A DNA stretch of 64,000 nt from the NCBI RefSeq assembly GCF_014701235.1, contig NZ_AP022873.1, positions 1,426,001 to 1,490,000 of the forward strand, written 5' to 3'. The notes under the pieces were generated by a model. The model made no database searches, was not told the origin of the DNA, and worked only from the letters and a program-made list of their open reading frames with translations. The position numbers and the translations under genes are program-made. Origin of the DNA: Dissulfurispira thermophila (GTDB taxonomy: Bacteria; Nitrospirota; Thermodesulfovibrionia; Thermodesulfovibrionales; Dissulfurispiraceae). Positions 1 through 64,000 of the stretch are shown here, one piece after another (the stretch's first letter is position 1; each line of letters begins with the position of its first letter).

Positions 1-257
1 ACTCCGAATACGGTGGGGCACCTCTTCTGGGCATAAATGGTACATGCATCATTAGCCATGGCCGTTCTTCTGCAAGGGCTATAAAGAATGCTATACGCGT
101 TGCATCTGATATGGCAAGCAAAAAAGTGCACGAAATTATTGCAAATGAATTAAAAGGACAAAACCACTTTAATTCAGCAGTAAAAATTGAATTTAATTCT
201 AACAAGGAGTTTGAGGGACAAAGCCCCTCAAAGGATGTATCGTATGTTAAGGGCTAA
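1..257 (+). CDS. plsX: PlsX, phosphate acyltransferase (C-terminal fragment)
   Basis: This is the C-terminal end of PlsX, which makes acyl-phosphate from acyl-ACP for phospholipid synthesis. The reading frame opens at the left edge (first full codon at 3). It carries the PlsX signature [18 protein letters not shown] followed by [13 protein letters not shown], which in the family lies close to the C-terminus. A roughly 30-residue hydrophilic tail follows before TAA at 255-257. The 5' part lies outside the window. The gene overlaps the proposed fabH start by 14 nt, the classic plsX-fabH order of fatty-acid loci. Identification rests on the signature and the neighbour. Confidence 0.88.
210..232 (+). 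promoter_or_regulatory. Hairpin just upstream of fabH start
   Basis: A perfect 8-bp inverted repeat (TTTGAGGG / CCCTCAAA, loop ACAAAGC) sits inside the end of plsX and touches the AAAGG that precedes the fabH start codons. It could occlude or present the ribosome-binding site. It also argues for the ATG at 244 rather than the ATG at 235, which would lie directly against the stem. The role is inference. Confidence 0.4.
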
Positions 258-1224
258 GATTATCGCTACAGGCTCTTATACCCCTGAAAGAAAACTTACG
301 AATTTTGATTTAGAAAAAATAGTCGATACTTCAGATGAATGGATTACTGAGAGAACAGGCATCAAGGAAAGAAGAATAGCAAACGAAAAACAGTCAACAT
401 CCGATCTGGCATATGAAGCATCAAAAGCAGCACTCAGACAAGCAGGTCTTAAGGCAAAGGATATCGACCTCATTATAGTTGCCACTGTAACAGGAGATAT
501 GCCTGTTCCATCCACTGCATGCCTACTTCAAAACCTTTTGGATGCAAAAAAGGCTGCTGCCTTTGATATTAACGCTGCATGTTCTGGTTTTATATATGGA
601 CTATCTATTGCTGACAGCTTTATAAGATCAGGCACATACAAAAAAATTTTACTTGTAGGAGCAGAAACACTCTCGAAATTTACAGACTGGGAAGATAGAA
701 CAACATGCGTTCTTTTCGGAGATGGTGCAGGAGCAGTCATCATCGAAGCAGCGAATGGAGAAAATGGCATCATTTCTACAGAAATACATTCTGATGGCAG
801 CCTCTGGGAACTCTTAAATCTTCCAGGGGGTGGCTCAAAGAATCCACCGTCAAAGGAAACCCTTAATAAAAGACTCCATTTTTTAAAAATGAAAGGGAAT
901 GAAACATTCAAGGTTGCGGTCAGAACCCTTGAAAGCCTTGTAGTCGATACATTAAAAAAGAATAACCTGAAATCTTCACAACTCTCAGCACTTATACCAC
1001 ATCAGGCAAATCTCAGGATAATTCAGGCAACAGCAAACAGGCTTGGACTTTCAATGGATAAGGTCGTTGTTAATCTTGATAGATATGGCAATACATCTGC
1101 AGCTTCAATTCCTATTGCACTGGATGAAGCAGTTCGCATAGGAAGGATTCGACATGGTGATTATGTATTGCTTGAGGCATTTGGCGGTGGACTTACATGG
1201 GCATCAGCCCTTATAAAGTGGTGA
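244..1224 (+). CDS. fabH: 3-oxoacyl-ACP synthase III (FabH)
   Basis: FabH condenses acetyl-CoA with malonyl-ACP to start type II fatty-acid synthesis. The 326-residue protein has the family length and the full Cys-His-Asn triad: C113 in AACSGF, H253 in IPHQANLR and N283 in YGNTSAAS. The C-terminal glycine-rich EAFGGGLTW is also present. The start at 244 gives the standard [13 protein letters not shown]-terminus, with AAAGG 9 nt upstream. A TTG at 187 would add 19 non-homologous residues inside plsX and is not preferred; ATG 235 is a weaker alternative. The gene follows plsX with overlap and ends 6 nt from a convergent gene, with no obvious terminator between. Confidence 0.93.
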
Positions 1225-1230
1225 AAATTC

Positions 1231-2766
1231 TTACTTCTTTTCTATCCACCTCACTGGAAAAATCAATTTGAATCTTGTACCCTTGCCAACTTCGCTTTGT
1301 ACCTTTATCTCTCCGAGATGCTCTGAAACTATCTGCTTTACCAATGGAAGGCCAATACCAAATCTAAATATCTTTGTACTAAAAAATGGGTCAAATATTT
1401 TTTCTATATCTTCTGTTGGGATACCAGAACCTGTATCGGAAATAGAAAGTATAATCCTTTCGTTATCCCCATCAGTTGTAACTGTTATCATTCCACCTGC
1501 AGGAGTTGCTTCTATAGCGTTCCTTATAATGTGAAAAATAGCCGTCCTCAACAGATTTTTCTGAGTATTTATCTTGAGAGGATGATCTGAAAGATTTACA
1601 GAAAGCCTTATACCTTTTTCATCTGCCTCTTTTTCAACAACAGATATAACGCTTTTTACAATCTCGTTAATATCCTCATATCTGAACATTGACTGCTTGC
1701 TTTTTAAGAGGGCGTCAAAATCTTTGACTATAGATTCCAATTTTTCAGATTCATCAATAACATCTCTAAGATTCTCGCCAAGCCTTTCAGGAACATCTTC
1801 TTTTTCGAGTATTCTCTTACATGTCCAACCTATTACAGCAGCAGGGTTCCTCACCTTGTCAGCAACAGTCAGAGCCATCAAGCTCATCGTCCTTTCAGCC
1901 ACCATTGTCTCTAATTCCTGATTCAATTCAGTCAGATCTGCATTAATCGCCTCGATTCTCTTTTTATCACCTGATATTTTCAGATAAGTTGTATATGCCC
2001 TAAAAAAGAATAAGCTTACTGAACCTATAACAATAAAGGTAAATGTGTTAAGGCTACCGCTGTACGGCTCAATATATCTCCAAATATGTTCGTATCCCAT
2101 AGGGACAAGGATACGCTGCAAAATATGTCCCATGGATCTGGAAAGAGAAAAGACAACATATGCTGAAGAAAGCCATAGTATATAATTCCACAAGGTATTA
2201 TCTCTATCAGTTCTATAGAGCTTTAAAGCTGTAGAAAAAGCGAGTATGGAGATAACCATTGTTATAAATGAACCTATTGTATCTATAAGAATTATAGGTA
2301 GTAATGGCAAAATAACAGATGCAGAAGACAGATCCTTTTCTTTCTTTAAATGCTCTCTGAGTCCTATAAAAAACAACATCATTGCAGGAACAAACCATAT
2401 ATGGTCAGTTTTCGTTATATAGTAGAGATATTCCTTGCCATCGAGCATTATCATTCTTCTGAAATAGTCCCATCCCTCCTTACTTCCGATTATATGGGAA
2501 GGTTCAATCCAGAATTCTATTATATGTCCAATAAATGTATCGACATTCCACAGAATAAAAAATATTTCTGAAATAAGTATATATTTCCAACCTTTTTCAC
2601 TATACAAATCATAATGGACAATAACCCATATAATGAATATACAAGAGGCAATAAAGAATATATGCCCCATTTGATGTAAATAGATTTCAGGATAAGAGTG
2701 GGGGACAAATGCCAATGCATTTGTAGGAATCAAGGACAAGAAAAACCCCAAAATAAAGATTTTCAT
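1231..2766 (-). CDS. Membrane histidine-kinase-like protein lacking the phospho-acceptor His
   Basis: The 511-residue protein has about seven hydrophobic segments (residues about 1-260), a coiled-coil linker (265-295), a HisKA-like helix pair and a C-terminal HATPase_c domain. ATPase boxes are intact: N box HIIRNAIEATPAGG, G1 DTGSGIPTEDIEKIFDPFFS, G2 GIGLPLVKQI. The H box, normally HE(I/L)RNP, reads VADKVRNPAAVI, so Asp303 occupies the His position. It may act by a non-canonical route, as a phosphatase, or as a sensor that modulates another kinase. It overlaps the upstream TVP38 gene by 4 nt, implying co-translation. No response regulator is adjacent. The family call is firm; activity is unknown. 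Confidence 0.8.
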   Translation of the reverse strand: MKIFILGFFLSLIPTNALAFVPHSYPEIYLHQMGHIFFIASCIFIIWVIVHYDLYSEKGWKYILISEIFFILWNVDTFIGHIIEFWIEPSHIIGSKEGWDYFRRMIMLDGKEYLYYITKTDHIWFVPAMMLFFIGLREHLKKEKDLSSASVILPLLPIILIDTIGSFITMVISILAFSTALKLYRTDRDNTLWNYILWLSSAYVVFSLSRSMGHILQRILVPMGYEHIWRYIEPYSGSLNTFTFIVIGSVSLFFFRAYTTYLKISGDKKRIEAINADLTELNQELETMVAERTMSLMALTVADKVRNPAAVIGWTCKRILEKEDVPERLGENLRDVIDESEKLESIVKDFDALLKSKQSMFRYEDINEIVKSVISVVEKEADEKGIRLSVNLSDHPLKINTQKNLLRTAIFHIIRNAIEATPAGGMITVTTDGDNERIILSISDTGSGIPTEDIEKIFDPFFSTKIFRFGIGLPLVKQIVSEHLGEIKVQSEVGKGTRFKLIFPVRWIEKK

Positions 2767-3497
2767 AAGCCTTGCTTACCTGACTTCTTTGCCCTTTTTC
2801 TTTTATAGTCCATAATATGCCATATCCTGAAGATCCTTTCAAGTTTGTCCCTGTATGCCATAGCAATAAAAACAACTACCAGTGCGATTCCAACAAGAAT
2901 AAAAAATCTGCCGTACTGATGATGCCTTATATAATTCCCCCCGAGTGTAAGAAGGATGGTACCGAAAAGTCTTCCCGCGCCTCCTATCACAAGAAATTCC
3001 ATTGTAGAAAGATGACCCAAACCAAGTATGTAGCATAAATAATCCTTTGGAAAGCCGGGAATTAAGAAAAGGAGAAAAACAAGGAATGCCCCTTTGTGAT
3101 GAAGGAGATAGTCAAATCTGCTCATTATAGCCTTATCAACAAATCTTTCTACAAATGGCCTACCAAACGCCCTTGAAAGTGCAAAGGCTATATAAGAGCC
3201 TAATGTCAATCCTAATGTAGAGAGTATAACTCCAAGAAACGGGCCATAAAGAAAACCTCCTAAAAGTCCTGTAACTTCACCGGGTATTGGTGCAGCAACA
3301 ACCTGTATAGCCTGAAGGAGTATAAATCCGATAAATGCAGCAGGACCAAGGGAATCAAGAAATTTTAGCAACCTTTCCTTGTTAAGGAAGAAGTGAATCA
3401 AACCTGTCTTATAGAAAATTAACGTTATCCCACCGACAATAAGTATAAGTATCAGAGGCTTAATCCATATATTGTTTCTATTACTATTTGACATCAT
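2763..3497 (-). CDS. TVP38/TMEM64 (VTT domain) membrane protein
   Basis: A 244-residue integral membrane protein of the DedA-related VTT/SNARE-associated family. The diagnostic region is GEVTGLLGGFLYGPFLGVIL followed by GLTLGSYIAFALSRAFGRPF and, later, FPKDYLCYILGLGHLSTMEF. About five to six hydrophobic segments are visible and the C-terminus is basic (KRKRAKKSGKQG). Family members are implicated in lipid scrambling or transport, but substrates are generally unknown. It overlaps the downstream kinase-like gene. A second VTT domain is encoded in the Fe-S fusion at 50751-52418. Confidence 0.85.
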   Translation of the reverse strand: MMSNSNRNNIWIKPLILILIVGGITLIFYKTGLIHFFLNKERLLKFLDSLGPAAFIGFILLQAIQVVAAPIPGEVTGLLGGFLYGPFLGVILSTLGLTLGSYIAFALSRAFGRPFVERFVDKAIMSRFDYLLHHKGAFLVFLLFLIPGFPKDYLCYILGLGHLSTMEFLVIGGAGRLFGTILLTLGGNYIRHHQYGRFFILVGIALVVVFIAMAYRDKLERIFRIWHIMDYKRKRAKKSGKQGL

Positions 3498-3550
3498 CCC
3501 CCTAATCTGTTTTAGGAAAAATCACTATTTCCCCTCCAAAAACACTAATT

Positions 3551-4315
3551 TTATTGCTTTTCCATCTTCTCAAAAAGAGGTCTTATCAACTCTATTGGCA
3601 GAGGAAATATAATAGTAGAGTTCTTTTCTGTTGCTATTTCTGTGAGTGTCTGAAGGTATCTGAGTTGTAGTGTAGCAGGCTCTGATGAGATAATCTTGGC
3701 AGCATCTGCTAATTTCTGTGATGCCTGAAATTCACCTTCTGCATGTATTATCTTTGCCCTTCTTTCCCTCTCAGCCTCTGCCTGTTTTGCTATTGCCCTT
3801 AGCATCTCGGTTGGCAGGTCAACATTCTTGACCTCGACCGCTGTAACCTTAACACCCCATGGCTCTGTCTGGGTATCAATCACTTTCTGGAGTTCTGCAT
3901 TGAGTTCATCTCTCTTTGTAAGAAGATCGTCAAGCTGACTCTGACCAAGAATGCTTCTGAGTGTGGTTTGTGCTATTTGAGATGTAGCATAATAAAAATC
4001 TTCGACCTCGGTAACCGCCTTGATAGGGTCTACAGGCCTAAAATAAACAACAGCATTAACTTTAACAGTAATATTGTCTTTTGTAATAATGTCCTGTGAA
4101 GGTACATCCATAGTAACTGTTCTCAAACTTACCTTAACCAGTTTATCAATAATAGGCCATATGATCACAAGTCCGGGACCCTTTACAGGAATAACCCTTC
4201 CAAGCCTAAAAACAACACCCCTTTCATATTCCTTTAAAATCTTGATTGCACTGGAGAGAAAATAGATTACAAGGAATACTATAAACAGAAATGACATAAA
4301 CTGTGGTCCAAACAT
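3551..4315 (-). CDS. Slipin / stomatin-like SPFH (band 7) protein
   Basis: The 254-residue protein has one N-terminal membrane anchor (about residues 5-25) followed by a full SPFH/band 7 domain. Family landmarks are present: [13 protein letters not shown] near residue 30, [34 protein letters not shown] and the alanine/glutamate-rich [18 protein letters not shown] helix. Slipins form oligomers in the membrane and are often paired with an NfeD protease-like partner; no nfeD is next to it here. AGGAGG lies 5 nt before the ATG. Its mRNA leader contains a hairpin also found upstream of the bd-like oxidase gene at 16117. Confidence 0.9.
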
Positions 4316-4320
4316 AACAT

Positions 4321-4372
4321 CCTCCTCTCTGGGACATAAAGGAGAACTTTGTCTCCCTTATGAAATCCCCCT
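4321..4372 (-). promoter_or_regulatory. Structured mRNA leader, copy A (slipin gene)
   Basis: In the transcript sense this leader reads AGGGGGAU..., then a hairpin CAUAAGGGAGA / UCUCCUUUAUG (11 bp with one G-U pair, loop CAAAGU), then CCCAGAG and the AGGAGG ribosome-binding site. Copy B at 17434-17481 shares the GGGGGAU block, the CAUAAGGGAGAC arm, CCCAGAG and the ribosome-binding site, while the opposite arm varies. The G-U pair exists only in the minus-strand RNA, hinting that structure at RNA level matters. Function is unknown. Confidence 0.45.
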
Positions 4373-4388
4373 TGACTATTTTAACTAA

Positions 4389-7385
4389 TTATACCATTTC
4401 AACAAGCCTTGGCTCATGTGTAAAAAAGATATAGCTTTTTGCTTTTATAGAAAAGAGTCTTTCAACTGCTTTTTTATAAGTACTCATCTGAAAGGAATAT
4501 CTCTCCATCAACTCTGGTATTTCCTTTTCTGAAATCGGGTATGTCTTATAATCATATATATATGCAATCTTCTGTTTCCCCTTGATGCCCTCTGCCTGCC
4601 CCTTGCTTCTTGACTCACGGCATTCCCTGTGGACATTTCCTTTTTGCCTATTGCCTATAGCCTCTTGCATGTCTTTTATAATCAGTCTATCTATCCTTCC
4701 CTTATATATCCTATTTCCCATATCAAGAATAAATGGAAGTTCAACATAGGAATTTTCCACCGGGAGTATGATATCTTTCAAATAACCTGACGCATCAAGT
4801 TTCCTTAAGTCAGATAATATAATATCCCTCATCCTATCCTCATCTGCATTAGACAGCACCTCATTTTTAAGCACAGCCATGACTTTATCCTCAAGACCAT
4901 CCATTGTAATATAACCATTCGATAATCCTTCGAACACCCGATGAAATGCCCTTCCAAGTATAATCCAATCATCACCGTGTTTTTTCCTTATCTCATCTAT
5001 TTCTTCAGTAACATCAAGCCATATAGGTGATGGTTTATAATCCAGAGGCTGGATAAATACCATCTCGTTATTCGGTAATGAACAACTTAAAGGTCGTAAT
5101 GAGTCATTTTGACTGCCTGCTACAGGTGACTGATCGCTGTCTTTAATGCTAACTGCTTTATTAATCTTAAACGGCAGTCCTGCTGTGGAGTCTACATCAT
5201 TGAGGTTAAATGAATCTGCAATATATGCAAGCTTTCCAGAAGGTGATTTGTTTTTAGAACCATTCCATACACCTGACATACAGAGATAATCCATTGCCCT
5301 TGTCACAGCAACATAAAACAGCCTTTTTTCTTCATCTTGAAGTCTTTCTTTGTGTCTTTGAAAAATAGGTATTTTTTTTCTTATATTAGAATCGTCTTCA
5401 TAAGCTATAATAATATTGCCTTCGTCTTCATCCATTACTATGCTGCTCGAACTCTTTGCTGTACTATCTTCATCAAGACATGGCAGAAATACCATTGGAA
5501 ATTGCAGTCCTTTTGATGCATGTATTGTCATTATTTTCACGGCATTCATGCCTTCTGTATTAACATTAGCCTTTGCCTCATCAGAATTTCTTGATGCCCT
5601 TATCAGTTTCTCTCTTATCTCAAGACCTGCAAGCCCGTTATATTCGAATTCCTCCACAAGTCTTATAAATTTCTTCACATTCACATATCGCTGTCTCTCG
5701 TAAAAATAGCTCCATGCCCCAGTCTCTGAAAGTATATCCTCAAGCAGCATTGCATACGGTGTCTTTTCAGCCATTTGGAGCCATTTGTCAAGCAATGTGA
5801 TACAATGTTGAAGTGATAGGGTGTTAGGGTATTGTGAGGCATATTTTTTCAGTGACTCAAACAAATAGCCAATTGGCATATCATCAATAAATATATCTTT
5901 AACAACTTTCAGTAGGGTGTCATATCCTATAGAGAATAGTGGTGAGCGAAGAATGTTAAAAAGACTGTAGTCATCAAGTGGATCAATGAGAAAAAATAGA
6001 ATGTCTCTCAGAATACATACCTCTGGTGAGTTATAAAATCCTATTCCTTTGACAACAACAAATGGGATGTCCTCTTTCCTCAGTGCATCCTCAAATATCG
6101 AAAGATGCGTCCTGCTTCTCAAAAGTATTGCCATATCTCCATAGTTACAGATTCTTTGTCCATCAGACTCGTAAATTCTATAGTTTCCTGAAAGATTCCT
6201 AATATTTTTTGCAATGATTGCAGCCTCTGCCCTTCTGTTGTCTTTTGTCCTGCCAATGCTGTCTAAAAGTATGAGTTCGACTTTTCCTTCTCCTTTTCTT
6301 GTTGCATCAAAAGCTGAGTACTCAACCTTATAGTCATCATAAAGTCCTTTTGGCATAATTCGTTCAAAGAGTATATTCACAAAATTAACAATAGCTGGCA
6401 GACTACGATAGTTCTCCTTTATCTCTACAAAATGGTATTCATCTCTAAGCCATTCTGTGAGCCTCTTTTTAGCATTCTTAAATATGCTGACATTTGCCCC
6501 CCTGAACGAATAAATAGATTGTTTGTCATCTCCAACAAGAAATATGGTCGGATTAACCCCTGTTTCTCTTTTTGCACCTGCTCCAGAACGCCATTCCTCT
6601 GTGAGTTTATCGATTATCTTCCATTGCAAAGTGCTTGTGTCCTGAAATTCGTCAACAAGTATATGATCAGTATGCTCATCAAAGGAATAAAGGACATTCT
6701 GCCATTCAGGATTTTTTGATATCGCCTCATATGCCATGATCTCAAGGTCATTATAGTCAAGACAATGCCTTTGTATTTTCTTGTTTTTGTATTTTTGCAA
6801 ACATCTCGAATATATAGACATGATCCTTTCAAAATATTCCTGATTACTGATTGATGACTGTTGTCCGTTAAGTGCCAATTCTATACCAGGCCTTTTGTTA
6901 TGGACTTCACCAAGTATGCTATAAAGCTTGTTCCATCCCCTAATGCCGCTGTCTTTTATTGCTTCATAAAATAGTCTTTCACCAGAAGCACTATCCTCAA
7001 TAAGACATTCATATACTGCCTCATTCCAGAGAATATCTGCGTTGAAACTATCCATAACCTTCAGTGAAGGGTCCATACCAAGATCAAGGGAAAATCTCTT
7101 TAAGAGTTTCAAACAGAATGAATGAATAGTTGATATTCGCATCATTGGCATTTTTCCTCTGACCTTCTCAAAAAGTTCGATGTCCTCTTTTTTAAGAATA
7201 TTAAGTATCCTTTCCTTCATCTCTGCAGCAGCCTTTTCTGTGAATGTTATTGCAAGTATGCGCTCTACATCTGATCCATTTTTAAGAAGCTCAATATATC
7301 TTCGTGCAAGCTTCTCTGTCTTGCCTGAACCAGCGGGTGCTGAAATCATTACACTCTTCGATATGTCGAGATAGTCCTCTGTCAC
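4389..7385 (-). CDS. addA: AddA-like helicase-nuclease (UvrD family, PD-(D/E)XK)
   Basis: A 998-residue superfamily 1A helicase with C-terminal nuclease, the helicase subunit of an AddAB/RecBCD-type double-strand-break repair complex. Visible motifs in order: Walker A SAPAGSGKTEKLARRY (about 14-29), VDEFQDTSTLQWKI (Walker B), GDDKQSIYSFRGAN (motif III), NYRSLPAIVNF, MTIHASKGLQFPMVFLP (motif V) and LFYVAVTRAMDYL (motif VI). The C-terminal nuclease motif is GRIDRLI ... YIYDYKTYP, the AddA pattern. It forms a minus-strand cluster with the AddB-like gene, separated by a patatin gene whose stop overlaps the addA start. AddA versus other RecB-like names rests on the AddB partner. Confidence 0.85.
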   Translation of the reverse strand: MTEDYLDISKSVMISAPAGSGKTEKLARRYIELLKNGSDVERILAITFTEKAAAEMKERILNILKKEDIELFEKVRGKMPMMRISTIHSFCLKLLKRFSLDLGMDPSLKVMDSFNADILWNEAVYECLIEDSASGERLFYEAIKDSGIRGWNKLYSILGEVHNKRPGIELALNGQQSSISNQEYFERIMSIYSRCLQKYKNKKIQRHCLDYNDLEIMAYEAISKNPEWQNVLYSFDEHTDHILVDEFQDTSTLQWKIIDKLTEEWRSGAGAKRETGVNPTIFLVGDDKQSIYSFRGANVSIFKNAKKRLTEWLRDEYHFVEIKENYRSLPAIVNFVNILFERIMPKGLYDDYKVEYSAFDATRKGEGKVELILLDSIGRTKDNRRAEAAIIAKNIRNLSGNYRIYESDGQRICNYGDMAILLRSRTHLSIFEDALRKEDIPFVVVKGIGFYNSPEVCILRDILFFLIDPLDDYSLFNILRSPLFSIGYDTLLKVVKDIFIDDMPIGYLFESLKKYASQYPNTLSLQHCITLLDKWLQMAEKTPYAMLLEDILSETGAWSYFYERQRYVNVKKFIRLVEEFEYNGLAGLEIREKLIRASRNSDEAKANVNTEGMNAVKIMTIHASKGLQFPMVFLPCLDEDSTAKSSSSIVMDEDEGNIIIAYEDDSNIRKKIPIFQRHKERLQDEEKRLFYVAVTRAMDYLCMSGVWNGSKNKSPSGKLAYIADSFNLNDVDSTAGLPFKINKAVSIKDSDQSPVAGSQNDSLRPLSCSLPNNEMVFIQPLDYKPSPIWLDVTEEIDEIRKKHGDDWIILGRAFHRVFEGLSNGYITMDGLEDKVMAVLKNEVLSNADEDRMRDIILSDLRKLDASGYLKDIILPVENSYVELPFILDMGNRIYKGRIDRLIIKDMQEAIGNRQKGNVHRECRESRSKGQAEGIKGKQKIAYIYDYKTYPISEKEIPELMERYSFQMSTYKKAVERLFSIKAKSYIFFTHEPRLVEMV

Positions 7386-8257
7386 TCTATTCTTCCTTCC
7401 TGCTTTAATTTTGCAATAATTGCATTTATCTTAGGTAATGCCTCCATCGCTGCCTTTTCACCCTCAAGTATAGCCTCATGCCTCTTGTTGAAATCAGCAG
7501 AGCCTATATAGCCTACCTTTGGTTTTATCACAACATCAGCCTTTGAAAGCTGAACATTCGATATCCTGGAATACATAATGCTTATTGACTGTAATATAGT
7601 CTCAATAGTGCTTTCAGGTTGTATATTAGCTATATCTGCCGAGATATCTACAGCAATAACAATATCGGCACCCATCCTTCTTGCTGCATCTACTGCTACA
7701 GGACTTACAACACCTCCATCCACATACATCTGTCCTGTGATCTTTACAGATCTAAATATACCGGGAATTGAACAACTTGCCCGTACAGCCTTGCCTGTAT
7801 TACCTGTGCCAAAAACAACCTCCTGTCCGTTCTGAATATTCGTTGCAACAGCATAAAATGGTATTCGCATCTTTTCCATAGGGGTATTTCTTACTGCTCT
7901 GTTAATATAGTTTTCAAGCAATTCCCCTTTAATAAAGCCGTTATCAGGTATCGAGATATCTGCGATATCTCCCTTTTCTATAGAAATAGCCATTTTCTGA
8001 AGTTGAAATGAGTCATAGCCGTATGCATAAAGGCTTCCCACAAAACTACCTGCGCTCGTTCCTACTACCATATGAATAGGAATTCTATTAGACTCCAGAA
8101 CCTTAAGGACACCAATATGAGCAAATCCCTTTGATGCACCAGCTCCAAGGACAAGTGCTACTTTTGCAGGTTTTTGAGGTGGCTGCACCATTTCACTTGG
8201 CGCACAAGACACAAAAATAAAAATACAGATAAGATAGGATATAAATCTCTTCTTCAT
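7382..8257 (-). CDS. Patatin-like phospholipase lipoprotein (RssA/NTE type)
   Basis: A 291-residue serine hydrolase of the bacterial patatin family. It starts with a lipoprotein signal (MKKRFISYLICIFIFVSCAP, lipobox Cys about 18), so it is probably membrane-anchored outside the cytoplasm. The oxyanion-hole region GAGASKGFAHIGVL, the nucleophile elbow GTSAGS and the dyad Asp in DGG (YVDGGVVSPV) are all present, so it should be active on lipid esters. It overlaps addA by 4 nt and starts 15 nt after the AddB-like gene, so it sits inside the putative addBA transcript. AGGAGGG-type ribosome-binding site upstream. Confidence 0.88.
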   Translation of the reverse strand: MKKRFISYLICIFIFVSCAPSEMVQPPQKPAKVALVLGAGASKGFAHIGVLKVLESNRIPIHMVVGTSAGSFVGSLYAYGYDSFQLQKMAISIEKGDIADISIPDNGFIKGELLENYINRAVRNTPMEKMRIPFYAVATNIQNGQEVVFGTGNTGKAVRASCSIPGIFRSVKITGQMYVDGGVVSPVAVDAARRMGADIVIAVDISADIANIQPESTIETILQSISIMYSRISNVQLSKADVVIKPKVGYIGSADFNKRHEAILEGEKAAMEALPKINAIIAKLKQEGRIE

Positions 8258-8272
8258 ATCTTCTTTCCCTCC

Positions 8273-11020
8273 TTACTTCTGCATATATGGACAAAATGCA
8301 TATTCATGGCAACTCCAACAAATATAATCATTTAAAGGTCTTGCCTCAAAATTACCTTTCCTCATGTTCTCTACCGCTTCCTCAAGAAACCTCAATGCCG
8401 CAATTATGTAATCATCAAGTTCACTTTCTTTTTTTCCTGAACTTTGAATTTCAAGCCTTGAACCTCGAGCTTTCCTTTTTGATGGACACCATTTAATGCT
8501 AATATCTTTCAAAGAATATATCCCAACCCTACTTACTCTATATCCTTGATTTTTCGCTATCGCAGCATAAAGAAACAACTGGAGATTCTCATTTCCCTCA
8601 AGTACCTGTTTGCAGTTAAGATTAAGAGTTCCTGTCTTATAATCTATTATCTGCACTGTATCCCCAATCTTGTCGAGCCTATCAATCTTACCTTTTAATC
8701 TCATACCTTTTATTGGTTCACCTACGATTGTCTTCTCAACTTCTGTGGATACATAACCATCTTCTCTTATCTCGAGTTCCTTTTCATATATTTCAGGGAG
8801 TATCTCCATGAATGTATCATTTATTATCGTCTTCCAGTATGCATCAATCCTCATATCTCTCATAGATGTCTCTATTGCTGCCTCAGCTCGTTTCTGGAAA
8901 TCATCAAAACTATCAAATGGTTCCTTTATAATCTTCTCCATTATCCTGTGTATTATTGTACCTATAGTATTTGCCTCAAGCTCATATTCCTTGACATCCA
9001 TAGGTTTGAGTTTCAATACCCTCTCTATGAAAAACCTTCTTGGACACATCCTGTAAGAATCTATGTCTGTCACCTTAATAAATTCAGAAGGTTTAAAAAT
9101 AGCGGCTGATGACTGTGTCTTAATCTCGGATATATTTTCAGAAAATGACTTATAACCCTGTTTTATGAGGTATTCTTCTTTAGAAAAGATACCAGGAATT
9201 TTTCCTTTTACTTCTTCGCCAGAATATAGAAATGATGAAGGAAGAAACATGTCTTCTCCTTCCATTAATGGATACGAGAGATGCAAATTTTTCGAAGACC
9301 TTATAACATTGTAAAAACAAAAAGTCTGCATCTCTATATATTTATCGAGGTGCACGAATCCAAGCCTTCTCTTGACATTGTCAGGTAGTAAATAATCAGG
9401 ACCCATTCTGAGAGGCATGTCCTTATCTGTCAGCCCGCCAAGAAAAATGTATTCTGCTGATAATCCGTGTATTTCTGATAAATCCATTATCCTTACTCCT
9501 GTCCCCTCTGTTTCTATATGTATCGAATTAAGGAGATGGCTGAATATGTCTATAAATTCATTCAGTGTAATTGGCTGAGGATATAATGTGCTCAAAAAAG
9601 AAATCTGTTTCAGTAACTCAATGTTTAAATTGCGTAAATCTCTCACATTAGAATCAAGAACAGATGATAAAAAACCAAAATCATCTATAATATCTCTAAT
9701 AAGATGAACATATGTATTAATATCAACTCCTTTTCTGCTATCTTCAAGAGGCTGGAGCTTTTCGAAAATCCACATCATATCTCTTTCTATTGCATCTTTT
9801 TCTTTTACAAGACTAATATCGAAATTCTCTGATCCGTCCTTTACAAAATTAAGCCACATTTCTTTTCCTGAAATAATTCCTGATTCTATAGAAAGGGTTG
9901 CTGCCCATTTCCTGATATTATCAGGGATTCGGGTAAAATATATGGATGATAAAAACTGCGAAAACTTCAGCCTTGGATAGCCCTCTGCCACTGATACTAA
10001 AAGTGACAAAAAATCAAGAAAAGGCCTCATTCGTCCAAGTATATTGCCTCTATAGATGTCATATGGGATGCCATAACGATGAAAGACCCTACCTATTATG
10101 GACGAATATTTACTCATAACAGGAAATGTAATAATTGCCTTTCTTAAATCTCTAAGTTTACCTGACAGATACAATGATTTTATATTCCTTGCTATTTCTT
10201 CCACTTCGTCTTCCATCCCCTGATATGCACTGTAAATAAGGGAATTGGGGGATGAAGAACCTGGAGAATCAGTATAAAATATTTCTTCAGTTTCAAAATT
10301 ATCTTTCAAAAAGCCTACATATCCATCTATAAGTTTTCCAAACTGCTTGCTGTAAGGTATCCCAACAAATATCTTTTCAGAATATTGAATAAGTCTTTTT
10401 AATACATTTTTTTCTATGTTGGAAGGCTCATAAAATCCATCCAGAATCAGCAATGAGTTTTTAGTAGATAATTGTAGATTGCTTACATAATTCATAATAT
10501 CTATTTCATCCACAAGTCCATTCTTTGTTATAAATAATTGATAATCTCTATATGACCTGATACCTTCATTTATGGTCTTTGTAACAGCTTCTGGTATGTT
10601 CAACTCATGCAATATATCTGTAAAGGTTTGTTCTATAATATCCACACTGCTATCAGGGTAAATACACTTAATGTCCCTTATGAAATCAGCAATCATTGAT
10701 GAAAAGCCAATTCCTCTGCCACAAAGTATCGAGATGATAATCGGGATTAAAGAACTGTTCAATATCCTCCTGTTTCCATAGGCAGAATAGAGTTTCTTGC
10801 AGTATTGAACTATAGTTGCCATTTCTGGTGGGATATAGCATCTACTATCAACAAGTTGATGAAATATTTCACTTGCTTCTTTAACCTTTGCAGGTGTTGG
10901 TGATAAATAAAGAATATTTGAATAATCAATATTTATTCTGTGTTCTGTTTTTAATGCCTCTTTGAACAGCAATTCAGCAGTATTTGTATGTTCTCGAGAT
11001 ATATAGAAGATTTTTACCAT
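8273..11020 (-). CDS. addB: AddB-like exonuclease subunit (PD-(D/E)XK, Fe-S)
   Basis: A 915-residue protein with a degenerate helicase-like N-terminal part lacking Walker A and a C-terminal PD-(D/E)XK nuclease. The nuclease core is IGTIIHRIMEKII ... GKIDRLDKI ... VQIIDYKTGTL. One Cys lies before the nuclease (YRMCPRRFFIERVLKL) and three after it (ICWSCHEYAFCPYMQK), matching the 4Fe-4S staple of AddB and related nucleases. Together with AddA it would process DNA ends for RecA loading (recA is at 32545). It is divergent from hpt, with about 105 bp between them. Annotation as AddB is by architecture, since sequence is poorly conserved in this family. Confidence 0.82.
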   Translation of the reverse strand: MVKIFYISREHTNTAELLFKEALKTEHRINIDYSNILYLSPTPAKVKEASEIFHQLVDSRCYIPPEMATIVQYCKKLYSAYGNRRILNSSLIPIIISILCGRGIGFSSMIADFIRDIKCIYPDSSVDIIEQTFTDILHELNIPEAVTKTINEGIRSYRDYQLFITKNGLVDEIDIMNYVSNLQLSTKNSLLILDGFYEPSNIEKNVLKRLIQYSEKIFVGIPYSKQFGKLIDGYVGFLKDNFETEEIFYTDSPGSSSPNSLIYSAYQGMEDEVEEIARNIKSLYLSGKLRDLRKAIITFPVMSKYSSIIGRVFHRYGIPYDIYRGNILGRMRPFLDFLSLLVSVAEGYPRLKFSQFLSSIYFTRIPDNIRKWAATLSIESGIISGKEMWLNFVKDGSENFDISLVKEKDAIERDMMWIFEKLQPLEDSRKGVDINTYVHLIRDIIDDFGFLSSVLDSNVRDLRNLNIELLKQISFLSTLYPQPITLNEFIDIFSHLLNSIHIETEGTGVRIMDLSEIHGLSAEYIFLGGLTDKDMPLRMGPDYLLPDNVKRRLGFVHLDKYIEMQTFCFYNVIRSSKNLHLSYPLMEGEDMFLPSSFLYSGEEVKGKIPGIFSKEEYLIKQGYKSFSENISEIKTQSSAAIFKPSEFIKVTDIDSYRMCPRRFFIERVLKLKPMDVKEYELEANTIGTIIHRIMEKIIKEPFDSFDDFQKRAEAAIETSMRDMRIDAYWKTIINDTFMEILPEIYEKELEIREDGYVSTEVEKTIVGEPIKGMRLKGKIDRLDKIGDTVQIIDYKTGTLNLNCKQVLEGNENLQLFLYAAIAKNQGYRVSRVGIYSLKDISIKWCPSKRKARGSRLEIQSSGKKESELDDYIIAALRFLEEAVENMRKGNFEARPLNDYICWSCHEYAFCPYMQK

Positions 11021-11087
11021 AGGTGTGCAACCTTAAAATATTTTATTACCTCTACAATAGATAATGCAAACTGTTACTATCATAAGT

Positions 11088-11093
11088 TATAAT
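11088..11093 (+). promoter_or_regulatory. Candidate -10 box of hpt
   Basis: A perfect TATAAT lies 32 bp before the hpt start in the divergent addB-hpt intergenic region. The matching -35 is poor (ATGCAA at 11064-11069, 18-nt spacing), so this is a moderate sigma-70 candidate only. Confidence 0.35.
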
Positions 11094-11125
11094 TATGCAA
11101 ATTACCTAATACATAGGAGGAAGCC

Positions 11126-11647
11126 GTGATAATAGGAAAACCATTTTTAACAGCCGAACAGATTCACGAAAAGGTCATTGAACTTGCTGACAGAATATCC
11201 CGCGACTATGCAGGAAAAGAAATTCTTGCGGTTGGCATTCTAAAAGGCTCTTTCATGTTCTTTGCTGACCTTGTTAGATCACTCAAAATCCCTGTTGTCA
11301 TAGACTTTATCGTGGCATCCAGCTATCTCAAAACCACATCCACAGGAGAAGTAAAAATACACTATGAGATAAAGGAAGACATTGCAGGAAAGCATGTCCT
11401 TCTAATAGACGACATTATCGATACTGGCATATCGCTAAATTATATAAGAGAAAGGCTGCTCTTAAAAGAACCCGAAAGCCTCAAGATATGCATACTGCTT
11501 GATAAAAAAGAACGTCGCTCTGTTGATGTCCCTATTGATTACAAGGGTTTTGAAATTCCTAATCAATTCGTGGTTGGTTATGGCCTTGATTATGATAATA
11601 AATACCGTAATCTTCCTTATATAGCAATATTCAAAAAAGAGAGATAG
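11126..11647 (+). CDS. hpt: Hypoxanthine phosphoribosyltransferase
   Basis: A 173-residue purine salvage enzyme converting hypoxanthine or guanine plus PRPP to IMP/GMP. It shows the PRPP-binding signature VLLIDDIIDTGISL, the N-terminal LAVGILKGSFMFFADLVR, and the C-terminal Y(G)LDYDNKYRNLPYIA motif, all typical of bacterial HPRT. The start is GTG at 11126, with AGGAGG 6-7 nt upstream. It is the first gene of a plus-strand run followed by queD and pmbA; the gap to the queD start at 11676 is 28 nt. Confidence 0.93.
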   Translation: MIIGKPFLTAEQIHEKVIELADRISRDYAGKEILAVGILKGSFMFFADLVRSLKIPVVIDFIVASSYLKTTSTGEVKIHYEIKEDIAGKHVLLIDDIIDTGISLNYIRERLLLKEPESLKICILLDKKERRSVDVPIDYKGFEIPNQFVVGYGLDYDNKYRNLPYIAIFKKER

Positions 11648-11675
11648 TGTAGTCACAAATTAAATGGAGGATTCT

Positions 11676-12053
11676 ATGTATAGACTGATGATAGAGACAT
11701 CTTTTGCCTCAGCTCATCAATTAAGAGGCTACAAAGGCAAATGCGAAAACTTACATGGCCACAACTGGAAGGTGCAGGTATATGTGACAACAGAAAAATT
11801 AAATGAAATCGATATTGCCATAGATTTCCATGACCTTAAGAAATTGACAAATGATATCATATCCCAACTTGATCATAAATTCCTTAATGATGTGTTTCCG
11901 TTCACTGAGAGAAATCCATCATCAGAAAATATTGCCAGATGGATATTCGAGTCTCTGAAAAAAAAATCAACAGAATATAATATAACCGTTTCTGCTGTGA
12001 CAGTATGGGAATCGGAAACCGCATCTGCAACATATTATGAGGAACTAAAATGA
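11676..12053 (+). CDS. queD: 6-carboxy-5,6,7,8-tetrahydropterin synthase (QueD)
   Basis: QueD converts 7,8-dihydroneopterin triphosphate to 6-carboxytetrahydropterin, an early step to queuosine and other 7-deazaguanines. Zinc ligands are visible: His in FASAHQLRGY and the pair in LHGHNW. The catalytic Cys lies in GKCENLHGH. The C-terminal ETASATYYEE is the family substrate-binding Glu region. ATG 11676 is chosen because GGAGG ends 5 nt before it; an upstream ATG at 11664 precedes that ribosome-binding site. The stop overlaps the pmbA start (ATGA). queE, the next pathway enzyme, lies at 40959. Confidence 0.93.
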   Translation: MYRLMIETSFASAHQLRGYKGKCENLHGHNWKVQVYVTTEKLNEIDIAIDFHDLKKLTNDIISQLDHKFLNDVFPFTERNPSSENIARWIFESLKKKSTEYNITVSAVTVWESETASATYYEELK

Positions 12054-13393
12054 ATACAGAGTTTGCTTTAAAACTTATGGAAATTGCATTAAAAATAGGT
12101 GCTGATGAGGCAGAGGTATATGTAAAGACATCAAAGAACCTCAGCGTTGAGGTCAAAGAGCAAAAAATAGACACCCTCGAATCATCAATGACCACAGGTT
12201 ATTGCATCAGAGTAATAAAAGATAATCGTCTCGGATTTTCGTACTCCACAAATCCTGACGAAATAGACATTGTTGCAAAAAATGCTATAGAGGCGGCAAA
12301 GCACTCAGAGCCTGACGATTATCTTGGATTGCCCTCAGCCATTCAACCTGCAGCAATCAGTCAGCCTTTGATCTTTGATAATAATATAGCCTCATTATCA
12401 GAAAAGGAGGCAATAAATCTCACACTCCTTATCGAGAGTTCTGCATTCAGCGAAGATAGCCGCATAAAAAAAATTAGAAAGGCTTCAGGGAGTTTCAGTA
12501 TAAGTAACACTTATATTACAAATTCTAAAGGCATAAGTGCACACTATCAATCTACAGGATGCTCGGCTCAACTAATGGCAATTGCAGAGGAAGGCAGTGA
12601 AAGTCAGCTCGGATGGGATTATCAAGGAAGCAGATTTTTAAAGGATGTATCTTTTGAAGAGGTTGGCAGAACTGCAGCACATAGGGCAGCAAAACTACTC
12701 GGGGCACGGAAAATAAATTCTATTAAGGGATTTGTCCTTCTTGACAATGCAGTCTCCACAGAATTCCTTGGCATACTTTCATCAGCCCTATCGTCTGAAT
12801 CTGTACAGAAAAGTAAATCAATGCTTGCAGGCAAAAAAGGCGAAGTAGTAATAAGCAACAGACTGAATATCATAGATAGTGGATTACTTGATAGAAAATT
12901 AGGCAGTAAACCATTCGATGACGAAGGTGTGCCAACCTCACACAAGATATTAATAGAAAAAGGTGTCTTAAATGGTTACCTTTATAATACTTATACTGCT
13001 AAAAAAGAAGGTATTGTATCCACTGGTAATGCTATTAGAGGCGGATTCACAGGTATTCCTACTATAGGCCCTACAAATCTCTATATTGAGTCTGCCTCAA
13101 AGGAATACACAAATGATCTTCATGGTCTCGTAAAAACAGTAAACAGAGGTCTTTATGTAATCGAAACAATGGGGATGCATACTGCAAACCCAATATCAGG
13201 AGAATTCTCTGTGGGTGCATCAGGATTGTGGATTGAAAATGGAGAGATAATGCATCCTGTAAAAGAGGCAGTAATTTCAGGTAATATCCTTGACCTATTT
13301 AAGAAAGTCGTCATGATTGGCGATGATATGCGATTCTATGGTAATATAGGCTCTCCAAGCCTTTTAATAGAACAAATTGATATAAGCGGCTAA
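12050..13393 (+). CDS. pmbA: TldE/PmbA family metalloprotease-like protein
   Basis: The 447-residue protein belongs to the TldD/PmbA family, which acts with TldD in peptide maturation and degradation. Recognisable parts are the N-terminal GADEAEVYVKTSKNLSVEVK, central FEEVGRTAAHRAAKLLGARK, GKKGEVVISNRLNIIDSGLL, and the C-terminal GMHTANPISGEFSVGASGLW with GDDMRFYGNIGSPSLLI. In the family, PmbA lacks the HExxxH zinc motif of TldD, and none is seen here. No tldD is in the window. It is translationally coupled to queD by ATGA overlap. Confidence 0.9.
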   Translation: MNTEFALKLMEIALKIGADEAEVYVKTSKNLSVEVKEQKIDTLESSMTTGYCIRVIKDNRLGFSYSTNPDEIDIVAKNAIEAAKHSEPDDYLGLPSAIQPAAISQPLIFDNNIASLSEKEAINLTLLIESSAFSEDSRIKKIRKASGSFSISNTYITNSKGISAHYQSTGCSAQLMAIAEEGSESQLGWDYQGSRFLKDVSFEEVGRTAAHRAAKLLGARKINSIKGFVLLDNAVSTEFLGILSSALSSESVQKSKSMLAGKKGEVVISNRLNIIDSGLLDRKLGSKPFDDEGVPTSHKILIEKGVLNGYLYNTYTAKKEGIVSTGNAIRGGFTGIPTIGPTNLYIESASKEYTNDLHGLVKTVNRGLYVIETMGMHTANPISGEFSVGASGLWIENGEIMHPVKEAVISGNILDLFKKVVMIGDDMRFYGNIGSPSLLIEQIDISG

Positions 13394-13698
13394 AACTTTA
13401 AGGGGCAAAATCCCTTAAAAAAAATAAGTTAAGGTTGTGATGTTGAGAAAATTGAGATTGAGCTATAGGGTTTCACAAAATTAAAAAATTCCCTCTCACT
13501 TTTGGGGAGAGGGATAGTGTGAGGGGTAAACTGCTAAAAATAGGGTGAAAGGGAGATTTTTAGACATATAACTAATTGAAAATAAATGAAAATCTTGATA
13601 GGAGGGCAAACCTAAAAATGCTATGTCAAATAAATCAATAAAATCAATGGATTGCGAATTTCGTGAAACCCACATTGAGCTAATATAGGAGGTTTTTT
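13394..13698 (+). repeat. 305-bp intergenic region with short inverted repeats
   Basis: No gene is seen here. It contains a 7-bp inverted repeat followed by A (not T) residues just after pmbA (TTAAGGG / CCCTTAA, about 13402-13422). A CCCTCTC / GAGAGGG hairpin lies at 13491-13513, part of a GGGGAGAGGGATAG-type junk repeat. The 9-mer GGGTTTCAC near 13468 recurs inverted (GTGAAACCC) near 13664, with ATTGAGCTA directly repeated next to each copy. An AGGAGG ribosome-binding site for the following gene closes the region. Confidence 0.45.
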
Positions 13699-14856
13699 AT
13701 GGACTATTTTTTAACAGAAGAACAACAGATGATCCGTGATCTTGCAAGACAGATAGCAGAAGAAAAGGTCGTGCCTGTAAGGGCAGAACTGGACGAGAAG
13801 GGAGAATTTCCATGGGAAATAATGAAAGTGCTTGCCCAGTCTGACCTATTTGGGCTCTTCATACCTGAAGAATACGGAGGACTCGGCAAGGGATGCCTCG
13901 AACTCTGTCTCGCTGTTGAGGAACTTTCAAGGGCATGTGTAGGTGTATCCACAACATATGCTGCAAATGCCCTAGGTACATATCCAATACTACTTTTTGG
14001 CACAGATGAACAAAAAAAGAAATTTCTACCTGATATTGCAACAGGCAAAAGACTTGTAGCATTCGGATTAACAGAGGCAAATGCAGGAAGCGATGCAGGA
14101 GGAATCCAGACAACAGCAAGGCTTGACGGTAATGAATATGTCTTAAATGGTACAAAACAATGGATTACAAACGGCGGTGATGCAGAGATATACACCATAA
14201 TCGCGATGACGGATAAAACAAAGGGCGCAAGAGGCGCATCTGCATTCATTGTCGAAAAAGGAACACCTGGCTTCACATTCGGAAAAAAAGAGAATAAAAT
14301 GGGTATAAGGGCATCATCTACGAGGGAACTAATATTTGATAATTGTAGGATCCCCAAGGAAAATATACTTGGCAAAGAAGGCATGGGATTCATTGTTGCA
14401 ATGAAGACCCTCGACCAATCAAGAACAGGAGTTGGCGCACAGGGATTAGGAGTTGCACAGGGTGCATTTGAAGAGGCTGTAAAATTTGCAAGGCAAAGAC
14501 ATCAGTTCGGCCATCCAATTATAAGCTTTCAGGCAGTGCAGCATATGCTCGCAGACATGGCAATAGAAATAGAGGCAGCAAGGGCTTTAATATATTCTGT
14601 CGCAAGATACATTGATAGCGGTGCAAAAGATATATCAAAACCGTCTGCAATTGCAAAAACATTTGGTACAGATATAGCCATGAAGGTAACCACAAATGCT
14701 GTGCAGGTTATGGGCGGATCGGGATATATGAAAGAATATCCTGTTGAGAAGATGATGAGAGATGCAAAAATCCTTCAGATATATGAAGGAACAAACCAGA
14801 TACAGAGAAATGTCATTGGTCAAGAAATAATCAAAGAATCAGCAAGAAAAAAATAA
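13699..14856 (+). CDS. Acyl-CoA dehydrogenase (short-chain/butyryl type)
   Basis: A 385-residue FAD-dependent dehydrogenase that oxidises acyl-CoA to 2-enoyl-CoA and passes electrons to ETF. Family signatures are complete: FGLTEANAGSDAGGIQTTA, KQWITNGGDAEIY, RTGVGAQGLGVAQGAFE, QVMGGSGYMKEYPVEKMMRD and catalytic Glu363 in QIYEGTNQIQR. The Glu position and high similarity to Bcd-type sequences suggest short-chain substrates, but chain length is inference. AGGAGG is 6 nt upstream of ATG. No etfAB, thiolase or crotonase is adjacent. It stands alone between the 305-bp spacer and a strong terminator. Confidence 0.92.
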   Translation: MDYFLTEEQQMIRDLARQIAEEKVVPVRAELDEKGEFPWEIMKVLAQSDLFGLFIPEEYGGLGKGCLELCLAVEELSRACVGVSTTYAANALGTYPILLFGTDEQKKKFLPDIATGKRLVAFGLTEANAGSDAGGIQTTARLDGNEYVLNGTKQWITNGGDAEIYTIIAMTDKTKGARGASAFIVEKGTPGFTFGKKENKMGIRASSTRELIFDNCRIPKENILGKEGMGFIVAMKTLDQSRTGVGAQGLGVAQGAFEEAVKFARQRHQFGHPIISFQAVQHMLADMAIEIEAARALIYSVARYIDSGAKDISKPSAIAKTFGTDIAMKVTTNAVQVMGGSGYMKEYPVEKMMRDAKILQIYEGTNQIQRNVIGQEIIKESARKK

Positions 14857-14859
14857 GGC

Positions 14860-14896
14860 AAAAGACAGAATACCCTTTCGATATTCTGTCTTTTTT
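14860..14896. terminator. Bidirectional intrinsic terminator
   Basis: A 12-bp stem (AAAGACAGAATA / TATTCTGTCTTT) with a 9-nt loop, followed by a T run on the plus strand and preceded by A residues, so it can act in both directions. It separates the acyl-CoA dehydrogenase (plus) from the bd-like oxidase operon (minus), and its tail includes the stop codon of the latter. Confidence 0.85.
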
Positions 14897-16106
14897 ATAA
14901 ATAGTTTTTTATTGAGACCATAACCCCAATCCCGACAACAACAGCTATCCATGCCAGAAGCACAGCTATGCTGATTTTACCCCATTTCTCCATTGATGGC
15001 GTAGAAACATATTCATCAGTAGTCTTGCCTGATTTATATGCAATGGCAAGGAGATAACCCACTACTGATAGTCCTGCAATAAATGTCAACAAAAACAAGG
15101 CAGTACTTCCATAATCCACATTTACCTTATAATCAAAAATAGAATAGTTAAAGCGGACGAGATATTTCATTCGCAAAGCCTCTCTTGTATATGCCATACT
15201 AAGAATAGTCAAAAATGCACCAAACATACTATATACAGCATACTTAATAGGATCTTTTTGGGCATTATAGAGAAGAATTAATAGCATAATACCAAATGCT
15301 ACACCTATCAGAAACAATGGATTAGTGAAAAATTTGAATTCGATTGGCAGACTAAACAGCCACCAGAATCCAATACCTGCTTGAATTGCAGTAAATATAA
15401 ATGCCATTTTTGCACCTGTTTTTCCAACCCAGTCAATATAATCCCTATCCTTATCACTTCTGTTTTTAAAATACCATGCGTAAAGCATAAGTAAGATGCC
15501 TGTCATCGCAAATGAAGGCACAATAAAATGTAGAAATCTTGATGCCTGAAATGCATGAAGTAGCATCCCTGTTGTGTCAATATTATTTCCTTTTATATAC
15601 CACTCATACCACTTTTCAGGAAGAAGCAACTGATAACCAAGCACGTGCATTATAACACCCGAAAGTAAAAACAATATAAATGCTGCTACACCAAGAACTA
15701 TCAGACCTTTTCCATCAGCCCCCCTCTTGAGGTAGAATACATATGTAAAACCATAAGCAGTCATCATTGCAAGTATAAAACCCATAACCCATGCAGCAGA
15801 AACAGTGTTGGAAACATACCAGAAAGGATCATATATAACCTGAACAAATAGTAGAGGTGCCACTCCTAAAAGTATTGCCATAGATGTACTTGCTGTCGTT
15901 GCCCTTATCATCGTATTGGAAAGACTCTTCCAGTATGAAGTACCTTTTATATACCCATAAAGCGATAAAGACAATGTTCCTATAACAAAATTTACAAATA
16001 TTATGTGCAGGGCAAAGGTAATTACCATGAGCACCTGAAATAAAATGGGATAAAAGGGGATACCCATCGGATCCTGCAACGTCTTTATCATTGTACTTAT
16101 CTCCAT
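14895..16106 (-). CDS. bd-type oxidase-like small subunit (membrane protein)
   Basis: A 403-residue polytopic membrane protein with about nine to ten hydrophobic segments, partner of the CydA-like protein encoded 10 nt upstream. The N-terminus (MEISTMIKTLQDPMGIPFYP then VLMVITFALHIIFVNFVIGT) resembles the second subunits of bd-like and related Nitrospirota or Geobacter-type complexes rather than canonical CydB, which is encoded separately at 23193. Start 16106 is chosen because AAGGAGG lies 7 nt upstream; a longer frame to 16148 would run into the neighbouring gene. Redox cofactors cannot be assigned from sequence alone. It ends in the terminator at 14860. Confidence 0.75.
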   Translation of the reverse strand: MEISTMIKTLQDPMGIPFYPILFQVLMVITFALHIIFVNFVIGTLSLSLYGYIKGTSYWKSLSNTMIRATTASTSMAILLGVAPLLFVQVIYDPFWYVSNTVSAAWVMGFILAMMTAYGFTYVFYLKRGADGKGLIVLGVAAFILFLLSGVIMHVLGYQLLLPEKWYEWYIKGNNIDTTGMLLHAFQASRFLHFIVPSFAMTGILLMLYAWYFKNRSDKDRDYIDWVGKTGAKMAFIFTAIQAGIGFWWLFSLPIEFKFFTNPLFLIGVAFGIMLLILLYNAQKDPIKYAVYSMFGAFLTILSMAYTREALRMKYLVRFNYSIFDYKVNVDYGSTALFLLTFIAGLSVVGYLLAIAYKSGKTTDEYVSTPSMEKWGKISIAVLLAWIAVVVGIGVMVSIKNYL

Positions 16107-16116
16107 AATTTCCTCC

Positions 16117-17427
16117 TTACTTACTGAGAGAAACAAGATAGGCTGCAAGCGCCTTTTTCTCTAAAGATGTGCCATGAAATGGCGGCATATAAGGAAATCC
16201 TGTGAGGGCATCCAGAAAACCCTCTGCACTTTCTATGTCCTTGAAACCCATTTTCTTTGCCATCTGTGGAAGCGGCCTGAGACCTTTATCCTCAAGTACA
16301 TGACATTGCGAGCATTCTATCAATGCTATTATCTTACCTGCATGTAAAAGATTACTTTCATTCACTTCCCTTAAACCTTCAGGAACAAACGGAATTACTT
16401 TTAAAATTCCTTTTTCATTAATTATGGCAGCATCGGCTTTCACACCCTTTGCCTTTACATCGCTGCTTATTATCTGATTGGAATACATGTATGAAGATAT
16501 TACATAAGGTTTTCTGAGAATCTCCCTTGTCCTTTCAGCAGACCATATACCCACAAAAAGAATAACAACAGCAATTATTGCAGGAACTGTTTTTATTGTG
16601 AGCGGTCTTATATGAGCATACATAAAATAAATCATCATGATTCCAACTGAAATAATCATGCCGTTTTTAAGCCCTTTAGGAACGACCATTTCAAGTATCG
16701 TGTGGCTGTTGTCAGGCAGCATTTTAAAGTACCATAGAGAAATAATACTACCTGCAACAAGACCTAATACCCCCCATCGTGATGCTGTCCTTACAGCCAG
16801 TCTTCTTGTTCCATCATCTTTAAGTCTCGATGCAGCAATAATAGCATAAACCGCACCAATACAAAACATAAGACTCGTCCTCATAAAGAGTTGCGGCCAA
16901 TAAGTTTTATTAAAAAACCCATCAAAGAAATTTCCTGTCTCTACCCATTTGCCTGGGGTCAACATAAATGCAAGGATTCCTGTAATAACAACCATAGTTA
17001 TCCAAGAGGCAATTACAAATATCCAGCCTATCTTCAGATGTGTCTTTCTATCAATTTTATTTAGGGTGTAATAATAAACAAATATTCCTACAACCTCGAT
17101 TATAAAAAATACCCATTCAGTTGCCCATCCCCAGACATAATTGTGTATCAAACCTGATATGCCTCTTGGATTTGTAACAGTAGCAGCATACCATATACCA
17201 ACTCCGCTCAAAGAACCAAAGACATATGCAAATATAAGCAAAAGAAGCGTATATTTTTTCACAAACTCCATGAGTTCAGGCTTATTTTCCCTGTATGCCT
17301 TTGTTTCCATATAAACATTAAACCACATAGAACTCACTGATAGATGAGATGGTAAGATATGGAATGTGGACATTATTCCTAATATAAGACCTGCACTTAA
17401 ATTAGGCACTTCCCATATTGGATACAT
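16117..17427 (-). CDS. CydA-like oxidase subunit with fused C-terminal cytochrome c domain
   Basis: A 436-residue protein. The N-terminal membrane part resembles cytochrome bd subunit I: an early conserved His-rich segment GIMSTFHILPSHLSVSSMWF, then LSGVGIWYAATVTNPRGI and GWATEWVFFIIEVVGIFVYY. About eight to nine hydrophobic helices end near residue 290. The last roughly 80 residues are a soluble domain with heme-c motif CSQCH and a distal PQMAKKM/GFPYMPPFHGT Met region. Heme-c-bearing members of the bd superfamily are known and could take electrons from cytochrome c rather than quinol. Start 17427 (ATG) has GGAGG 6 nt upstream. ccoS lies just upstream. Confidence 0.78.
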   Translation of the reverse strand: MYPIWEVPNLSAGLILGIMSTFHILPSHLSVSSMWFNVYMETKAYRENKPELMEFVKKYTLLLLIFAYVFGSLSGVGIWYAATVTNPRGISGLIHNYVWGWATEWVFFIIEVVGIFVYYYTLNKIDRKTHLKIGWIFVIASWITMVVITGILAFMLTPGKWVETGNFFDGFFNKTYWPQLFMRTSLMFCIGAVYAIIAASRLKDDGTRRLAVRTASRWGVLGLVAGSIISLWYFKMLPDNSHTILEMVVPKGLKNGMIISVGIMMIYFMYAHIRPLTIKTVPAIIAVVILFVGIWSAERTREILRKPYVISSYMYSNQIISSDVKAKGVKADAAIINEKGILKVIPFVPEGLREVNESNLLHAGKIIALIECSQCHVLEDKGLRPLPQMAKKMGFKDIESAEGFLDALTGFPYMPPFHGTSLEKKALAAYLVSLSK

Positions 17428-17433
17428 AAACAA

Positions 17434-17481
17434 CCTCCTCTGGGCATAAGGGCAGCTCCGTCTCCCTTATGTGATCCCCCT
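17434..17481 (-). promoter_or_regulatory. Structured mRNA leader, copy B (bd-like oxidase operon)
   Basis: In the transcript sense this leader reads AGGGGGAU, hairpin CAUAAGGG / CCCUUAUG (8 bp, positions 17445-17471), CCCAGAGGAGG and then the start codon region. It matches copy A at 4321-4372 in the flanking blocks and one hairpin arm. The two genes are otherwise unrelated, so this is either a shared cis-regulatory RNA or a small dispersed palindrome placed at ribosome-binding sites. Confidence 0.45.
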
Positions 17482-17535
17482 AATTTCTATATTTGAGTCA
17501 CTCTTTATTTCATAAAAAACTGACTGCCAAAATAT

Positions 17536-17697
17536 TCATGAGTCTTTCTTTGCTTGTATATCATCATCCTCCAGCATTCTGTACTTCATATCCTCTGCAT
17601 CTTCGTATTGACCTTTTTTTACTGACCATATAAAAAGAAGCCATGCACCTATGCCAAGTGTTATGGATAAAAATACAAGAAAAGAGAGTGTCCACAT
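17536..17697 (-). CDS. ccoS: CcoS, cbb3 oxidase maturation small protein
   Basis: A 53-residue single-span membrane protein: MWTLSFLVFLSITLGIGAWL, then LFIWSVKKGQYEDAEDMKYR and an acidic tail with LEDDD. Length, one N-terminal helix followed by W(S)VKKGQYED and the acidic C-terminus match CcoS/FixS, needed for heme and copper insertion in cbb3 oxidases. AGGAGG lies 12 nt before the ATG. Its start lies inside the 3' end of the truncated ccoI frame. In the family, ccoS directly follows ccoI, as here. No cbb3 structural genes are in the window, so it may serve a distant cbb3 operon, the adjacent bd-like oxidase, or be a remnant. Confidence 0.8.
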   Translation of the reverse strand: MWTLSFLVFLSITLGIGAWLLFIWSVKKGQYEDAEDMKYRMLEDDDIQAKKDS

Positions 17698-19616
17698 AAG
17701 CTTTTTATACCTCCTCTTCTATCCCATCCAATATAAATAACTATATCACCACTTTTTTCAAATTGCAAGGAAGCATTAATCAAGGATCGCGTTAAATCAC
17801 TAAAACAATTGTTTTCATACATCAGTTCCCTGCTGCCAATAAATATTTTTTTGCTGCCTATTATCCCCTCAACACCCTTTCCGGGAAGTGTCTTAAATGC
17901 AAAGACATTGAAGAGGTCAAGACCCTTTGCAGATTCTGTGATTGCATGACCTATGCTGTGTTCTGATAATCTCTCTATGGAAGCAGCAAGGGAAAGGATA
18001 TATTCTCTATCAAGATCTGTATCGAATACAATGACCTCCTTAAGCACAGGCCTTCCAAGTGTTATTGTACCTGTTTTGTCAAAAATGACATGATCTGACT
18101 GACTCGTGTTCTCTATGACCTCTCCCCCTCTGATTAGGATTCCCTTTGATGATGCCATAGTCGTAAAGATGAGAACAGCAAGAGGAGTTGCAAGTCCCAG
18201 ACTGCATGGGCACGCGATAACAACAACAGAAATCCCAGCCATTAATGCATGCTGTGTAGATGCACCTTTAAGTATATAAGTTGCCACTGTAAAAAATGCG
18301 ATTATCAATATAGTGGGTACGAATATCCCCACAACCCTGTCAGCAATGGTCTGTATCTGAGGCTTTCTCGCCTGAGCATCCTCCACTGCCTTTATGATGT
18401 TTGATAGCACAGTTTCTTTGCCTTTTTTTGTAACCTTGAAAACAAATGTACCATAAAGGTTCATACTACCACCAATGACCTCATAACCTACACTTTTATG
18501 AATAGGTTTTGACTCTCCTGTAATAATGGATTCATCTACCTCTGACTCTCCACTCACAATAATGCCATCAAGGGGAACCCTTTCTCCGGGTATGACCCGA
18601 ATAAGATCTCCTTTATTGATTGATGTAACAGGAACTATCTCTGTGACTTCTGAGTCCTGACTCATGACTAATCGTGCCTCTTTAGGATTTAATTTTGATA
18701 GCCGATCAATGGTCTCTGATGCCCTCCCCTTTGCAGTGGTCTCTATGTATCTGCCTAAAAGGATCAGGGTTATTATCATAGCAGATGTATCAAAGTAAAC
18801 CTTGCCTCCTATAAACATCTGGTATATGCTGTAAATAAATGCTGAATCTGAGCCTATAGTTATAAGGGAATCCATATTGAAATTGAGGTGTTGTAAGCCT
18901 TTAAAGGTATTTCTGATAAAAGGCATACCCGAGTAAAAAATAACAGGTATAGTAAGAAGCATCGCTATAATCTCAAAGATAAGCTTTGTCTTTGCATCTA
19001 TTCCCTGGAAATAGCCTGCATAAAGGGCAGTGGTGTAGATCATTAATTGTGATGACAGAAATCCAGCAGTGCCAAATCTGATAAGAAGGTCTTTTGCCTC
19101 TGCCCTCTGCCTCTTGAATTGTTCTGACTCTGAATAAGGCCTCGGGTTGTAGCCGATAGAGATTATCCTTTTAATAATCCTGTCCAATCCGATAATATTT
19201 GGATCCCATCGTATTCTTGCCCTGTGGGTTGCGTAGTTTACACGGGCATACTTAATGCCCTCTGTCTTTGAAAGTATCTTCTCGTTCAGCCATACGCACG
19301 AGGCACAGCGAATATCATCAATATAAATATCTATTTCTTTCTGTCTTCTGACTTCTGTCTTCTGTTCTCTGTCTTCAATATTCCTCACGTGCTCTGCAAA
19401 GGGTTTAACATCAATCTCCTTCTCGAATAATGTCTTCGATATCCCTTTCTCGTTCCATTGCCTCTTTCTATAAAACTCGTCAAGCCCCTCACCGTGTATC
19501 AACCTGTATATGCCATGACATCCGTGACAGCAGAATACCCTCTTTTCACCGTCTATTTCATCATATACAGCTTCTCCTTCGGGAAATTCCAAAAGGCAGT
19601 GATTACATGTGGGCAT
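17661..19616 (-). CDS. ccoI: CcoI/FixI-type copper P-type ATPase, C-terminally truncated
   Basis: A 651-residue P1B-type ATPase that in the family exports copper for cbb3 assembly. Seen in order: an N-terminal cysteine cluster (PTCNHCLLEF, RVFCCHGCHGIYR), a degenerate HMA domain with RCASCVWLNEK, transmembrane helices, TGES loop (ITGESKPIHK), CPC metal site (VIACPCSLGLATPLA) and phosphorylation motif DKTGTI. The frame then ends after GDIVIYIGWD. Missing are the TGDN and GDGxND motifs of the P domain and the last two helices, roughly 150 residues, and no DNA for them remains because ccoS starts at once. As encoded it should not pump. It overlaps the SafE-like gene by 14 nt. Confidence 0.82.
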   Translation of the reverse strand: MPTCNHCLLEFPEGEAVYDEIDGEKRVFCCHGCHGIYRLIHGEGLDEFYRKRQWNEKGISKTLFEKEIDVKPFAEHVRNIEDREQKTEVRRQKEIDIYIDDIRCASCVWLNEKILSKTEGIKYARVNYATHRARIRWDPNIIGLDRIIKRIISIGYNPRPYSESEQFKRQRAEAKDLLIRFGTAGFLSSQLMIYTTALYAGYFQGIDAKTKLIFEIIAMLLTIPVIFYSGMPFIRNTFKGLQHLNFNMDSLITIGSDSAFIYSIYQMFIGGKVYFDTSAMIITLILLGRYIETTAKGRASETIDRLSKLNPKEARLVMSQDSEVTEIVPVTSINKGDLIRVIPGERVPLDGIIVSGESEVDESIITGESKPIHKSVGYEVIGGSMNLYGTFVFKVTKKGKETVLSNIIKAVEDAQARKPQIQTIADRVVGIFVPTILIIAFFTVATYILKGASTQHALMAGISVVVIACPCSLGLATPLAVLIFTTMASSKGILIRGGEVIENTSQSDHVIFDKTGTITLGRPVLKEVIVFDTDLDREYILSLAASIERLSEHSIGHAITESAKGLDLFNVFAFKTLPGKGVEGIIGSKKIFIGSRELMYENNCFSDLTRSLINASLQFEKSGDIVIYIGWDRRGGIKSLCGHSLFLYFYP

Positions 19617-20277
19617 AGAGACCTATACCTCTAAAGATAAAATATATACCCATGAGTATTATAACAATCCCCCCTGCTCTGTATACCAATCCCCTGACCT
19701 TGTTGCTCAAATATGTAATGATAATCCCGAACAGCAGCAATGCTGGAACTGTACCGAGTCCAAAAGAAAGGGCAATCATTGAGCCTGAAAAAAAATTTCC
19801 TGTGCCAGCCGATGCTATAAATATAGAATAGGAGAGACCGCATGGAACCAATCCGATAAGCAATCCGAGGGCATAATAACGCCACAGAGATGCACCTTCA
19901 AGAACCATCTTTACTGCCTTTAAAATAATGTTGTTATATCTTTCTATAAAATTCGTTCCACCAATAATTCCTGTTATTCCGAGACCCATGAGAATTATTA
20001 TGCAACCTGCGATTATAGTCACAATATTCTGGATACCGCTAAACATGCCGAGGGTATTAGCAAAGGAGCCAGCAAAACCCATCAATGAACCTATAAATAC
20101 ATAAGTAGTCACTCGACCTGAATTATAGAGAATGTGGAGCAGCAACGAAATGCGAGAATCCCGAAATCTGCATTCATAAAAGGCATATGAAGTAACAAGG
20201 GGACCACACATCCCTATACAGTGACCGAATCCTCCAAGGAAGCCTGTTGTAAAGGCAAGGAAATAACTTATATCCAC
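19603..20277 (-). CDS. Sulfite exporter TauE/SafE family membrane protein (cbb3-locus type)
   Basis: A 224-residue protein with about six hydrophobic segments and the motif GFLGGFGHCIGMCGPLVTSY near the N-terminus. A second repeat-like segment is GLLIGLVPCGLSYSIFIASA. The paired H/C-x-C-G-P and PCG motifs are typical of the SafE/DsbD-like group that sits in cbb3 (ccoGHIS) loci and is thought to help copper or thiol handling. The start is a GTG overlapping the fixH stop (TAGTG), indicating coupling. Direct substrate is not known. Confidence 0.82.
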   Translation of the reverse strand: MDISYFLAFTTGFLGGFGHCIGMCGPLVTSYAFYECRFRDSRISLLLHILYNSGRVTTYVFIGSLMGFAGSFANTLGMFSGIQNIVTIIAGCIIILMGLGITGIIGGTNFIERYNNIILKAVKMVLEGASLWRYYALGLLIGLVPCGLSYSIFIASAGTGNFFSGSMIALSFGLGTVPALLLFGIIITYLSNKVRGLVYRAGGIVIILMGIYFIFRGIGLYAHM

Positions 20278-20720
20278 TAATTTTTTACCTCAAATACATA
20301 ACTTGCATGTATTACATTTTTCAAGGGACGATCGACAACAACATCAGCCTTCCATATCCTCTTTCCGCTGGGACATCTCACAATAACGCCCTTGCCTTCA
20401 TATCTACCATTTTCTTTATGCATGAGGAGAATCTTGTTGTCTCCCATAAACATCCCCGGCATTGTCAAGTCAATCTCCACATGAGCATCCCGAATCGGCT
20501 TATCTTTCTCCTTAAGAGTTACACTAAAAAGGAGTTCGGACATTGACTTCACAGGCTTTGGATTGCAGTCGAATACCACGCTGATATTATCTATTGTTTT
20601 TGAGCAATAACCCGCGTGAATGTCACAGTCTATTTCAGGTGATCCGCTTTGCCTGGTGCATGCTGTCAGAAAAACTGTAAAAAGTAAAAGTAATGATAAA
20701 AACCAAAAGATTCTTTTCAT
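20277..20720 (-). CDS. FixH/CcoH-like lipoprotein
   Basis: A 147-residue protein with a lipoprotein signal (SLLLLFTVFLTACTRQSG, lipobox Cys about 21) and one immunoglobulin-like FixH/YtkA domain. Recognisable stretches are SELLFSVTLKEKDKPIRDAH, VEIDLTMPGMFMGDN and GKGVIVRCPSGKRIWKADV. Related proteins occur in cbb3 biogenesis clusters between ccoG-like and ccoI genes, as here, though the lipoprotein anchor replaces the usual transmembrane helix. It overlaps both neighbours, so it is part of one translationally coupled unit. Confidence 0.75.
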   Translation of the reverse strand: MKRIFWFLSLLLLFTVFLTACTRQSGSPEIDCDIHAGYCSKTIDNISVVFDCNPKPVKSMSELLFSVTLKEKDKPIRDAHVEIDLTMPGMFMGDNKILLMHKENGRYEGKGVIVRCPSGKRIWKADVVVDRPLKNVIHASYVFEVKN

Positions 20721-21487
20721 GGCAGAATGTCCGATGATTTATCAATATCAAGTATCTTAATATTACCAGCATAATCCTTGATCTTATAGTCTGTTATTGT
20801 TCCCATTTTTTTGATTATGTTATTAATCCTGTAACAACTCTTCTCTATATCATCGAGGTATCCTTTTATCTCACTATTATCGGACAGATCATTTCTCATA
20901 AGCGATAGCAATGCAATAATAGCCTGAAGTGGCTGTCTCAATTCATGGGCTGCAGCACCTGCAAGTGCTATAACTACCTCAAGTTGTTTTTTCTCCACTG
21001 TCAACCTCTCTTTCTCGAGCCTTTCAGTAATGTCCCTGAATGTCTCCACCCCTCCTATGACATTTCCCTCCATGTCAAATATCGGCCCTGTCATTATTTC
21101 TACAGGGATTTTACAGCCGTTCCTGTGCTTCAGATAAAGAACCTCGGGGCCGTAGGATTTTCTATCATTCATTGACTTTACCAAAAGACAGTGATCGTGG
21201 CAGAGATTTTTCCCATTTTCATCAGTATGGTCGAGAATATTATCGAAACAATATCGCCCCATTACATCTTCCTTTGAATATCCTGAAATCCTTTGAGATG
21301 CTTCATTCCATATAATAAATTTTCTCCGCACATCAGTTACATATATGCCTTCGTTTGCTGAATCAATGATTTTATGAAGGTAATCATTTTCGGAAATCAG
21401 TCTTCTTAACTTCCTATTCTTTTCTTTAAGAACGGAAAGGAAGATGGAAACAACAAAAATAAAAATTATTGCAATACTCAAAGGCAT
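20717..21487 (-). CDS. Membrane PAS-HisKA protein without ATPase domain
   Basis: A 256-residue protein: N-terminal membrane helix (about 1-18), coiled coil, PAS domain (about 38-155, with DSANEGIYVTDVRRKFIIWN and GGVETFRDITERLEKERL), then a HisKA dimerisation helix pair with intact phospho-acceptor AAAHELRQPLQAIIALL. The frame ends about 60 residues later, with no N, G1 or G2 boxes. It therefore has a phosphorylatable His but no catalytic domain. It could be phosphorylated in trans or be a signalling remnant. A CxxxC-like cluster (NLCHDHCLL) lies inside the PAS domain. It overlaps fixH (4 nt) and yeiH (10 nt). Confidence 0.8.
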   Translation of the reverse strand: MPLSIAIIFIFVVSIFLSVLKEKNRKLRRLISENDYLHKIIDSANEGIYVTDVRRKFIIWNEASQRISGYSKEDVMGRYCFDNILDHTDENGKNLCHDHCLLVKSMNDRKSYGPEVLYLKHRNGCKIPVEIMTGPIFDMEGNVIGGVETFRDITERLEKERLTVEKKQLEVVIALAGAAAHELRQPLQAIIALLSLMRNDLSDNSEIKGYLDDIEKSCYRINNIIKKMGTITDYKIKDYAGNIKILDIDKSSDILP

Positions 21488-22560
21488 ACTATCAGTATGA
21501 GACTTGTAAAAGTTATAAAGCCTGTTGCAAAGATACTTAAAAACAGCGGCCTGTAGCCGACTTTCATCAACTGCCTGAAATCTGTTTCCAGTCCCATTCC
21601 TGCCATTGCCATGGTAAGAAGGAACATGTCAAAAAACTCTATCCACTTAACAGCCCTTGGTGTAAAGAACTGTAGCGAGTTCAATACCACCATTGTAATG
21701 AAACCCAATAAAAAAAACGGAAAGGTGATGCTTTTTTCTTCATAGGCATCGCCATGTTTTATAACCCCACGATTTACCAGATAAGATAGTATCAAGGCTA
21801 CAGGTATTAAGGTAGCAACACGGGTAAGCTTAATGAGGATTCCTATCTCACCACTCCTTTCACCACCGCCAAATGCTGCTGTTACAACCTGTGCTACCTC
21901 ATGTATGGAGGCGCCTGCCCATTGCCCATACTGTATTTCAGTAAGAGGCAAAAACCCTGATTTGAATATAAAAGGATAAGACAGCATAGAGATTGTTCCA
22001 AAAACAGTTATTGAGCTTATTGCGACTATTATATCCTCATCCTTTGACCTCGTAATCGCACCGGCAGTAAGAATTGCTGATGCACCACATATGGATGTGC
22101 CTGTGCCAATCAAAAGAGAAGATGCCTGCGATACCTTAAGAAGTCTGCCCAGCAGCACTGTAAATACCATTGTCAGGAATAAAGGTACAAGGGCAATAGC
22201 CAATCCCTCCCAGCCGAGTCCTATAATCTTGTCAAAGGTTATTCTTATTCCTAAAAGTGCCACTGCAAATCTCAAGATTTGCCTCATGGAGAAGAAAATC
22301 CCTGCCTTATATGCAGGCGGTACTATAAAGGCATTCCTTAAGAGCATACCTATGCCCATTGCCCCGATTAGCGGAGTAACATATGTAAGCTTTGCGCCTG
22401 TATGCAGTGCAAGTGCCGATATGGCAGCCGTCAGCATCAATCCGGGCATTAATGCATCAACATGGGGAGGAAGGAAAAATCTCGTTTTAATTACTAAACT
22501 ACGGTCTTCCTCTGCTTGTCCGCCATGGCCTTTATTCTCTAAACACACCTGCTCGCTCAT
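21478..22560 (-). CDS. YeiH/UPF0324 family putative sulfate exporter
   Basis: A 360-residue membrane protein with about ten hydrophobic segments. Family signatures are visible: FILPPAYK-type loop (AFIVPPAYKAGIFFSMRQIL), GTGTSICGASAILTAGAI, SLLIGTGTSICG, ASIHEVAQVVTAAFGGG and MAMAGMGLETDFRQLMKVG. Members are widespread and annotated as putative sulfate exporters without strong biochemical proof. Its placement among respiratory genes and overlap with the PAS protein suggest co-expression. Confidence 0.87.
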   Translation of the reverse strand: MSEQVCLENKGHGGQAEEDRSLVIKTRFFLPPHVDALMPGLMLTAAISALALHTGAKLTYVTPLIGAMGIGMLLRNAFIVPPAYKAGIFFSMRQILRFAVALLGIRITFDKIIGLGWEGLAIALVPLFLTMVFTVLLGRLLKVSQASSLLIGTGTSICGASAILTAGAITRSKDEDIIVAISSITVFGTISMLSYPFIFKSGFLPLTEIQYGQWAGASIHEVAQVVTAAFGGGERSGEIGILIKLTRVATLIPVALILSYLVNRGVIKHGDAYEEKSITFPFFLLGFITMVVLNSLQFFTPRAVKWIEFFDMFLLTMAMAGMGLETDFRQLMKVGYRPLFLSIFATGFITFTSLILIVCL

Positions 22561-22562
22561 AA

Positions 22563-22721
22563 ATTAATTATCCTTTTTATCATCGTCAAACATCTTGTAC
22601 TTCGGTTCTTCTACTTTTTCCTTTTTCCTGGGATTGTAGTAGTAAAAGACAATCACTATAAAACATATTGTTTTACATGCGATATGGAACAAATAAATGA
22701 AAATAATCAGACTAAAAATGT
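22563..22721 (-). pseudogene. CcoQ/FixQ-like small membrane protein, frameshifted
   Basis: Between the Rrf2 gene and yeiH an open frame encodes SLIIFIYLFHIACKTICFIV, then IVFYYYNPRKKEKVEEPKYK and an acidic tail with FDDDKKDN, followed by TAA at 22563-22565. One membrane span, YYYNPRKK and an acidic end are CcoQ-like. The frame has no start codon, but removing one T from the T5 run after ATGGGACA joins it to an ATG at about 22721, giving a complete protein of about 52 residues. So it is either a recent single-base frameshift or a sequence error. No ribosome-binding site is evident. Confidence in the exact family is moderate. Confidence 0.45.
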
Positions 22722-22742
22722 CCCATTTAGATATAAAAAATT

Positions 22743-23150
22743 TTATCGTCTATTAGACACTATGAGTCTTGCAAAATCAATTTTTTTCAGCGTCTTTTCA
22801 ACCTCCTTCTTGAGTTCAACCCATATTGGATGAATAGAACAATTATGACTCAAATTGCAAAATTTCCTGTCAATGGCACATCTATTCATTGCAACCACTC
22901 CATCTACGGCCTCTATGACATCAAGCAGATTTATTTGTTTTGGTGACTTTGCTATTTGAAAACCACCCTTAACACCCCTGTATGATTTCACAATATCTGC
23001 CTTTACAAGTTTTTGGAGTATCTTCGAAAGAAAACTCTTTGGTATAGACTTTGCCTTTGCAATCTCTTCTACCATAACAACATCATCAGGCCTTTCAGAA
23101 AGATAAAGGACACATCTTATTGCATAATCTGTTTCACGAGTGATTTCCAT
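22743..23150 (-). CDS. Rrf2 family transcriptional regulator (Fe-S type)
   Basis: A 135-residue winged-helix regulator. The N-terminus MEITRETDYAIRCVLYLSER and the recognition region AKSIPKSFLSKILQKLVKAD with YRGVKGGFQIAK are standard for Rrf2. The effector region contains three cysteines (MNRCAIDRKFCNLSHNCSIH), the pattern that binds a 2Fe-2S cluster in IscR/NsrR/RsrR-type sensors of O2, NO or Fe-S status. It lies directly downstream of cydAB and upstream of the cbb3-type genes, so regulation of these oxidases is a reasonable inference. Confidence 0.88.
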   Translation of the reverse strand: MEITRETDYAIRCVLYLSERPDDVVMVEEIAKAKSIPKSFLSKILQKLVKADIVKSYRGVKGGFQIAKSPKQINLLDVIEAVDGVVAMNRCAIDRKFCNLSHNCSIHPIWVELKKEVEKTLKKIDFARLIVSNRR

Positions 23151-23192
23151 ATAGTTAAATGTTATCTCATTTTAATTTTCTTTTGTCAAGCC

Positions 23193-24221
23193 TCAATAAG
23201 ACTCACTGTCCTTCAGCACATTCTCTCCTGTAACCTTATGCCTGAAAATTCTGTATATCCATATTTGATATGCAATAACAACAGGCACAAATAACAGAGC
23301 AACAATAGTCATGATCTTCAGTGTATAGATGCTGGATGAAGAATTAAAGATGGTCAGGCTGTATTTCTGATCTATACTTGATGGAATCAGATTTGGATAA
23401 AGACCTATCACGCCAGTAAAGACAACCGTGACAATAGTTAGGCATGAAGAATAGAATGCCTTTAGATACTGCCCTTTTGATGCAAAGAGCTTTATTCCTA
23501 TAAGTGCAAGCACAGCAATTACAGGCACAATAAACCATGCCATGTTCTTTAGATAGTTTGTATATAGATTTGTTACAAACCGTGTGTAGCCAAGAAATAA
23601 TACAGCAACAATCAAAAGTATATACCATACACTATTTGCAGCCATTGAGGCTCTCGTGCTTATGTCACCATTTGTTTTTACAGAAAGCCACAAAGCACCG
23701 TGAACAACAAACAATAAAACAAAAAGAACCCCTGTAAGCAGTCCATATGGATTTAGAAGTGTAAACAATGTCCCATGATAACCATTTGCATCCATAGGCA
23801 ATCCCTGAAAGATATTGCCAAAAGCCACACCAAACAGTAAGGCTGGAATGAAACTGCCAATGAATATGGCTATATCCCACGCCTTTCTCCATCTTTCACT
23901 GTCAACCTTCCCCCTGAATTCAAAGGCAACACCTCTGAATATCAACGCGAATAGGATTATAAGTAGAGCCGAGTACAAATAGCTGAACATCAGTGCATAT
24001 GTTGTAGGGAAGGCAGCAAATGTAGCACCTCCAGCAGTAATAAGCCATACTTCATTTCCATCCCATACAGGTCCGATTGTATTTATAATTACTCTTTTTT
24101 CTGTATCGTTTTTTGCAAGGAAACTATGAAGGATACCTGCTCCAAAGTCAAAACCGTCAAGCATGAAATAAACAGCCCACAATGTTCCCCAGAGTATAAA
24201 CCATATTATCTGAAATTCCAT
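23193..24221 (-). CDS. cydB: Cytochrome bd oxidase subunit II
   Basis: A 342-residue subunit with eight to nine membrane helices. Recognised by the N-terminal LWAVYFMLDGFDFGAGILHS, the GPVWDGNEVWLITAGGATFA quinol-oxidase signature and FAFPTTYALMFSYLYSAL-like segment, all classical CydB. With CydA it forms the quinol-oxidising, O2-reducing bd complex. The start is 1 nt from the cydA stop. No cydX-like small gene could be recognised downstream. Confidence 0.94.
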   Translation of the reverse strand: MEFQIIWFILWGTLWAVYFMLDGFDFGAGILHSFLAKNDTEKRVIINTIGPVWDGNEVWLITAGGATFAAFPTTYALMFSYLYSALLIILFALIFRGVAFEFRGKVDSERWRKAWDIAIFIGSFIPALLFGVAFGNIFQGLPMDANGYHGTLFTLLNPYGLLTGVLFVLLFVVHGALWLSVKTNGDISTRASMAANSVWYILLIVAVLFLGYTRFVTNLYTNYLKNMAWFIVPVIAVLALIGIKLFASKGQYLKAFYSSCLTIVTVVFTGVIGLYPNLIPSSIDQKYSLTIFNSSSSIYTLKIMTIVALLFVPVVIAYQIWIYRIFRHKVTGENVLKDSESY

Positions 24222-24222
24222 G

Positions 24223-25569
24223 CTACACCTCCCTTGACATTTTAACTATTGATGAAAGGTCATCATCAGGACCCTTTTTAGAATATTTTGTCAACAGATA
24301 TATATCAATGACACCGAGCAATCCATAAAAAAGCGTAAATCCAATAAGTGATACCCATATCTGCGATAGAGTAATTGCTTTAGAGACTGCATCAGATGTC
24401 CTCAATACACCATACACAATCCATGGCTGTCTGCCAACCTCTGCCACGAGCCAGCCTAACTGTGCTGCTATATATGGCAATGGAATAGAATAAAGCATGA
24501 CCCTTAAAATAGTTGGATTAGACTCGAGTTTATCCTTTTTTGAAATCACATAACTTATAATAGACAATATCATGAAGAGCATGCCAAGAGCAGCCATCCC
24601 TCTAAAGCTTAAAAAAGTAATCAATACAGGTGGTCTATCCTGTTTTGGAAAATCCTTCAAACCTTTTACTTCTGCATTACCGTCATGAAATGCTAAAAAG
24701 CTCAAAAGCTTTGGTATCCCTACTGCCTCAACAGCATTTCTTTCATTTTCAGGTTCAGGTATTAATAAGAGATTATATGGCACAGCTTTTTGTGTCTCCC
24801 ACAAAGACTCCATGGCTGCAAATTTTGTTGGCTGAGATTTTGCCACCTCTGCCGCGTGAAAATCACCAGCAATGAATAATAATATGGATGTAAAAAGGGC
24901 AAATGCTGCAGCCATTTTAAATGACCTCTTAAAAAAATCTATTTTATTTCTCTTGAGCAAGTGATAGGCAGATATACCCATCACAAAAAATGCAGCAATG
25001 ACATAACCAGACAGCAATGTATGTGAAAACTTTAACCATCCATATGGATTTGTCACCAATGCCATAAAATCAACCATTTCCGCCCTGTTATTTCTGATTA
25101 CATAACCAACCGGTTTCTGCATCCATCCGTTTGCAAGGAGTATCCACAATGCAGAAAGATTGGTTGCAATTGCCACAAGCCAGATAGATAATGCATGCAC
25201 TTTTTTAGATACCTTGTTCCATCCAAATATCCACAATCCTATAAAAGTTGATTCCAAAAAAAATGCAACAGTTGCCTCAATTGCCAGTGGTGCCCCGAAT
25301 ATATCACCAACATACTTCGAATACTCTGCCCAATTCATGCCAAACTGAAATTCCATTGTTATCCCTGTTACAACGCCAAGAGTAAAATTAATAAGAAAGA
25401 GCTTGCCCCAGAACTTGGTCATTCTCAGATACATCTCATCATTGGTCCTTACATAAAGACTCTCCATATAAGCTACCATTACAGAAAGACCAAGCGTCAA
25501 TGGCACAAATATGAAGTGAAATGCAGCAGTAGCAGCAAATTGCAGTCTGCTTAATGTCAATGCATCCAT
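24223..25569 (-). CDS. cydA: Cytochrome bd oxidase subunit I
   Basis: A 448-residue subunit carrying hemes b558, b595 and d. Family marks: N-terminal SRLQFAATAAFHFIFVPLTL with the b595-ligand His, NFTLGVVTGITMEFQFGMNW, EGxxAxFLEST segment (IEATVAFFLESTFIGLWIFG), and GRQPWIVYGVLRTSDAVS near the C-terminus. The Q loop is short (the A/CIO-like class rather than the long E. coli form). AGGAGG precedes the ATG by about 8 nt. It is followed by cydB and an Rrf2 gene. Confidence 0.94.
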   Translation of the reverse strand: MDALTLSRLQFAATAAFHFIFVPLTLGLSVMVAYMESLYVRTNDEMYLRMTKFWGKLFLINFTLGVVTGITMEFQFGMNWAEYSKYVGDIFGAPLAIEATVAFFLESTFIGLWIFGWNKVSKKVHALSIWLVAIATNLSALWILLANGWMQKPVGYVIRNNRAEMVDFMALVTNPYGWLKFSHTLLSGYVIAAFFVMGISAYHLLKRNKIDFFKRSFKMAAAFALFTSILLFIAGDFHAAEVAKSQPTKFAAMESLWETQKAVPYNLLLIPEPENERNAVEAVGIPKLLSFLAFHDGNAEVKGLKDFPKQDRPPVLITFLSFRGMAALGMLFMILSIISYVISKKDKLESNPTILRVMLYSIPLPYIAAQLGWLVAEVGRQPWIVYGVLRTSDAVSKAITLSQIWVSLIGFTLFYGLLGVIDIYLLTKYSKKGPDDDLSSIVKMSREV

Positions 25570-25644
25570 AACGCTTCCTCCTTTTAAATTATTTAGGACT
25601 AATTCTATCTTGTTTATATTTTTAATGTCAAGTAGATTTTATGA

Positions 25645-27342
25645 TCATAATCTTCCTGATCTTATTATCGAGATAATAAGCCAGATACCCAGAAGAAATG
25701 CAAGAACAAAGGCCGAAAGTCCTAAAATAGAAATTCCAAAAATTGTTGGTCTCACACCAGTTGCATGCATTATTGCAGAACTCACAATCATGGCACTGAC
25801 TATCATAGCAAAGGCAATCCTGTTGCTTGATCTATCCATGTCTTTTATAAATTCGGGAAGATTGACATGAAACATCTTCACCTGAATATCATCTTTCAAT
25901 ACCTTCTTTATCAACTGCTTTATTTGCCGTGGAAAGAGAAACGCAAAATCACCAATTTCCAAAATATTTTTACGAGCTCTGTCATATAACCGTGTGGGGC
26001 TTATTCTCTTTCTAATGATTCTTGTTGCATACGGTTCTGCTGCAGCAATAAAATCAAAATCAGGATCGAGTTGCAGTCCTATGTTTTCGAGGATTAGCAT
26101 TGCCTTATTAATCAATAAAAGGTCTGAAGGTATTTTTAGATTATGTTTAATTGCCAGATGGGTAATAGTATCTAAATATTGGGCAAAGTTTATTTCCTGC
26201 AGTGTAAGCCCATAGAGCGGCTCCAGCAAATCTCTCAGGTCTGCCTTAAAATCTTTTCTGAATGCATCAATATCAACATGTTCAGGAACAATGCCGAGTT
26301 CAATATATTGATCAATAAGCCTGTCAAAGTCTCTATGAATAAGGGCTAAAAATGTGTCTGCCATTGTTTCTTTGAGTTCATCAGAGACCCTTCCAACAAT
26401 GCCAAAATCTAAGAATGCAATCATGCCTGTTGGCATAACAAGTATATTTCCGGGATGGGGGTCTGCATGAAAAAAACCATCTTCTAAAATCTGTTTAAAG
26501 TATGCATCCACGCCTATTTTTGCAATCTCTTTCCTGTCAAGTCCCATTTCTTCTATAGCAGTTATATTATCAATTCTCACACCCTCTACCATCTCCATTA
26601 CAATTACTCTTTCTGTGACAAACTCCGCATATATCTTTGGGATATATACATCGAGGTTATGTTCAAAATTCTTTCTGAATCTGCAACAATTCCTTGCCTC
26701 CTCTACAAAATCCATCTCTTTTCTCACAGTTTTTGAAAATTCCTCTACTATTCCTATAGGATTAAAAAATCTGCTTTCAGGCACATATTTATCCAGAAGT
26801 CTTGCGATTGTGGTCAAAATATTTATATCTGATTCTATCTGATCCCTGATATTTGGCCTTTGAATCTTGGCAACGACCTGTGAGCCGTCTATGAGTTCTG
26901 CCCTATGCACCTGTGCAATAGATGCAGCAGCAATCGGGACATCATCGAAATACCTAAAAATTCTATCAACGGGTAGCTTTATATCTTCTTGTATTATTCT
27001 TTTTGCTTCTACAGCAGAAAAAGGGGGAACTTCATCTTGAAGTTTCTTAAACTCATCAGCAAATTGGGTTGTAATTAGATCAGGTCTCGATGAAAGGATT
27101 TGAGCCAATTTTATAAATGTAGGTCCCAGTTCAGCAAATGCCATCCTCAGCCTTTCTGGCACAGATGGACCTTTCAGTGTAGGCCAGATCCCAAAAGATT
27201 TAAGCCTTTTCTTAAAAGGGATGTACCTGCCTAAATGTACCTGATCAATTATCTGCCCAAAGCCGTATCTTAAAAAGACATTTATTATCTGCTGGAGCCT
27301 CCTGGCAGATCTATATGTTCGGGTAAGCCGTGTAATATTCAT
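25645..27342 (-). CDS. UbiB/ABC1 (AarF) family kinase-like protein
   Basis: The 565-residue protein has an atypical protein-kinase-like fold found in quinone-biosynthesis helpers. Visible motifs: LGPTFIKLAQILSSRPDLI (the KxGQ-like motif, here KLAQ), VPIAAASIAQVHRAEL (Ala-rich loop), catalytic FFHADPHPGN and DFG-like IAFLDFGIVG. Two C-terminal hydrophobic helices (about 505-560) anchor it to the membrane. The same strand holds the short phasin-like gene 14 nt upstream. No other ubiquinone or menaquinone genes are in the window. Confidence 0.9.
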   Translation of the reverse strand: MNITRLTRTYRSARRLQQIINVFLRYGFGQIIDQVHLGRYIPFKKRLKSFGIWPTLKGPSVPERLRMAFAELGPTFIKLAQILSSRPDLITTQFADEFKKLQDEVPPFSAVEAKRIIQEDIKLPVDRIFRYFDDVPIAAASIAQVHRAELIDGSQVVAKIQRPNIRDQIESDINILTTIARLLDKYVPESRFFNPIGIVEEFSKTVRKEMDFVEEARNCCRFRKNFEHNLDVYIPKIYAEFVTERVIVMEMVEGVRIDNITAIEEMGLDRKEIAKIGVDAYFKQILEDGFFHADPHPGNILVMPTGMIAFLDFGIVGRVSDELKETMADTFLALIHRDFDRLIDQYIELGIVPEHVDIDAFRKDFKADLRDLLEPLYGLTLQEINFAQYLDTITHLAIKHNLKIPSDLLLINKAMLILENIGLQLDPDFDFIAAAEPYATRIIRKRISPTRLYDRARKNILEIGDFAFLFPRQIKQLIKKVLKDDIQVKMFHVNLPEFIKDMDRSSNRIAFAMIVSAMIVSSAIMHATGVRPTIFGISILGLSAFVLAFLLGIWLIISIIRSGRL

Positions 27343-27356
27343 TATTCCATAAGCTG

Positions 27357-27683
27357 TTATTCCTCTGTTTCGCTTCCCTCTGGTATCCCTTCGAGTTTCT
27401 TGATCCTTACAGAAAGGTTTTGTATTTTTTTGTTTAACGTCTCTATATCATCCTTTGTCGGGATGTTCATTTTTTCGAGAGTTTTTGTCACAAGCTCTGA
27501 TATGCTCTTGCTTAAGTCAGATGTGCTTTTATCTGCTTTTTCCGTCCATTCCTTGACAAGTTTTGCACCTTGCGATTCACTTAATTCTCCCTTTTTGACG
27601 AGATCATCAATAAACTCTCTTACCTTTTCCTGAACGCCAAAACCTGCTAAAAGAGCATTCCTGACAACATCGAATATAGTCAT
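27357..27683 (-). CDS. Phasin-like small coiled-coil protein
   Basis: A 108-residue, helix-rich protein resembling the PhaF/poly(3-hydroxyalkanoate) regulator-like group. It begins MTIFDVVRNALLAGFGVQEK, continues with KGELSESQGAKLVKEW and ends in a heptad coiled coil (TLNKKIQNLSVRIKKLEGI). Such proteins often occur next to ubiB/aarF homologues, as here, and no PHA synthase is in the window. So the name reflects fold similarity only. GGAGGT precedes the ATG by about 5 nt. Confidence 0.7.
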   Translation of the reverse strand: MTIFDVVRNALLAGFGVQEKVREFIDDLVKKGELSESQGAKLVKEWTEKADKSTSDLSKSISELVTKTLEKMNIPTKDDIETLNKKIQNLSVRIKKLEGIPEGSETEE

Positions 27684-27698
27684 AAAACACCTCCATTC

Positions 27699-30377
27699 CT
27701 ATTTTTTACTTCCTACTGCCCACTTGGTTTTTACTAAATCATACACTGCTTCGATGGCTTTGTCCAGCTTTCCTAACTCTTTTGTACCTCCCTGTGCCAT
27801 ATCAGCCTTTCCCCCACCTCTTCCTCCTGCGATAGCTGCAACCTGTTTTAATATCTCCCCAGCATTATATTTTTTTGTAAGGTCTGGAGTAACCATTGCA
27901 ACCATCGATGCATGGCCATCCTTTGCAGATGCAAGGACTATGATGCCAGATCCGAGCCTGTCCCTCACATTGTCAGCAAGCACTCTCAAATCCTTTTGCT
28001 CAAGATTATCAACACGGCATGCCAGTATCTTCGTACCATCAATCTCTTTTGCCTTTTGTATTATAGAAGAAGAACTCTGGGCAGCAGCCTTAGACTTCAG
28101 TGATTCTATCTCCCTGCCCATATCCTTAATTTCATTAAGCAATCTCTCGACTCGCTCTGGTGGATTATCTGTTTTAAGCATTTCTGCTATCTTCTGAAAT
28201 TCTCTACTTCGATGCTTCAGATAATCAAACGCAGCCTTACCTGTAAGAGCCTCTATTCTCCTGATCCCTGATGCAACGCTACCTTCAGAGACTATAACAA
28301 AAAGCCCTATATCTCCTGTCTGTCGACAGTGCGTTCCACCACAAAGCTCAGCACTAAATGATGGAACCCTTACAACTCTAACCCTTTCTCCATACTTTTC
28401 ACCAAATAACGCTGTAACACCTGATTTCAGGGCATCCTTTATATCCATTACTTCTGTTTCAACTCTAATATTGTCAAGTATCTTTTCATTTACAATATCC
28501 TCTATTTCATCTATCTCTTTTGTGTCAAGTGCATAGAAATGGGTAAAATCAAAGCGCATCCTATCAGGAGATACAAGTGACCCTGCCTGTTTAACATGTT
28601 CTCCCAGCACGGACCTCAAAGCAGTATGCAGCAGATGGGTCGCCGTGTGGTTCCTTGCCGTGGCTATCCTCTTGTCCCTGTCCACAATACAATGCACTTT
28701 ATCCCAGACATTAAACCCTCCCTTTTTAATTTTGACAATATGTGAATGCAGTCCAAGTTCCTTTTTTGTATCTAATACTTCAGCCTCTGCTTCGCAATTT
28801 GAAATTTGAAACTTGAAACTTGAAATTTTATAAATAACTCCAGCATCTCCGACCTGTCCACCAGATTCTCCATAAAATGGTGTCTTATCCAAAAACAACT
28901 CCACTTCATCACCTTCTGATGCCTCTGTTATGACATGCCCATCTTTTAGTATTGCCTTAATAATCGATTCTGATTCAAGTGCGTCGTATCCAACAAACAC
29001 TGTTTCACCAATCTCTGACTGGAGTTCTTTATAAATAGCTGCGATAGCACTTTCTTCTCCAACCCATGAGGCACGCGCCCTTTCTTTCTGAATCTCCATT
29101 TCGCGATTAAAGCCATCTTCATCAATCAGGAGATGTTTATCCATTGCTATATCTCTTGCAAGGTCAAGAGGAAAACCATATGTGTCATAGAGTTTAAACA
29201 ATTCATCCCCTGGTATAGTATTTTTCCCCTGTTTTCTTAATCCATCTATCAGATTATCAAGAATTCGCATACCTTGTTCAAGTGTCTTTGAAAACCTCTC
29301 CTCCTCTATCATCAATACCTTTGATGCCCTATCATTTTCTTGAATGAGTTCAGGATATACTTTACCCATCGAATCCGTAACAGGAGCAATTAATCTGTAA
29401 AGCACAGCACCCTCAAGACCAAGTAGTTTTGCGTGCCTTGATGCCCTTCTTATAATGCGCCTTAAAACATAACCCCTTCCATCATTAGAAGGAATAAGCC
29501 CGTCAGAAAGTAAAAATGCTATTGCCCTGATATGATCAGCAATAACCCTTATAGATATATCTGTTTCAGCATTTTTGCCATAAGATATACCAGATATGGA
29601 TTCAACTGCTGAAATAATTGGTGTAAAGAGGTCTGTGTCAAAATTATTCCTCTTCCCCTGAAGAACTGCTGTTATTCTTTCAAGCCCCATTCCTGTATCT
29701 ATACTCGGCTTTGGAAGAGGTGTAAGATTTCCTAATTCATCCCGATTAAACTGCATAAAGACAAGGTTCCATAATTCTAAGTACCTGTCACAGTCACACC
29801 CAACCCTGCAATCAGGCTTGCCACAGCCAACATCATCTCCTTGATCAATAATTATCTCAGAGCACGGACCACACGGACCTGTATCTCCCATCTGCCAGAA
29901 ATTATCTTTTGCTCCAAGTCTCACGATCTTATCAGAAGAAATATCTGTAACTTCTGTCCATAATTTTTCTGCCTCGTCGTCTTCTCTATAAACAGATACC
30001 CAGAGCCTATCTTTAGGCAGTTTATACCATTCTGTAAGAAGTTCCCATGCAAAACGTATTGCTTCCTTTTTGAAATAATCGCCAAATGAAAAGTTGCCAA
30101 GCATTTCAAAAAATGTGTGGTGTCGTGCAGTATGCCCTACATTCTCAAGATCACTGTGCTTACCACCAGCCCTCATGCATTTCTGGCATGTAACAGCCCT
30201 CGTGTAAGGTCTCTTTTCTTCGCCAAGAAAAACAGATTTAAACTGCACCATTCCTGCATTCGTAAACAGCAGTGTAGGGTCATGTCTTGGAATAAGAGAA
30301 GAGCTTTTAACTACCTCATGTCCTTTTGACCTGAAAAACTCAAGAAAAGAATTTCGTATCTCTGCACTGTTCATCAT
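27699..30377 (-). CDS. alaS: Alanyl-tRNA synthetase
   Basis: An 892-residue class II synthetase of standard length. The catalytic domain opens with SAEIRNSFLEFFRSKGHEVV and PTLLFTNAGMVQFKSVFLGE. A zinc-like cysteine set (CGKPDCRVGCDCDRYLELWN) is inserted near residue 190. The editing domain carries HTATHLLHTALR and CGGTHCRQTGD zinc ligands. The C-Ala domain ends with GGRGGGKADMAQGGTKELGK. Met1 and Met2 are adjacent start choices. It belongs to the recA-recX-alaS neighbourhood common in bacteria. Confidence 0.96.
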   Translation of the reverse strand: MMNSAEIRNSFLEFFRSKGHEVVKSSSLIPRHDPTLLFTNAGMVQFKSVFLGEEKRPYTRAVTCQKCMRAGGKHSDLENVGHTARHHTFFEMLGNFSFGDYFKKEAIRFAWELLTEWYKLPKDRLWVSVYREDDEAEKLWTEVTDISSDKIVRLGAKDNFWQMGDTGPCGPCSEIIIDQGDDVGCGKPDCRVGCDCDRYLELWNLVFMQFNRDELGNLTPLPKPSIDTGMGLERITAVLQGKRNNFDTDLFTPIISAVESISGISYGKNAETDISIRVIADHIRAIAFLLSDGLIPSNDGRGYVLRRIIRRASRHAKLLGLEGAVLYRLIAPVTDSMGKVYPELIQENDRASKVLMIEEERFSKTLEQGMRILDNLIDGLRKQGKNTIPGDELFKLYDTYGFPLDLARDIAMDKHLLIDEDGFNREMEIQKERARASWVGEESAIAAIYKELQSEIGETVFVGYDALESESIIKAILKDGHVITEASEGDEVELFLDKTPFYGESGGQVGDAGVIYKISSFKFQISNCEAEAEVLDTKKELGLHSHIVKIKKGGFNVWDKVHCIVDRDKRIATARNHTATHLLHTALRSVLGEHVKQAGSLVSPDRMRFDFTHFYALDTKEIDEIEDIVNEKILDNIRVETEVMDIKDALKSGVTALFGEKYGERVRVVRVPSFSAELCGGTHCRQTGDIGLFVIVSEGSVASGIRRIEALTGKAAFDYLKHRSREFQKIAEMLKTDNPPERVERLLNEIKDMGREIESLKSKAAAQSSSSIIQKAKEIDGTKILACRVDNLEQKDLRVLADNVRDRLGSGIIVLASAKDGHASMVAMVTPDLTKKYNAGEILKQVAAIAGGRGGGKADMAQGGTKELGKLDKAIEAVYDLVKTKWAVGSKK

Positions 30378-30409
30378 TTATCCTGATAATCTCCTTTTAT
30401 CCTTATGGG

Positions 30410-30757
30410 CTATTTCGCTACTCTGCCGGGCTCAGTGCTTATAATATATGTAAGTTTGCCATCAATAAAAATAAGCCTTGTCTTAAATGCACCAAGTACC
30501 GAAGAATATGTCCACTGTTCTTTTTGTCTGCCATCCTTTTCTGGCTCGAGTTTTAGTACAGAGTCAGGATTGCCCCATGCATATCTCACCTGCTGTGGAG
30601 TCATACCGGGTGCTATCTCACCCTTTATAATCTTCTCCTGCACATCAAGCGGATAATCCTTAATCTCATCATGGGTGAAGCGGACAGATGACGATGCACA
30701 ACCTAATAAAAGCACTGCTACTGCAAACAAAGCCACATAAAAACCCTTGCCTTTCAT
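30410..30757 (-). CDS. SmpA/BamE-like outer-membrane lipoprotein
   Basis: A 115-residue lipoprotein with signal MKGKGFYVALFAVAVLLLGC (lipobox Cys20). The mature part contains IAPGMTPQQVRYAWGNPD, the G-M-(T/S)-xx-Q-V-xxxWG-x-P pattern seen in BamE/SmpA-type small folds, followed by EQWTYSS and a C-terminal beta strand pair. BamE assignment is not certain, since this fold is used by several envelope lipoproteins. It lies 2 nt from recX. Confidence 0.7.
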   Translation of the reverse strand: MKGKGFYVALFAVAVLLLGCASSSVRFTHDEIKDYPLDVQEKIIKGEIAPGMTPQQVRYAWGNPDSVLKLEPEKDGRQKEQWTYSSVLGAFKTRLIFIDGKLTYIISTEPGRVAK

Positions 30758-30759
30758 TT

Positions 30760-31272
30760 CTATTCCTCCTTTGAATCATAAGATTTTAATACCTTATTTA
30801 TAGTATCATAAGAAAAGCCTCTCCTTGCGAGCATGCCCCAGAGTCTTCTTCTCACTGTTTCTGCATCGATATTTTTCATATTTCTAATCTTCTTTTCAAC
30901 AAGCCTCTTCGCTGCATCAATATAATCACCTTCGTCCCCAAGGATATCTTCTACAATACGAGCAGCGATTCCTTTATTCAGCAAATAATTTCTCGCACCA
31001 CTTCTACCAAAATATTTCCTTTCAACTGCATCTTTCCTTAAGACCTCTGCAAATCTCCTGTCATCAATAAATCCTTTATCACTCAAATAATCAATTGCCT
31101 CTAAAGTAATTTTTTCAGAAAAGCCTTTTTGGATCAATCTTTCATACATTTCTTTCTCACTTCTGTCCCTGTAACCAAGCAGTCTAAATGCATATTTAAT
31201 TGCATTAATAGTGCTATCCTCAAAATCTCTCGATCTGTAATTCACTGCTGTCTTTTTCAGTTTTGGTTTCAT
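30760..31272 (-). CDS. recX: RecX regulatory protein
   Basis: A 170-residue helical-repeat protein that modulates RecA filaments. The RecX pattern is clear: AIKYAFRLLGYRDRSEKEMY, LIQKGFSEKITLEAIDYLSD, KGFIDDRRFAEVLRKDAVER and YFGRSGARNYLLNKGIA. The proposed ATG at 31272 overlaps pilT by 53 nt and lacks a good ribosome-binding site, so a downstream non-ATG start may be used. recA lies two genes upstream on the same strand. Confidence 0.88.
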   Translation of the reverse strand: MKPKLKKTAVNYRSRDFEDSTINAIKYAFRLLGYRDRSEKEMYERLIQKGFSEKITLEAIDYLSDKGFIDDRRFAEVLRKDAVERKYFGRSGARNYLLNKGIAARIVEDILGDEGDYIDAAKRLVEKKIRNMKNIDAETVRRRLWGMLARRGFSYDTINKVLKSYDSKEE

Positions 31273-32371
31273 TGTATGGCTCTGCTACTACATCTCCTCC
31301 TGATTGTATGCCTTTAACCTTTAATGCAAAATCAGAAGGATTAGTTGCTTGTCTCATTGCCTCTTCATAGGTTATCAGACCTGACTGCAAGAGGTCAAAA
31401 AGCGACTGGTCAAATGTCTGCATCCCATAAAGATTTTTGCCCTGTGCAATAATATCCCTTAATACAACTGTCTTTTCAGGCTCAAGTATAGAATTCCGCA
31501 CTGTAGCAGTTGCTATCAACACCTCTACCGCTGGCACCCTGCCTTTTTCATCAGCCTTTGGAATTAACCTTTGTGATATAACACCTTTTAAAACAGATGA
31601 CAACTGTATCCTTATCTGATTCTGTTGATGCGCAGGAAATACAGATATTATCCTGTTCACTGTCTCGGCAGCATCAAGTGTATGAAGTGTGCTCAAGACA
31701 AGATGTCCTGTTTCTGCAGCAGTGAGGGCAATCTCTATTGTTTCAAGATCACGCATCTCTCCAACAAGTATTACATCGGGGTCCTGTCTTAATGCAGCCC
31801 TGAGTGCTTTACTAAAAGAGTCTGTATCTTCGCCGATCTGACGCTGACTAATTATTCCTTTTTTGTCTTTATGGATATACTCTATGGGGTCTTCTATAGT
31901 AATTATATTGACAGACCTGTTTGAGTTTATATAGTCAACGATAGATGCAAGGGTTGTAGATTTTCCACTTCCTGTAGTGCCAGTTACAAGTATTAAGCCT
32001 CTACTTTCATCTGCAATCTTCTTTATAATATCAGGCAATAAGAGATCTTCTATTTTTGGAATGCCATATGGAATAACCCTGAAAACAAGCCCTAAAGAGC
32101 CTCTCTGCAAAAATGCATTGCATCTAAATCTCCCTACTCCGGGTATACTATATGAGAAATCAATGTCATGGACAGTTTCAAACAACCCTCTTTGACGATC
32201 ACCCATAACCTTTATAGCCATATCCAGAGTATCCTGTGGAGTTAGAATGCCATAAGCAGTTTGCTGAAAAAGCATACCATTAATCCTAAAAATAGGATGC
32301 GCCCCTACCTTTATATGAATATCAGAGGCATTAAGTCGAACTGCATTTTTAAGAATTTCGTTTATATCCAT
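31220..32371 (-). CDS. pilT: PilT, twitching-motility retraction ATPase
   Basis: A 383-residue hexameric ATPase that disassembles type IV pili. Walker A GTTGSGKSTTLASIVDYIN, Asp box IITIEDPIEYIHK, Walker B DPDVILVGEMRDLETIEIA, His box TGHLVLSTLHTLDAAETVNR and the PilT-specific GVISQRLIPKADEKGRVPAV are all present. An AIRNLIRE-type C-terminal motif is replaced by VRNSILEPEKTVVLRDIIAQ. The last roughly 30 residues are a hydrophilic tail. A PilB/GspE-like extension ATPase is encoded separately at 34737; no pilus structural genes are in the window. Confidence 0.93.
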   Translation of the reverse strand: MDINEILKNAVRLNASDIHIKVGAHPIFRINGMLFQQTAYGILTPQDTLDMAIKVMGDRQRGLFETVHDIDFSYSIPGVGRFRCNAFLQRGSLGLVFRVIPYGIPKIEDLLLPDIIKKIADESRGLILVTGTTGSGKSTTLASIVDYINSNRSVNIITIEDPIEYIHKDKKGIISQRQIGEDTDSFSKALRAALRQDPDVILVGEMRDLETIEIALTAAETGHLVLSTLHTLDAAETVNRIISVFPAHQQNQIRIQLSSVLKGVISQRLIPKADEKGRVPAVEVLIATATVRNSILEPEKTVVLRDIIAQGKNLYGMQTFDQSLFDLLQSGLITYEEAMRQATNPSDFALKVKGIQSGGDVVAEPYNETKTEKDSSELQIERF

Positions 32372-32544
32372 ATCAACACCGGTAATCAGTTATCAGTAAC
32401 AAATAACACCAGAAGATTCTTCGCTATCGTTCAGAATGACAGTCAAAAGTTTAGAAATCTTGTCATTCTGAAGGAGCATAGCGACTGAAGAACCTCATAA
32501 TATATTGGACCAAAACGAGTTAGAAATTAAAAACTTGTCACTCG
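32372..32544. repeat. Dispersed inverted repeat (TTCTTCGCTATCGTTCAGAA type)
   Basis: Between recA and pilT. Two arms, about 32414-32441 and 32461-32495, are inverted imperfect copies built around TTCAGAATGACA / TGTCATTCTGAA and CTTCGCTATC / CATAGCGACTGAAG. They are separated by about 20 nt and can form a long hairpin. This sequence type is a common dispersed palindrome. No gene is seen. Confidence 0.6.
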
Positions 32545-33555
32545 TTACTTGTCACTCACTACTGTTTTTAATCCAGATGCTTCCAATATCTTCTGTTCCA
32601 CTTCTGCTGCAATTTCAGGATTGTTCTTGAGATATTCTTTTACATTCTCCCTTCCCTGTCCTATCTTGCTTCCATTGTAGCTATACCATGCGCCTGATTT
32701 TTCAATAATCCCTTTATCAACCCCGATGTCTATAATTTCTCCAAGCCTTGAAATACCCTCATTAAAGTATATGTCAAATTCTGCCTGTCTGAAAGGAGGT
32801 GCCACCTTATTTTTTACAATTTTAACCCTTACCCTTCCACCAATAATCTCTTGCCCTTCTTTAAGACTGTCTATCTTTCTTATATCAAGTCTCATTGAAG
32901 AATAAAACTTAAGGGCTGTCCCACCTGTTGTGGTCTCAGGATTACCAAACATAACACCTATTTTCATCCTTATCTGGTTAATAAAGATAACCGTAGTCAT
33001 TGATTTAGATATGGCTGCTGTCAATTTTCTCAATGCCTGACTCATAAGCCTTGCCTGAAGCCCCATATGTGCATCACCCATATCTCCTTCGATTTCAGCC
33101 TTTGGAACGAGAGCAGCAACAGAGTCAACCACAATAATATCAATTGCGCCACTTCTCACTAATGTTTCTGCCACTTCAAGCGCTTGCTCACCTGTATCAG
33201 GTTGTGATACAAGAAGGTCTTCGACATTAACACCAATCTTTGCTGCATAATTCACATCGAGTGCATGCTCTGCATCTATAAATGCAGCAGTCCCTCCCAT
33301 CTTCTGTGCCTGTGCTATGGCATTCAATGCAAGAGTGGTCTTTCCTGAAGATTCAGGTCCGAATATCTCTATGACCCTGCCTCTTGGGAATCCGCCTATC
33401 CCAGTAGCGATATCGAGCGATAACGAGCCAGTTGGTATTGCCTGAACTCCTTCGGTAACCTCGCCGGCGCCGAGTCTCATTATAGAGCCCTTTCCAAAGC
33501 TCTTTTCAATCTGCGAAATTGCCATTTCTAATGCCTTCATCTTATCCTTGTTCAT
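32545..33555 (-). CDS. recA: RecA recombinase
   Basis: A 336-residue RecA with the full set of signatures: N-terminal [20 protein letters not shown], Walker [21 protein letters not shown], Walker [20 protein letters not shown]1/L2 region with [19 protein letters not shown] and [20 protein letters not shown]. The start at 33555 is chosen because AGGAGG lies 4 nt upstream and it gives the normal N-terminus; an upstream Met at 33573 is not preferred. Its 5' end overlaps the 3' end of a frameshifted TumE-like gene, which supplies its ribosome-binding site. No LexA-type box was recognised. Confidence 0.96.
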
Positions 33556-33894
33556 GTTTCCTCCTTTTATCAATTACGGTAATTATTTCTTCTAATATGA
33601 ACTCTACAGATGGAACTTTGCAATCAATATGTATTTCTGGATTTTCAAAAGGGTGACAGTGCCAACCACCAAGATTATCGTAACCGAAATTCTTATATTG
33701 TTATCAATCAAGCTGAAATCATATCTGTTTGTCTCCGTGTTAGCATAAACATCGATGAAGAGTCCCCGGGTTATCAAGAGGCGGATACTTACCTTATCTA
33801 TCCTTTTATAAACTACCTCGATTTCTGAATCTGGCAGAAACTTATGTGTTAATTCCTTCAGTTCATTTAAGAAATCCTCTATTTCAGCAAACAT
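33542..33894 (-). pseudogene. TumE/DUF6516-like toxin gene, frameshifted
   Basis: The first part reads MFAEIEDFLNELKELTHKFL ... TNRYDFSLIDNNIRI in one frame. The natural continuation, FGYDNLGGWHCHPFENPEIH then [20 protein letters not shown], is in the next frame and ends at a TAA (33542-33544) inside recA. A single missing T between ATT and TCGG breaks the gene; as read it gives a 96-residue product with a random tail ending at 33604. The RYDF / GYDN / H-HPFENP pattern resembles TumE-type toxins of the DUF6516 group. The small gene just upstream would be the antitoxin. Family assignment is from memory and moderate. Confidence 0.6.
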
Positions 33895-33897
33895 GGT

Positions 33898-34212
33898 CTA
33901 AACTTTTTCTTTTATATCCCTTAAAAACTTCAGCCATTTTTTTCTTTCAAACTCAAAACCCTCCCACTCCATAAAATCCCTTTCAACTCTGTGAGAGTGT
34001 TTATCTTTTATAGCTTCATTTTCCCACTGCTTTCTGAACATCTCAAAGTCCAGTCCGTGTCTGGATTCAAACTCAAATATTCGCTCCTCACACTCTTTAA
34101 GTCTCATCAATGCATTGGTCTCAAGTAGATTAAAAATCTTTTCGTCAATCTCCTTACCTTCAATAATTTTCAACTTGTCAAGAATTTCTTCTGAAAGGCT
34201 TATGGTTTTCAT
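33898..34212 (-). CDS. Putative antitoxin partner of the TumE-like gene
   Basis: A 104-residue protein starting MKTISLSEEILDKLKIIEGK, a short ribbon-like beginning, then highly charged helices (ECEERIFEFESRHGLDFEMF, ERDFMEWEGFEFERKKWLKF). It lies 3 nt before the frameshifted TumE-like gene on the same strand, the order antitoxin-toxin. No DNA-binding domain is certain. If the toxin is dead, this may persist as an orphan. It is inferred as an antitoxin from position, size and charge. Confidence 0.55.
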   Translation of the reverse strand: MKTISLSEEILDKLKIIEGKEIDEKIFNLLETNALMRLKECEERIFEFESRHGLDFEMFRKQWENEAIKDKHSHRVERDFMEWEGFEFERKKWLKFLRDIKEKV

Positions 34213-34264
34213 ACTGTCACCTATTTGAATTTTTATTATTATACCATGAGAGGAAATAGAAAAA

Positions 34265-34579
34265 TTACCTGCTTACTGTGCGGATGATTTTCAAGGCAAG
34301 ACGAAGTGTAGGCTCATCAGCAGTTCTGGCAAAACTTTGAATAGCTTCCTTTAGGTCTTTACGGCTCGCAACATGCCCAAAATCAAACATCTCCCACATC
34401 TCAACCCCAAGAGCATGGGCGAGTTTAATAAGCATATCAAGGGTTGGATTTTCTTTACCGCATTCAATTCGGCTAAGATAATTAGGACTTATGTCAGCCT
34501 TTTCTGCAATCTGTTCTTGAGAAAGCCCCTGATTTCTTCTCAATTCCTGAATCCTCTTGCCTATCATCTTTTTCTCCAT
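34265..34579 (-). CDS. XRE-family HTH regulator
   Basis: A 104-residue protein with an N-terminal helix-turn-helix: IGKRIQELRRNQGLSQEQIA, EKADISPNYLSRIECGKENP, TLDMLIKLAHALGVEMWEMF. The C-terminal 35 residues are helical and unassigned. ATG 34579 has GGGAGGT 3-4 nt upstream. A perfect 8-bp inverted repeat (34583-34617) covers its ribosome-binding site and leader, suggesting autorepression. It is divergent from the PilB/GspE-like gene. Confidence 0.88.
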   Translation of the reverse strand: MEKKMIGKRIQELRRNQGLSQEQIAEKADISPNYLSRIECGKENPTLDMLIKLAHALGVEMWEMFDFGHVASRKDLKEAIQSFARTADEPTLRLALKIIRTVSR

Positions 34580-34582
34580 AAT

Positions 34583-34617
34583 ACCTCCCACTAAAATCAT
34601 TATCTAAAATGGGAGGT
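34583..34617. promoter_or_regulatory. Candidate operator of the XRE regulator
   Basis: ACCTCCCA at 34583-34590 and TGGGAGGT at 34610-34617 form a perfect 8-bp inverted repeat with a 19-nt spacer. It overlaps the ribosome-binding site of the XRE gene. As DNA it could bind a dimeric repressor; as RNA the two arms would sequester the ribosome-binding site. Confidence 0.45.
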
Positions 34618-34648
34618 TTTTAAAATGCACCTATGCAATCAATATATA

Positions 34649-34679
34649 TTGACTTTTGCACTATTGGATATAGTATTAT
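34649..34679 (+). promoter_or_regulatory. Candidate promoter of the PilB/GspE-like gene
   Basis: TTGACT at 34649-34654 is followed by an AT-rich -10 region TATAGTATTATA (34669-34680). The best spacings are 16 nt to TAGTAT and 19 nt to TATTAT. It faces away from the XRE gene, so the XRE operator could affect both. Confidence 0.35.
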
Positions 34680-34736
34680 ATTTAATAAAGCCATCTTTCA
34701 TATTAGAATAAATTGAATCCTTACAAAAGAAAAAAT

Positions 34737-36443
34737 ATGCGTAAAAAACTCGGTGAAATACTCATAGAATCTGGACTAATCACAGAGGAAGAGCTTAAGC
34801 ATGCCTTAACAGTGCAGAAAATCAAAAAACAGAAGATAGGGAAAATACTCATAGAACTTGGTTTTGTTACAAATGAGCAAATTGCCGAAACCCTTGCTGA
34901 AAAATTAAATCTTCAGCTCGTTTATTGTGCGGACCATAAAATACCTGATGCGCTTAAAAAGCTTATTCCGAAGGATTTTGCTAAGGATAACCTTGTTTTT
35001 CCCATAGGTAAAAAAGATAACACCCTTATCCTTGCCATGGCTGATCCTCTGGATTACAGGACAATAGATGCTATTTCCTTCAGGGAACATCTCAGGGTTT
35101 TGCCTGTAATTTCCTACTACTGGGCTATCCTCAGAGCGATAGAGCAGAATTATGTAGAAGATGAAAATGTATTTGATGTCTTTAGCGCAAATATCACGGC
35201 TGACAAGGATGTTAAGTTTATAGAAGAGAAAGGATCCGATATTGACAATGCAAATATAGAGGTATTGTATTTAAAGAGCAAGTCCCCGCCGATTGTAAAG
35301 CTCGTGGCAATGATTATCGCAGAGGCGGCCAAGGCTATGGCAAGTGATATTCACATTGAGCCACGGGAGAAATATGTTCAGGTGAAATTCAGAATAGATG
35401 GAGAACTGCGCAATATATTCAAGTACGACAAAAATATCCACGATTCAGTAATATCGAGGGTAAAAATAATCTCAAATCTTAATATTACAAACAGACGACT
35501 TCCTCAGGACGGGAGCGCCCATGTATCATTTCATGGCAAAGAGATAGATCTGAGAATATCAACCCTTCCATCCCTCTATGGGGAAACGATAGTTATTCGA
35601 TTGCTTGATCAGAGTATCGGTATAATTCCCCTTGAAAAACTTGCAATGCCCGAACATATCAGAAATCCCATAATTGAGATAGTTGAACGCCCGCAGGGGA
35701 TGTTTATTGTTACAGGGCCAACCGGCAGCGGGAAGACCACCACTCTCTATGCATGTCTCTCCCAGCTCCGCTCCGAATCAAAAAAAGTTGTAACAATAGA
35801 GGACCCTGTTGAATATAAGCTGGAGGGAATCACACAGATACCTGTTAATGAATCAATCGGCCTCACATTTGCATCGGTCCTTCGTTCAGTTCTCCGCCAG
35901 GACCCGGATATCATTAAAATAGGAGAGATAAGAGATATTGAAACTGCAGAAATTGCAATAAAGGCATCTCTTACAGGTCATTTTGTTTTGACAACCTTGC
36001 ATACAAATAACACGGTTGCCACAATTACACGACTCATTAATCTCGGGATTCCAGCTTATCTTATAAGTTCTGCTGTAAGCGCTATCTTAGCTCAAAGACT
36101 CGTTAGGAAGATATGCAATCATTGTAAGGTCGAATCAGAGATTACAGAAGAACTCCTATCTTTTATGGAAACACACAATCTTCCTGTAATAGGAAAACAT
36201 TATCATGGCACAGGCTGTCAAAAATGTTCCAATACAGGATATTCCGGAAGAATAGCTGTTTATGAATATATTCAAATGAGTCCTGCATTAAGAAAATTAG
36301 TCGCCAATAATACCAGTGAAAGCTCACTGCTGATGGCAGCCAAAAACGAAGGCGTTACTTTTCTCTTTGAAGATGCATGGAATAAGGTAAGAGACGGGAT
36401 AACAACCGCTCATGAGGTAATTGCAAAGGTTCCTGTGACCTAA
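34737..36443 (+). CDS. GspE/PilB-type secretion or pilus assembly ATPase
   Basis: A 568-residue ATPase. An N-terminal GspE_N domain appears as two related helical repeats (KLGEILIESGLITEEELKHA and KIGKILIELGFVTNEQIAET). The core has Walker A TGPTGSGKTTTLYACLSQLR, Asp box VVTIEDPVEYKLEGITQIPV, Walker B DPDIIKIGEIRDIETAEIA, His box TGHFVLTTLHTNNTVATITR. The zinc tetracysteine is CNHCK ... CQKCS. It could power pilus extension with PilT (31220) or type II secretion; no other machinery genes are near. Start at ATG 34737 gives the standard N-terminus, although the ribosome-binding site is weak; an upstream TTG at 34713 is possible. Confidence 0.9.
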   Translation: MRKKLGEILIESGLITEEELKHALTVQKIKKQKIGKILIELGFVTNEQIAETLAEKLNLQLVYCADHKIPDALKKLIPKDFAKDNLVFPIGKKDNTLILAMADPLDYRTIDAISFREHLRVLPVISYYWAILRAIEQNYVEDENVFDVFSANITADKDVKFIEEKGSDIDNANIEVLYLKSKSPPIVKLVAMIIAEAAKAMASDIHIEPREKYVQVKFRIDGELRNIFKYDKNIHDSVISRVKIISNLNITNRRLPQDGSAHVSFHGKEIDLRISTLPSLYGETIVIRLLDQSIGIIPLEKLAMPEHIRNPIIEIVERPQGMFIVTGPTGSGKTTTLYACLSQLRSESKKVVTIEDPVEYKLEGITQIPVNESIGLTFASVLRSVLRQDPDIIKIGEIRDIETAEIAIKASLTGHFVLTTLHTNNTVATITRLINLGIPAYLISSAVSAILAQRLVRKICNHCKVESEITEELLSFMETHNLPVIGKHYHGTGCQKCSNTGYSGRIAVYEYIQMSPALRKLVANNTSESSLLMAAKNEGVTFLFEDAWNKVRDGITTAHEVIAKVPVT

Positions 36444-36446
36444 ATT

Positions 36447-36660
36447 GAGCGATTCTTACACCTAAAAATGCAGGACGGGTGTGACGAAAAACCTTTAGGC
36501 TTCAGTATTGTAAATAACATAAGCCTATACCTGTCATCTGCATCGGTGGTTACTTATTGAGTGATACATTCTTAATCTCTCATATGCATTCCAACAAACA
36601 CTTTCTAAAGGCTTTGAGCCATGCCCATCCTGCATAAAATTGCTCAACTTAGGTGTGAGT
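36447..36660. repeat. MITE-like element with imperfect terminal inverted repeats
   Basis: No gene is seen in this roughly 215-bp stretch. The left end (CTTACACCTAA then ATGCAGGACGGG) matches the reverse complement of the right end (CTCACACCTAA ... ATGCAGGATGGG), with a TTGAGC-ATT segment displaced between ends. Inside, CCTTTAGGCTT and AAGCCTA form a second pair. The right end shares a GCTCAAAGCCTTTA motif with the element at 40139-40336, suggesting one dispersed family. Confidence 0.5.
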
Positions 36661-36692
36661 TACTAAACAGGACTTTTGCAAGAAAGTAAGGG

Positions 36693-37015
36693 TTAGACCT
36701 TTAGTTCAACACCATTTTTTATTATTTCTCTGACAAATAAGTTATCTTTATTAAACTCTTCTGGGCTAAAAGTATGGACTTCAATACGGCTGTCAATCTT
36801 TTTAATAAAAATGGGATAAGCATCTTGCTGTCATAAAATCCAATCCCAGAAAAATCAGACGAAATTATAGCAATATCCATATCGCTCCATTCAGTAACGT
36901 TGCCTTTTACATAAGAACCGAACAGGATGGCTTTCTCGATTCTGAAATTGGAAGCCTTTAGCAATTCAAGAAATTTTTCAGCTATTTCTATAACTTCGTC
37001 TGTGATAGCAGCCAT
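36693..37015 (-). pseudogene. MNT-type nucleotidyltransferase (antitoxin), frameshifted
   Basis: The first 65 residues are a minimal nucleotidyltransferase with the GSYVKG and Asp-x-Asp motif (ILFGSYVKGNVTEWSDMDIA). After KMLIPFL the frame goes wrong. Adding one T to the T5 run restores IKKIDSRIEVHTFSPEEFNK and DNLFVREIIKNGVELKV, ending in TAA at 36693. As read, the product ends at 36722. MNT proteins pair with HEPN toxins (as HepT/MntA), and the HEPN remnant lies just upstream. AAGGAG is 8 nt before the ATG. Confidence 0.72.
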
Positions 37016-37379
37016 AGATATAACTCCTTAATCTTTGTAAATACTCCTCGGCAAATTCTTTTGTGCAGAGCCTGTAAAAATCCTGTTTATAATCAGGATA
37101 CCTCGCTTCTATGTTAAAACGGTTTATTTCGCCCAATAATTGTTTTTGTTCATCCGATAAGTGCGTGTTGGTTCTTTCTGCCAGTATGATAAGATTATGT
37201 ACTTTAGGCGGCATTTCGCCTCTGTCTCTAACACAAAACGCCTTTAATACCTTTTCTATAACAAGATGTCCAATAAACAGACACCAATCATATTTTTCGC
37301 TCTTAAAAAGTGTTTCTGCTACATCAAGATCATGCGCCGCGGAGTTCAGCCAATATTCAACATGCTACTTTTTATCCAT
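36988..37379 (-). pseudogene. HEPN-domain toxin (HepT-like) with nonsense and frameshift lesions
   Basis: From ATG 37379 the frame reads MDKK, then a TAG at 37365-37367, then HVEYWLNSAAHDLDVAETLF and KSEKYDWCLFIGHLVIEKVL, a full HEPN domain. It continues into MPPKVHNLIILAERTNTHLS, whose Met at 37214 gives the longest intact frame. Near the end one A is missing after TACAA; restoring it yields the family-like tail IKELYLWLLSQTKL with TAG at 36988, overlapping the MNT start. So the toxin has two lesions and its partner one. The HEPN RNase motif RxxxxH is not clearly present in what remains. Confidence 0.7.
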
Positions 37380-37418
37380 TTTTATATAAAATCCAAAACA
37401 TAACCACAAAGTTCGGTT

Positions 37419-37456
37419 TATATTTATTTAGCTATATTTATAGCCAAATAAATATA
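37419..37456. promoter_or_regulatory. Long AT-rich palindrome upstream of HEPN/MNT
   Basis: A 38-bp palindrome centred on GCTATA-TT-TATAGC, extending outward with TATATTTATTT / AAATAAATATA. 17 of 18 positions per arm pair, with one A/C mismatch. It lies about 40 bp upstream of the HEPN start codon, a likely operator for a toxin-antitoxin pair, or a transcription-stop hairpin without a T run. The rest of the 37380-37568 spacer shows nothing else. Confidence 0.4.
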
Positions 37457-37568
37457 TAAAAAATTATATCGTAGATCGAGATCATAACAGCCAGAATAAG
37501 TTCACAACTTCAGCTATTCCCCGCCTACGCCTCATCAAAAATCCCCACCTTTTAAACAAGACTTTCCA

Positions 37569-39044
37569 TCAATCCTTATCAATAAATGCATCTTTTAGCA
37601 ACTTGCTCTGTCTTTCAAATGCCTGCCTGGGATTCCTGGGGTCTTTCATAAGGGCAATCTCCTGCGTAATAAGCCTTGCGAGGTTCAATACATGGGTATC
37701 AATCTTTGCTGACTCCCGTTTATAAAGGGGATGGTCGCGGTTTATATAGATAGTTGTCTCCTCGGAGAATACCTCGGGACCGTCCTCGCCAAAGCTGTCC
37801 ACCACACATGACACACCTGTCTCACCAAACTTTATTTTCTTTATGATGGCATTGGGCGTAAGTCTTTTTACCTTTGGTTTCTTCTTTCTTTTCTTCTCGA
37901 TCTTTGGTTTTTCCTCAACATTTATCTCCTCTGTCTTGACTTCTCCTTCCTTTTTGCTAATCTCAGCAGCATTTCCAATACCTTTTATCTCGCTGCCAAC
38001 AGGGAGTGCACCAAAAGGAGAAAGATCAGGATTTGATGCAAGCGATTTGTATATCCTCTGAAGCGCCTCTTTAAGGGCACGGCTGACTTTTTTACCTTCC
38101 TTCTTGAGAGTCAATTTCTGGAGTGCTGTCTTCACATCTTCCATTATTCTACCCATAACCCTGAGAAACTCTTGATACTCTTCAGAATCTTTAATAAAGC
38201 CTGTCCTATCACTCGTTATTGGTAAAAAATCTGCATTAACCTCACCCCTTACCCTTGCCATTGCCTTTCCCCATGTCTCCATACCAAAGAGTTCCCTTCT
38301 TACAGTTACCTGCTTTACCTTTACATCAATGCCAAGGTCTGTCGTTGTTGATGCTGTCTCTGAAAGGATTACTATCTCACCGCTTACAGGACCAAATGGA
38401 GTTCCTTCAAGAAATGGGATCTTGTGTCCTGATAGGCTTCGGGGCATCACAGTATGATTATTAATTCTCACCCTAAAATTAGGCGCTTTGATTGGCGTGC
38501 CTTCTATGATTTTTGCCTCTATATCTCTGGGGTCAAATGCCCTCTCAAGCCCCATCAATATAACTGTCGTGCCATTCTGCTTCCTGAAATCAGAAGGAAG
38601 TCTCTCAAAGGGCAACTGCCATGCATCAGGGGTCTTTTCCCATTGCTCTTTATCAAAAATAACCCTTCCAACAAAATCATCCTTTTTTGTAATAATCTCA
38701 AACCGCCTGCAAGCTGAGAGACTTGCAAATTTGCCAATGCCAAATTGACCGATTCTATCTCTGTTATATATAGGTGATTTTGGAGAATAGAGTTTTTGCT
38801 GAGAGCCTATATTGAAATATTGCCTGAGTCCTTCCATATCCATGCCGCTTCCATTGTCCCTTATCTCGATGCTGTCTTCCGCAACAATAATTTCAACCAG
38901 AGTGGCATCAGCATCATAGGCGTTATTAACAAGTTCCCTCACAAATTCGATACTTTCGGCATACAGCCTTTCGCCTATGGTAGTTATATGACTTTTATCA
39001 ATGGTTACAGGAATGAATTCAGGAAATGATTGCACATTACTCAC
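37569..39044 (-). CDS. GHKL (Hsp90-like) ATPase domain protein
   Basis: A 491-residue protein with an N-terminal Hsp90/MutL-type ATP-binding domain: SIEFVRELVNNAYDADATLV (N box), IEIRDNGSGMDMEGL (G1), DRIGQFGIGKFASLSACRRF (G2). A middle domain continues to about residue 310. The C-terminal part has a Lys/Glu-rich low-complexity linker (KEGEVKTEEINVEEKPKIEK) and a final domain with helical end. It is not HtpG (too short, no MEEVD or middle-domain signatures). Standalone Hsp90-like ATPases of this kind are sometimes found in defence or repair contexts, but the function is unknown. Confidence 0.75.
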   Translation of the reverse strand: MSNVQSFPEFIPVTIDKSHITTIGERLYAESIEFVRELVNNAYDADATLVEIIVAEDSIEIRDNGSGMDMEGLRQYFNIGSQQKLYSPKSPIYNRDRIGQFGIGKFASLSACRRFEIITKKDDFVGRVIFDKEQWEKTPDAWQLPFERLPSDFRKQNGTTVILMGLERAFDPRDIEAKIIEGTPIKAPNFRVRINNHTVMPRSLSGHKIPFLEGTPFGPVSGEIVILSETASTTTDLGIDVKVKQVTVRRELFGMETWGKAMARVRGEVNADFLPITSDRTGFIKDSEEYQEFLRVMGRIMEDVKTALQKLTLKKEGKKVSRALKEALQRIYKSLASNPDLSPFGALPVGSEIKGIGNAAEISKKEGEVKTEEINVEEKPKIEKKRKKKPKVKRLTPNAIIKKIKFGETGVSCVVDSFGEDGPEVFSEETTIYINRDHPLYKRESAKIDTHVLNLARLITQEIALMKDPRNPRQAFERQSKLLKDAFIDKD

Positions 39045-39049
39045 CTTTT

Positions 39050-39622
39050 TTATACTACATTTGAAGATAATTTAAAATCTGCTATCTTCGAATATTCTGC
39101 ACCTGTGGGCTTTAAAACACTCCGCATGAGCAGAACTTCATTTACTTCTATACTACCAAAAAATGTGTCTTTAAAGGTATAAAGTTCCTTGATGACCGAC
39201 TCTATGCCCTTCCTGTCCTTCACTCTGCCTATGGTAAGATGTGGGGAGAATCTTCTATCTTCCCTTTCAAATCCGAGAGCAGACATTGATTTCTCAATAT
39301 CCTCGTAAAGTCCTTTTAATTCTTCCGATTGGTCTATCCCAATCCATAAGACATTGGGGTATTTAAAGTTCGGAAATGCACCAGCACCTCGAATATTAAT
39401 CTTAAACACATTATGCCTTTTGCATATTGACGCAAGTTCTTTCTCTATTTCTGGAATTAAATCTTCTTCTACATCGCCAAGGAATTTGAGTGTGAGATGG
39501 ATATTTTCAACCAAAACCCATCTGACACCTTTTAAAGTCAGTCCGCATTTCTTGATAACGTCTGCAATAGCATTTTTTATATTCTCGGACATGTCTATGG
39601 CTATAAAACACCTTATAAACAT
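39050..39622 (-). CDS. thpR: RNA 2',3'-cyclic phosphodiesterase (2'-5' ligase family)
   Basis: A 190-residue 2H phosphoesterase with both catalytic HxT motifs: NIHLTLKFLGDV (about residue 42) and SPHLTIGRVKD (about 128). The start MFIRCFIAIDMSE is the family norm. It opens cyclic phosphates in RNA or joins 2'-5' ends; the physiological substrate in bacteria is unclear. It lies 3 nt after pgpA, consistent with the pgpA-cinA-thpR-recA neighbourhood of many bacteria. cinA is absent here and an Hsp90-like gene follows instead. Confidence 0.92.
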   Translation of the reverse strand: MFIRCFIAIDMSENIKNAIADVIKKCGLTLKGVRWVLVENIHLTLKFLGDVEEDLIPEIEKELASICKRHNVFKINIRGAGAFPNFKYPNVLWIGIDQSEELKGLYEDIEKSMSALGFEREDRRFSPHLTIGRVKDRKGIESVIKELYTFKDTFFGSIEVNEVLLMRSVLKPTGAEYSKIADFKLSSNVV

Positions 39623-39625
39623 TAT

Positions 39626-40081
39626 TTAGACCAATCTAACTATCTGTAATATGATATTTGTTATTACTCCTGCTGTCAGATCATCAATCATCACGCCAAT
39701 GCCACCACTGAACATCCTCTCAAGATTCCTTATTGGCGGTGGTTTTAGTATATCGAAAAACCTGAATAAAAGGAATGCGGTTATAACATAGCCGATAGTT
39801 AATGGAAGAAATATAATCGATGCCATATAACCTATAAATTCGTCTATGACAATTTGCTTGCTGTCCTTTGTTCCTAATTCTTCCTCAACAACTTGAGAAC
39901 TTGCAATACCTAAAATAAAACCAACTGCCAATATAACAATCTGCTGTAAAAAATCAGGCTTGAAAATCCATATAAATATCAGACCTGCAAGACTCCCGAA
40001 GGTGCCGGGTGCAAAAGGGATATAGCCGATGAAAAATACAGTGGCGATGATTTTTGATAGAAGTCCACAAGAGCCTTTCAT
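39626..40081 (-). CDS. pgpA: Phosphatidylglycerophosphatase A
   Basis: A 151-residue membrane enzyme that dephosphorylates phosphatidylglycerophosphate. Family signatures GYIPFAPGTFGSLAGLIFIW, DSKQIVIDEFIGYMASIIFL (the acidic metal-binding site) and GGIGVMIDDLTAGVITNIIL are all present, with four membrane segments. It is the first gene of the minus-strand pgpA-thpR pair. plsX at the window start belongs to the same lipid pathway. Confidence 0.93.
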   Translation of the reverse strand: MKGSCGLLSKIIATVFFIGYIPFAPGTFGSLAGLIFIWIFKPDFLQQIVILAVGFILGIASSQVVEEELGTKDSKQIVIDEFIGYMASIIFLPLTIGYVITAFLLFRFFDILKPPPIRNLERMFSGGIGVMIDDLTAGVITNIILQIVRLV

Positions 40082-40138
40082 TGGCTAATATTTTAACACA
40101 AATGCTTTACCGTAATCATGGATAGCAGGTATGCGCTC

Positions 40139-40336
40139 AAAGCCTTTATCAATGCGATGAGATTATTTTTCTGCCTGTTTCAGCATGGAGGCGATTTCAT
40201 CTCCCCCATGAGCCCCCTCTTGAAAGGGGGGGGCGAAAGGGGGATAAAATCCCCCTTTCGGACTAAAAGGTGATCTGAAGTTGCCCTTAAACAGCGGGAG
40301 GGTTCGGCTCTAAGGTATCGCTGATAAAGGCTTTTC
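40139..40336. repeat. MITE-like element in the 380-bp pgpA-nudix gap
   Basis: No gene is seen between 40082 and 40461. The ends AAAGCCTTTATCAATGCGAT (40139-40158) and ATCGC-TGATAAAGGCTTT (about 40317-40335) form near-perfect 18-bp terminal inverted repeats enclosing about 160 bp. Inside are several C5/G5 tracts (CCCCCTTTCG, GAAAGGGGGG) that can pair. The GCTCAAAGCCTTTA edge is shared with the element at 36447-36660. Confidence 0.5.
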
Positions 40337-40353
40337 AGCACCCCTGAATAATA

Positions 40354-40381
40354 CCCCAAAAAATCTTACAATTTTTTGGGG
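40354..40381. repeat. Perfect 11-bp hairpin upstream of the Nudix gene
   Basis: CCCCAAAAAAT / ATTTTTTGGGG with a 6-nt loop (CTTACA). There is no T run after the stem on either strand, so it is not a classical terminator. Confidence 0.4.
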
Positions 40382-40461
40382 ACCCCTGATATCCAGTAAT
40401 AGAGTTTTTCATTACGGATTATGTGCTTTACGAAACCTTCTATTTTCTGTTATTTTTAAAT

Positions 40462-40986
40462 ATGCAAGAAGAAATTTTGGAAATAGTTGACAGACAAGGC
40501 AATACTATAGGGACAGCACCACGGTCACATATTCACGGAAATCCTTCTTTAATCCATAAGGTAGTCCATATACTCGTCTTCAATGACAGAGGGGAATTAC
40601 TCTTACAGAAACGTTCGATGAAAAAAGATGTAGCACCCGGCAAATGGGATACCTCTGTGGGTGGACATGTCCCAAATGGAGAAGACCTCATAACTGCTGC
40701 AATAAGGGAGACAGAAGAAGAACTCGGGATTACGCCTATTAATTTAAAACCCCTTTATTCCTATATCCATTCAAATACTTACGAAAGTGAGATGGTCTTT
40801 ACACATTCATGTATTTATAACGGACCATTTACATTTAACAAAGAAGAAATAGATGAAATAAGATTTTGGGATATGAAGGAGATAAAAAATGCCATAGGCA
40901 CAGGATTATTAAGCGATAACCTCGAGTCAGAAATAATGAAATATCTGTCCTTCAGTGATCAAACTCCCCTTTCATCAGCACCATAG
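40462..40986 (+). CDS. Nudix hydrolase (IPP isomerase-like or YfcD type)
   Basis: A 174-residue Nudix protein. The box is complete: GGHVPNGEDLITAAIRETEE followed by ELGI. The N-terminus QEEILEIVDRQGNTIGTAPR and HKVVHILVFNDRGELLLQKR are typical of the YfcD/IDI-like subgroup acting on small diphosphates; the substrate is not predictable. Start at ATG 40462 matches family N-termini; an upstream GTG at 40423 would add 13 hydrophobic residues. The 3' end overlaps the convergent queE by 28 nt. Confidence 0.85.
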   Translation: MQEEILEIVDRQGNTIGTAPRSHIHGNPSLIHKVVHILVFNDRGELLLQKRSMKKDVAPGKWDTSVGGHVPNGEDLITAAIRETEEELGITPINLKPLYSYIHSNTYESEMVFTHSCIYNGPFTFNKEEIDEIRFWDMKEIKNAIGTGLLSDNLESEIMKYLSFSDQTPLSSAP

Positions 40987-41594
40987 ATATATTTATGCAG
41001 CTGCAGATTCAGCCTCACAGGTAGCCTGTCTTCAACTATCCATTTAGAGAGGTCATACGGTAAAAGTGCGCCATATGCCGGTGACATGAGAATTCTACAT
41101 TTATTTAATAGGCTGTAATCTTTTATAAAGCTTTTCACCCATTCGTAATCCTCCCTGTCCATGACAACAAACTTTATTTCATCATCAGACTTAATATATT
41201 TTAGATTCATCAAATCCATCTTCTCAAACATACCGCTCCTTGGCGTCTTAATATCCATTATTACAGTCACCCTCTTATCCACATCCTTTATGCTTTCACT
41301 GCCGTTTGTTTCAAGCAATACAGTAAATCCATTATCAAGGAGTTTTCTCATCAGTAACAACACTTCTCTTTGCAGTAGAGGTTCTCCGCCTGTAATTTCA
41401 ACAAGTTTTATCCCATAACTCTTAACTCTTTCTATAATTTCATTTTCTGACATTTCCATACCTTCCTCATAGGCATAGGTTGTATCGCAGTAAACACACC
41501 TGAGATTACACCCTGTCATCCTTACAAAAACACACGGTAATCCTGCATATGTTGATTCACCCTGTATGCTTGCAAATATTTCACAAACCTTCAT
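40959..41594 (-). CDS. queE: 7-carboxy-7-deazaguanine synthase (QueE)
   Basis: A 211-residue radical SAM enzyme that makes the 7-deazaguanine ring from 6-carboxytetrahydropterin, the product of QueD (11676). The cluster motif CNLRCVYCDTTYAYEEG (Cx3Cx2C), N-terminal VCEIFASIQGESTYAGLPCV and VEITGGEPLLQ are diagnostic. C-terminal LPVRLNLQLHKYIYG is also family-typical. Start 41594 gives the standard MKVCEIFASIQGE; an upstream frame to 41621 is possible but less likely. Confidence 0.93.
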   Translation of the reverse strand: MKVCEIFASIQGESTYAGLPCVFVRMTGCNLRCVYCDTTYAYEEGMEMSENEIIERVKSYGIKLVEITGGEPLLQREVLLLMRKLLDNGFTVLLETNGSESIKDVDKRVTVIMDIKTPRSGMFEKMDLMNLKYIKSDDEIKFVVMDREDYEWVKSFIKDYSLLNKCRILMSPAYGALLPYDLSKWIVEDRLPVRLNLQLHKYIYGADERGV

Positions 41595-41610
41595 TACAGC
41601 CCCTGTTGTC

Positions 41611-41675
41611 ATTACAAGCAAAGTAAAGCAATCCCATCTTTAAGATTGCCTCGGCACTTTGTGCCTCGCAATGAT
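41611..41675. repeat. Dispersed repeat fragment (CTCGCAATGA type)
   Basis: Short stretch with AGCAATCCCATCTT, AAGATTGCCTCGGCACTTTG and GCCTCGCAATGA. Related to the larger repeats at 43567 and 61664. AAGATTGC / GCAATC and GGCAC / GTGCC pairs allow a hairpin. Confidence 0.45.
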
Positions 41676-41690
41676 ATGACTATGTTGCAT

Positions 41691-42587
41691 TTAAAATCTA
41701 AAATCAGCCTGTATAATCTTTCCATTACCATCCATTACCACTCTTGAAAAAAACCTATCTCCTGCCAAAAATGAATATGATAGCTCCCTCCATATAACTA
41801 TTGTCCTTTTTTCTTCTCTTCTTACCTCTGCATATGGGTATCTTGAGAAATATAAAAAATTTGACACAATTCTACTTTTCTTTGACTCAATAATTGCAGG
41901 ATCATTATTATTCAAAACATACTTTTCATAAATACAGACCTTCCTGGAGAATAAATCCACAAAACCTGTTTTCACCTCATCACCTGACTTTATAACAAAC
42001 CACCACCTCAAAAAATCATTCGGTAAAGGATAAACCTTATAGATATTAGCATCAATCTTTGTCTTCAAAAATTGTTTTGTCTCTTTCTGTAAATATGCCC
42101 TACCACCTATATATGCAGCAAACAACACTAAAGCACAGAGAGCAATTATTGCTGACCTATGTTTGTTCATCTTTCCCAATATAACAGTTAGCAATAATCC
42201 AATAGTTATATAAGGGTCAATTATAAAAGTAAGGTCGAGGGAATATTGATTCCAGTCCAGAGGCGATAATATCCTTGTGCCGTACTGGTTTGTCAAATCC
42301 ATTAATAAATGCATGCCGTAGGCAAGGAATGAGATGAAATAATAGTAAAAAAATCCACCTTTCCCCCTGAAAATAAATGCCATAATAGCAGGGAACAGTG
42401 CAAGGGCAAGGATTCCATGAGTAATACCTCGATGGTATCTTAAAAAAATATCTGTTCCCCAGAAGCGGGTTATATAATCGAGGTCAGGAGCAATAGCAGA
42501 AAAGATAAGCACAAATAAAGCTGCCTTTCTTTTAAAACCAAGTTGATGTATTACTGCACCTGAAATCGCATGTGTAAGGGGATCCAT
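41691..42587 (-). CDS. Membrane-bound metal-dependent hydrolase (YdjM/DUF457 family)
   Basis: A 298-residue protein starting MDPLTHAISGAVIHQLGFKR. The metal-binding His/Asp pattern (DPLTHA, APDLDYI, YHRGITHG, MHLLMDLTNQYGTRILSP) is characteristic of the YdjM family. Four to five membrane segments occupy residues 1-170; the C-terminal part is soluble and probably extracytoplasmic. Cellular role is poorly known. It is divergent from the LysR gene. Confidence 0.87.
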   Translation of the reverse strand: MDPLTHAISGAVIHQLGFKRKAALFVLIFSAIAPDLDYITRFWGTDIFLRYHRGITHGILALALFPAIMAFIFRGKGGFFYYYFISFLAYGMHLLMDLTNQYGTRILSPLDWNQYSLDLTFIIDPYITIGLLLTVILGKMNKHRSAIIALCALVLFAAYIGGRAYLQKETKQFLKTKIDANIYKVYPLPNDFLRWWFVIKSGDEVKTGFVDLFSRKVCIYEKYVLNNNDPAIIESKKSRIVSNFLYFSRYPYAEVRREEKRTIVIWRELSYSFLAGDRFFSRVVMDGNGKIIQADFRF

Positions 42588-42646
42588 ACTTGTTAATCTA
42601 TCATGTTTTAATAGACATGGTCAAAGTGTTACAATTATATAGAGCA

Positions 42647-43558
42647 ATGGATATACATCAATTAAAGATTTTTACATCAGTATTCAAAAATAAGAGCTTT
42701 TCAAAAGCCTCAGAAGAACTCTATCTCACTCAACCAACTGTAAGCGACCATATCAAAGTCCTCGAAGATGAGCTAAATTGCAAGTTATTCGATAGGCTTG
42801 GCAGAACAATAATGCCTACAAAAGAAGCAGAGGTATTATTCAACCATGCATTGGAAATTATAGAAAAGGCAGACAATATAAAAGACCTCTTGTGCAACCT
42901 AAAAAAAGAGATTTCTGGAGATATAATTATTGGTGCAAGCACAATTCCGGGCACATATTTAATGCCTTCTATCGTGGCAAAATTCAAGAAAGTATATCCA
43001 TCTGTCTCATTCCAGATACTCATCTCAGATTCCAGAGACATTGTAGAAAAAATTTCGAGACATGAATTGCTCATTGGAATCGTTGGAGCAAGACTTACCA
43101 ATTCTCAGATAACTTACACACCATTTCTTGAAGATGAACTGATTGTAGTATCATCTCCTAAATTAATTAAAAATAAGCATATGACATTAAAAGAACTCAT
43201 GAAATTGCCTATTGCTCTGCGTGAAGAAGGCTCAGGAACAAGAAAAGAAACCGAAAAAATACTCGAAAACAATGGTATCTCCATTGAAAATACTAAAGTT
43301 GCTGGCATCTTTGGTTCAACAGATGCAGTAAAACAAGCTGTAAAAGCAGGATTAGGGATTTCTATATTATCAAGGCTCTCTGTGAAAGATGAGCTTAAAT
43401 ATGGAATACTCAGAGAAATAAAGCTGACCGACATCAAGATGAACAGGATGTTCTATATCGTAACCCACAAAAAGAGAACCCTACCGACTGCCTACAGCAT
43501 ATTTTTAGACCATGTCAGAACTGAATCAAAAAATGTCCACAACACCATTAAACCCTAA
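42647..43558 (+). CDS. LysR-family regulator, selenium-metabolism-associated type
   Basis: A 303-residue LysR protein. The HTH region is MDIHQLKIFTSVFKNKSFSK then ASEELYLTQPTVSDHIKVLE. The effector domain begins GDIIIGASTIPGTYLMPSIV, the G-A-S-T-I-P-G-x-YL-(L/M)P signature I associate with the selenium-linked and CysL-like LysR subgroup. Start 42647 gives the family N-terminus; the frame stays open upstream to 42590. It precedes the tRNA-Sec-like gene and yedE, supporting a sulfur or selenium role, but its targets are inferred only. Confidence 0.85.
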   Translation: MDIHQLKIFTSVFKNKSFSKASEELYLTQPTVSDHIKVLEDELNCKLFDRLGRTIMPTKEAEVLFNHALEIIEKADNIKDLLCNLKKEISGDIIIGASTIPGTYLMPSIVAKFKKVYPSVSFQILISDSRDIVEKISRHELLIGIVGARLTNSQITYTPFLEDELIVVSSPKLIKNKHMTLKELMKLPIALREEGSGTRKETEKILENNGISIENTKVAGIFGSTDAVKQAVKAGLGISILSRLSVKDELKYGILREIKLTDIKMNRMFYIVTHKKRTLPTAYSIFLDHVRTESKNVHNTIKP

Positions 43559-43566
43559 ATAAATTT

Positions 43567-43707
43567 GTCATTGCGAGGACTGAGATCCTTCACCTGTCAT
43601 TTCGAGGCTTACGAAGTGAGCCAAAGCAATCTGACATGAAATGTTATCTCGAACGAAGTGAAGGATCTCATTAGAGATTGCTTCGTCGCCAATTCGCAAT
43701 GAGGTCC
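43567..43707. repeat. Dispersed palindromic repeat
   Basis: In the 302-bp gap between the LysR gene and the tRNA. GTCATTGCGAGG at the left end pairs with CGCAATGAGGTCC at the right. Inner pairs include GAGATCCTTCAC / GTGAAGGATCTC and GAAGTGAGCCAAAGCAATCT / AGATTGCTTCGTCG. It belongs to the same family as 61664-61800. The remainder up to 43823 shows no gene. Confidence 0.6.
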
Positions 43708-43823
43708 TCAAAAATTGTAAGACTTTTTTTAGCACAGAAAAACAGACTTACAAAATAAAAAATAACATCAAACCCTATGATCAACAATCTATGACTCTTG
43801 TCTTTTTCATAGATATTTTCTAT

Positions 43824-43852
43824 TTGACTTATTGATTATCTCTATCTTATTT
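43824..43852 (+). promoter_or_regulatory. Candidate promoter of the tRNA
   Basis: TTGACT (43824-43829), 17-nt spacer, TTATTT (43847-43852). The expected transcription start falls about 8 nt further, at or just before the mature 5' G of the tRNA (43861). The region is AT-rich. Confidence 0.45.
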
Positions 43853-43860
43853 TTCTTGCT

Positions 43861-43987
43861 GAGGGGTATGGGGCTGTTGGCTGCCCCACCTGGTCTGCAA
43901 AACCAGAGTCACGGTAAAAGACAGGTCTCATAAACCTGTTTCTTTGGAAGAAGCCGTGGTGGGTTCAATTCCCACTGCCCCTCTCCA
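43861..43987 (+). tRNA. tRNA-Sec-like tRNA-Cys(GCA) with a giant branched variable arm
   Basis: The 127-nt gene includes an encoded CCA (43985-43987). The acceptor is 8 bp (GAGGGGTA with TGCCCCTC, one U-G pair), discriminator U (43984), T stem 5 bp (GTGGG / CCCAC) with loop TTCAATT, so an 8/5 branch as in bacterial tRNA-Sec. The D stem is 6 bp (TGGGGC / GCCCCA, 43869-43888). The anticodon arm is CTGGT-CTGCAAA-ACCAG (43890-43906), anticodon GCA at 43897-43899. The variable arm (43907-43958, 52 nt) has a basal stem CACGG / CCGTG and two hairpins: ACAGGT / ACCTGT with loop CTCATAA, and TTCTT / AAGAA with loop TGG. GCA plus U73 are Cys identity elements; the body is Sec-like. It lies 56 nt before yedE. 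Confidence 0.8.
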
Positions 43988-44043
43988 AATAAATTATGGT
44001 AACGAGTAACAAGTTACTAAATCTTAAATACCGGAGGAAAGTT

Positions 44044-45132
44044 ATGGAAGAAATTCAACAAGCAGGTATAATGGTTTTGATAAGTGGATTAGTAGTTGGT
44101 ATGCTTTTTGGTTTTGTACTGCAAAGAGGTAGATACTGCATGAACTCTGCATTCAGAGACATGATATTCATCAATGATTATACATTGCTTCGTTCATATT
44201 TGCTCGCGCTTTTAATTGCTATTATTGGCGCAAATCTGCTTGAGGATATGGGATTTATGGGAGATTCAGGATTAAGGAGACAGTCTTTCAATATCATAGC
44301 TAACATTATAGGTGGTTATATATTTGGTCTTGGTATTGTTGTAGCAGGCGGATGCGGAAGCGGTATTATTTACAGAATTGGAGAAGGCTATACATCTGCC
44401 TTCGTAGCAACATTAGGTTTTGCATCATCACTTGTTGCCACCATTCATGGACCTCTGAAGCCTATAATGCAATACCTGAAAAGCTTTAAAATTTCTATAG
44501 GAAATGGAGATGATGCAATAATCAATCCTGCATTATGGGATCTGGTTGGCGGTCATAGAATGAAATGGGTAGTAATAGCAATAATTGCTGCCATAATCAT
44601 ACCAATTGTATTAAAAGGCAAACCCTTTGCAAAAGGACCTAAAAAAGGTTATTCATGGTCGCTCACAGGGGTATTTTTAGGATTAGTGCTAATACTTGCA
44701 TTATGGGCATCTAATTATTGGGGCGGTCAGACAAGAGGACTTTCAGCAGCCGGACCAACAGCAGAGGCATATCTTGCTTTGATATTTGGTAATAGTATGT
44801 CAAAATTCGATCCAATGTTTGATTTCTGGGGATTGTTTAAGGGCACATGGAGTGCACTTTATATTTTCGGCATCCCATTAGGTGCTTATCTTAGTGCAAG
44901 AGGACTCGGAGAATTTAAACTGCAAGCACCTCCTGCGTCAGAAATAATGAGGGTCTTTGGAGGAAGCCTCATAATGGGATTTGGTGCTGCAGTAGCAGGA
45001 GGGTGCACAGTAGGTCATGCATTGACAGGTGTTTCTTCCTTAGCGCTATCAAGCATTGTAGCAACAATATTCATGATACTTGGCAACTGGACAATGGTAT
45101 ATTTCATGTTCATAAAACCAATGAAGGATTAA
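44044..45132 (+). CDS. yedE: YedE/YeeE family selenium/sulfur transporter
   Basis: A 362-residue membrane protein with about ten hydrophobic segments and duplicated YeeE/YedE motifs: LVVGMLFGFVLQRGRYCMNS with AFRDM near the N-terminus, GIVVAGGCGSGIIYRIGEGY, and in the second half FGAAVAGGCTVGHALTGVSS. The conserved cysteines (RYC, GGCGSG, GGCTVGH) are those that pass thiosulfate-type substrates in YeeE. YedE-type members are linked to selenium metabolism in genome surveys. Start 44044 is preferred because CGGAGGAAAGTT precedes it; the frame stays open to 43996, just 8 nt after the tRNA CCA. No Sec (UGA) codon is seen in it. Confidence 0.9.
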   Translation: MEEIQQAGIMVLISGLVVGMLFGFVLQRGRYCMNSAFRDMIFINDYTLLRSYLLALLIAIIGANLLEDMGFMGDSGLRRQSFNIIANIIGGYIFGLGIVVAGGCGSGIIYRIGEGYTSAFVATLGFASSLVATIHGPLKPIMQYLKSFKISIGNGDDAIINPALWDLVGGHRMKWVVIAIIAAIIIPIVLKGKPFAKGPKKGYSWSLTGVFLGLVLILALWASNYWGGQTRGLSAAGPTAEAYLALIFGNSMSKFDPMFDFWGLFKGTWSALYIFGIPLGAYLSARGLGEFKLQAPPASEIMRVFGGSLIMGFGAAVAGGCTVGHALTGVSSLALSSIVATIFMILGNWTMVYFMFIKPMKD

Positions 45133-45207
45133 TAAATAAAATAGCAGCATCAGAAAATAGTTTGTGCGTTGGTATTTTATTTATTAATCTAAAATTATAA
45201 CTTCAAG

Positions 45208-45236
45208 TTGACAATGTCAATTTAAAATGTTAAAAA
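45208..45236 (+). promoter_or_regulatory. Candidate promoter with palindromic -35, possible leaderless start
   Basis: TTGACA (45208-45213), 17-nt spacer, TAAAAA (45231-45236). The -35 is the left half of a 13-bp palindrome TTGACAATGTCAA. The expected start point is close to 45243, the ATG of the next gene, which has no ribosome-binding site, so that mRNA may be leaderless. Confidence 0.4.
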
Positions 45237-45242
45237 ATATAT

Positions 45243-45530
45243 ATGCGATTAAAGGCAATAATTATTATTCTATCAATACTGATATCGATACTTTCACCTA
45301 TATGTTTTAAGATAACTTTTTCAAGCCATGAAAATGTATCTGTAATAGCAACCCTCGATGTGTGTCATGCTAAAGACTCGATAAGTGCTGTTAGTTTAGA
45401 TACTCCTGCAATTAATGAGACTCAATTCACATTATATATGTTACATTCTATAGCTTCATATGATGCATCAAGACATCTTTCCAAAAATATTTTATTAGTT
45501 TTCCAAAAAGAACATCCGCCAAGATTCTAA
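45243..45530 (+). CDS. Small exported protein of unknown function
   Basis: A 95-residue protein with a hydrophobic signal-anchor (MRLKAIIIILSILISILSPI), a central VIATLDVCHAKDSISAVSLD segment and a C-terminal FQKEHPPRF. The TLDVCHA ... PP layout resembles small uncharacterised exported proteins that I recall from metal- and sulfur-metabolising bacteria. One conserved-looking Cys follows the signal. No domain is recognised. It sits between yedE and the YVTN gene and is followed by hairpins. Confidence 0.6.
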   Translation: MRLKAIIIILSILISILSPICFKITFSSHENVSVIATLDVCHAKDSISAVSLDTPAINETQFTLYMLHSIASYDASRHLSKNILLVFQKEHPPRF

Positions 45531-45568
45531 ATCCAATCAGTTCCGAAGATTTAAGGAGCCTTTAATCT

Positions 45569-45591
45569 TAAGGCAAACAATGTTTGCCTTA
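45569..45591 (+). terminator. Hairpin, probable terminator of the small exported gene
   Basis: 10-bp perfect stem (TAAGGCAAAC / GTTTGCCTTA) with a 3-nt loop, followed by TTAATAGG. The T run is poor, so termination may be partial. Confidence 0.45.
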
Positions 45592-45632
45592 TTAATAGGA
45601 TTGTCCGTTAGGACATCCTCCCCGTTTGACTC

Positions 45633-45696
45633 GGCTCCGCTTCGGAAATCTACTTGAATTTTATATTAGATATTCTAAAGCGGAGCCACTTTTTTA
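45633..45696 (+). terminator. Inverted repeat with T run before the YVTN gene
   Basis: GGCTCCGCTT (45633-45642) and AAGCGGAGCC (45678-45687) form a 10-bp stem with a 35-nt internal region, followed by ACTTTTTT. It ends 30 bp before the YVTN start codon. It could end upstream transcription or act as an attenuator for the YVTN-cytochrome pair. A GTCC-GTTA-GGAC mini-hairpin lies just upstream. Confidence 0.5.
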
Positions 45697-45725
45697 AAAT
45701 GACATTATTATTTTAGGAGGCGCTT

Positions 45726-46943
45726 ATGATAAAAAAGTTCAATAAATTAATCATTGCCGCAATCTTTGTCATTGGTGTGAGCACTATAGTTTATGCGGCA
45801 GTTGCAAAATGGATATTTGTTCCAAATGCGGCATCAAAAACACTATCCTTTGTTGACCCTCAAAAAGAAATGGTTATAGGGCATTGCGATACCGGTCCAA
45901 CAGGATGGCTTGCATGCCTTACACCCGACTTAAAAAAAATTTATGTTGGCAACAATGGTGGCACGACTGTTAGCATTGTGGATGCTATAAGACATAAAAC
46001 ACTAAAGCAGATAGAAACAGGCAAAAAACCAAAACATCCGCTTGTAACACCCGATGGCAAGTACGTGCTTATTAATCATACAGGCGAGGTAAAAGCTGTG
46101 CTTTTGGATGCAAAGACAGATAAAGAATTAAAGACCTTTGCAGTGGATCATCAAAACAAAGATTACAAAGGTCCATTAATGATGCACTCTGCATTTACAT
46201 GGGACAGCAAATATGCCTTTGTACAGAATTATGCTGACAAAAAATCCTATGTTCTCCGCATCCCATCTCTTGAAGTAGTAGCAACAATTGATGGTGACAG
46301 TCCCGCCCACTACTTCATACCTACGCCTGACAACAAGCAGGTATGGATAGTTTATGAAGGCAATAATGCCGCAAAGGTTAAACCATCTGTTTCAATTGTA
46401 GACTTGGCATCCTTCAAAGAAATAAAAAAGATAGAGATTCCTACTGCCGAAGACGAGCCGATAGAGGGACATCACGGCATATTTACCCTTGACGGGAAAT
46501 ATTTCTTTTTCTGCAACCGTGGGCCCGGTCCAAAGTTTGGAGGCACTACTGTTGCTATTATTGATGTTGCAAGTCAAAAAGTTGTTAGAACCATTAAAGC
46601 CGCTAATGGCGTTGGACATCCCTACCTTACACCTGATGGGAAATATGTTGTACTTACGCCTTACGGCTCAAATATCATCACTATTGTAGATGCTAAGACA
46701 GGACTGAAGCTTAAAGATATTGCTATTGGTAATGGGAATCACATTGGGCACATTGTCTTTAGCGCTGATAGCAAAAAGGCTTATGCTACAAATGCATCAG
46801 ATGGAGCACTGTATGTTATAGACATGCAGACAAGAGAGGTTACAAAGGGGATTCCTACAGGAAATAAAGCTGCTCAAGTTATAAACACCTATACAAATCT
46901 ATTTGAAGTTCCTGGTGTATATAAGCATGGGCATTCTCATTAA
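45726..46943 (+). CDS. Exported YVTN-type beta-propeller protein
   Basis: A 405-residue periplasmic protein with a signal peptide (about 1-25, IIAAIFVIGVSTIVYAAVAK). Six to seven YVTN-like blades follow, e.g. KIYVGNNGGTTVSIVDAIRH, KYVLINHTGEVKAVLLDAKT, KQVWIVYEGN and KKAYATNASDGALYVIDMQT. The C-terminus is His-rich (YKHGHSH), a possible metal site. Related propellers accompany cytochromes in nitrite, sulfur or metal metabolism, but no heme motif is in this one. AGGAGG is about 5 nt before the ATG. The split-Soret cytochrome gene follows 62 nt later. Confidence 0.85.
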   Translation: MIKKFNKLIIAAIFVIGVSTIVYAAVAKWIFVPNAASKTLSFVDPQKEMVIGHCDTGPTGWLACLTPDLKKIYVGNNGGTTVSIVDAIRHKTLKQIETGKKPKHPLVTPDGKYVLINHTGEVKAVLLDAKTDKELKTFAVDHQNKDYKGPLMMHSAFTWDSKYAFVQNYADKKSYVLRIPSLEVVATIDGDSPAHYFIPTPDNKQVWIVYEGNNAAKVKPSVSIVDLASFKEIKKIEIPTAEDEPIEGHHGIFTLDGKYFFFCNRGPGPKFGGTTVAIIDVASQKVVRTIKAANGVGHPYLTPDGKYVVLTPYGSNIITIVDAKTGLKLKDIAIGNGNHIGHIVFSADSKKAYATNASDGALYVIDMQTREVTKGIPTGNKAAQVINTYTNLFEVPGVYKHGHSH

Positions 46944-47005
46944 ACTTTAACTAATTCAGCAATTGCCCTTTGGGCATATTAAAAAACCTTTAATGGAGGG
47001 AAAGA

Positions 47006-47791
47006 ATGTTGGAAAAAGACATCAACAAAGAAGTCTCAAGAAGGGAATTGATAGTAGGTGCTGGTGCACTTGCAGTTGGAGCCACTATCGCAAAATTTGG
47101 CAGTTTTGTATCAACCGCAGAGGCAAAAGGAAAATGGCCATGGCCTTATGAAAAACTTGACCCAGAGAAAACAGCAGAATTGGCATACAATGAATGGTAT
47201 AGGGTATTCTGCGGTGCTGCTGTTATAAGCAGCGTTTTCAGCCAGCTTTCAGAAAAAATTGGTGAGCCTTACAAATCATTTCCTGTCGACCCATTCATTG
47301 TTCTTGAAGGTGGCCTTGCGGGATGGGGAACTGTATGCGGTTCTATTGCAGGAGCTAATATAGTTACAAACATGATAATTGGTCCAAGAATTGCTGGACC
47401 TGATTGTGAGCACGGGCATGTAATCGGCTCTAATATCACCAAGTGGTATGGAGATACTAATCTGCCTGTATATGTTCCAAAAAATCCAAGGGCAAACAAA
47501 GATAGTATCGTTAGGACCACAAGTAATTCTCCACTTTGTCATATATCTGTAGGAAGGTGGATGAAGGCATCGGGTTATGCATTAAGCAGCAACGAAAGGA
47601 AAGACAGATGTGCAAGAGTAGCAGCAAGTGTAGCATATAAGCTCGTTGAAGACTTGAATGCATGGAAAGACGGAAAATATCATGAAGGGGTAGCATGGAG
47701 CGCAGCAAAACACTTTGGAATCACAGGACAGCAGAATTGCACTGACTGCCACGGTTCAAATATCCCAACTGCACCAAAGGCAAAAAAATAA
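47006..47791 (+). CDS. Split-Soret cytochrome c-like protein (C_GCAxxG_C_C type), Tat-exported
   Basis: A 261-residue protein with a Tat-like signal (SRRELIVGAGALAVGATIAK). The cysteine pattern FCGAAVISSVFSQLSEKIGE, GWGTVCGSIAGANIVTNMI, SPLCHISVGRWMK, DRCARVAASVAYKL and terminal heme motif NCTDCHGSN fits the C_GCAxxG_C_C/split-Soret family, whose founding cytochrome holds heme c in a dimer interface and an Fe-S cluster. The canonical C-GCA is reduced to CGAA here. Its redox partner is unknown; the propeller gene upstream is the natural candidate. TGGAGGG precedes the ATG by about 6 nt; a strong terminator follows. Confidence 0.82.
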   Translation: MLEKDINKEVSRRELIVGAGALAVGATIAKFGSFVSTAEAKGKWPWPYEKLDPEKTAELAYNEWYRVFCGAAVISSVFSQLSEKIGEPYKSFPVDPFIVLEGGLAGWGTVCGSIAGANIVTNMIIGPRIAGPDCEHGHVIGSNITKWYGDTNLPVYVPKNPRANKDSIVRTTSNSPLCHISVGRWMKASGYALSSNERKDRCARVAASVAYKLVEDLNAWKDGKYHEGVAWSAAKHFGITGQQNCTDCHGSNIPTAPKAKK

Positions 47792-47801
47792 CACCAAAGA
47801 A

Positions 47802-47840
47802 AAATCTGGGCGGGCATTATGCCCGCCCAGATTTAATTTT
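47802..47840 (+). terminator. Strong intrinsic terminator
   Basis: Perfect 14-bp stem (AAATCTGGGCGGGC / GCCCGCCCAGATTT) with a 5-nt loop ATTAT, followed by AATTTTAG. It closes the propeller-cytochrome transcript. Confidence 0.85.
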
Positions 47841-47988
47841 AGTCCATATCTCAAATCTATAGATTCAATCTATATTTCTCTAAATTGTCATTCTGAAAAA
47901 CTATTGGAATTTTCTATTCCTAAATTAATAACATATTAACATTTAAATCAGACGATGACAAATAAGATAAAGGGAGTTTTGAAATTAG

Positions 47989-48957
47989 ATGACAGTTTTA
48001 TGGGAAGACAAAGAGATTAGAAAAACTGCTGTTGAAACAATTCAAATCAATCTTGGAAATAAATGCAATCAAAGTTGTTATCACTGCCACATTAGTGCAT
48101 CACCTGCTGGTGATAAAAACATGAATGAAGAAACTGCTTTGCGTGTCTTAAAAAAACTTATAGATTTTTCACCACAACTCGTTGAATTCACAGGTGGAGC
48201 TCCTGAAATGAATCACAACCTAAAAATGTTAATCGAGGAGCTTTCAAAACATAAGATTAAGATTGCCATCAGAACAAATCTGACTATTTTAGATATGCCA
48301 GAATATTCAGAATTCATCAGCCTTTATAAAGAATATGGTGTAAAGCTTATCGCATCTCTTCCGGGATATTCCAGAGATATAACAGACAGACAGAGGGGGA
48401 AAGGGGTATTTGATAAGAGCATAGCTGTTCTCAAGAAATTAAATCATGTAGGTTATGGTAATAAAGCTCTTGAATTAGATTTAGTTCATAATCCCTCTGA
48501 CAATTGTCTTAAGTTTTCCACTGACCAACTTGAACATGACTATAAACAAATACTTAAAAAAGAGCATGGGGTTATTTTTAATAAATTAATCTCCATTACA
48601 AACTCACCAATAGGAGGCTTCAAGAGATATTTAATAAAAAGCAACAAATATGAAGACTATTTAAAACTCCTTGCTAACAATTTTAATTCTGACACTTTAA
48701 ATCATATTATGTGTAAGAGACTTGTATCTGTTGATTATCTCGGATATATCTATGACTGCGATTTTAATCTTGCACTTGGTATAAAGACAAGGGGCTATGA
48801 AAATAAAAAATTCTGGGAGATTAACTTTAATGATTTTAATCCTGAGATAAGTTGTGGTGAACACTGCTATGCATGCACAGCAGTAAATGGAAGCAGTTGT
48901 TACGGTAAATTATTGGATACAAAAAGCCAAATATTAAATTTATGCATGATTACATAG
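47989..48957 (+). CDS. ArsS-like radical SAM/Cys-rich (DUF3641) protein
   Basis: A 322-residue radical SAM enzyme. The cluster motif is CNQSCYHCHISASPAGDKNM (Cx3Cx2C) preceded by ETIQINLGNK. The C-terminal Cys-rich DUF3641 region has HIMCKRLVSVDYLGYIYDCD and CGEHCYACTAVNGSSC. The family includes ArsS (arsenosugar synthesis) and members with selenocysteine in this C-terminal region; all positions here are Cys. Two TIGR04282/04283-type genes nearby are known companions. The substrate, arsenic or sulfur/selenium related, is open. The ribosome-binding site is distant (AAGGGAG, about 13 nt). Confidence 0.87.
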   Translation: MTVLWEDKEIRKTAVETIQINLGNKCNQSCYHCHISASPAGDKNMNEETALRVLKKLIDFSPQLVEFTGGAPEMNHNLKMLIEELSKHKIKIAIRTNLTILDMPEYSEFISLYKEYGVKLIASLPGYSRDITDRQRGKGVFDKSIAVLKKLNHVGYGNKALELDLVHNPSDNCLKFSTDQLEHDYKQILKKEHGVIFNKLISITNSPIGGFKRYLIKSNKYEDYLKLLANNFNSDTLNHIMCKRLVSVDYLGYIYDCDFNLALGIKTRGYENKKFWEINFNDFNPEISCGEHCYACTAVNGSSCYGKLLDTKSQILNLCMIT

Positions 48958-48974
48958 AAGATTAGGAGAAAAAC

Positions 48975-49598
48975 ATGCTCATCGATGCAAGAGGCCATGC
49001 ATGTCCAAAGCCTGTTTTAATGGCTGAAGATGCTTTATTGAAAATAGAAGAAGGGATCATAGATATACTCGTGGACAACGAGGCTTCAGTCGGAAATCTC
49101 ACAAGATTTGCTAAAAAAAATGCCTTTTATTCAGAGACAATAAAAGAGGATAATTATTGGCGTGTAAAGATTGTAAAAGGCTACCCATGTGAAATATCAG
49201 AAAGCAGAGGACAGAAGACAGAAGATAGACAAAAGACTACAGAACAGATAAAAGGAACAGAAAAAGACCTACTGCTTATAATAGGCTCTGATACAATGGG
49301 CAAGGAAGAGGAACTCGGAAGGATCTTAATGAAGGCATTTTTTGAAACAATAAAGGTAACAAAGGAGATTCCACACACTATCTTTTTCCTTAATGCTGGA
49401 GTAAAACTCACAACTATGAATGAGGAAATTATTCCTATCCTTAAAGATATAGAGGCTATGGGTGTCGATATATTCTCATGCGGCACATGTCTTAAATATT
49501 ACAATCTTGAATCAGAGCTTAAAGTGGGTTATAGAGGCACAACAAATCATATTGTTGAGGGAATAAAGGACTTTAAAAAGACGGTATGGATTGGATAA
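48975..49598 (+). CDS. yedF: YedF family protein (TusA-like + DsrE-like domains)
   Basis: A 207-residue two-domain protein. The N-terminal TusA/SirA domain (residues 1-70) has the CPxP motif in DARGHACPKPVLMAEDAL; the C-terminal DsrE-like domain (about 95-207) starts LLLIIGSDTMGKEEELGRIL and has Cys in IFSCGTCLKYYNLE. This architecture defines YedF, linked by genome surveys to selenium metabolism and by homology to sulfur-relay proteins. A Lys/Gln/Arg-rich linker joins the domains. AGGAGA precedes the ATG. It is separated from yedE by about 3.8 kb. Confidence 0.9.
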   Translation: MLIDARGHACPKPVLMAEDALLKIEEGIIDILVDNEASVGNLTRFAKKNAFYSETIKEDNYWRVKIVKGYPCEISESRGQKTEDRQKTTEQIKGTEKDLLLIIGSDTMGKEEELGRILMKAFFETIKVTKEIPHTIFFLNAGVKLTTMNEEIIPILKDIEAMGVDIFSCGTCLKYYNLESELKVGYRGTTNHIVEGIKDFKKTVWIG

Positions 49599-49638
49599 TT
49601 CAATTGTCTAAATAAAAATAAAAACGAGGAGGTCTCAG

Positions 49639-50055
49639 ATGAAAAAGTATTTTGTATTAACAATGGTATTTGTATTCGTATTAACAACAGCAGCACTTGC
49701 AGCAAACTATGTAAAGCCTGATGAATTCAAAAAATGGATGGAAACAGGCAAGAAAACTATTATTGTTGACATACAGCCAAAAAATGAATTCCAGGCTCAT
49801 CATTTCAAAAACTCGATCGAGACAAATGCCTTTCCTGCAAAAACAGATGAAGAAAAAAAGAGGCTTGATTCTGTAATTGAAAAGATAAAAAAATCAAAAG
49901 ACGATGTTGTAATCATCTGTCCGAGAGGTAGGAGTGGAGCAAGTAATACATACGATTATATAAAATCAAAAGGGGTACCAGAAAATAGACTTTATATTCT
50001 CGAAGGTGGTATAGCAGGCTGGCCATACAAAGAAATGCTTATAAAAGGTAAATAA
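49639..50055 (+). CDS. Exported rhodanese-like sulfurtransferase
   Basis: A 138-residue protein with a cleavable signal peptide (MKKYFVLTMVFVFVLTTAAL, AlaXAla site LAA) and a single rhodanese domain. The active-site loop is IICPRGRSGASNTYDYIK with catalytic Cys, and the C-terminus LEGGIAGWPYKEM is typical. It should act in the periplasm on sulfane sulfur or similar. GAGG ribosome-binding site upstream. Context suggests delivery to the YedE or cytochrome system, which is inference. Confidence 0.9.
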   Translation: MKKYFVLTMVFVFVLTTAALAANYVKPDEFKKWMETGKKTIIVDIQPKNEFQAHHFKNSIETNAFPAKTDEEKKRLDSVIEKIKKSKDDVVIICPRGRSGASNTYDYIKSKGVPENRLYILEGGIAGWPYKEMLIKGK

Positions 50056-50067
50056 AAAGGTGTAGAT

Positions 50068-50736
50068 TTGAAAATTTCTGTAATAATACCTGCCTTTAAC
50101 GAAGAAAAACATATTAAGGCATGTATAAAATCAGCAAAAAATATTGAACCATTTGAAATAATTGTTGTTGACGGTAGCAGCACTGATAAGACAAAAGAGC
50201 TTGCAAAAGAAGAAGGGGTATTTGTTATACAAAGCCCAAAGGGAAGAGGCATCCAGATGAATATAGGTGCCTCTATTGCAAATGGCGATATATTGCTCTT
50301 TCTTCATGCTGACTCGGTTATTACCAACAGAGTGGATATAAGGGATTATATCGCCATGGGATATATAGGCGGATTTTTTAGGCTCAGGTTTAATGACAGC
50401 TCAATCTCTACAAAGCTTGTAGAATTTTTTGCAAATTTGAGGGCAAGGATGCTTTCACTTCCATATGGTGATCAGGCTATATTTATTAAAAATGATTTAT
50501 TCAAAAAAATCGGCGGCTTTAAGGAATATCCTTTCCTTGAAGATATTGAATTTGTCAGAAGATTAAAAAAATTTGGGAAATTAAGATATATCCAGCATAA
50601 TGTAATTGCATCTTCTCGAAGGATTCAAAAAGGCTATCCATTTTCGCCAATTCTAATAAGTATGAGAAATGCTCTAATAGTCTTGTTTTTTATGCTTGGG
50701 GTAAGCCCACATACACTTTTAAAATTTTACCGATAA
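50068..50736 (+). CDS. TIGR04283-type family 2 glycosyltransferase
   Basis: A 222-residue GT-A glycosyltransferase. It begins KISVIIPAFNEEKHIKACIK, with IIVVDGSSTDKTKELAKEEG, RGIQMNIGASIANGDILLFL and HADS (metal-binding region), and PFLEDIEFVRRLKKFGKL. The pattern fits the TIGR04283 family, which co-occurs with TIGR04282 and ArsS-type genes in arsenosugar-like clusters. The start is TTG at 50068, with AAAGGTG upstream. It lies 12 nt after the rhodanese gene. A C-terminal hydrophobic helix ends the protein. Confidence 0.85.
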   Translation: MKISVIIPAFNEEKHIKACIKSAKNIEPFEIIVVDGSSTDKTKELAKEEGVFVIQSPKGRGIQMNIGASIANGDILLFLHADSVITNRVDIRDYIAMGYIGGFFRLRFNDSSISTKLVEFFANLRARMLSLPYGDQAIFIKNDLFKKIGGFKEYPFLEDIEFVRRLKKFGKLRYIQHNVIASSRRIQKGYPFSPILISMRNALIVLFFMLGVSPHTLLKFYR

Positions 50737-50750
50737 ACCTATAATGTATA

Positions 50751-52418
50751 ATGATTGAGGAATTTTTAAAAGACTGCGTTTCATGCGGGATATGTAGAGA
50801 GATTTGCCCATTTTTATCAGAATATGGCACTCCTGATTTGATAATTTCAAAAAATCCAGAGACAGCTTTTTTATGCACCAATTGTAAGGCATGTGACCTT
50901 GTTTGTCCAAATAGTCTTTCACCATCAGAAGCACTCCATGAAACAAAATATAAACAAATAAAAGAAAACAACTTATCTGAAAATATTAAGACTGTTTTGA
51001 ATTCTGCAAATGGGTTTGCCATGAGAGGGCATAAATTCCCATTTGCTTATTATCAATCAAGTGAAACAGTATTCTGGCCTGGATGTGCACTTCAGGGCAC
51101 AAGACCTGATTTAGTCAAAAAGATTACAAAAATGTTGAAAATTGGACTGGTTCTTGACTGCTGTTTTGACCCATTATTCCAGAATGGAGACCTTGATGCA
51201 GTAAAATCAGCATCAGAAAGAATAAAAAAACGTTTAAACAAATATGGAATAAAGCACATTATTTTAGGATGCACAAACTGCAAAAAAATATTTTCACTAT
51301 ACATGCCTGAAATAAAAACAGAGCATATACTCGAAGCACTTCCAGAGATAAAATCAAAGCCAAAACATTATATTGAACTAAAAGATGCATATCTCCACCA
51401 CCCATGTCCGTCATTTCGATTTGCTTATATCAGGGAACTGGCAAATAAACACATCAAAGGATTTGTTTCTATTGCATCTCAAACCTCTCATCCTATGTGC
51501 TGCGGACTTGGAGGAGCTACACATGCACTATCAGAAAAACTCTCTGACCAATACACTGAAAAAATAATATCCGATACAAAAAAATCTCCGATTATCACTT
51601 ACTGCATGGGATGCAAAAACAAATATTTAAAAAAAGGTAAAGATGCTTATCATATACTCGAACTAATAACAGATTCAAAGCCTCTAAAACAGCCTGTTTC
51701 AGCAAGCCGCAAATGGCTTAACAGATTGCTTTTATCTATAGGACAACGGTTATTAAAAAGTAGAAAATTTATTCTTGCTGCAATAATTCTGATAGTAATA
51801 ATCTCTACAACATATCTCAGAAAATCAGGATATTTCTCCCCCGAATTACTGCTTGATTTTATCAGGCACTATAAAATTTTAGCACCTGCATTATTTATCC
51901 TCATTTATACTATTGGCCCAAGCATATTCATTCCCAGTCTGCCACTCACATTAGGCGCTGGTTTTCTCTGGGGACCATTCTGGGGGGTTATTTTCTCAAT
52001 AATAGGAGCAACTCTCGGTGCGTCAGTTCCGTTTCTTCTTGCTAGATACATTATAGGCAGCACCATAAAGGAGCGATTTAGTTATGCCCGATGGAAGTGG
52101 CTCAAAGAAAAAGTTGAGCATCATGGATGGAAAGCCGTTGCATTTACAAGAATTATTCCCATATTCCCCTATCCTGTTTTAAATTATCTTTTTGGAATCA
52201 CACCAATACCATTTTTGCACTATTTATGGAGTACATTTGTCTTCATGCTTCCTGCCTGTATTGCCTATGTAGCATTTGGAAGTTCTATGAGTGAATTAAT
52301 ACTAAAAGGCAATATAAAAGGCGTTATAATCGGTATCATAATTGCTACAATTGCAATGATGCTGCCTTTTGCCTTCAAAACATTTATAAAAAAGGTATTT
52401 CCTGAAAAAAATGAATAG
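50751..52418 (+). CDS. Fusion: ferredoxin/CCG heterodisulfide-reductase-like domain + TVP38 membrane domain
   Basis: A 555-residue fusion. Residues 1-60 hold two 4Fe-4S motifs (CVSCGICREICPF and CTNCKACDLVCPN). Residues about 110-310 hold CCG-type cysteine motifs seen in HdrB/GlpC (FWPGCALQGTRPD, DCCFDPLFQ, MCCGLGGATHAL). From about residue 335 a membrane VTT/TVP38 domain follows (FIPSLPLTLGAGFLWGPFWG, FTRIIPIFPYPVLNYLFGIT). The redox half suggests disulfide or persulfide chemistry tied to a membrane transporter-like domain. It overlaps the next gene by 8 nt. No frameshift is evident at the junction. Confidence 0.82.
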   Translation: MIEEFLKDCVSCGICREICPFLSEYGTPDLIISKNPETAFLCTNCKACDLVCPNSLSPSEALHETKYKQIKENNLSENIKTVLNSANGFAMRGHKFPFAYYQSSETVFWPGCALQGTRPDLVKKITKMLKIGLVLDCCFDPLFQNGDLDAVKSASERIKKRLNKYGIKHIILGCTNCKKIFSLYMPEIKTEHILEALPEIKSKPKHYIELKDAYLHHPCPSFRFAYIRELANKHIKGFVSIASQTSHPMCCGLGGATHALSEKLSDQYTEKIISDTKKSPIITYCMGCKNKYLKKGKDAYHILELITDSKPLKQPVSASRKWLNRLLLSIGQRLLKSRKFILAAIILIVIISTTYLRKSGYFSPELLLDFIRHYKILAPALFILIYTIGPSIFIPSLPLTLGAGFLWGPFWGVIFSIIGATLGASVPFLLARYIIGSTIKERFSYARWKWLKEKVEHHGWKAVAFTRIIPIFPYPVLNYLFGITPIPFLHYLWSTFVFMLPACIAYVAFGSSMSELILKGNIKGVIIGIIIATIAMMLPFAFKTFIKKVFPEKNE

Positions 52419-53028
52419 TTCTGCATTGGGCATCATGTTTAGAATCCCTGAGTACGGCAAGGTTAAGAGAAGACTTGCTGCCCAAATAGGAAATGACAAG
52501 GCTTTCAGGGCATATGTCGCCATGCTTTATGAGACAATACAAAATGTCTCTAATCTAACAGACATAGACATATATGGTTTTTATGAAGGAGCAGTGTCGG
52601 CACAACACAATTTACTTAAAATATTTCAATCAATCCCTCAACATGGAGAAGACCTCGGTGAAAAAATGTTTAATGCAATTAAATGGCTTTTTGAAAAAGG
52701 ACACAATAAAGCCATTTTAATAGGCGCAGATTCACCGGACCTGCCTATCGATTATATCAAAGACGCCTTCACAAAATTAGATGCTTTTAATCTTGTGATA
52801 GGTCCTGTAGATGATGGAGGTTATTATCTCATAGGCATGGACAGCCCTTTAGACACTATCTTTAAGGGAATGAAATGGGGCAGTAACAGCATAACTAAAG
52901 ACACCATATCTATTGCAGAAAGGCAAGGAATAAAATATTTTCTGCTCCCTCAATGGTATGACATAGATGATATCGAAGGATTAAATCGCTGGAGTTGTCA
53001 GCAGCCTGTCAAGATTCCATTGCCATAA
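52411..53028 (+). CDS. TIGR04282-type nucleotidyl/glycosyltransferase-like protein (DUF2064)
   Basis: A 205-residue GT-A-fold protein. Landmarks: IMFRIPEYGKVKRRLAAQIG (the P-x-x-G-x-x-KTRL variant of the family), KAILIGADSPDLPIDYIKDA and LVIGPVDDGGYYLIGMD. In the family this protein accompanies ArsS radical SAM and TIGR04283 glycosyltransferases. It is coupled to the Fe-S/TVP38 gene by overlap. The product is inferred to be a sugar-linked small molecule. Confidence 0.87.
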   Translation: MNSSALGIMFRIPEYGKVKRRLAAQIGNDKAFRAYVAMLYETIQNVSNLTDIDIYGFYEGAVSAQHNLLKIFQSIPQHGEDLGEKMFNAIKWLFEKGHNKAILIGADSPDLPIDYIKDAFTKLDAFNLVIGPVDDGGYYLIGMDSPLDTIFKGMKWGSNSITKDTISIAERQGIKYFLLPQWYDIDDIEGLNRWSCQQPVKIPLP

Positions 53029-53116
53029 GCTATAATTATGGATAGTAAACATGCACACCTGATATAATAAAAAAATAAACAAATAATCTCTTTCGCCTTT
53101 CAAAAGGAGGTTTTTT

Positions 53117-53473
53117 ATGAGCAAGCTGAAAGTTTTATTTCATGTAAATGAAAATGACAGATGGAACGTTGCACTGGGCAATATCACAAACCTCATAAAA
53201 GATGTTGGAGAGGGTAATGTAGATGTAGTCGTGCTTGCAAATGGACCGTCTGTTGCTGCCTATACCGATGCCGAGAAGATCGAGATAATGAAAGGCCTTT
53301 CTGAAAAAGGTGCCAGATTCCTTGCATGCAGAAACTCATTGAAAAAGATGTGTGCGGATAATGTCATTTGTATAAACGAAGAAAACCTCCCATCATTTGT
53401 AATAGTAGTCCCTGCTGGAATAACAGAGATTATAAAGAGACAACATGAAGGCTATGCATATGTAAAGCCTTAA
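53117..53473 (+). CDS. DsrE-family protein
   Basis: A 118-residue single-domain DsrE-like protein: KLKVLFHVNENDRWNVALGN, VDVVVLANGPSVAAYTD, GARFLACRNSLKKM with a conserved Cys, and VVPAGITEIIKRQHEGYAYV. Family members shuttle sulfane sulfur or serve in sulfur-relay complexes. AAAGGAGG lies 6 nt before the ATG. It is the last gene of the sulfur-related run and ends at a strong terminator. Confidence 0.88.
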   Translation: MSKLKVLFHVNENDRWNVALGNITNLIKDVGEGNVDVVVLANGPSVAAYTDAEKIEIMKGLSEKGARFLACRNSLKKMCADNVICINEENLPSFVIVVPAGITEIIKRQHEGYAYVKP

Positions 53474-53477
53474 ATAA

Positions 53478-53515
53478 AAAAAGTCCCTCCTGTTGTAATA
53501 CAGGAGGGACTTTTT
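53478..53515. terminator. Bidirectional intrinsic terminator
   Basis: Perfect 16-bp stem (AAAAAGTCCCTCCTGT / ACAGGAGGGACTTTTT), loop TGTAAT. A and T flanks make it work for both the dsrE-family gene (plus) and the cold-shock gene (minus). Confidence 0.9.
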
Positions 53516-53523
53516 ACAGGCAA

Positions 53524-53724
53524 TTATAATTTTATTACATTGACTGCTTTGGGTCCCTTGGGGCCCTTTTCGACATCAAAGCTGACTGCTTCGCCTTCTG
53601 CAAGCGACTTAAAGCCATTGCCTTGAATAGAAGAATAGTGGACAAACACATCGCCGCCATCTTCGCTTGTGATAAAGCCGAAACCTTTGGATTCATTGAA
53701 CCACTTTACTGTACCATTAGCCAT
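53524..53724 (-). CDS. Cold-shock protein (CspA family)
   Basis: A 66-residue single CSD RNA-binding protein: [20 protein letters not shown] with RNP1 (KGFGFI) and RNP2 (VFVHYSSI). The C-terminus [13 protein letters not shown] is standard. ATG 53724 is preferred because AAGGAGG lies 10 nt upstream; an ATG at 53733 almost abuts that site. It is followed by a shared bidirectional terminator. Confidence 0.94.
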
Positions 53725-53747
53725 CTTAGACATACCTCCTTCTGCTT

Positions 53748-53775
53748 GTACTAAAGTTAAGGAAAACTTTGTCAA
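53748..53775 (-). promoter_or_regulatory. Candidate promoter of the cold-shock gene
   Basis: On the minus strand TTGACA (53775-53770), 16-nt spacer, TAGTAC (53753-53748). It lies between the ppdK terminator and the cold-shock ribosome-binding site, implying independent transcription. The 5' UTR would be short, unlike long CspA thermosensor leaders. Confidence 0.4.
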
Positions 53776-53781
53776 ACAAAA

Positions 53782-53811
53782 AGGCCGCAAAGCTTAAAGT
53801 CTTTGCGGCCT
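53782..53811 (-). terminator. Terminator downstream of ppdK
   Basis: Perfect 11-bp stem (AGGCCGCAAAG / CTTTGCGGCCT), 8-nt loop. On the minus strand it is followed by TTTTTGTTTG, so it ends the ppdK transcript. Confidence 0.85.
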
Positions 53812-53875
53812 CAATAGTTACAAAAACTTCCAAAACTTCGTGTTTATGTTGACATATCTCGTTATAAATAGTCAA

Positions 53876-56650
53876 CTACTTATTTTTCAACCTTGCCTGT
53901 GCTGCTGCAAATCTTGCAATAGGCACTCTATAAGGAGAGCAACTCACATAGTTAAGACCTATCTTATGGCAAAATTCAATAGACTTTGGCTCACCACCAT
54001 GCTCACCACATATGCCCATTTTCAAATCCCTTTTGACCTTTCTGCCTTTGTCAACAGCCATCTGCATTAGAATGCCTACGCCATTCTGGTCTATAGTAAT
54101 AAATGGGTCATCCTTGAGCAAACCATTCTCGATATAGAATGGCAAAAACCTTCCTGCATCATCCCTCGAAAGTCCATAGACTGTCTGTGTGAGGTCATTT
54201 GTTCCAAATGAATAAAAATCTGCTACATGTGCAATCTCATCTGCAGTTACACATGCCCTTGGAAGTTCTATCATTGTACCAACAGTATAAGGCACCTTAA
54301 CCTTATATTCCTGCTGCACCTTATCTGCAGTGTTGACCACAATATCTCTCATCTTCTGTAATTCATTTACATGCCCAACAAGCGGAATCATTATCTCGGG
54401 GATTACTTTGACTTTTTCCTTTGCAAGCTCGCATGCTGCCTCCATTATTGCCTGTGCCTGCATTTCATATATCTCAGGATATGTAATTCCAAGACGGCAT
54501 CCCCTGTGTCCGAGCATTGGGTTAAACTCATAAAGTGACTTATTCTTTGCATCAAGTTTTTCAAAAGACACTCCCATTTCATTAGCAAGTTCATGGAGTT
54601 CATTATCAGTATGAGGCAAAAATTCATGAAGCGGTGGGTCTAAAAGTCTTATTGTAACAGGTAATCCTGCCATTACCTTAAATATTCCTATAAAGTCATT
54701 CTTCTGAAATGGAAGGAGTTTTGCAAGCGCTCTTTTTCTCTCATCTACAGTGTCAGAAAGTATCATCTCTCTCATCGCCTTTATTCTATCAGGACCAAAG
54801 AACATATGCTCTGTCCTGCAAAGTCCTATTCCTTCTGCACCAAAGTTTCTTGCCACCGCAGCATCTTCTGGCGTATCAGCATTTGTCCTGACTCTTAATG
54901 TCCTGACATTATCTACCCATTTCATCAATTCTTTATACCACAGATTTTTATCAGGGTCTGCTGGCAATAAATCGAGCTGTCCTTCATATACCCTTCCTGC
55001 TGTCCCGTTAAGTGTTATCCAATCTCCTTCTCTTAAGACCTTTCCATTTACACGAATCTCTTTTCTATGGACATCTATATTGAGTTCAGAACATCCAACT
55101 ATGCAGCATTTACCCCAGCCCCTTGCAACTAATGCTGCATGGCTCGTCATGCCTCCTTTTGCTGTAAGAATAGCCTCTGCTGCATGCATCCCATGAACAT
55201 CCTCTGGTGAGGTTTCATTTCTGACAAGTATTACCTTTTCACCCCTTTTTGCCCATGCCTCTGCATCATCAGCAGTAAATACAATTCTACCTGTTGCGCC
55301 ACCCGGCCCTGCGGGCAGACCCTTTGCAAGAACAGTTGCCTTCTTTTCAGCAACAGGCGCAACAGAAGGATGTAAAAGAATATCTAATTGCTCTGGCTTC
55401 ACACGAAGTATTGCCTCATCTTTACTTATAAGCCTTTGTTTTGCCATTTCTACAGCCATACGAATAGCAGCCTGTGGATTGCGCTTGCCAACTCTTGTCT
55501 GCAGCATCCATAGTCTTCCATCCTCTATTGTAAATTCTATATCTTGCATATCTCTATAATGTCTTTCGAGTTTTTTCTGAATTGCAAATAGCTGTTTGTA
55601 TAGATGTGGCATTGATTCTTCGAGTGAAGGCAAATGCTGGGTATCTGCTGTCTTACCTGCCTTGTTAACAGGATATGGTGTTCTTATGCCTGCAACAACA
55701 TCTTCTCCCTGTGCATTCGGAAGCCATTCACCATAAAATACATCTTCCCCTGTCGCTGGGTTGCGAGTAAAAGCAACACCCGTTCCTGAATTGTCTCCTG
55801 TATTGCCAAAGACCATTGACTGCACATTAACAGCGGTTCCCCAATCATCAGGAATCTTCTCTATCTTACGATATGATACTGCGCGCTTACCCATCCATGA
55901 CTGAAACACTGCCCCTATTCCTCCCCAGAGTTGCTCCCATGGATCATCAGGAAATTCCTTGCCAAGTGTGTGCTTAATAATTGCCTTAAATTCATCACAG
56001 AGTATCTTTAAATCATCTACTGTAAGATCTGTGTCACTCTTATACCCCTTTTGTTTTTTCATTGCATCCATTGCATGCTCAAGTTTCTGACGAATACCCT
56101 CTCCTTCTTTAGGCTCTATTCCAGCAGCCTTTTCCATCACAACATCAGAATACATCATGAGAAGGCGGCGATATGCATCATACACAAAACGTTCGTTATT
56201 TGTTTTCTTTACAAGTCCCGGGATTGTCTTCGTTGTAAGCCCGATATTCAAAACCGTCTCCATCATGCCGGGCATAGAACTACGAGCACCTGATCGCACA
56301 GAAACAAGGAGCGGGTTATTAGGATCACCAAATTTCTTATTCATTATCTTCTCAATCTTTGCCATTGCAGCATCAACCTGAGGCTTTAATTCTTTTGGAT
56401 ATTTCTTGTTATTCTTATAATAAAGAGTGCAAACCTCTGTGGTTATCGTAAAACCCGGAGGAACTGGAATGCCAAGATTAACCATCTCTGCCAGATTAGC
56501 TCCTTTGCCTCCTAAAAGATTTTTCATTTCAGCCTTTCCGTCAGCTTTACCTCCACCAAAGAAATAGACATACTTTTTTGATTTTTGGGATTTTACAGAC
56601 TTTACAGCCTTTGCTGATTTTTTGGCTTTTTTAACAACCTTTCCCATCAA
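53876..56650 (-). CDS. ppdK: Pyruvate, phosphate dikinase
   Basis: A 924-residue enzyme interconverting pyruvate + ATP + Pi and PEP + AMP + PPi. Nucleotide-binding region GGKGANLAEMVNLGIPVPPG, swivelling His domain GGMTSHAALVARGWGKCCIV (phospho-His in TSHAA), and PEP-binding C-terminal TYPEIYEMQAQAIMEAA with GRFLPFYI and MGICGEHGGEPKSIEFCHKI are complete. A Lys/Ala/Ser-rich N-terminal extension of about 26 residues (KVVKKAKKSAKAVKSVKS) precedes YVYFFGGGKADG, which is where most homologues begin. Gluconeogenic or autotrophic use is inference. Confidence 0.95.
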   Translation of the reverse strand: MMGKVVKKAKKSAKAVKSVKSQKSKKYVYFFGGGKADGKAEMKNLLGGKGANLAEMVNLGIPVPPGFTITTEVCTLYYKNNKKYPKELKPQVDAAMAKIEKIMNKKFGDPNNPLLVSVRSGARSSMPGMMETVLNIGLTTKTIPGLVKKTNNERFVYDAYRRLLMMYSDVVMEKAAGIEPKEGEGIRQKLEHAMDAMKKQKGYKSDTDLTVDDLKILCDEFKAIIKHTLGKEFPDDPWEQLWGGIGAVFQSWMGKRAVSYRKIEKIPDDWGTAVNVQSMVFGNTGDNSGTGVAFTRNPATGEDVFYGEWLPNAQGEDVVAGIRTPYPVNKAGKTADTQHLPSLEESMPHLYKQLFAIQKKLERHYRDMQDIEFTIEDGRLWMLQTRVGKRNPQAAIRMAVEMAKQRLISKDEAILRVKPEQLDILLHPSVAPVAEKKATVLAKGLPAGPGGATGRIVFTADDAEAWAKRGEKVILVRNETSPEDVHGMHAAEAILTAKGGMTSHAALVARGWGKCCIVGCSELNIDVHRKEIRVNGKVLREGDWITLNGTAGRVYEGQLDLLPADPDKNLWYKELMKWVDNVRTLRVRTNADTPEDAAVARNFGAEGIGLCRTEHMFFGPDRIKAMREMILSDTVDERKRALAKLLPFQKNDFIGIFKVMAGLPVTIRLLDPPLHEFLPHTDNELHELANEMGVSFEKLDAKNKSLYEFNPMLGHRGCRLGITYPEIYEMQAQAIMEAACELAKEKVKVIPEIMIPLVGHVNELQKMRDIVVNTADKVQQEYKVKVPYTVGTMIELPRACVTADEIAHVADFYSFGTNDLTQTVYGLSRDDAGRFLPFYIENGLLKDDPFITIDQNGVGILMQMAVDKGRKVKRDLKMGICGEHGGEPKSIEFCHKIGLNYVSCSPYRVPIARFAAAQARLKNK

Positions 56651-56725
56651 TTCCCTCCAAAATAATAATATTTATAAGGCGTTATAATTTAGCCTAACTC
56701 AATAGAAAAATTCAAGAAAAACAAG

Positions 56726-58354
56726 TTATTTCTTACCAAATTCTTTCAACTTTAATTCCTTTCTCTTTATCTTTCCGCTTATGGTCTTTGGCAGGTCATC
56801 GACAAATTCGATCTTTCGAGGATATTTATATGGTGCTGTATTGACTTTTACAAATTCCTGAAGCTCTTTAATAAGTGCATCTGATGGACTATAGTTTTTT
56901 GTCAAAACAATAAATGCCTTTACTACCTCTCCCCTCACCTCATCAGGACTTGCAACAACTGCAGACTCTTTAATAGCAGGATGTTTTAACAGCACACTTT
57001 CTATCTCAAAAGGCCCTATCCTATAACCTGATGTAAGTATCACATCATCTGCCCTTCCAACAAACCAGAAATAACCTTCCTCATCTTTGTACGCCCTGTC
57101 GCCTGTCATATACCATTGCCCCCTCATAGTCTTTTCTGTTGCCTCTAAATTTCCAAGATATTCCTTGAACAAACCAATAGGTCTTTCAGGCTTTATTTTT
57201 ATTGCTATGTCGCCCTCGGCATTTGGAGGTAATGGATTACCATCTTCATCAATAACATCTACAACAAATCCAGGGACAGGTAATCCCATTGAGCCTGGTT
57301 TTACAGGAATACATCTAAAGCTTGCAAGGACATTCACTGTCTCTGTCTGTCCATATCCATCATATATGTATTGGCCTGTCCTGTCCTTCCATATTTCAAT
57401 TATTTCCTTATTTAATGGCTCACCAGCAGCAACAAAGTGGCGCATTGAGTGAAATGTCAGCTTTGATTCAGATAGCTCTTTTACAATCATCCTATAAGCA
57501 GTAGGAGGTCCACAGAATGTTGTAATAGGATATTTGTTTAATATCTCAATTGTTGATAAAGGCTCAAATTTTCCTTTTTTATAAAATGAAAATACTGCTG
57601 CACCCATATGCCATGGACCAAAAAGACTTGACCATGCTGCCTTTGCCCATCCTGTATCAGAAAGATTCCAGTGAATATCGCCGGGTCTGAGATCAAGCCA
57701 ATACCTGCCTGTCAACACATGCGCAAATGGATAAGATGCATGCGAGTGAAGCACCATTTTTGGAGGGCCTGTTGTGCCTGATGTAAAATATATCAATGCT
57801 GGTTCATCAGAAAATGCCCTTTCACCTTCAAATGCATATGCCAAATTCCTCTCCTCTAAATAATCAATCCATCCGGGTCTTTTGCCGATAATTATAAGCA
57901 ATGGAATTGATGACATGCCTCTTACTGCGTCTTCAACCTTTGATGCATCTTCATCTGTTGCAATGATTGCTGTTATATCTACTGCTGAAAGCCTATATGC
58001 AATATCCTTCGAAGTCAAAAGAGTTGTTGCCGGTATTGGAATTGCATTAAGCCTCATAAGGGCAAGCATCACTTCCCACCACTCGGGGATATTAGGAACT
58101 ATGACAATAACCTTATCGCCTTTCTTAATACCTATTTTCCTGAATGCACCTGCTGCCTTTGATGAAAGAGTCTTTAATTCATTAAATGTAAACTCCTTTT
58201 CGCACTTACCATCTGTCCAGAAAAGGGCAAGACTATTTTTATCTTTTGCCCACTTGTCAAAGACATCGAGTGGAAAAGAGAATTTTTCAGGTACATGCAA
58301 AGAAAATCCCCTGTATTCTTTCCAGTAGTCTTTCATATTAGGCGTCTGTTCCAT
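56726..58354 (-). CDS. Acyl-CoA synthetase (AMP-forming, medium-chain/benzoate type)
   Basis: A 542-residue ANL-family ligase. P-loop-like PALIYFTSGTTGPPKMVLHS, A5 YDGYGQTETVN, A7/A8 YMTGDRAYKDEEGYFWFVGR with ADDVILTSGYRIGPFE, and catalytic Lys region TISGKIKRKEL are present. DIHWNLSDTGWAKAAWSSLF is typical of the acyl-CoA synthetase (MACS)/benzoate group rather than acetyl-CoA synthetase. Substrate cannot be fixed; the acyl-CoA dehydrogenase at 13699 could lie downstream in the same catabolism. Confidence 0.9.
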   Translation of the reverse strand: MEQTPNMKDYWKEYRGFSLHVPEKFSFPLDVFDKWAKDKNSLALFWTDGKCEKEFTFNELKTLSSKAAGAFRKIGIKKGDKVIVIVPNIPEWWEVMLALMRLNAIPIPATTLLTSKDIAYRLSAVDITAIIATDEDASKVEDAVRGMSSIPLLIIIGKRPGWIDYLEERNLAYAFEGERAFSDEPALIYFTSGTTGPPKMVLHSHASYPFAHVLTGRYWLDLRPGDIHWNLSDTGWAKAAWSSLFGPWHMGAAVFSFYKKGKFEPLSTIEILNKYPITTFCGPPTAYRMIVKELSESKLTFHSMRHFVAAGEPLNKEIIEIWKDRTGQYIYDGYGQTETVNVLASFRCIPVKPGSMGLPVPGFVVDVIDEDGNPLPPNAEGDIAIKIKPERPIGLFKEYLGNLEATEKTMRGQWYMTGDRAYKDEEGYFWFVGRADDVILTSGYRIGPFEIESVLLKHPAIKESAVVASPDEVRGEVVKAFIVLTKNYSPSDALIKELQEFVKVNTAPYKYPRKIEFVDDLPKTISGKIKRKELKLKEFGKK

Positions 58355-58483
58355 AACAAAATAATACCACTCACTACCTAAGACTCAAGCTATGCTATTC
58401 TTATATTGGCTGCCATAATATTAGCATTTGCTATGGATATATAAAAAAATAGGTTGAGATTGAGATTGAGGTTTATATTTACT

Positions 58484-59182
58484 TTAAAGCTCTGGATTCA
58501 GTATCTCCATTGTATCATCCTTCATACCGAGTGCATAAATCTTTTTTTGACTCAAATACCTTACAATGTCATCATCAATGTAAAGAGATGCAAAAATAGG
58601 TATAATTACCTTACCTTCATGCTCTGGAAAATATTCAAAAAACTCTCCACTTCCAAGAAAATCTGCAAATTCATCTATATACCCTGTCCTTGCAGTTGCC
58701 TTTGTCTCATTTAGAATAATCTTATTATTGCAGACAGCTATGACATCAAACTCCCTCTTTTTGGACCTATCCTTTGTGTTAATCCTTTTTCTCCTTATCA
58801 TGATGTCTTCAATGTCTTCACATCCAAAATACTCTCTGGCAAGTCTCGGAATATTTGGAAACACTATATCTTCCACAAGTGTGCCCATTTTATTGGCGAG
58901 ATCTCCCCACTGACGAGCCATTCTCCTGCGATCTTCATCAATCGTCTGCCTCCATGATAAGGTCCCATCCTTGAATTCCTTCATCTCATCTTTGAATTCC
59001 TTCATCTCGTCTTTGAATTCCTTCATCTCATCTTTGAATTCCTTCATCTCGTCTTTGAATTCCTTCATCTCATCCTTGAATTCCTTCATCTCTTTTTCGA
59101 GTTTCAGTGTCTGGAGAATCAACTGCCCCATCAAAAGTTCAAGATCAGTTGTCCTATGTTCAAGTTCTTCAATGGTAGGCAT
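58484..59182 (-). CDS. DUF3782-like nuclease-fold protein with heptad repeat
   Basis: A 232-residue protein. The N-terminal third is a coiled coil made of tandem seven-residue units EFKDEMK repeated six times (about residues 32-75), encoded by a 21-bp DNA repeat. The C-terminal part (about 95-225) has a PD-(D/E)XK-like core: KKREFDVIAVCNNKIILNET with KATA, typical of the DUF3782/YraN-related uncharacterised nucleases. Function unknown; such proteins are common and often multicopy. The gap downstream of it (58355-58483) shows nothing but short AGATTGAG repeats. Confidence 0.7.
   Translation of the reverse strand: MPTIEELEHRTTDLELLMGQLILQTLKLEKEMKEFKDEMKEFKDEMKEFKDEMKEFKDEMKEFKDEMKEFKDGTLSWRQTIDEDRRRMARQWGDLANKMGTLVEDIVFPNIPRLAREYFGCEDIEDIMIRRKRINTKDRSKKREFDVIAVCNNKIILNETKATARTGYIDEFADFLGSGEFFEYFPEHEGKVIIPIFASLYIDDDIVRYLSQKKIYALGMKDDTMEILNPEL
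58971..59096. repeat. Six in-frame 21-bp tandem repeats
   Basis: Units at 58971, 58992, 59013, 59034, 59055 and 59076, each TTGAATTCCTTCATCTC plus four bases. The variable end alternates ATCT/GTCT in the first four units, suggesting duplication of a 42-bp block. Because the period is a multiple of 3 and encodes one heptad, copy changes lengthen or shorten the coiled coil without a frameshift. Confidence 0.9.
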
Positions 59183-59247
59183 ATCAAGACCTCCTCTTAT
59201 TTTTAAAATTATACCACATTACGACTTGAACTTTACCATAATCTGTA

Positions 59248-59652
59248 ATGAAAATTTCTAATCGCCCCTACACCTTTTTACCATTTCAGAGCCATTATTG
59301 CTATAATTCAATAAATCCCGACACCCCACGCATCAAGGAGGCAAAAGCTATAGCTGATGAAAAAGACAGAGAAGAAAGCCTTACCCTTGATAAAAAGGCA
59401 ATAGATGTTTTGATAGCAAAAATAATACCCACATCTAAGTATTTTGAAAGCCGTTTTGACCACTTACAATATCAAATAAACGAAATCAAGATAGGTATCA
59501 AAGAGTTTGAAAAGCGCATAGACAGTCGTTTTGAACAAGTAAATAAACGATTTGATCAGATTGAGATAAAGCTGGACAAGCTCCTTGAAGCAATAGATGT
59601 GAAAATAGACACTGGTTTAAGGGAAAAGTTGCACCGCACGACTTTTTCATAA
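59248..59652 (+). CDS. Hypothetical coiled-coil protein
   Basis: A frame of up to 134 residues. The first 30 residues look non-coding (no ribosome-binding site at 59248), while from about 59325 the sequence is charged and helical: EKDREESLTLDKKAIDVLIA, then YFESRFDHLQYQINEIKIGI and RFEQVNKRFDQIEIKLDKLL, a coiled coil of the RFEQVxKRFDQ type common in uncharacterised bacterial proteins. It may be a fragment of a longer gene whose start was lost. Existence as a functional gene is uncertain. Confidence 0.4.
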   Translation: MKISNRPYTFLPFQSHYCYNSINPDTPRIKEAKAIADEKDREESLTLDKKAIDVLIAKIIPTSKYFESRFDHLQYQINEIKIGIKEFEKRIDSRFEQVNKRFDQIEIKLDKLLEAIDVKIDTGLREKLHRTTFS

Positions 59653-59655
59653 GGT

Positions 59656-60417
59656 TTACTCATTGAATATTAATAAAGCACTCCCATAGTTCTCTTTTGG
59701 GAGATTTGCTCCGCATTCCTTAAAATACCTGAGCCAGAAGTTCTGAATATTTTGATATTGCTCCCTCGTAGGTGCCTTTGCCCCTACCACATAGACATTC
59801 ACACCTGATAAATCGGGCAGTCTCTTCTTTATCTTCTCATGATTGATGATTTCACCAATCCTTTTGTCAGATAGTCTCTCCCTTTCAAAATTATATTCAG
59901 AGGAATCCTCAATCATATCAGACATTATTATCAACACTGCCTTGTCTTTTTTATCCTTTTTAAATACCTTCTCTGCCACCTGCAAAGAGCCTAAAATATC
60001 TGTCTTTCTTGAGAAATCAGAGTTTGAATTCAATAACCCCTCTATTTTTTTACCTATCTCATCAAATCTTATCTTTGCTTCTCTTTCAGCTTTAGTTACT
60101 GCCTGTTTCCAGTAAAAATCATTCTTTTGAGGAGGTGGGTATGGAAAGTCTTCATCAATGAGTGGCTTGGTTTCCATTTCAGACAATCTGGTTATCTTCC
60201 ACACAAATAAATGGTCTCCGAGTTTAACTTTTGGAATTACCTTTTTTATAGCGTCTATATAGTCCTTACGAGCTTCTCTAACACTCTCAGAGTAATCAAT
60301 AAGAACCAATACTGTCTTATTTGGAGATTTCTGTGATTTAGCATCCTTACATGAGATGATGCCTAACATACTGATAATAGCAAAAAAAGTTATTAAACAA
60401 CTAACAATCCTATGCAT
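59656..60417 (-). CDS. Lipoprotein with von Willebrand A-like domain
   Basis: A 253-residue protein with a lipoprotein signal (MHRIVSCLITFFAIISMLGI, SC lipobox) and a VWA-like fold: KTVLVLIDYSESVREARKDY (DxSxS metal-site variant), ETKPLIDEDFPYPPP, and KKDKAVLIIMSDMIEDSSEY (strand 4 Asp). The C-terminus has VNVYVVGAKAPTREQYQNIQ. Start 60417 is chosen by AAGGAGGAGG upstream; the start overlaps the previous gene by 8 nt. Partner and function unknown, but coupling with the membrane protein is strong. Confidence 0.72.
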   Translation of the reverse strand: MHRIVSCLITFFAIISMLGIISCKDAKSQKSPNKTVLVLIDYSESVREARKDYIDAIKKVIPKVKLGDHLFVWKITRLSEMETKPLIDEDFPYPPPQKNDFYWKQAVTKAEREAKIRFDEIGKKIEGLLNSNSDFSRKTDILGSLQVAEKVFKKDKKDKAVLIIMSDMIEDSSEYNFERERLSDKRIGEIINHEKIKKRLPDLSGVNVYVVGAKAPTREQYQNIQNFWLRYFKECGANLPKENYGSALLIFNE

Positions 60418-61540
60418 TTGCCTCCTCCTTATGAGAACAATCACGGTCAAGTTTTTCAAGGGCCTCTGGAATCTTAATAAGTGTTTCAGGGTCAACTTTA
60501 AATGATTCAGGCAATGTTCTATCTTTTCTTGCACACATATTTGCATGCCTGTAAGCCCTTATGAGTGTAACCCATTTATCCCTTTCCTCCTCTGCTTTGT
60601 GTTTATATCTATCAAAAGTATGTTCTCGCTCTGAATAAGCCTTGTTGAAGTTTTCAATAGCCTCTTCTAATTTCTTTGCTACTCGTTCGACATCTCCACC
60701 TTCTTTCTTAAGACTTTTCATTGCCTCCTCATATTCCCTTTTAGCCTTGCTATATACTTCTGGGTCTGTCCTCGCTTCTTTATATGATAAAAAGGTCATG
60801 ATAGTAAATATTGCAAGGTTAAAGACAATAAGGACTATTGCCAACGTAGTTGGACTCATATTAATCTTCACTTCTGAGGCTTCAAAGAATGTTTCTCTTA
60901 AAACAGCAAGTCCTACAAGAAGAGATGAGACAACAACAAAGCTAACAACAATCCATATTTTATCTACACTTGTTTTTTTCTCTTTTTTAATAAAATGTCC
61001 TAATAGTTCGGCTGATAATGGGATTATGATGATAATCGCCCCAGCCATGACATAGGTCTTCCATTCCTCTTCTGCCAGCATCTGAAAAACAAAATAGTTT
61101 ATTAGACCCTCTCCCATAAAAATCGCAATAAAAATTAACCAATACAAAGTAATTGGTATCCACCGCGGTGGAAACTCAAAAAATGCCTTTTTCGCTGTTT
61201 CAAAAGCCTTAATCGCATCTTTATGCTCGTTATCTTCTTGTTCTATCTTTTTTTCTAAATTCTCTTTTTCAGCCTTGGCATTGCAATATTTGGACATTAG
61301 CACCTCATCTTCTTTAGACCATTCAATGCCGATTCTTTCTAAATTCTCATGGGCTGCTGAGATAAGAGTGTGTTCATATTGTGAATATTCTTTTTGATTA
61401 ATAGGTGGGTCAGGGTCTATTGATTCCCATAAGGGCCATCCTGGAAAAGGTCTCCACGGCTTCCATCTCCAGCCTCTGCCATCATTCCTACCCTGCCTTT
61501 TTACCTCTCTTAAGGTATAAACATTAGCATGATATTTCAC
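60410..61540 (-). CDS. Membrane protein with flanking coiled coils, unknown function
   Basis: A 376-residue protein: proline/tryptophan-rich start (RGWRWKPWRPFPGWPLWESI), helical region (residues about 60-110), four to five membrane segments (about 125-265), then a long charged coiled coil (KAKREYEEAMKSLKKEGGDV ... EREHTFDRYKHKAEEERDKW) and a tail ending KEEANA. No known domain is recognised. It is coupled by 8-nt overlap to the VWA-like lipoprotein gene, so the two probably form an envelope complex. No ribosome-binding motif stands out upstream. Confidence 0.65.
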   Translation of the reverse strand: MKYHANVYTLREVKRQGRNDGRGWRWKPWRPFPGWPLWESIDPDPPINQKEYSQYEHTLISAAHENLERIGIEWSKEDEVLMSKYCNAKAEKENLEKKIEQEDNEHKDAIKAFETAKKAFFEFPPRWIPITLYWLIFIAIFMGEGLINYFVFQMLAEEEWKTYVMAGAIIIIIPLSAELLGHFIKKEKKTSVDKIWIVVSFVVVSSLLVGLAVLRETFFEASEVKINMSPTTLAIVLIVFNLAIFTIMTFLSYKEARTDPEVYSKAKREYEEAMKSLKKEGGDVERVAKKLEEAIENFNKAYSEREHTFDRYKHKAEEERDKWVTLIRAYRHANMCARKDRTLPESFKVDPETLIKIPEALEKLDRDCSHKEEANA

Positions 61541-61663
61541 AGTTTACCCTCCACATAATGTAATCAAGGCATCTTCTGATTTTTTTATTCTAAATTATTC
61601 TATTTCTTTGATAAAAAGTCAAGACGGAAAGAAAAGCTACGCCTGAAATTGCTGATTGAAACT

Positions 61664-61800
61664 GTCATTGCGAGTGAAGCAAAGCAAACTTCGGCTTTGG
61701 CTCACTTCGTAAGCCTCGCAATGACGGTGAATGGTCTCACTCCTCGCAACGACCTTTCAGATCAGATTGCCACGCACCCTTTGGGTACTCGCAATGGGGT
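61664..61800. repeat. Dispersed palindromic repeat
   Basis: In the 600-bp region 61541-62148 without an intact gene. GTCATTGCGAGTGAAGC at the left pairs with GCCTCGCAATGACGG; further on CTCGCAACGACC and AGATTGCCACGCACCCTTTG continue the pattern. Same family as 43567-43707. Confidence 0.6.
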
Positions 61801-61819
61801 ACAGAATGATAGTCAGTGC

Positions 61820-62162
61820 AATGTTTTATTACTTCTATCGGCAATTTCAGGGCCACAAGCTTATCCGCAAAAGTGTCCTAAACCCCGAAAGGGACATTTG
61901 CGAAGATTCTGAGAGGCTCATTGAACCCATGAAATTTATAACTCATTGATTTATAAGGATTTCCTTAAAAACCCGATCTTCGAAAATCTCTCAAGGGGCT
62001 TCAGATTATCCTAACTACTTGATCTTCCTGAGAAAATATATCCAAACGCTCTATCTTTTCGAGACAGTCCTTGCAGAGGTAGTAGTACAGAATTATATCC
62101 TCGCCCCGGACAGCCTACAGAGAGAGGGCATCGAAAAAGCTCTCAAGAGTGCTGGACATTGA
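61820..62162 (+). pseudogene. Unrecognised gene remnant with two frame changes
   Basis: A coding-like stretch reads FYYFYRQFQGHKLIRKSVLN, ERDICEDSERLIEPMKFITH in one frame, FYKDFLKNPIFENLSRGFRLS in another, then returns to the first with DYPNYLIFLRKYIQTLYLFE, TVLAEVVVQNYILAPDSLQR and EGIEKALKSAGH before TGA at 62160. The segments join naturally if two indels are repaired. Composition is protein-like. I do not recognise the family; its proximity to RT-Cas1 does not prove a Cas link. Confidence 0.4.
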
Positions 62163-62169
62163 AATTGAC

Positions 62170-62613
62170 ATGCCCTTTGGATATATCATATTACGTCTTA
62201 TAGAGACATGGGAGGAGATATACACAGGAAAGACAACTGTTTCAATAGATGAAAATCTTATAAGAGAGGCGCTAAGGGTTACACATCTGAGAACAAAGAA
62301 AGAGGTTATCGAAAAAGGGCTGAAGGAATCACTCAAATTAAAAAACCGTGAACTCCTAATAAAAGAACTCGGAACCTTTGATACAGACCTGTCTTTAGAT
62401 GAGTTAAAGAAAAGAAGGGCTGGAAAAGTAATTATGATTCTTATCGATACATCTGCATGGATATTTGCCCTCAAAAAGAACTTCCATGAGCCTATTGCAC
62501 GAATCATAAAACGAGCCATAGATATATCGTATATAGACGGTCAATTAAGCATTGGCACCTACATCTTGTTGTGTAAGGTGTGCGGTAAATATTTGTGCAA
62601 CAGGCTCTTATAA
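62170..62613 (+). pseudogene. VapB antitoxin fused in frame to a truncated VapC toxin
   Basis: The N-terminal half carries a VapB-like ribbon-helix-helix sequence (GKTTVSIDENLIREALRVTH, KKEVIEKGLKESLKLKNREL) but the expected ATG just before KTTVS is missing; the frame remains open upstream. VapB then runs, without a stop, into MILIDTSAWIFALKKNFHEP, the start of a PIN-domain VapC. After about 25 residues the PIN homology is lost and the frame ends early at 62611, so the toxin lacks its later acidic residues. Probably inactive; the antitoxin part might still be made. Confidence 0.55.
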
Positions 62614-62623
62614 TGATAAAGAA

Positions 62624-64000
62624 TCACTGACCCTTCCATCTATAAAATATCAGGGCTTCATCCATAATCATATATTGTTTAACTCTTATAATCTGGGAAT
62701 AAATTTCGTCCTTGATGGACACTGTATTTTTTTTAGATTTTCTGTCCAGTTCTGCCTCAAAAATATTGAGAAAGGTCTTTATAGCATTTTTCCTGAGATA
62801 AAAACCCTTTTCTGTCTCAGTAAAGTCATCTTCCTTTATCATATTCATATTCAATATCTTTATTATAATTCCCTCTGTTTGCGCCCTGAAAGGCTCCTGA
62901 ATGTCAGCAGCGAGTGATTCATATCTGTTCTCAGGTGCATGAAGAAAACCTAGATATGGGTTAAGTCCCACTGATCTTATTGTTGCGTTTATTCTTGAAA
63001 AAATTACATAATGAGCAAGATTAAGAAGAGAGTTAATCCTGTCTGGCGACTCCCTCCTGCGATGTTTTATATGAAAAGCTGGATTATCAATCAAGGTATT
63101 CAAGGCACCAAAAAACATTTTTGATGTTATGCCCTCGATACCTCTTAATTCATTAAGGTCTGTTGATAAATTTACTGAATCTAATGCCCTGTCTATTGCA
63201 TGGAAGATGGGGGCATCCGATGAAAGTCTTTTGCTCCTGAAAAGGGTTTTATAGTTTTCTAATTTTGACAAGACTATGTCCTTTGCAATCTCGTGCCTCA
63301 TGGCATCAGAGAGATTATAATATTTGTTTGCCTGTTGATAGGAAATATCAAAATGTGCCTTTGTCTCTGGCTTTATGGTGGTTACAAAATAACCCGAACC
63401 GAGTGTCAGAGTCAGGGGAATATTCCATTCCGTGCACTTTTTGATAAGGGATGAAGATAATGCCACATTTCCCATAGCCATTATTTCACTCAGGCGCCTG
63501 ATTGGCAAACTCTCGATTGTCTGCCCATTTTTTTTGATACTGATGGTATCACCATTAAGAGATATAAACACATATGGCTCTGTGATATAAAGGGGTTTTT
63601 TAAATCTTCTCACCGTCTCACCAGATATAGCAATTACCTCACCCTTTTTAAACTGGAGGCCGAGGAATTCAAAACCATCAAAAACGCTCTTAATTGCTGT
63701 CTTTTCCTTCTTGAGTCTCATGCCGAGATCAGATAAAAATGATTCGGTCTTCAGTAATGCCTCCTCTGCTTCAGCTTTTGACTTCGTGAGAATAACAAAG
63801 TCGTCAGCATAACGAATAAGCCTCAGGTTCATCCCCGCAATCTGTTCATCAAAAGTATCGAGATAGAGATTTGCAAAAAGTGGTGATAGAGGGTTACCTT
63901 GAGCAAGCCCTTTTGTACGAGGATGATAGGTGTTAGATTCATAATACCCATTTGTGAGGAGTTTTTTTATCGTAGTCTTTGTTATGATGTCTTTTGACGG
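62624..64000 (-). CDS. Reverse transcriptase-Cas1 fusion (5' end beyond window)
   Basis: The 458 visible residues include the C-terminal part of a group II-intron-like reverse transcriptase: TKGLAQGNPLSPLFANLYLD (motif 4) and catalytic RYADDFVIL, then thumb-like KTAIKSVFDGFEFLGLQFKK. It fuses directly to Cas1, from about TEPYVFISLNGDTISIKKNG. The Cas1 catalytic residues are present: Glu in LRGIEGITSKMFF, His in YLGFLHAP, Asp in SLAADIQEPFRA. RT-Cas1 proteins can acquire spacers from RNA, usually in type III systems. The frame is open to the right edge, so the N-terminus (possibly Cas6) is outside. No cas2 follows, and no array is in the window. Confidence 0.93.
   Translation of the reverse strand, partial: PSKDIITKTTIKKLLTNGYYESNTYHPRTKGLAQGNPLSPLFANLYLDTFDEQIAGMNLRLIRYADDFVILTKSKAEAEEALLKTESFLSDLGMRLKKEKTAIKSVFDGFEFLGLQFKKGEVIAISGETVRRFKKPLYITEPYVFISLNGDTISIKKNGQTIESLPIRRLSEIMAMGNVALSSSLIKKCTEWNIPLTLTLGSGYFVTTIKPETKAHFDISYQQANKYYNLSDAMRHEIAKDIVLSKLENYKTLFRSKRLSSDAPIFHAIDRALDSVNLSTDLNELRGIEGITSKMFFGALNTLIDNPAFHIKHRRRESPDRINSLLNLAHYVIFSRINATIRSVGLNPYLGFLHAPENRYESLAADIQEPFRAQTEGIIIKILNMNMIKEDDFTETEKGFYLRKNAIKTFLNIFEAELDRKSKKNTVSIKDEIYSQIIRVKQYMIMDEALIFYRWKGQ

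Follow-up and report, generated by a model that had tools for sequence, protein, structure and literature searches.

The window, by which we mean the whole 64,000-nt stretch of DNA analyzed here, carries a 127-nt gene for a tRNA that combines the body of a selenocysteine (Sec) tRNA with the identity elements of a cysteine tRNA. The gene belongs to a published kind, the Sec-like tRNA-Cys or selC* in the broad sense, a group that goes by the name of tRNAReC. What is new is the setting: this selC*-type gene lies in a selenium locus, with an operator-like site upstream. We found no paper describing such a site or a linkage of selC* to selenium genes, in a literature search outside of which the primary selC* papers lie. 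The explanation we favor, and hold to be reasonably probable, is that the tRNA serves as a backup under selenium control, with SelB bringing Cys to Sec codons.

Anatomy of the tRNA gene

The gene (G000:C1:1469861-1469987 in genome coordinates, where its sequence was read directly) has the following parts.

43861..43987, +, selC*-like tRNA-Cys(GCA) gene of the tRNAReC type, CCA encoded (93.8 bits with family model R1)
43861..43868, +, acceptor stem, 5′ strand, 8 bp, partner 43976-43983 (sequence, fold, covariation)
43869..43888, +, D arm, 6-bp stem UGGGGC/GCCCCA, 8-nt loop (sequence, fold)
43890..43906, +, anticodon arm, loop CUGCAAA, anticodon GCA at 43897-43899 (sequence, fold)
43907..43958, +, variable arm, 52 nt, basal stem 43910-43914/43954-43958 (fold, covariation)
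43959..43975, +, T arm, 5-bp stem GUGGG/CCCAC, no bulge (sequence, alignment)

The initial annotation described a tRNA-Sec-shaped body (8/5 branch, 6-bp D stem, encoded CCA) with the Cys anticodon GCA and U73, and a variable arm of 52 nt, and both the sequence and the fold agree with that description. The acceptor strands, GAGGGGUA and UGCCCCUC, form 8 bp including one U-G, followed by U73 at 43984 and the CCA at 43985-43987. The long acceptor, the 6-bp D stem and the long variable arm make the body tRNA-Sec-like, and U73 together with GCA are the Cys identity elements. The minimum free energy fold has −55.1 kcal/mol (z = −4.0), and 0 of 200 shuffles fold as well. Across 102 distinct homologs, the eighth acceptor pair is mostly A-U, and also G-C and C-G; the 8-bp acceptor is therefore backed by covariation.

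Probably because of the length of its arm, neither ARAGORN nor Rfam at gathering thresholds makes a call on this tRNA; standard finders miss it. Comparison with a tRNA-Sec covariance model, a check suggested at the outset, gives Rfam tRNA-Sec as the best family with 43.3 bits and an E-value of 1e-7, under the gathering score of 47, likely because of a 35-nt insertion in the variable arm. We put down to chance the weak Rfam matches to Diantho_3_UTR and Plastid-ycf2.

The variable arm

Is the variable arm really branched? The arm had been proposed to fold as a three-way junction, with two hairpins above the basal stem.

43920..43940, +, extra hairpin 1 (ACAGGU/ACCUGU) in the variable arm (compensatory changes in relatives)
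43941..43951, +, extra hairpin 2 (UUCUU/AAGAA), weak and poorly conserved (comparison with relatives)

The basal stem (CACGG/CCGUG) covaries strongly. In an alignment of 26 sequences it has 29 double-changed cells versus 8.7 in shuffles, and a covariation score of 0.666 versus 0.308 ± 0.037, which 0 of 500 shuffles reach. Hairpin 1 also stands, with compensatory versions in several relatives (ACGGGU/ACCCGU in G062, GGCAGGCC/GGUUUGCC in G227, GGCAAA/UUUGCC in G230, and GGCCU/AGGCC in G032). The own genus keeps it in the arm loop, as do G230, G227 and G032, which belong to three GTDB-style families; G203, G274 and possibly G140 have shorter forms, and G376 is without it. Hairpin 2 fares worse: it is replaced by another fold in G062, missing in G227 and dubious in G230, so that it is convincing in part of the own genus only and has poor support outside it. 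The description of the arm as branched holds in part: one inserted hairpin is conserved, and the second is weak.

Both hairpins sit in the loop of what is otherwise a typical class II arm, and this conserved gene is an example of a class II variable arm that holds an inserted hairpin and reaches 52 nt. Among relatives the arm varies widely in length, and this speaks against its having an essential, fixed role. To our knowledge neither CysRS nor SelB requires a long variable arm, and for that reason we think that the arm is probably tolerated or structural.

Homologs and their distribution

An IUPAC pattern consisting of the GCA anticodon loop, a long gap, the T loop, a 13-nt spacing, U73 and CCA matches in 50 of the 396 genomes of the phylum, all inside the own class, with 0 matches for the reversed pattern. 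When named genomes are scanned, the matches listed include Thermodesulfovibrionales, Desulfotomaculum and allied Bacillota, Actinobacteria and Chloroflexota, and among these listed matches bulged T-stem forms are present in the Bacillota relatives. The covariance model R1, built from 26 Nitrospirota members and with rough E-values, identifies 63 genes above 73 bits in the 141 genomes of the order. Its scores are bimodal, and the examined members of the second group (about 58-65 bits) are true selC genes. U73 is present in all covariance-model matches, the model itself having been trained on U73 sequences, and in the pattern-found homologs it is built into the pattern.

The initial annotation knew of no case with such an arm. 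The tRNA is not isolated: it is of the published selC*/tRNAReC kind, which is present in 59 of the 141 genomes.

One of the 63 genes (G362:C88:5391-5486, locus L278) is a selC*-like tRNA with U73 and the anticodon GUA (Tyr codons), 33 bp upstream of YedF. Four genomes have two selC* copies each (L269/L272 in G215, L273/L280 in G130, L247/L265 in G284, and L245/L266 in G300), and in G284 each of the two has its own SelB copy directly downstream.

Sec machinery in the same genome

The genome consists of a single closed contig (2.37 Mb). The initial annotation recommended looking elsewhere in it for an ordinary tRNA-Cys, a true selC, selB and selD, and all four are there: the ordinary tRNA-Cys, a true selC with anticodon UCA and G73 (C1:1899596), SelB, and SelD. 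In-frame TGA codons are present in the SelD gene and in a formate dehydrogenase gene. There is a single CysRS gene, which rules out a dedicated CysRS (cysS*). The Sec-like tRNA thus co-occurs with a canonical tRNA-Sec and a Sec-decoding machinery that looks intact as judged from selC, SelB, SelD and the dehydrogenase. Since the ordinary tRNA-Cys, CysRS, selC, SelB, SelD and the dehydrogenase are all in place, the Sec-like tRNA-Cys is an addition, not a replacement.

Co-occurrence of selC* with SelB is weak evidence, because 131 of the 141 genomes of the order have SelB. No full-length SelB match was obtained in four selC*-bearing draft genomes (G140, G170, G215 and G308).

A selenium locus

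The genes around the tRNA include the following.

42647..43558, +, LysR_Se regulator (NF040786, 318 bits, cut-off 250); ORF listed from 42590, with the start at MDIHQLKIF likelier
44044..45132, +, TsuA/YeeE-like transporter for sulfur (thiosulfate); start at 44044 supported by an RBS, listed ORF from 43996
47006..47791, +, split-Soret cytochrome c-like (C_GCAxxG_C_C) protein, a recurrent neighbor (profile match, neighborhood comparison)
47989..48957, +, ArsS-type radical SAM (seleno)protein family member (profile match)
48975..49598, +, YedF, sulfurtransferase-like selenium metabolism protein, a recurrent selC* neighbor (profile match, neighborhood comparison)

Across families, the commonest neighbors of selC* are LysR_Se and YedF, often immediately adjoining it, and 7 of the 7 LysR proteins sampled from selC* loci match NF040786. 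LysR_Se and YedF, and YedE as well, have been linked to selenium use (PMC5322559). Of the 63 selC* loci, 40 have at least one of LysR_Se, YedF and a second SelB no more than about 6 kb away, compared with 0 of the 21 true selC loci; this comparison overstates the number of independent events because loci of related genomes are not independent. The other 23 selC* loci are without the three linked genes within about 6 kb of stretch examined, and some of them come from contig ends. In five genomes of family f10, selC* is directly followed, after about 40 nt, by a second SelB gene (SelB*).

Other neighbors were seen along the way. A double-cubane-cluster reductase and its activase (clusters c3/c4) are recurrent selC* neighbors in several families. 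The window has, at 45243-45530, a small protein of about 95 aa with no Pfam or NCBIfam match, whose homologs adjoin selC* in 9 loci, and, over 47989-53028, matches to arsenosugar biosynthesis families (ArsS and the glycosyltransferases TIGR04283 and TIGR04282) alongside YedF.

Promoter and operator-like palindrome

Between the regulator gene and the tRNA there are two overlapping elements.

43809..43828, +, ATAGATATTTTCTATTTGAC, an operator-like palindrome that is spaced T-N11-A like a LysR-type box and overlaps the −35 element (motif search)
43824..43853, +, sigma-70-like promoter TTGACT-18-TATTTT, conserved in relatives (comparison with relatives)

Upstream of the window tRNA the palindrome has the form ATAGA-N5-TCTATTTGAC. 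Its TTGAC is the −35 of the promoter, and the promoter ends 7 nt before the tRNA. With a threshold of at least 9 of 11 matches, which was set after the motif was seen, the palindrome is found upstream of 32 of the 63 selC* genes, often at 34-37 nt, and the best of the 21 true selC genes has 8. The strict motif has 12 copies in the 141 genomes versus 1 for a reversed-pattern control, and all 12 exact copies are near selC*, LysR_Se, yedF or yedE.

Seven of these 12 copies directly precede selC*, with a wider gap in G087 and G203. G288 has the strict motif between LysR_Se and a divergent transglutaminase-selC*-yedF operon, and G252 has it upstream of LysR_Se and selC*. The motif also occurs in three genomes that have no selC*: in G306 before a Sec-type formate dehydrogenase gene divergent from LysR_Se, in G399 before yedF, and in G314 before yedE, beside LysR_Se. 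Searching under the motif in these three with model R1 turned up no hidden selC*. At the UGA-containing fdh gene of the own genome, the palindrome was not found within one mismatch.

Some leaders have features of their own. In G087 (L241) and G203 (L240) the operator is 90-100 nt upstream, as opposed to 34-37 nt at other loci, and a G/C-rich hairpin-like leader lies between it and the tRNA. In G306 (L340 1-860) the leader of the divergent formate dehydrogenase contains a perfect hairpin of 14 bp (ATGCAACCAGAGAT...ATCTCTGGTTGCAT) that may be an attenuator.

A T-N11-A palindrome near a −35 box, common to selenium genes, is what the sequence of a LysR_Se (NF040786) target promoter should present, and it is present here. 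The placement of the motif near selC*, LysR_Se, yedF, yedE and the Sec-type dehydrogenase makes LysR_Se the likely binder, and selC* a likely member of its regulon. Judging from sequence, LysR_Se probably binds the palindrome that overlaps the −35 box, and would thereby tie expression of the tRNA to selenium status. In archaea the LysR_Se protein is HrsM, a repressor of Cys isoforms under conditions of available selenium (PMC5322559).

What could the tRNA be for?

While anatomy, conservation, linkage and motif can be observed directly in the genomes, for the function we infer a series of steps. The ordinary CysRS would charge the tRNA with Cys by means of the GCA anticodon and U73, and the 13-bp acceptor/T branch would make the product a substrate of SelB rather than of EF-Tu. 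When Sec-tRNA is short, SelB would bring Cys to the SECIS-dependent UGA codons of selenoprotein mRNAs. The adjoining LysR_Se, through its putative binding and in the presumed direction of regulation, would tie transcription to selenium status. One argument against reading UGA as Cys is the third codon position, where GCA has to mispair. Of the specialized roles first put forward, suppressor decoding survives in this form, as Cys at Sec UGA codons through SelB; a general missense suppressor and a sulfur carrier are less likely.

The paper on tRNAReC is said to propose that a Sec-shaped Cys tRNA beside a working selC is a safeguard against selenium shortage. The linkage to a selenium locus and the shared operator-like site offer a direct and cheap test of that idea, and name a likely regulator. 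More tentatively, and with some doubt on our part, regulation may decide what UGA means in this order: LysR_Se, as a selenium sensor, would activate yedE, yedF, Sec-formate dehydrogenase genes and, along with them, a second Cys tRNA that depends on SelB, selenoproteins would then take on a Cys form under selenium shortage, and the conserved extra hairpin would be a lineage-specific control part acting in stability, sorting or competition with Sec-tRNA.

The TsuA/YeeE-like transporter, YedF and rhodanese-like proteins found as neighbors could suggest a different task, that of a dedicated Cys carrier off the ribosome (in sulfur or selenium trafficking, or in peptide or lipid aminoacylation) or of a Cys-tRNA sensor. 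We consider this unlikely given the conserved anticodon loop and 13-bp branch, the SelB* beside selC* in family f10, which points to translation, and the annotated neighbors, none of which is an aminoacyl-tRNA transferase gene. A minor tRNA-Cys that decodes UGC and UGU as sense codons, Sec-like by chance and under selenium control, seems to us equally improbable. GCA does read Cys codons and the single CysRS would serve both tRNAs, but an ordinary tRNA-Cys exists already, and for such a decoder the SelB-type body and the selenium linkage would be pointless.

Could the tRNA be charged with Sec after all? SerRS and SelA would have to make Sec-tRNA on it, and SelB to insert Sec at chosen UGC/UGU codons, a recoding that PMC11415595 reports for Aeromonas salmonicida. 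The Sec-like body with its 6-bp D stem and the presence of SelB and SelD would fit, but we judge it very unlikely, as the homologs have U73 throughout versus G73 in the own selC, SerRS recognizes G73 (PMC7609411), and the own genome has a normal UCA selC.

A cis-acting leader element or a degraded gene without tRNA function, an idea drawn from the position of the tRNA in the leader of the transporter gene with no terminator found between the two, is hardly credible against the covarying stems, the anticodon and T loops invariant across many families, and the genes downstream of selC*, which differ between loci. Random insertion or a pseudogene, which the initial annotation had allowed for, is ruled out by covariation and conservation: the basal stem and hairpin 1 of the arm are conserved in relatives, and a tRNA that is conserved, structurally constrained and selenium-linked is neither a dead gene nor a random insertion.

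Comparison with known systems

The favored reading, a SelB-dependent backup for Sec codons, has its closest precedent in Desulfotomaculum nigrificans, whose tRNAReC is reported to decode Sec UGA as Cys and to be carried by SelB, not EF-Tu (Vargas-Rodriguez et al. 2018, as summarized in PMC11415595). In PMC11415595, CysRS charging, SelB delivery and UGA-as-Cys decoding are reported for the D. nigrificans member only. The two tRNAs are alike in their Sec-like body, GCA and U73, and both occur alongside SelB and a canonical selC; the matches listed for our pattern include close relatives from Desulfotomaculum and allied genera. Unlike the D. nigrificans tRNA with its bulged T stem, the window tRNA has a fully paired 8/5 branch. 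It also differs by its 52-nt arm with the extra hairpin, and by the LysR_Se-type operator and selenium-locus linkage, which we did not find described in the reviews on tRNAReC.

The selC* tRNA-Cys (Mukai et al. 2017, reviewed in PMC7609411) are reported from anaerobes among Firmicutes, Thermodesulfobacteria, Nitrospirae and Proteobacteria, and according to that review they typically have an 8/4 branch with a bulged 51a, and sometimes a second SelB or CysRS. The likeness is that of a Sec-like Cys tRNA in anaerobes, Nitrospirae included, and the second SelB beside the gene, reported for Desulfobacterales and Syntrophobacterales, is repeated in this order by family f10. In the narrow sense of an 8/4 selC*, with a 4-bp T stem and bulged 51a, the window tRNA falls outside, as its T stem GUGGG/CCCAC is fully paired; it also differs in having GCA rather than UCA as anticodon, and a genome without cysS*.

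With the canonical bacterial tRNA-Sec (RF01852) it shares the 8-bp acceptor, 5-bp T stem, 6-bp D stem and long arm, and its T arm is identical to that of the own selC but for one loop base. It has GCA and U73 instead of UCA and G73, and an arm two to three times longer, and the true selC is elsewhere in the genome. With an ordinary tRNA-Cys, also encoded elsewhere, it shares the GCA anticodon, the CUGCAAA loop and U73, whereas its 8/5 branch and long variable arm take the place of the 7/5 branch and short variable loop.
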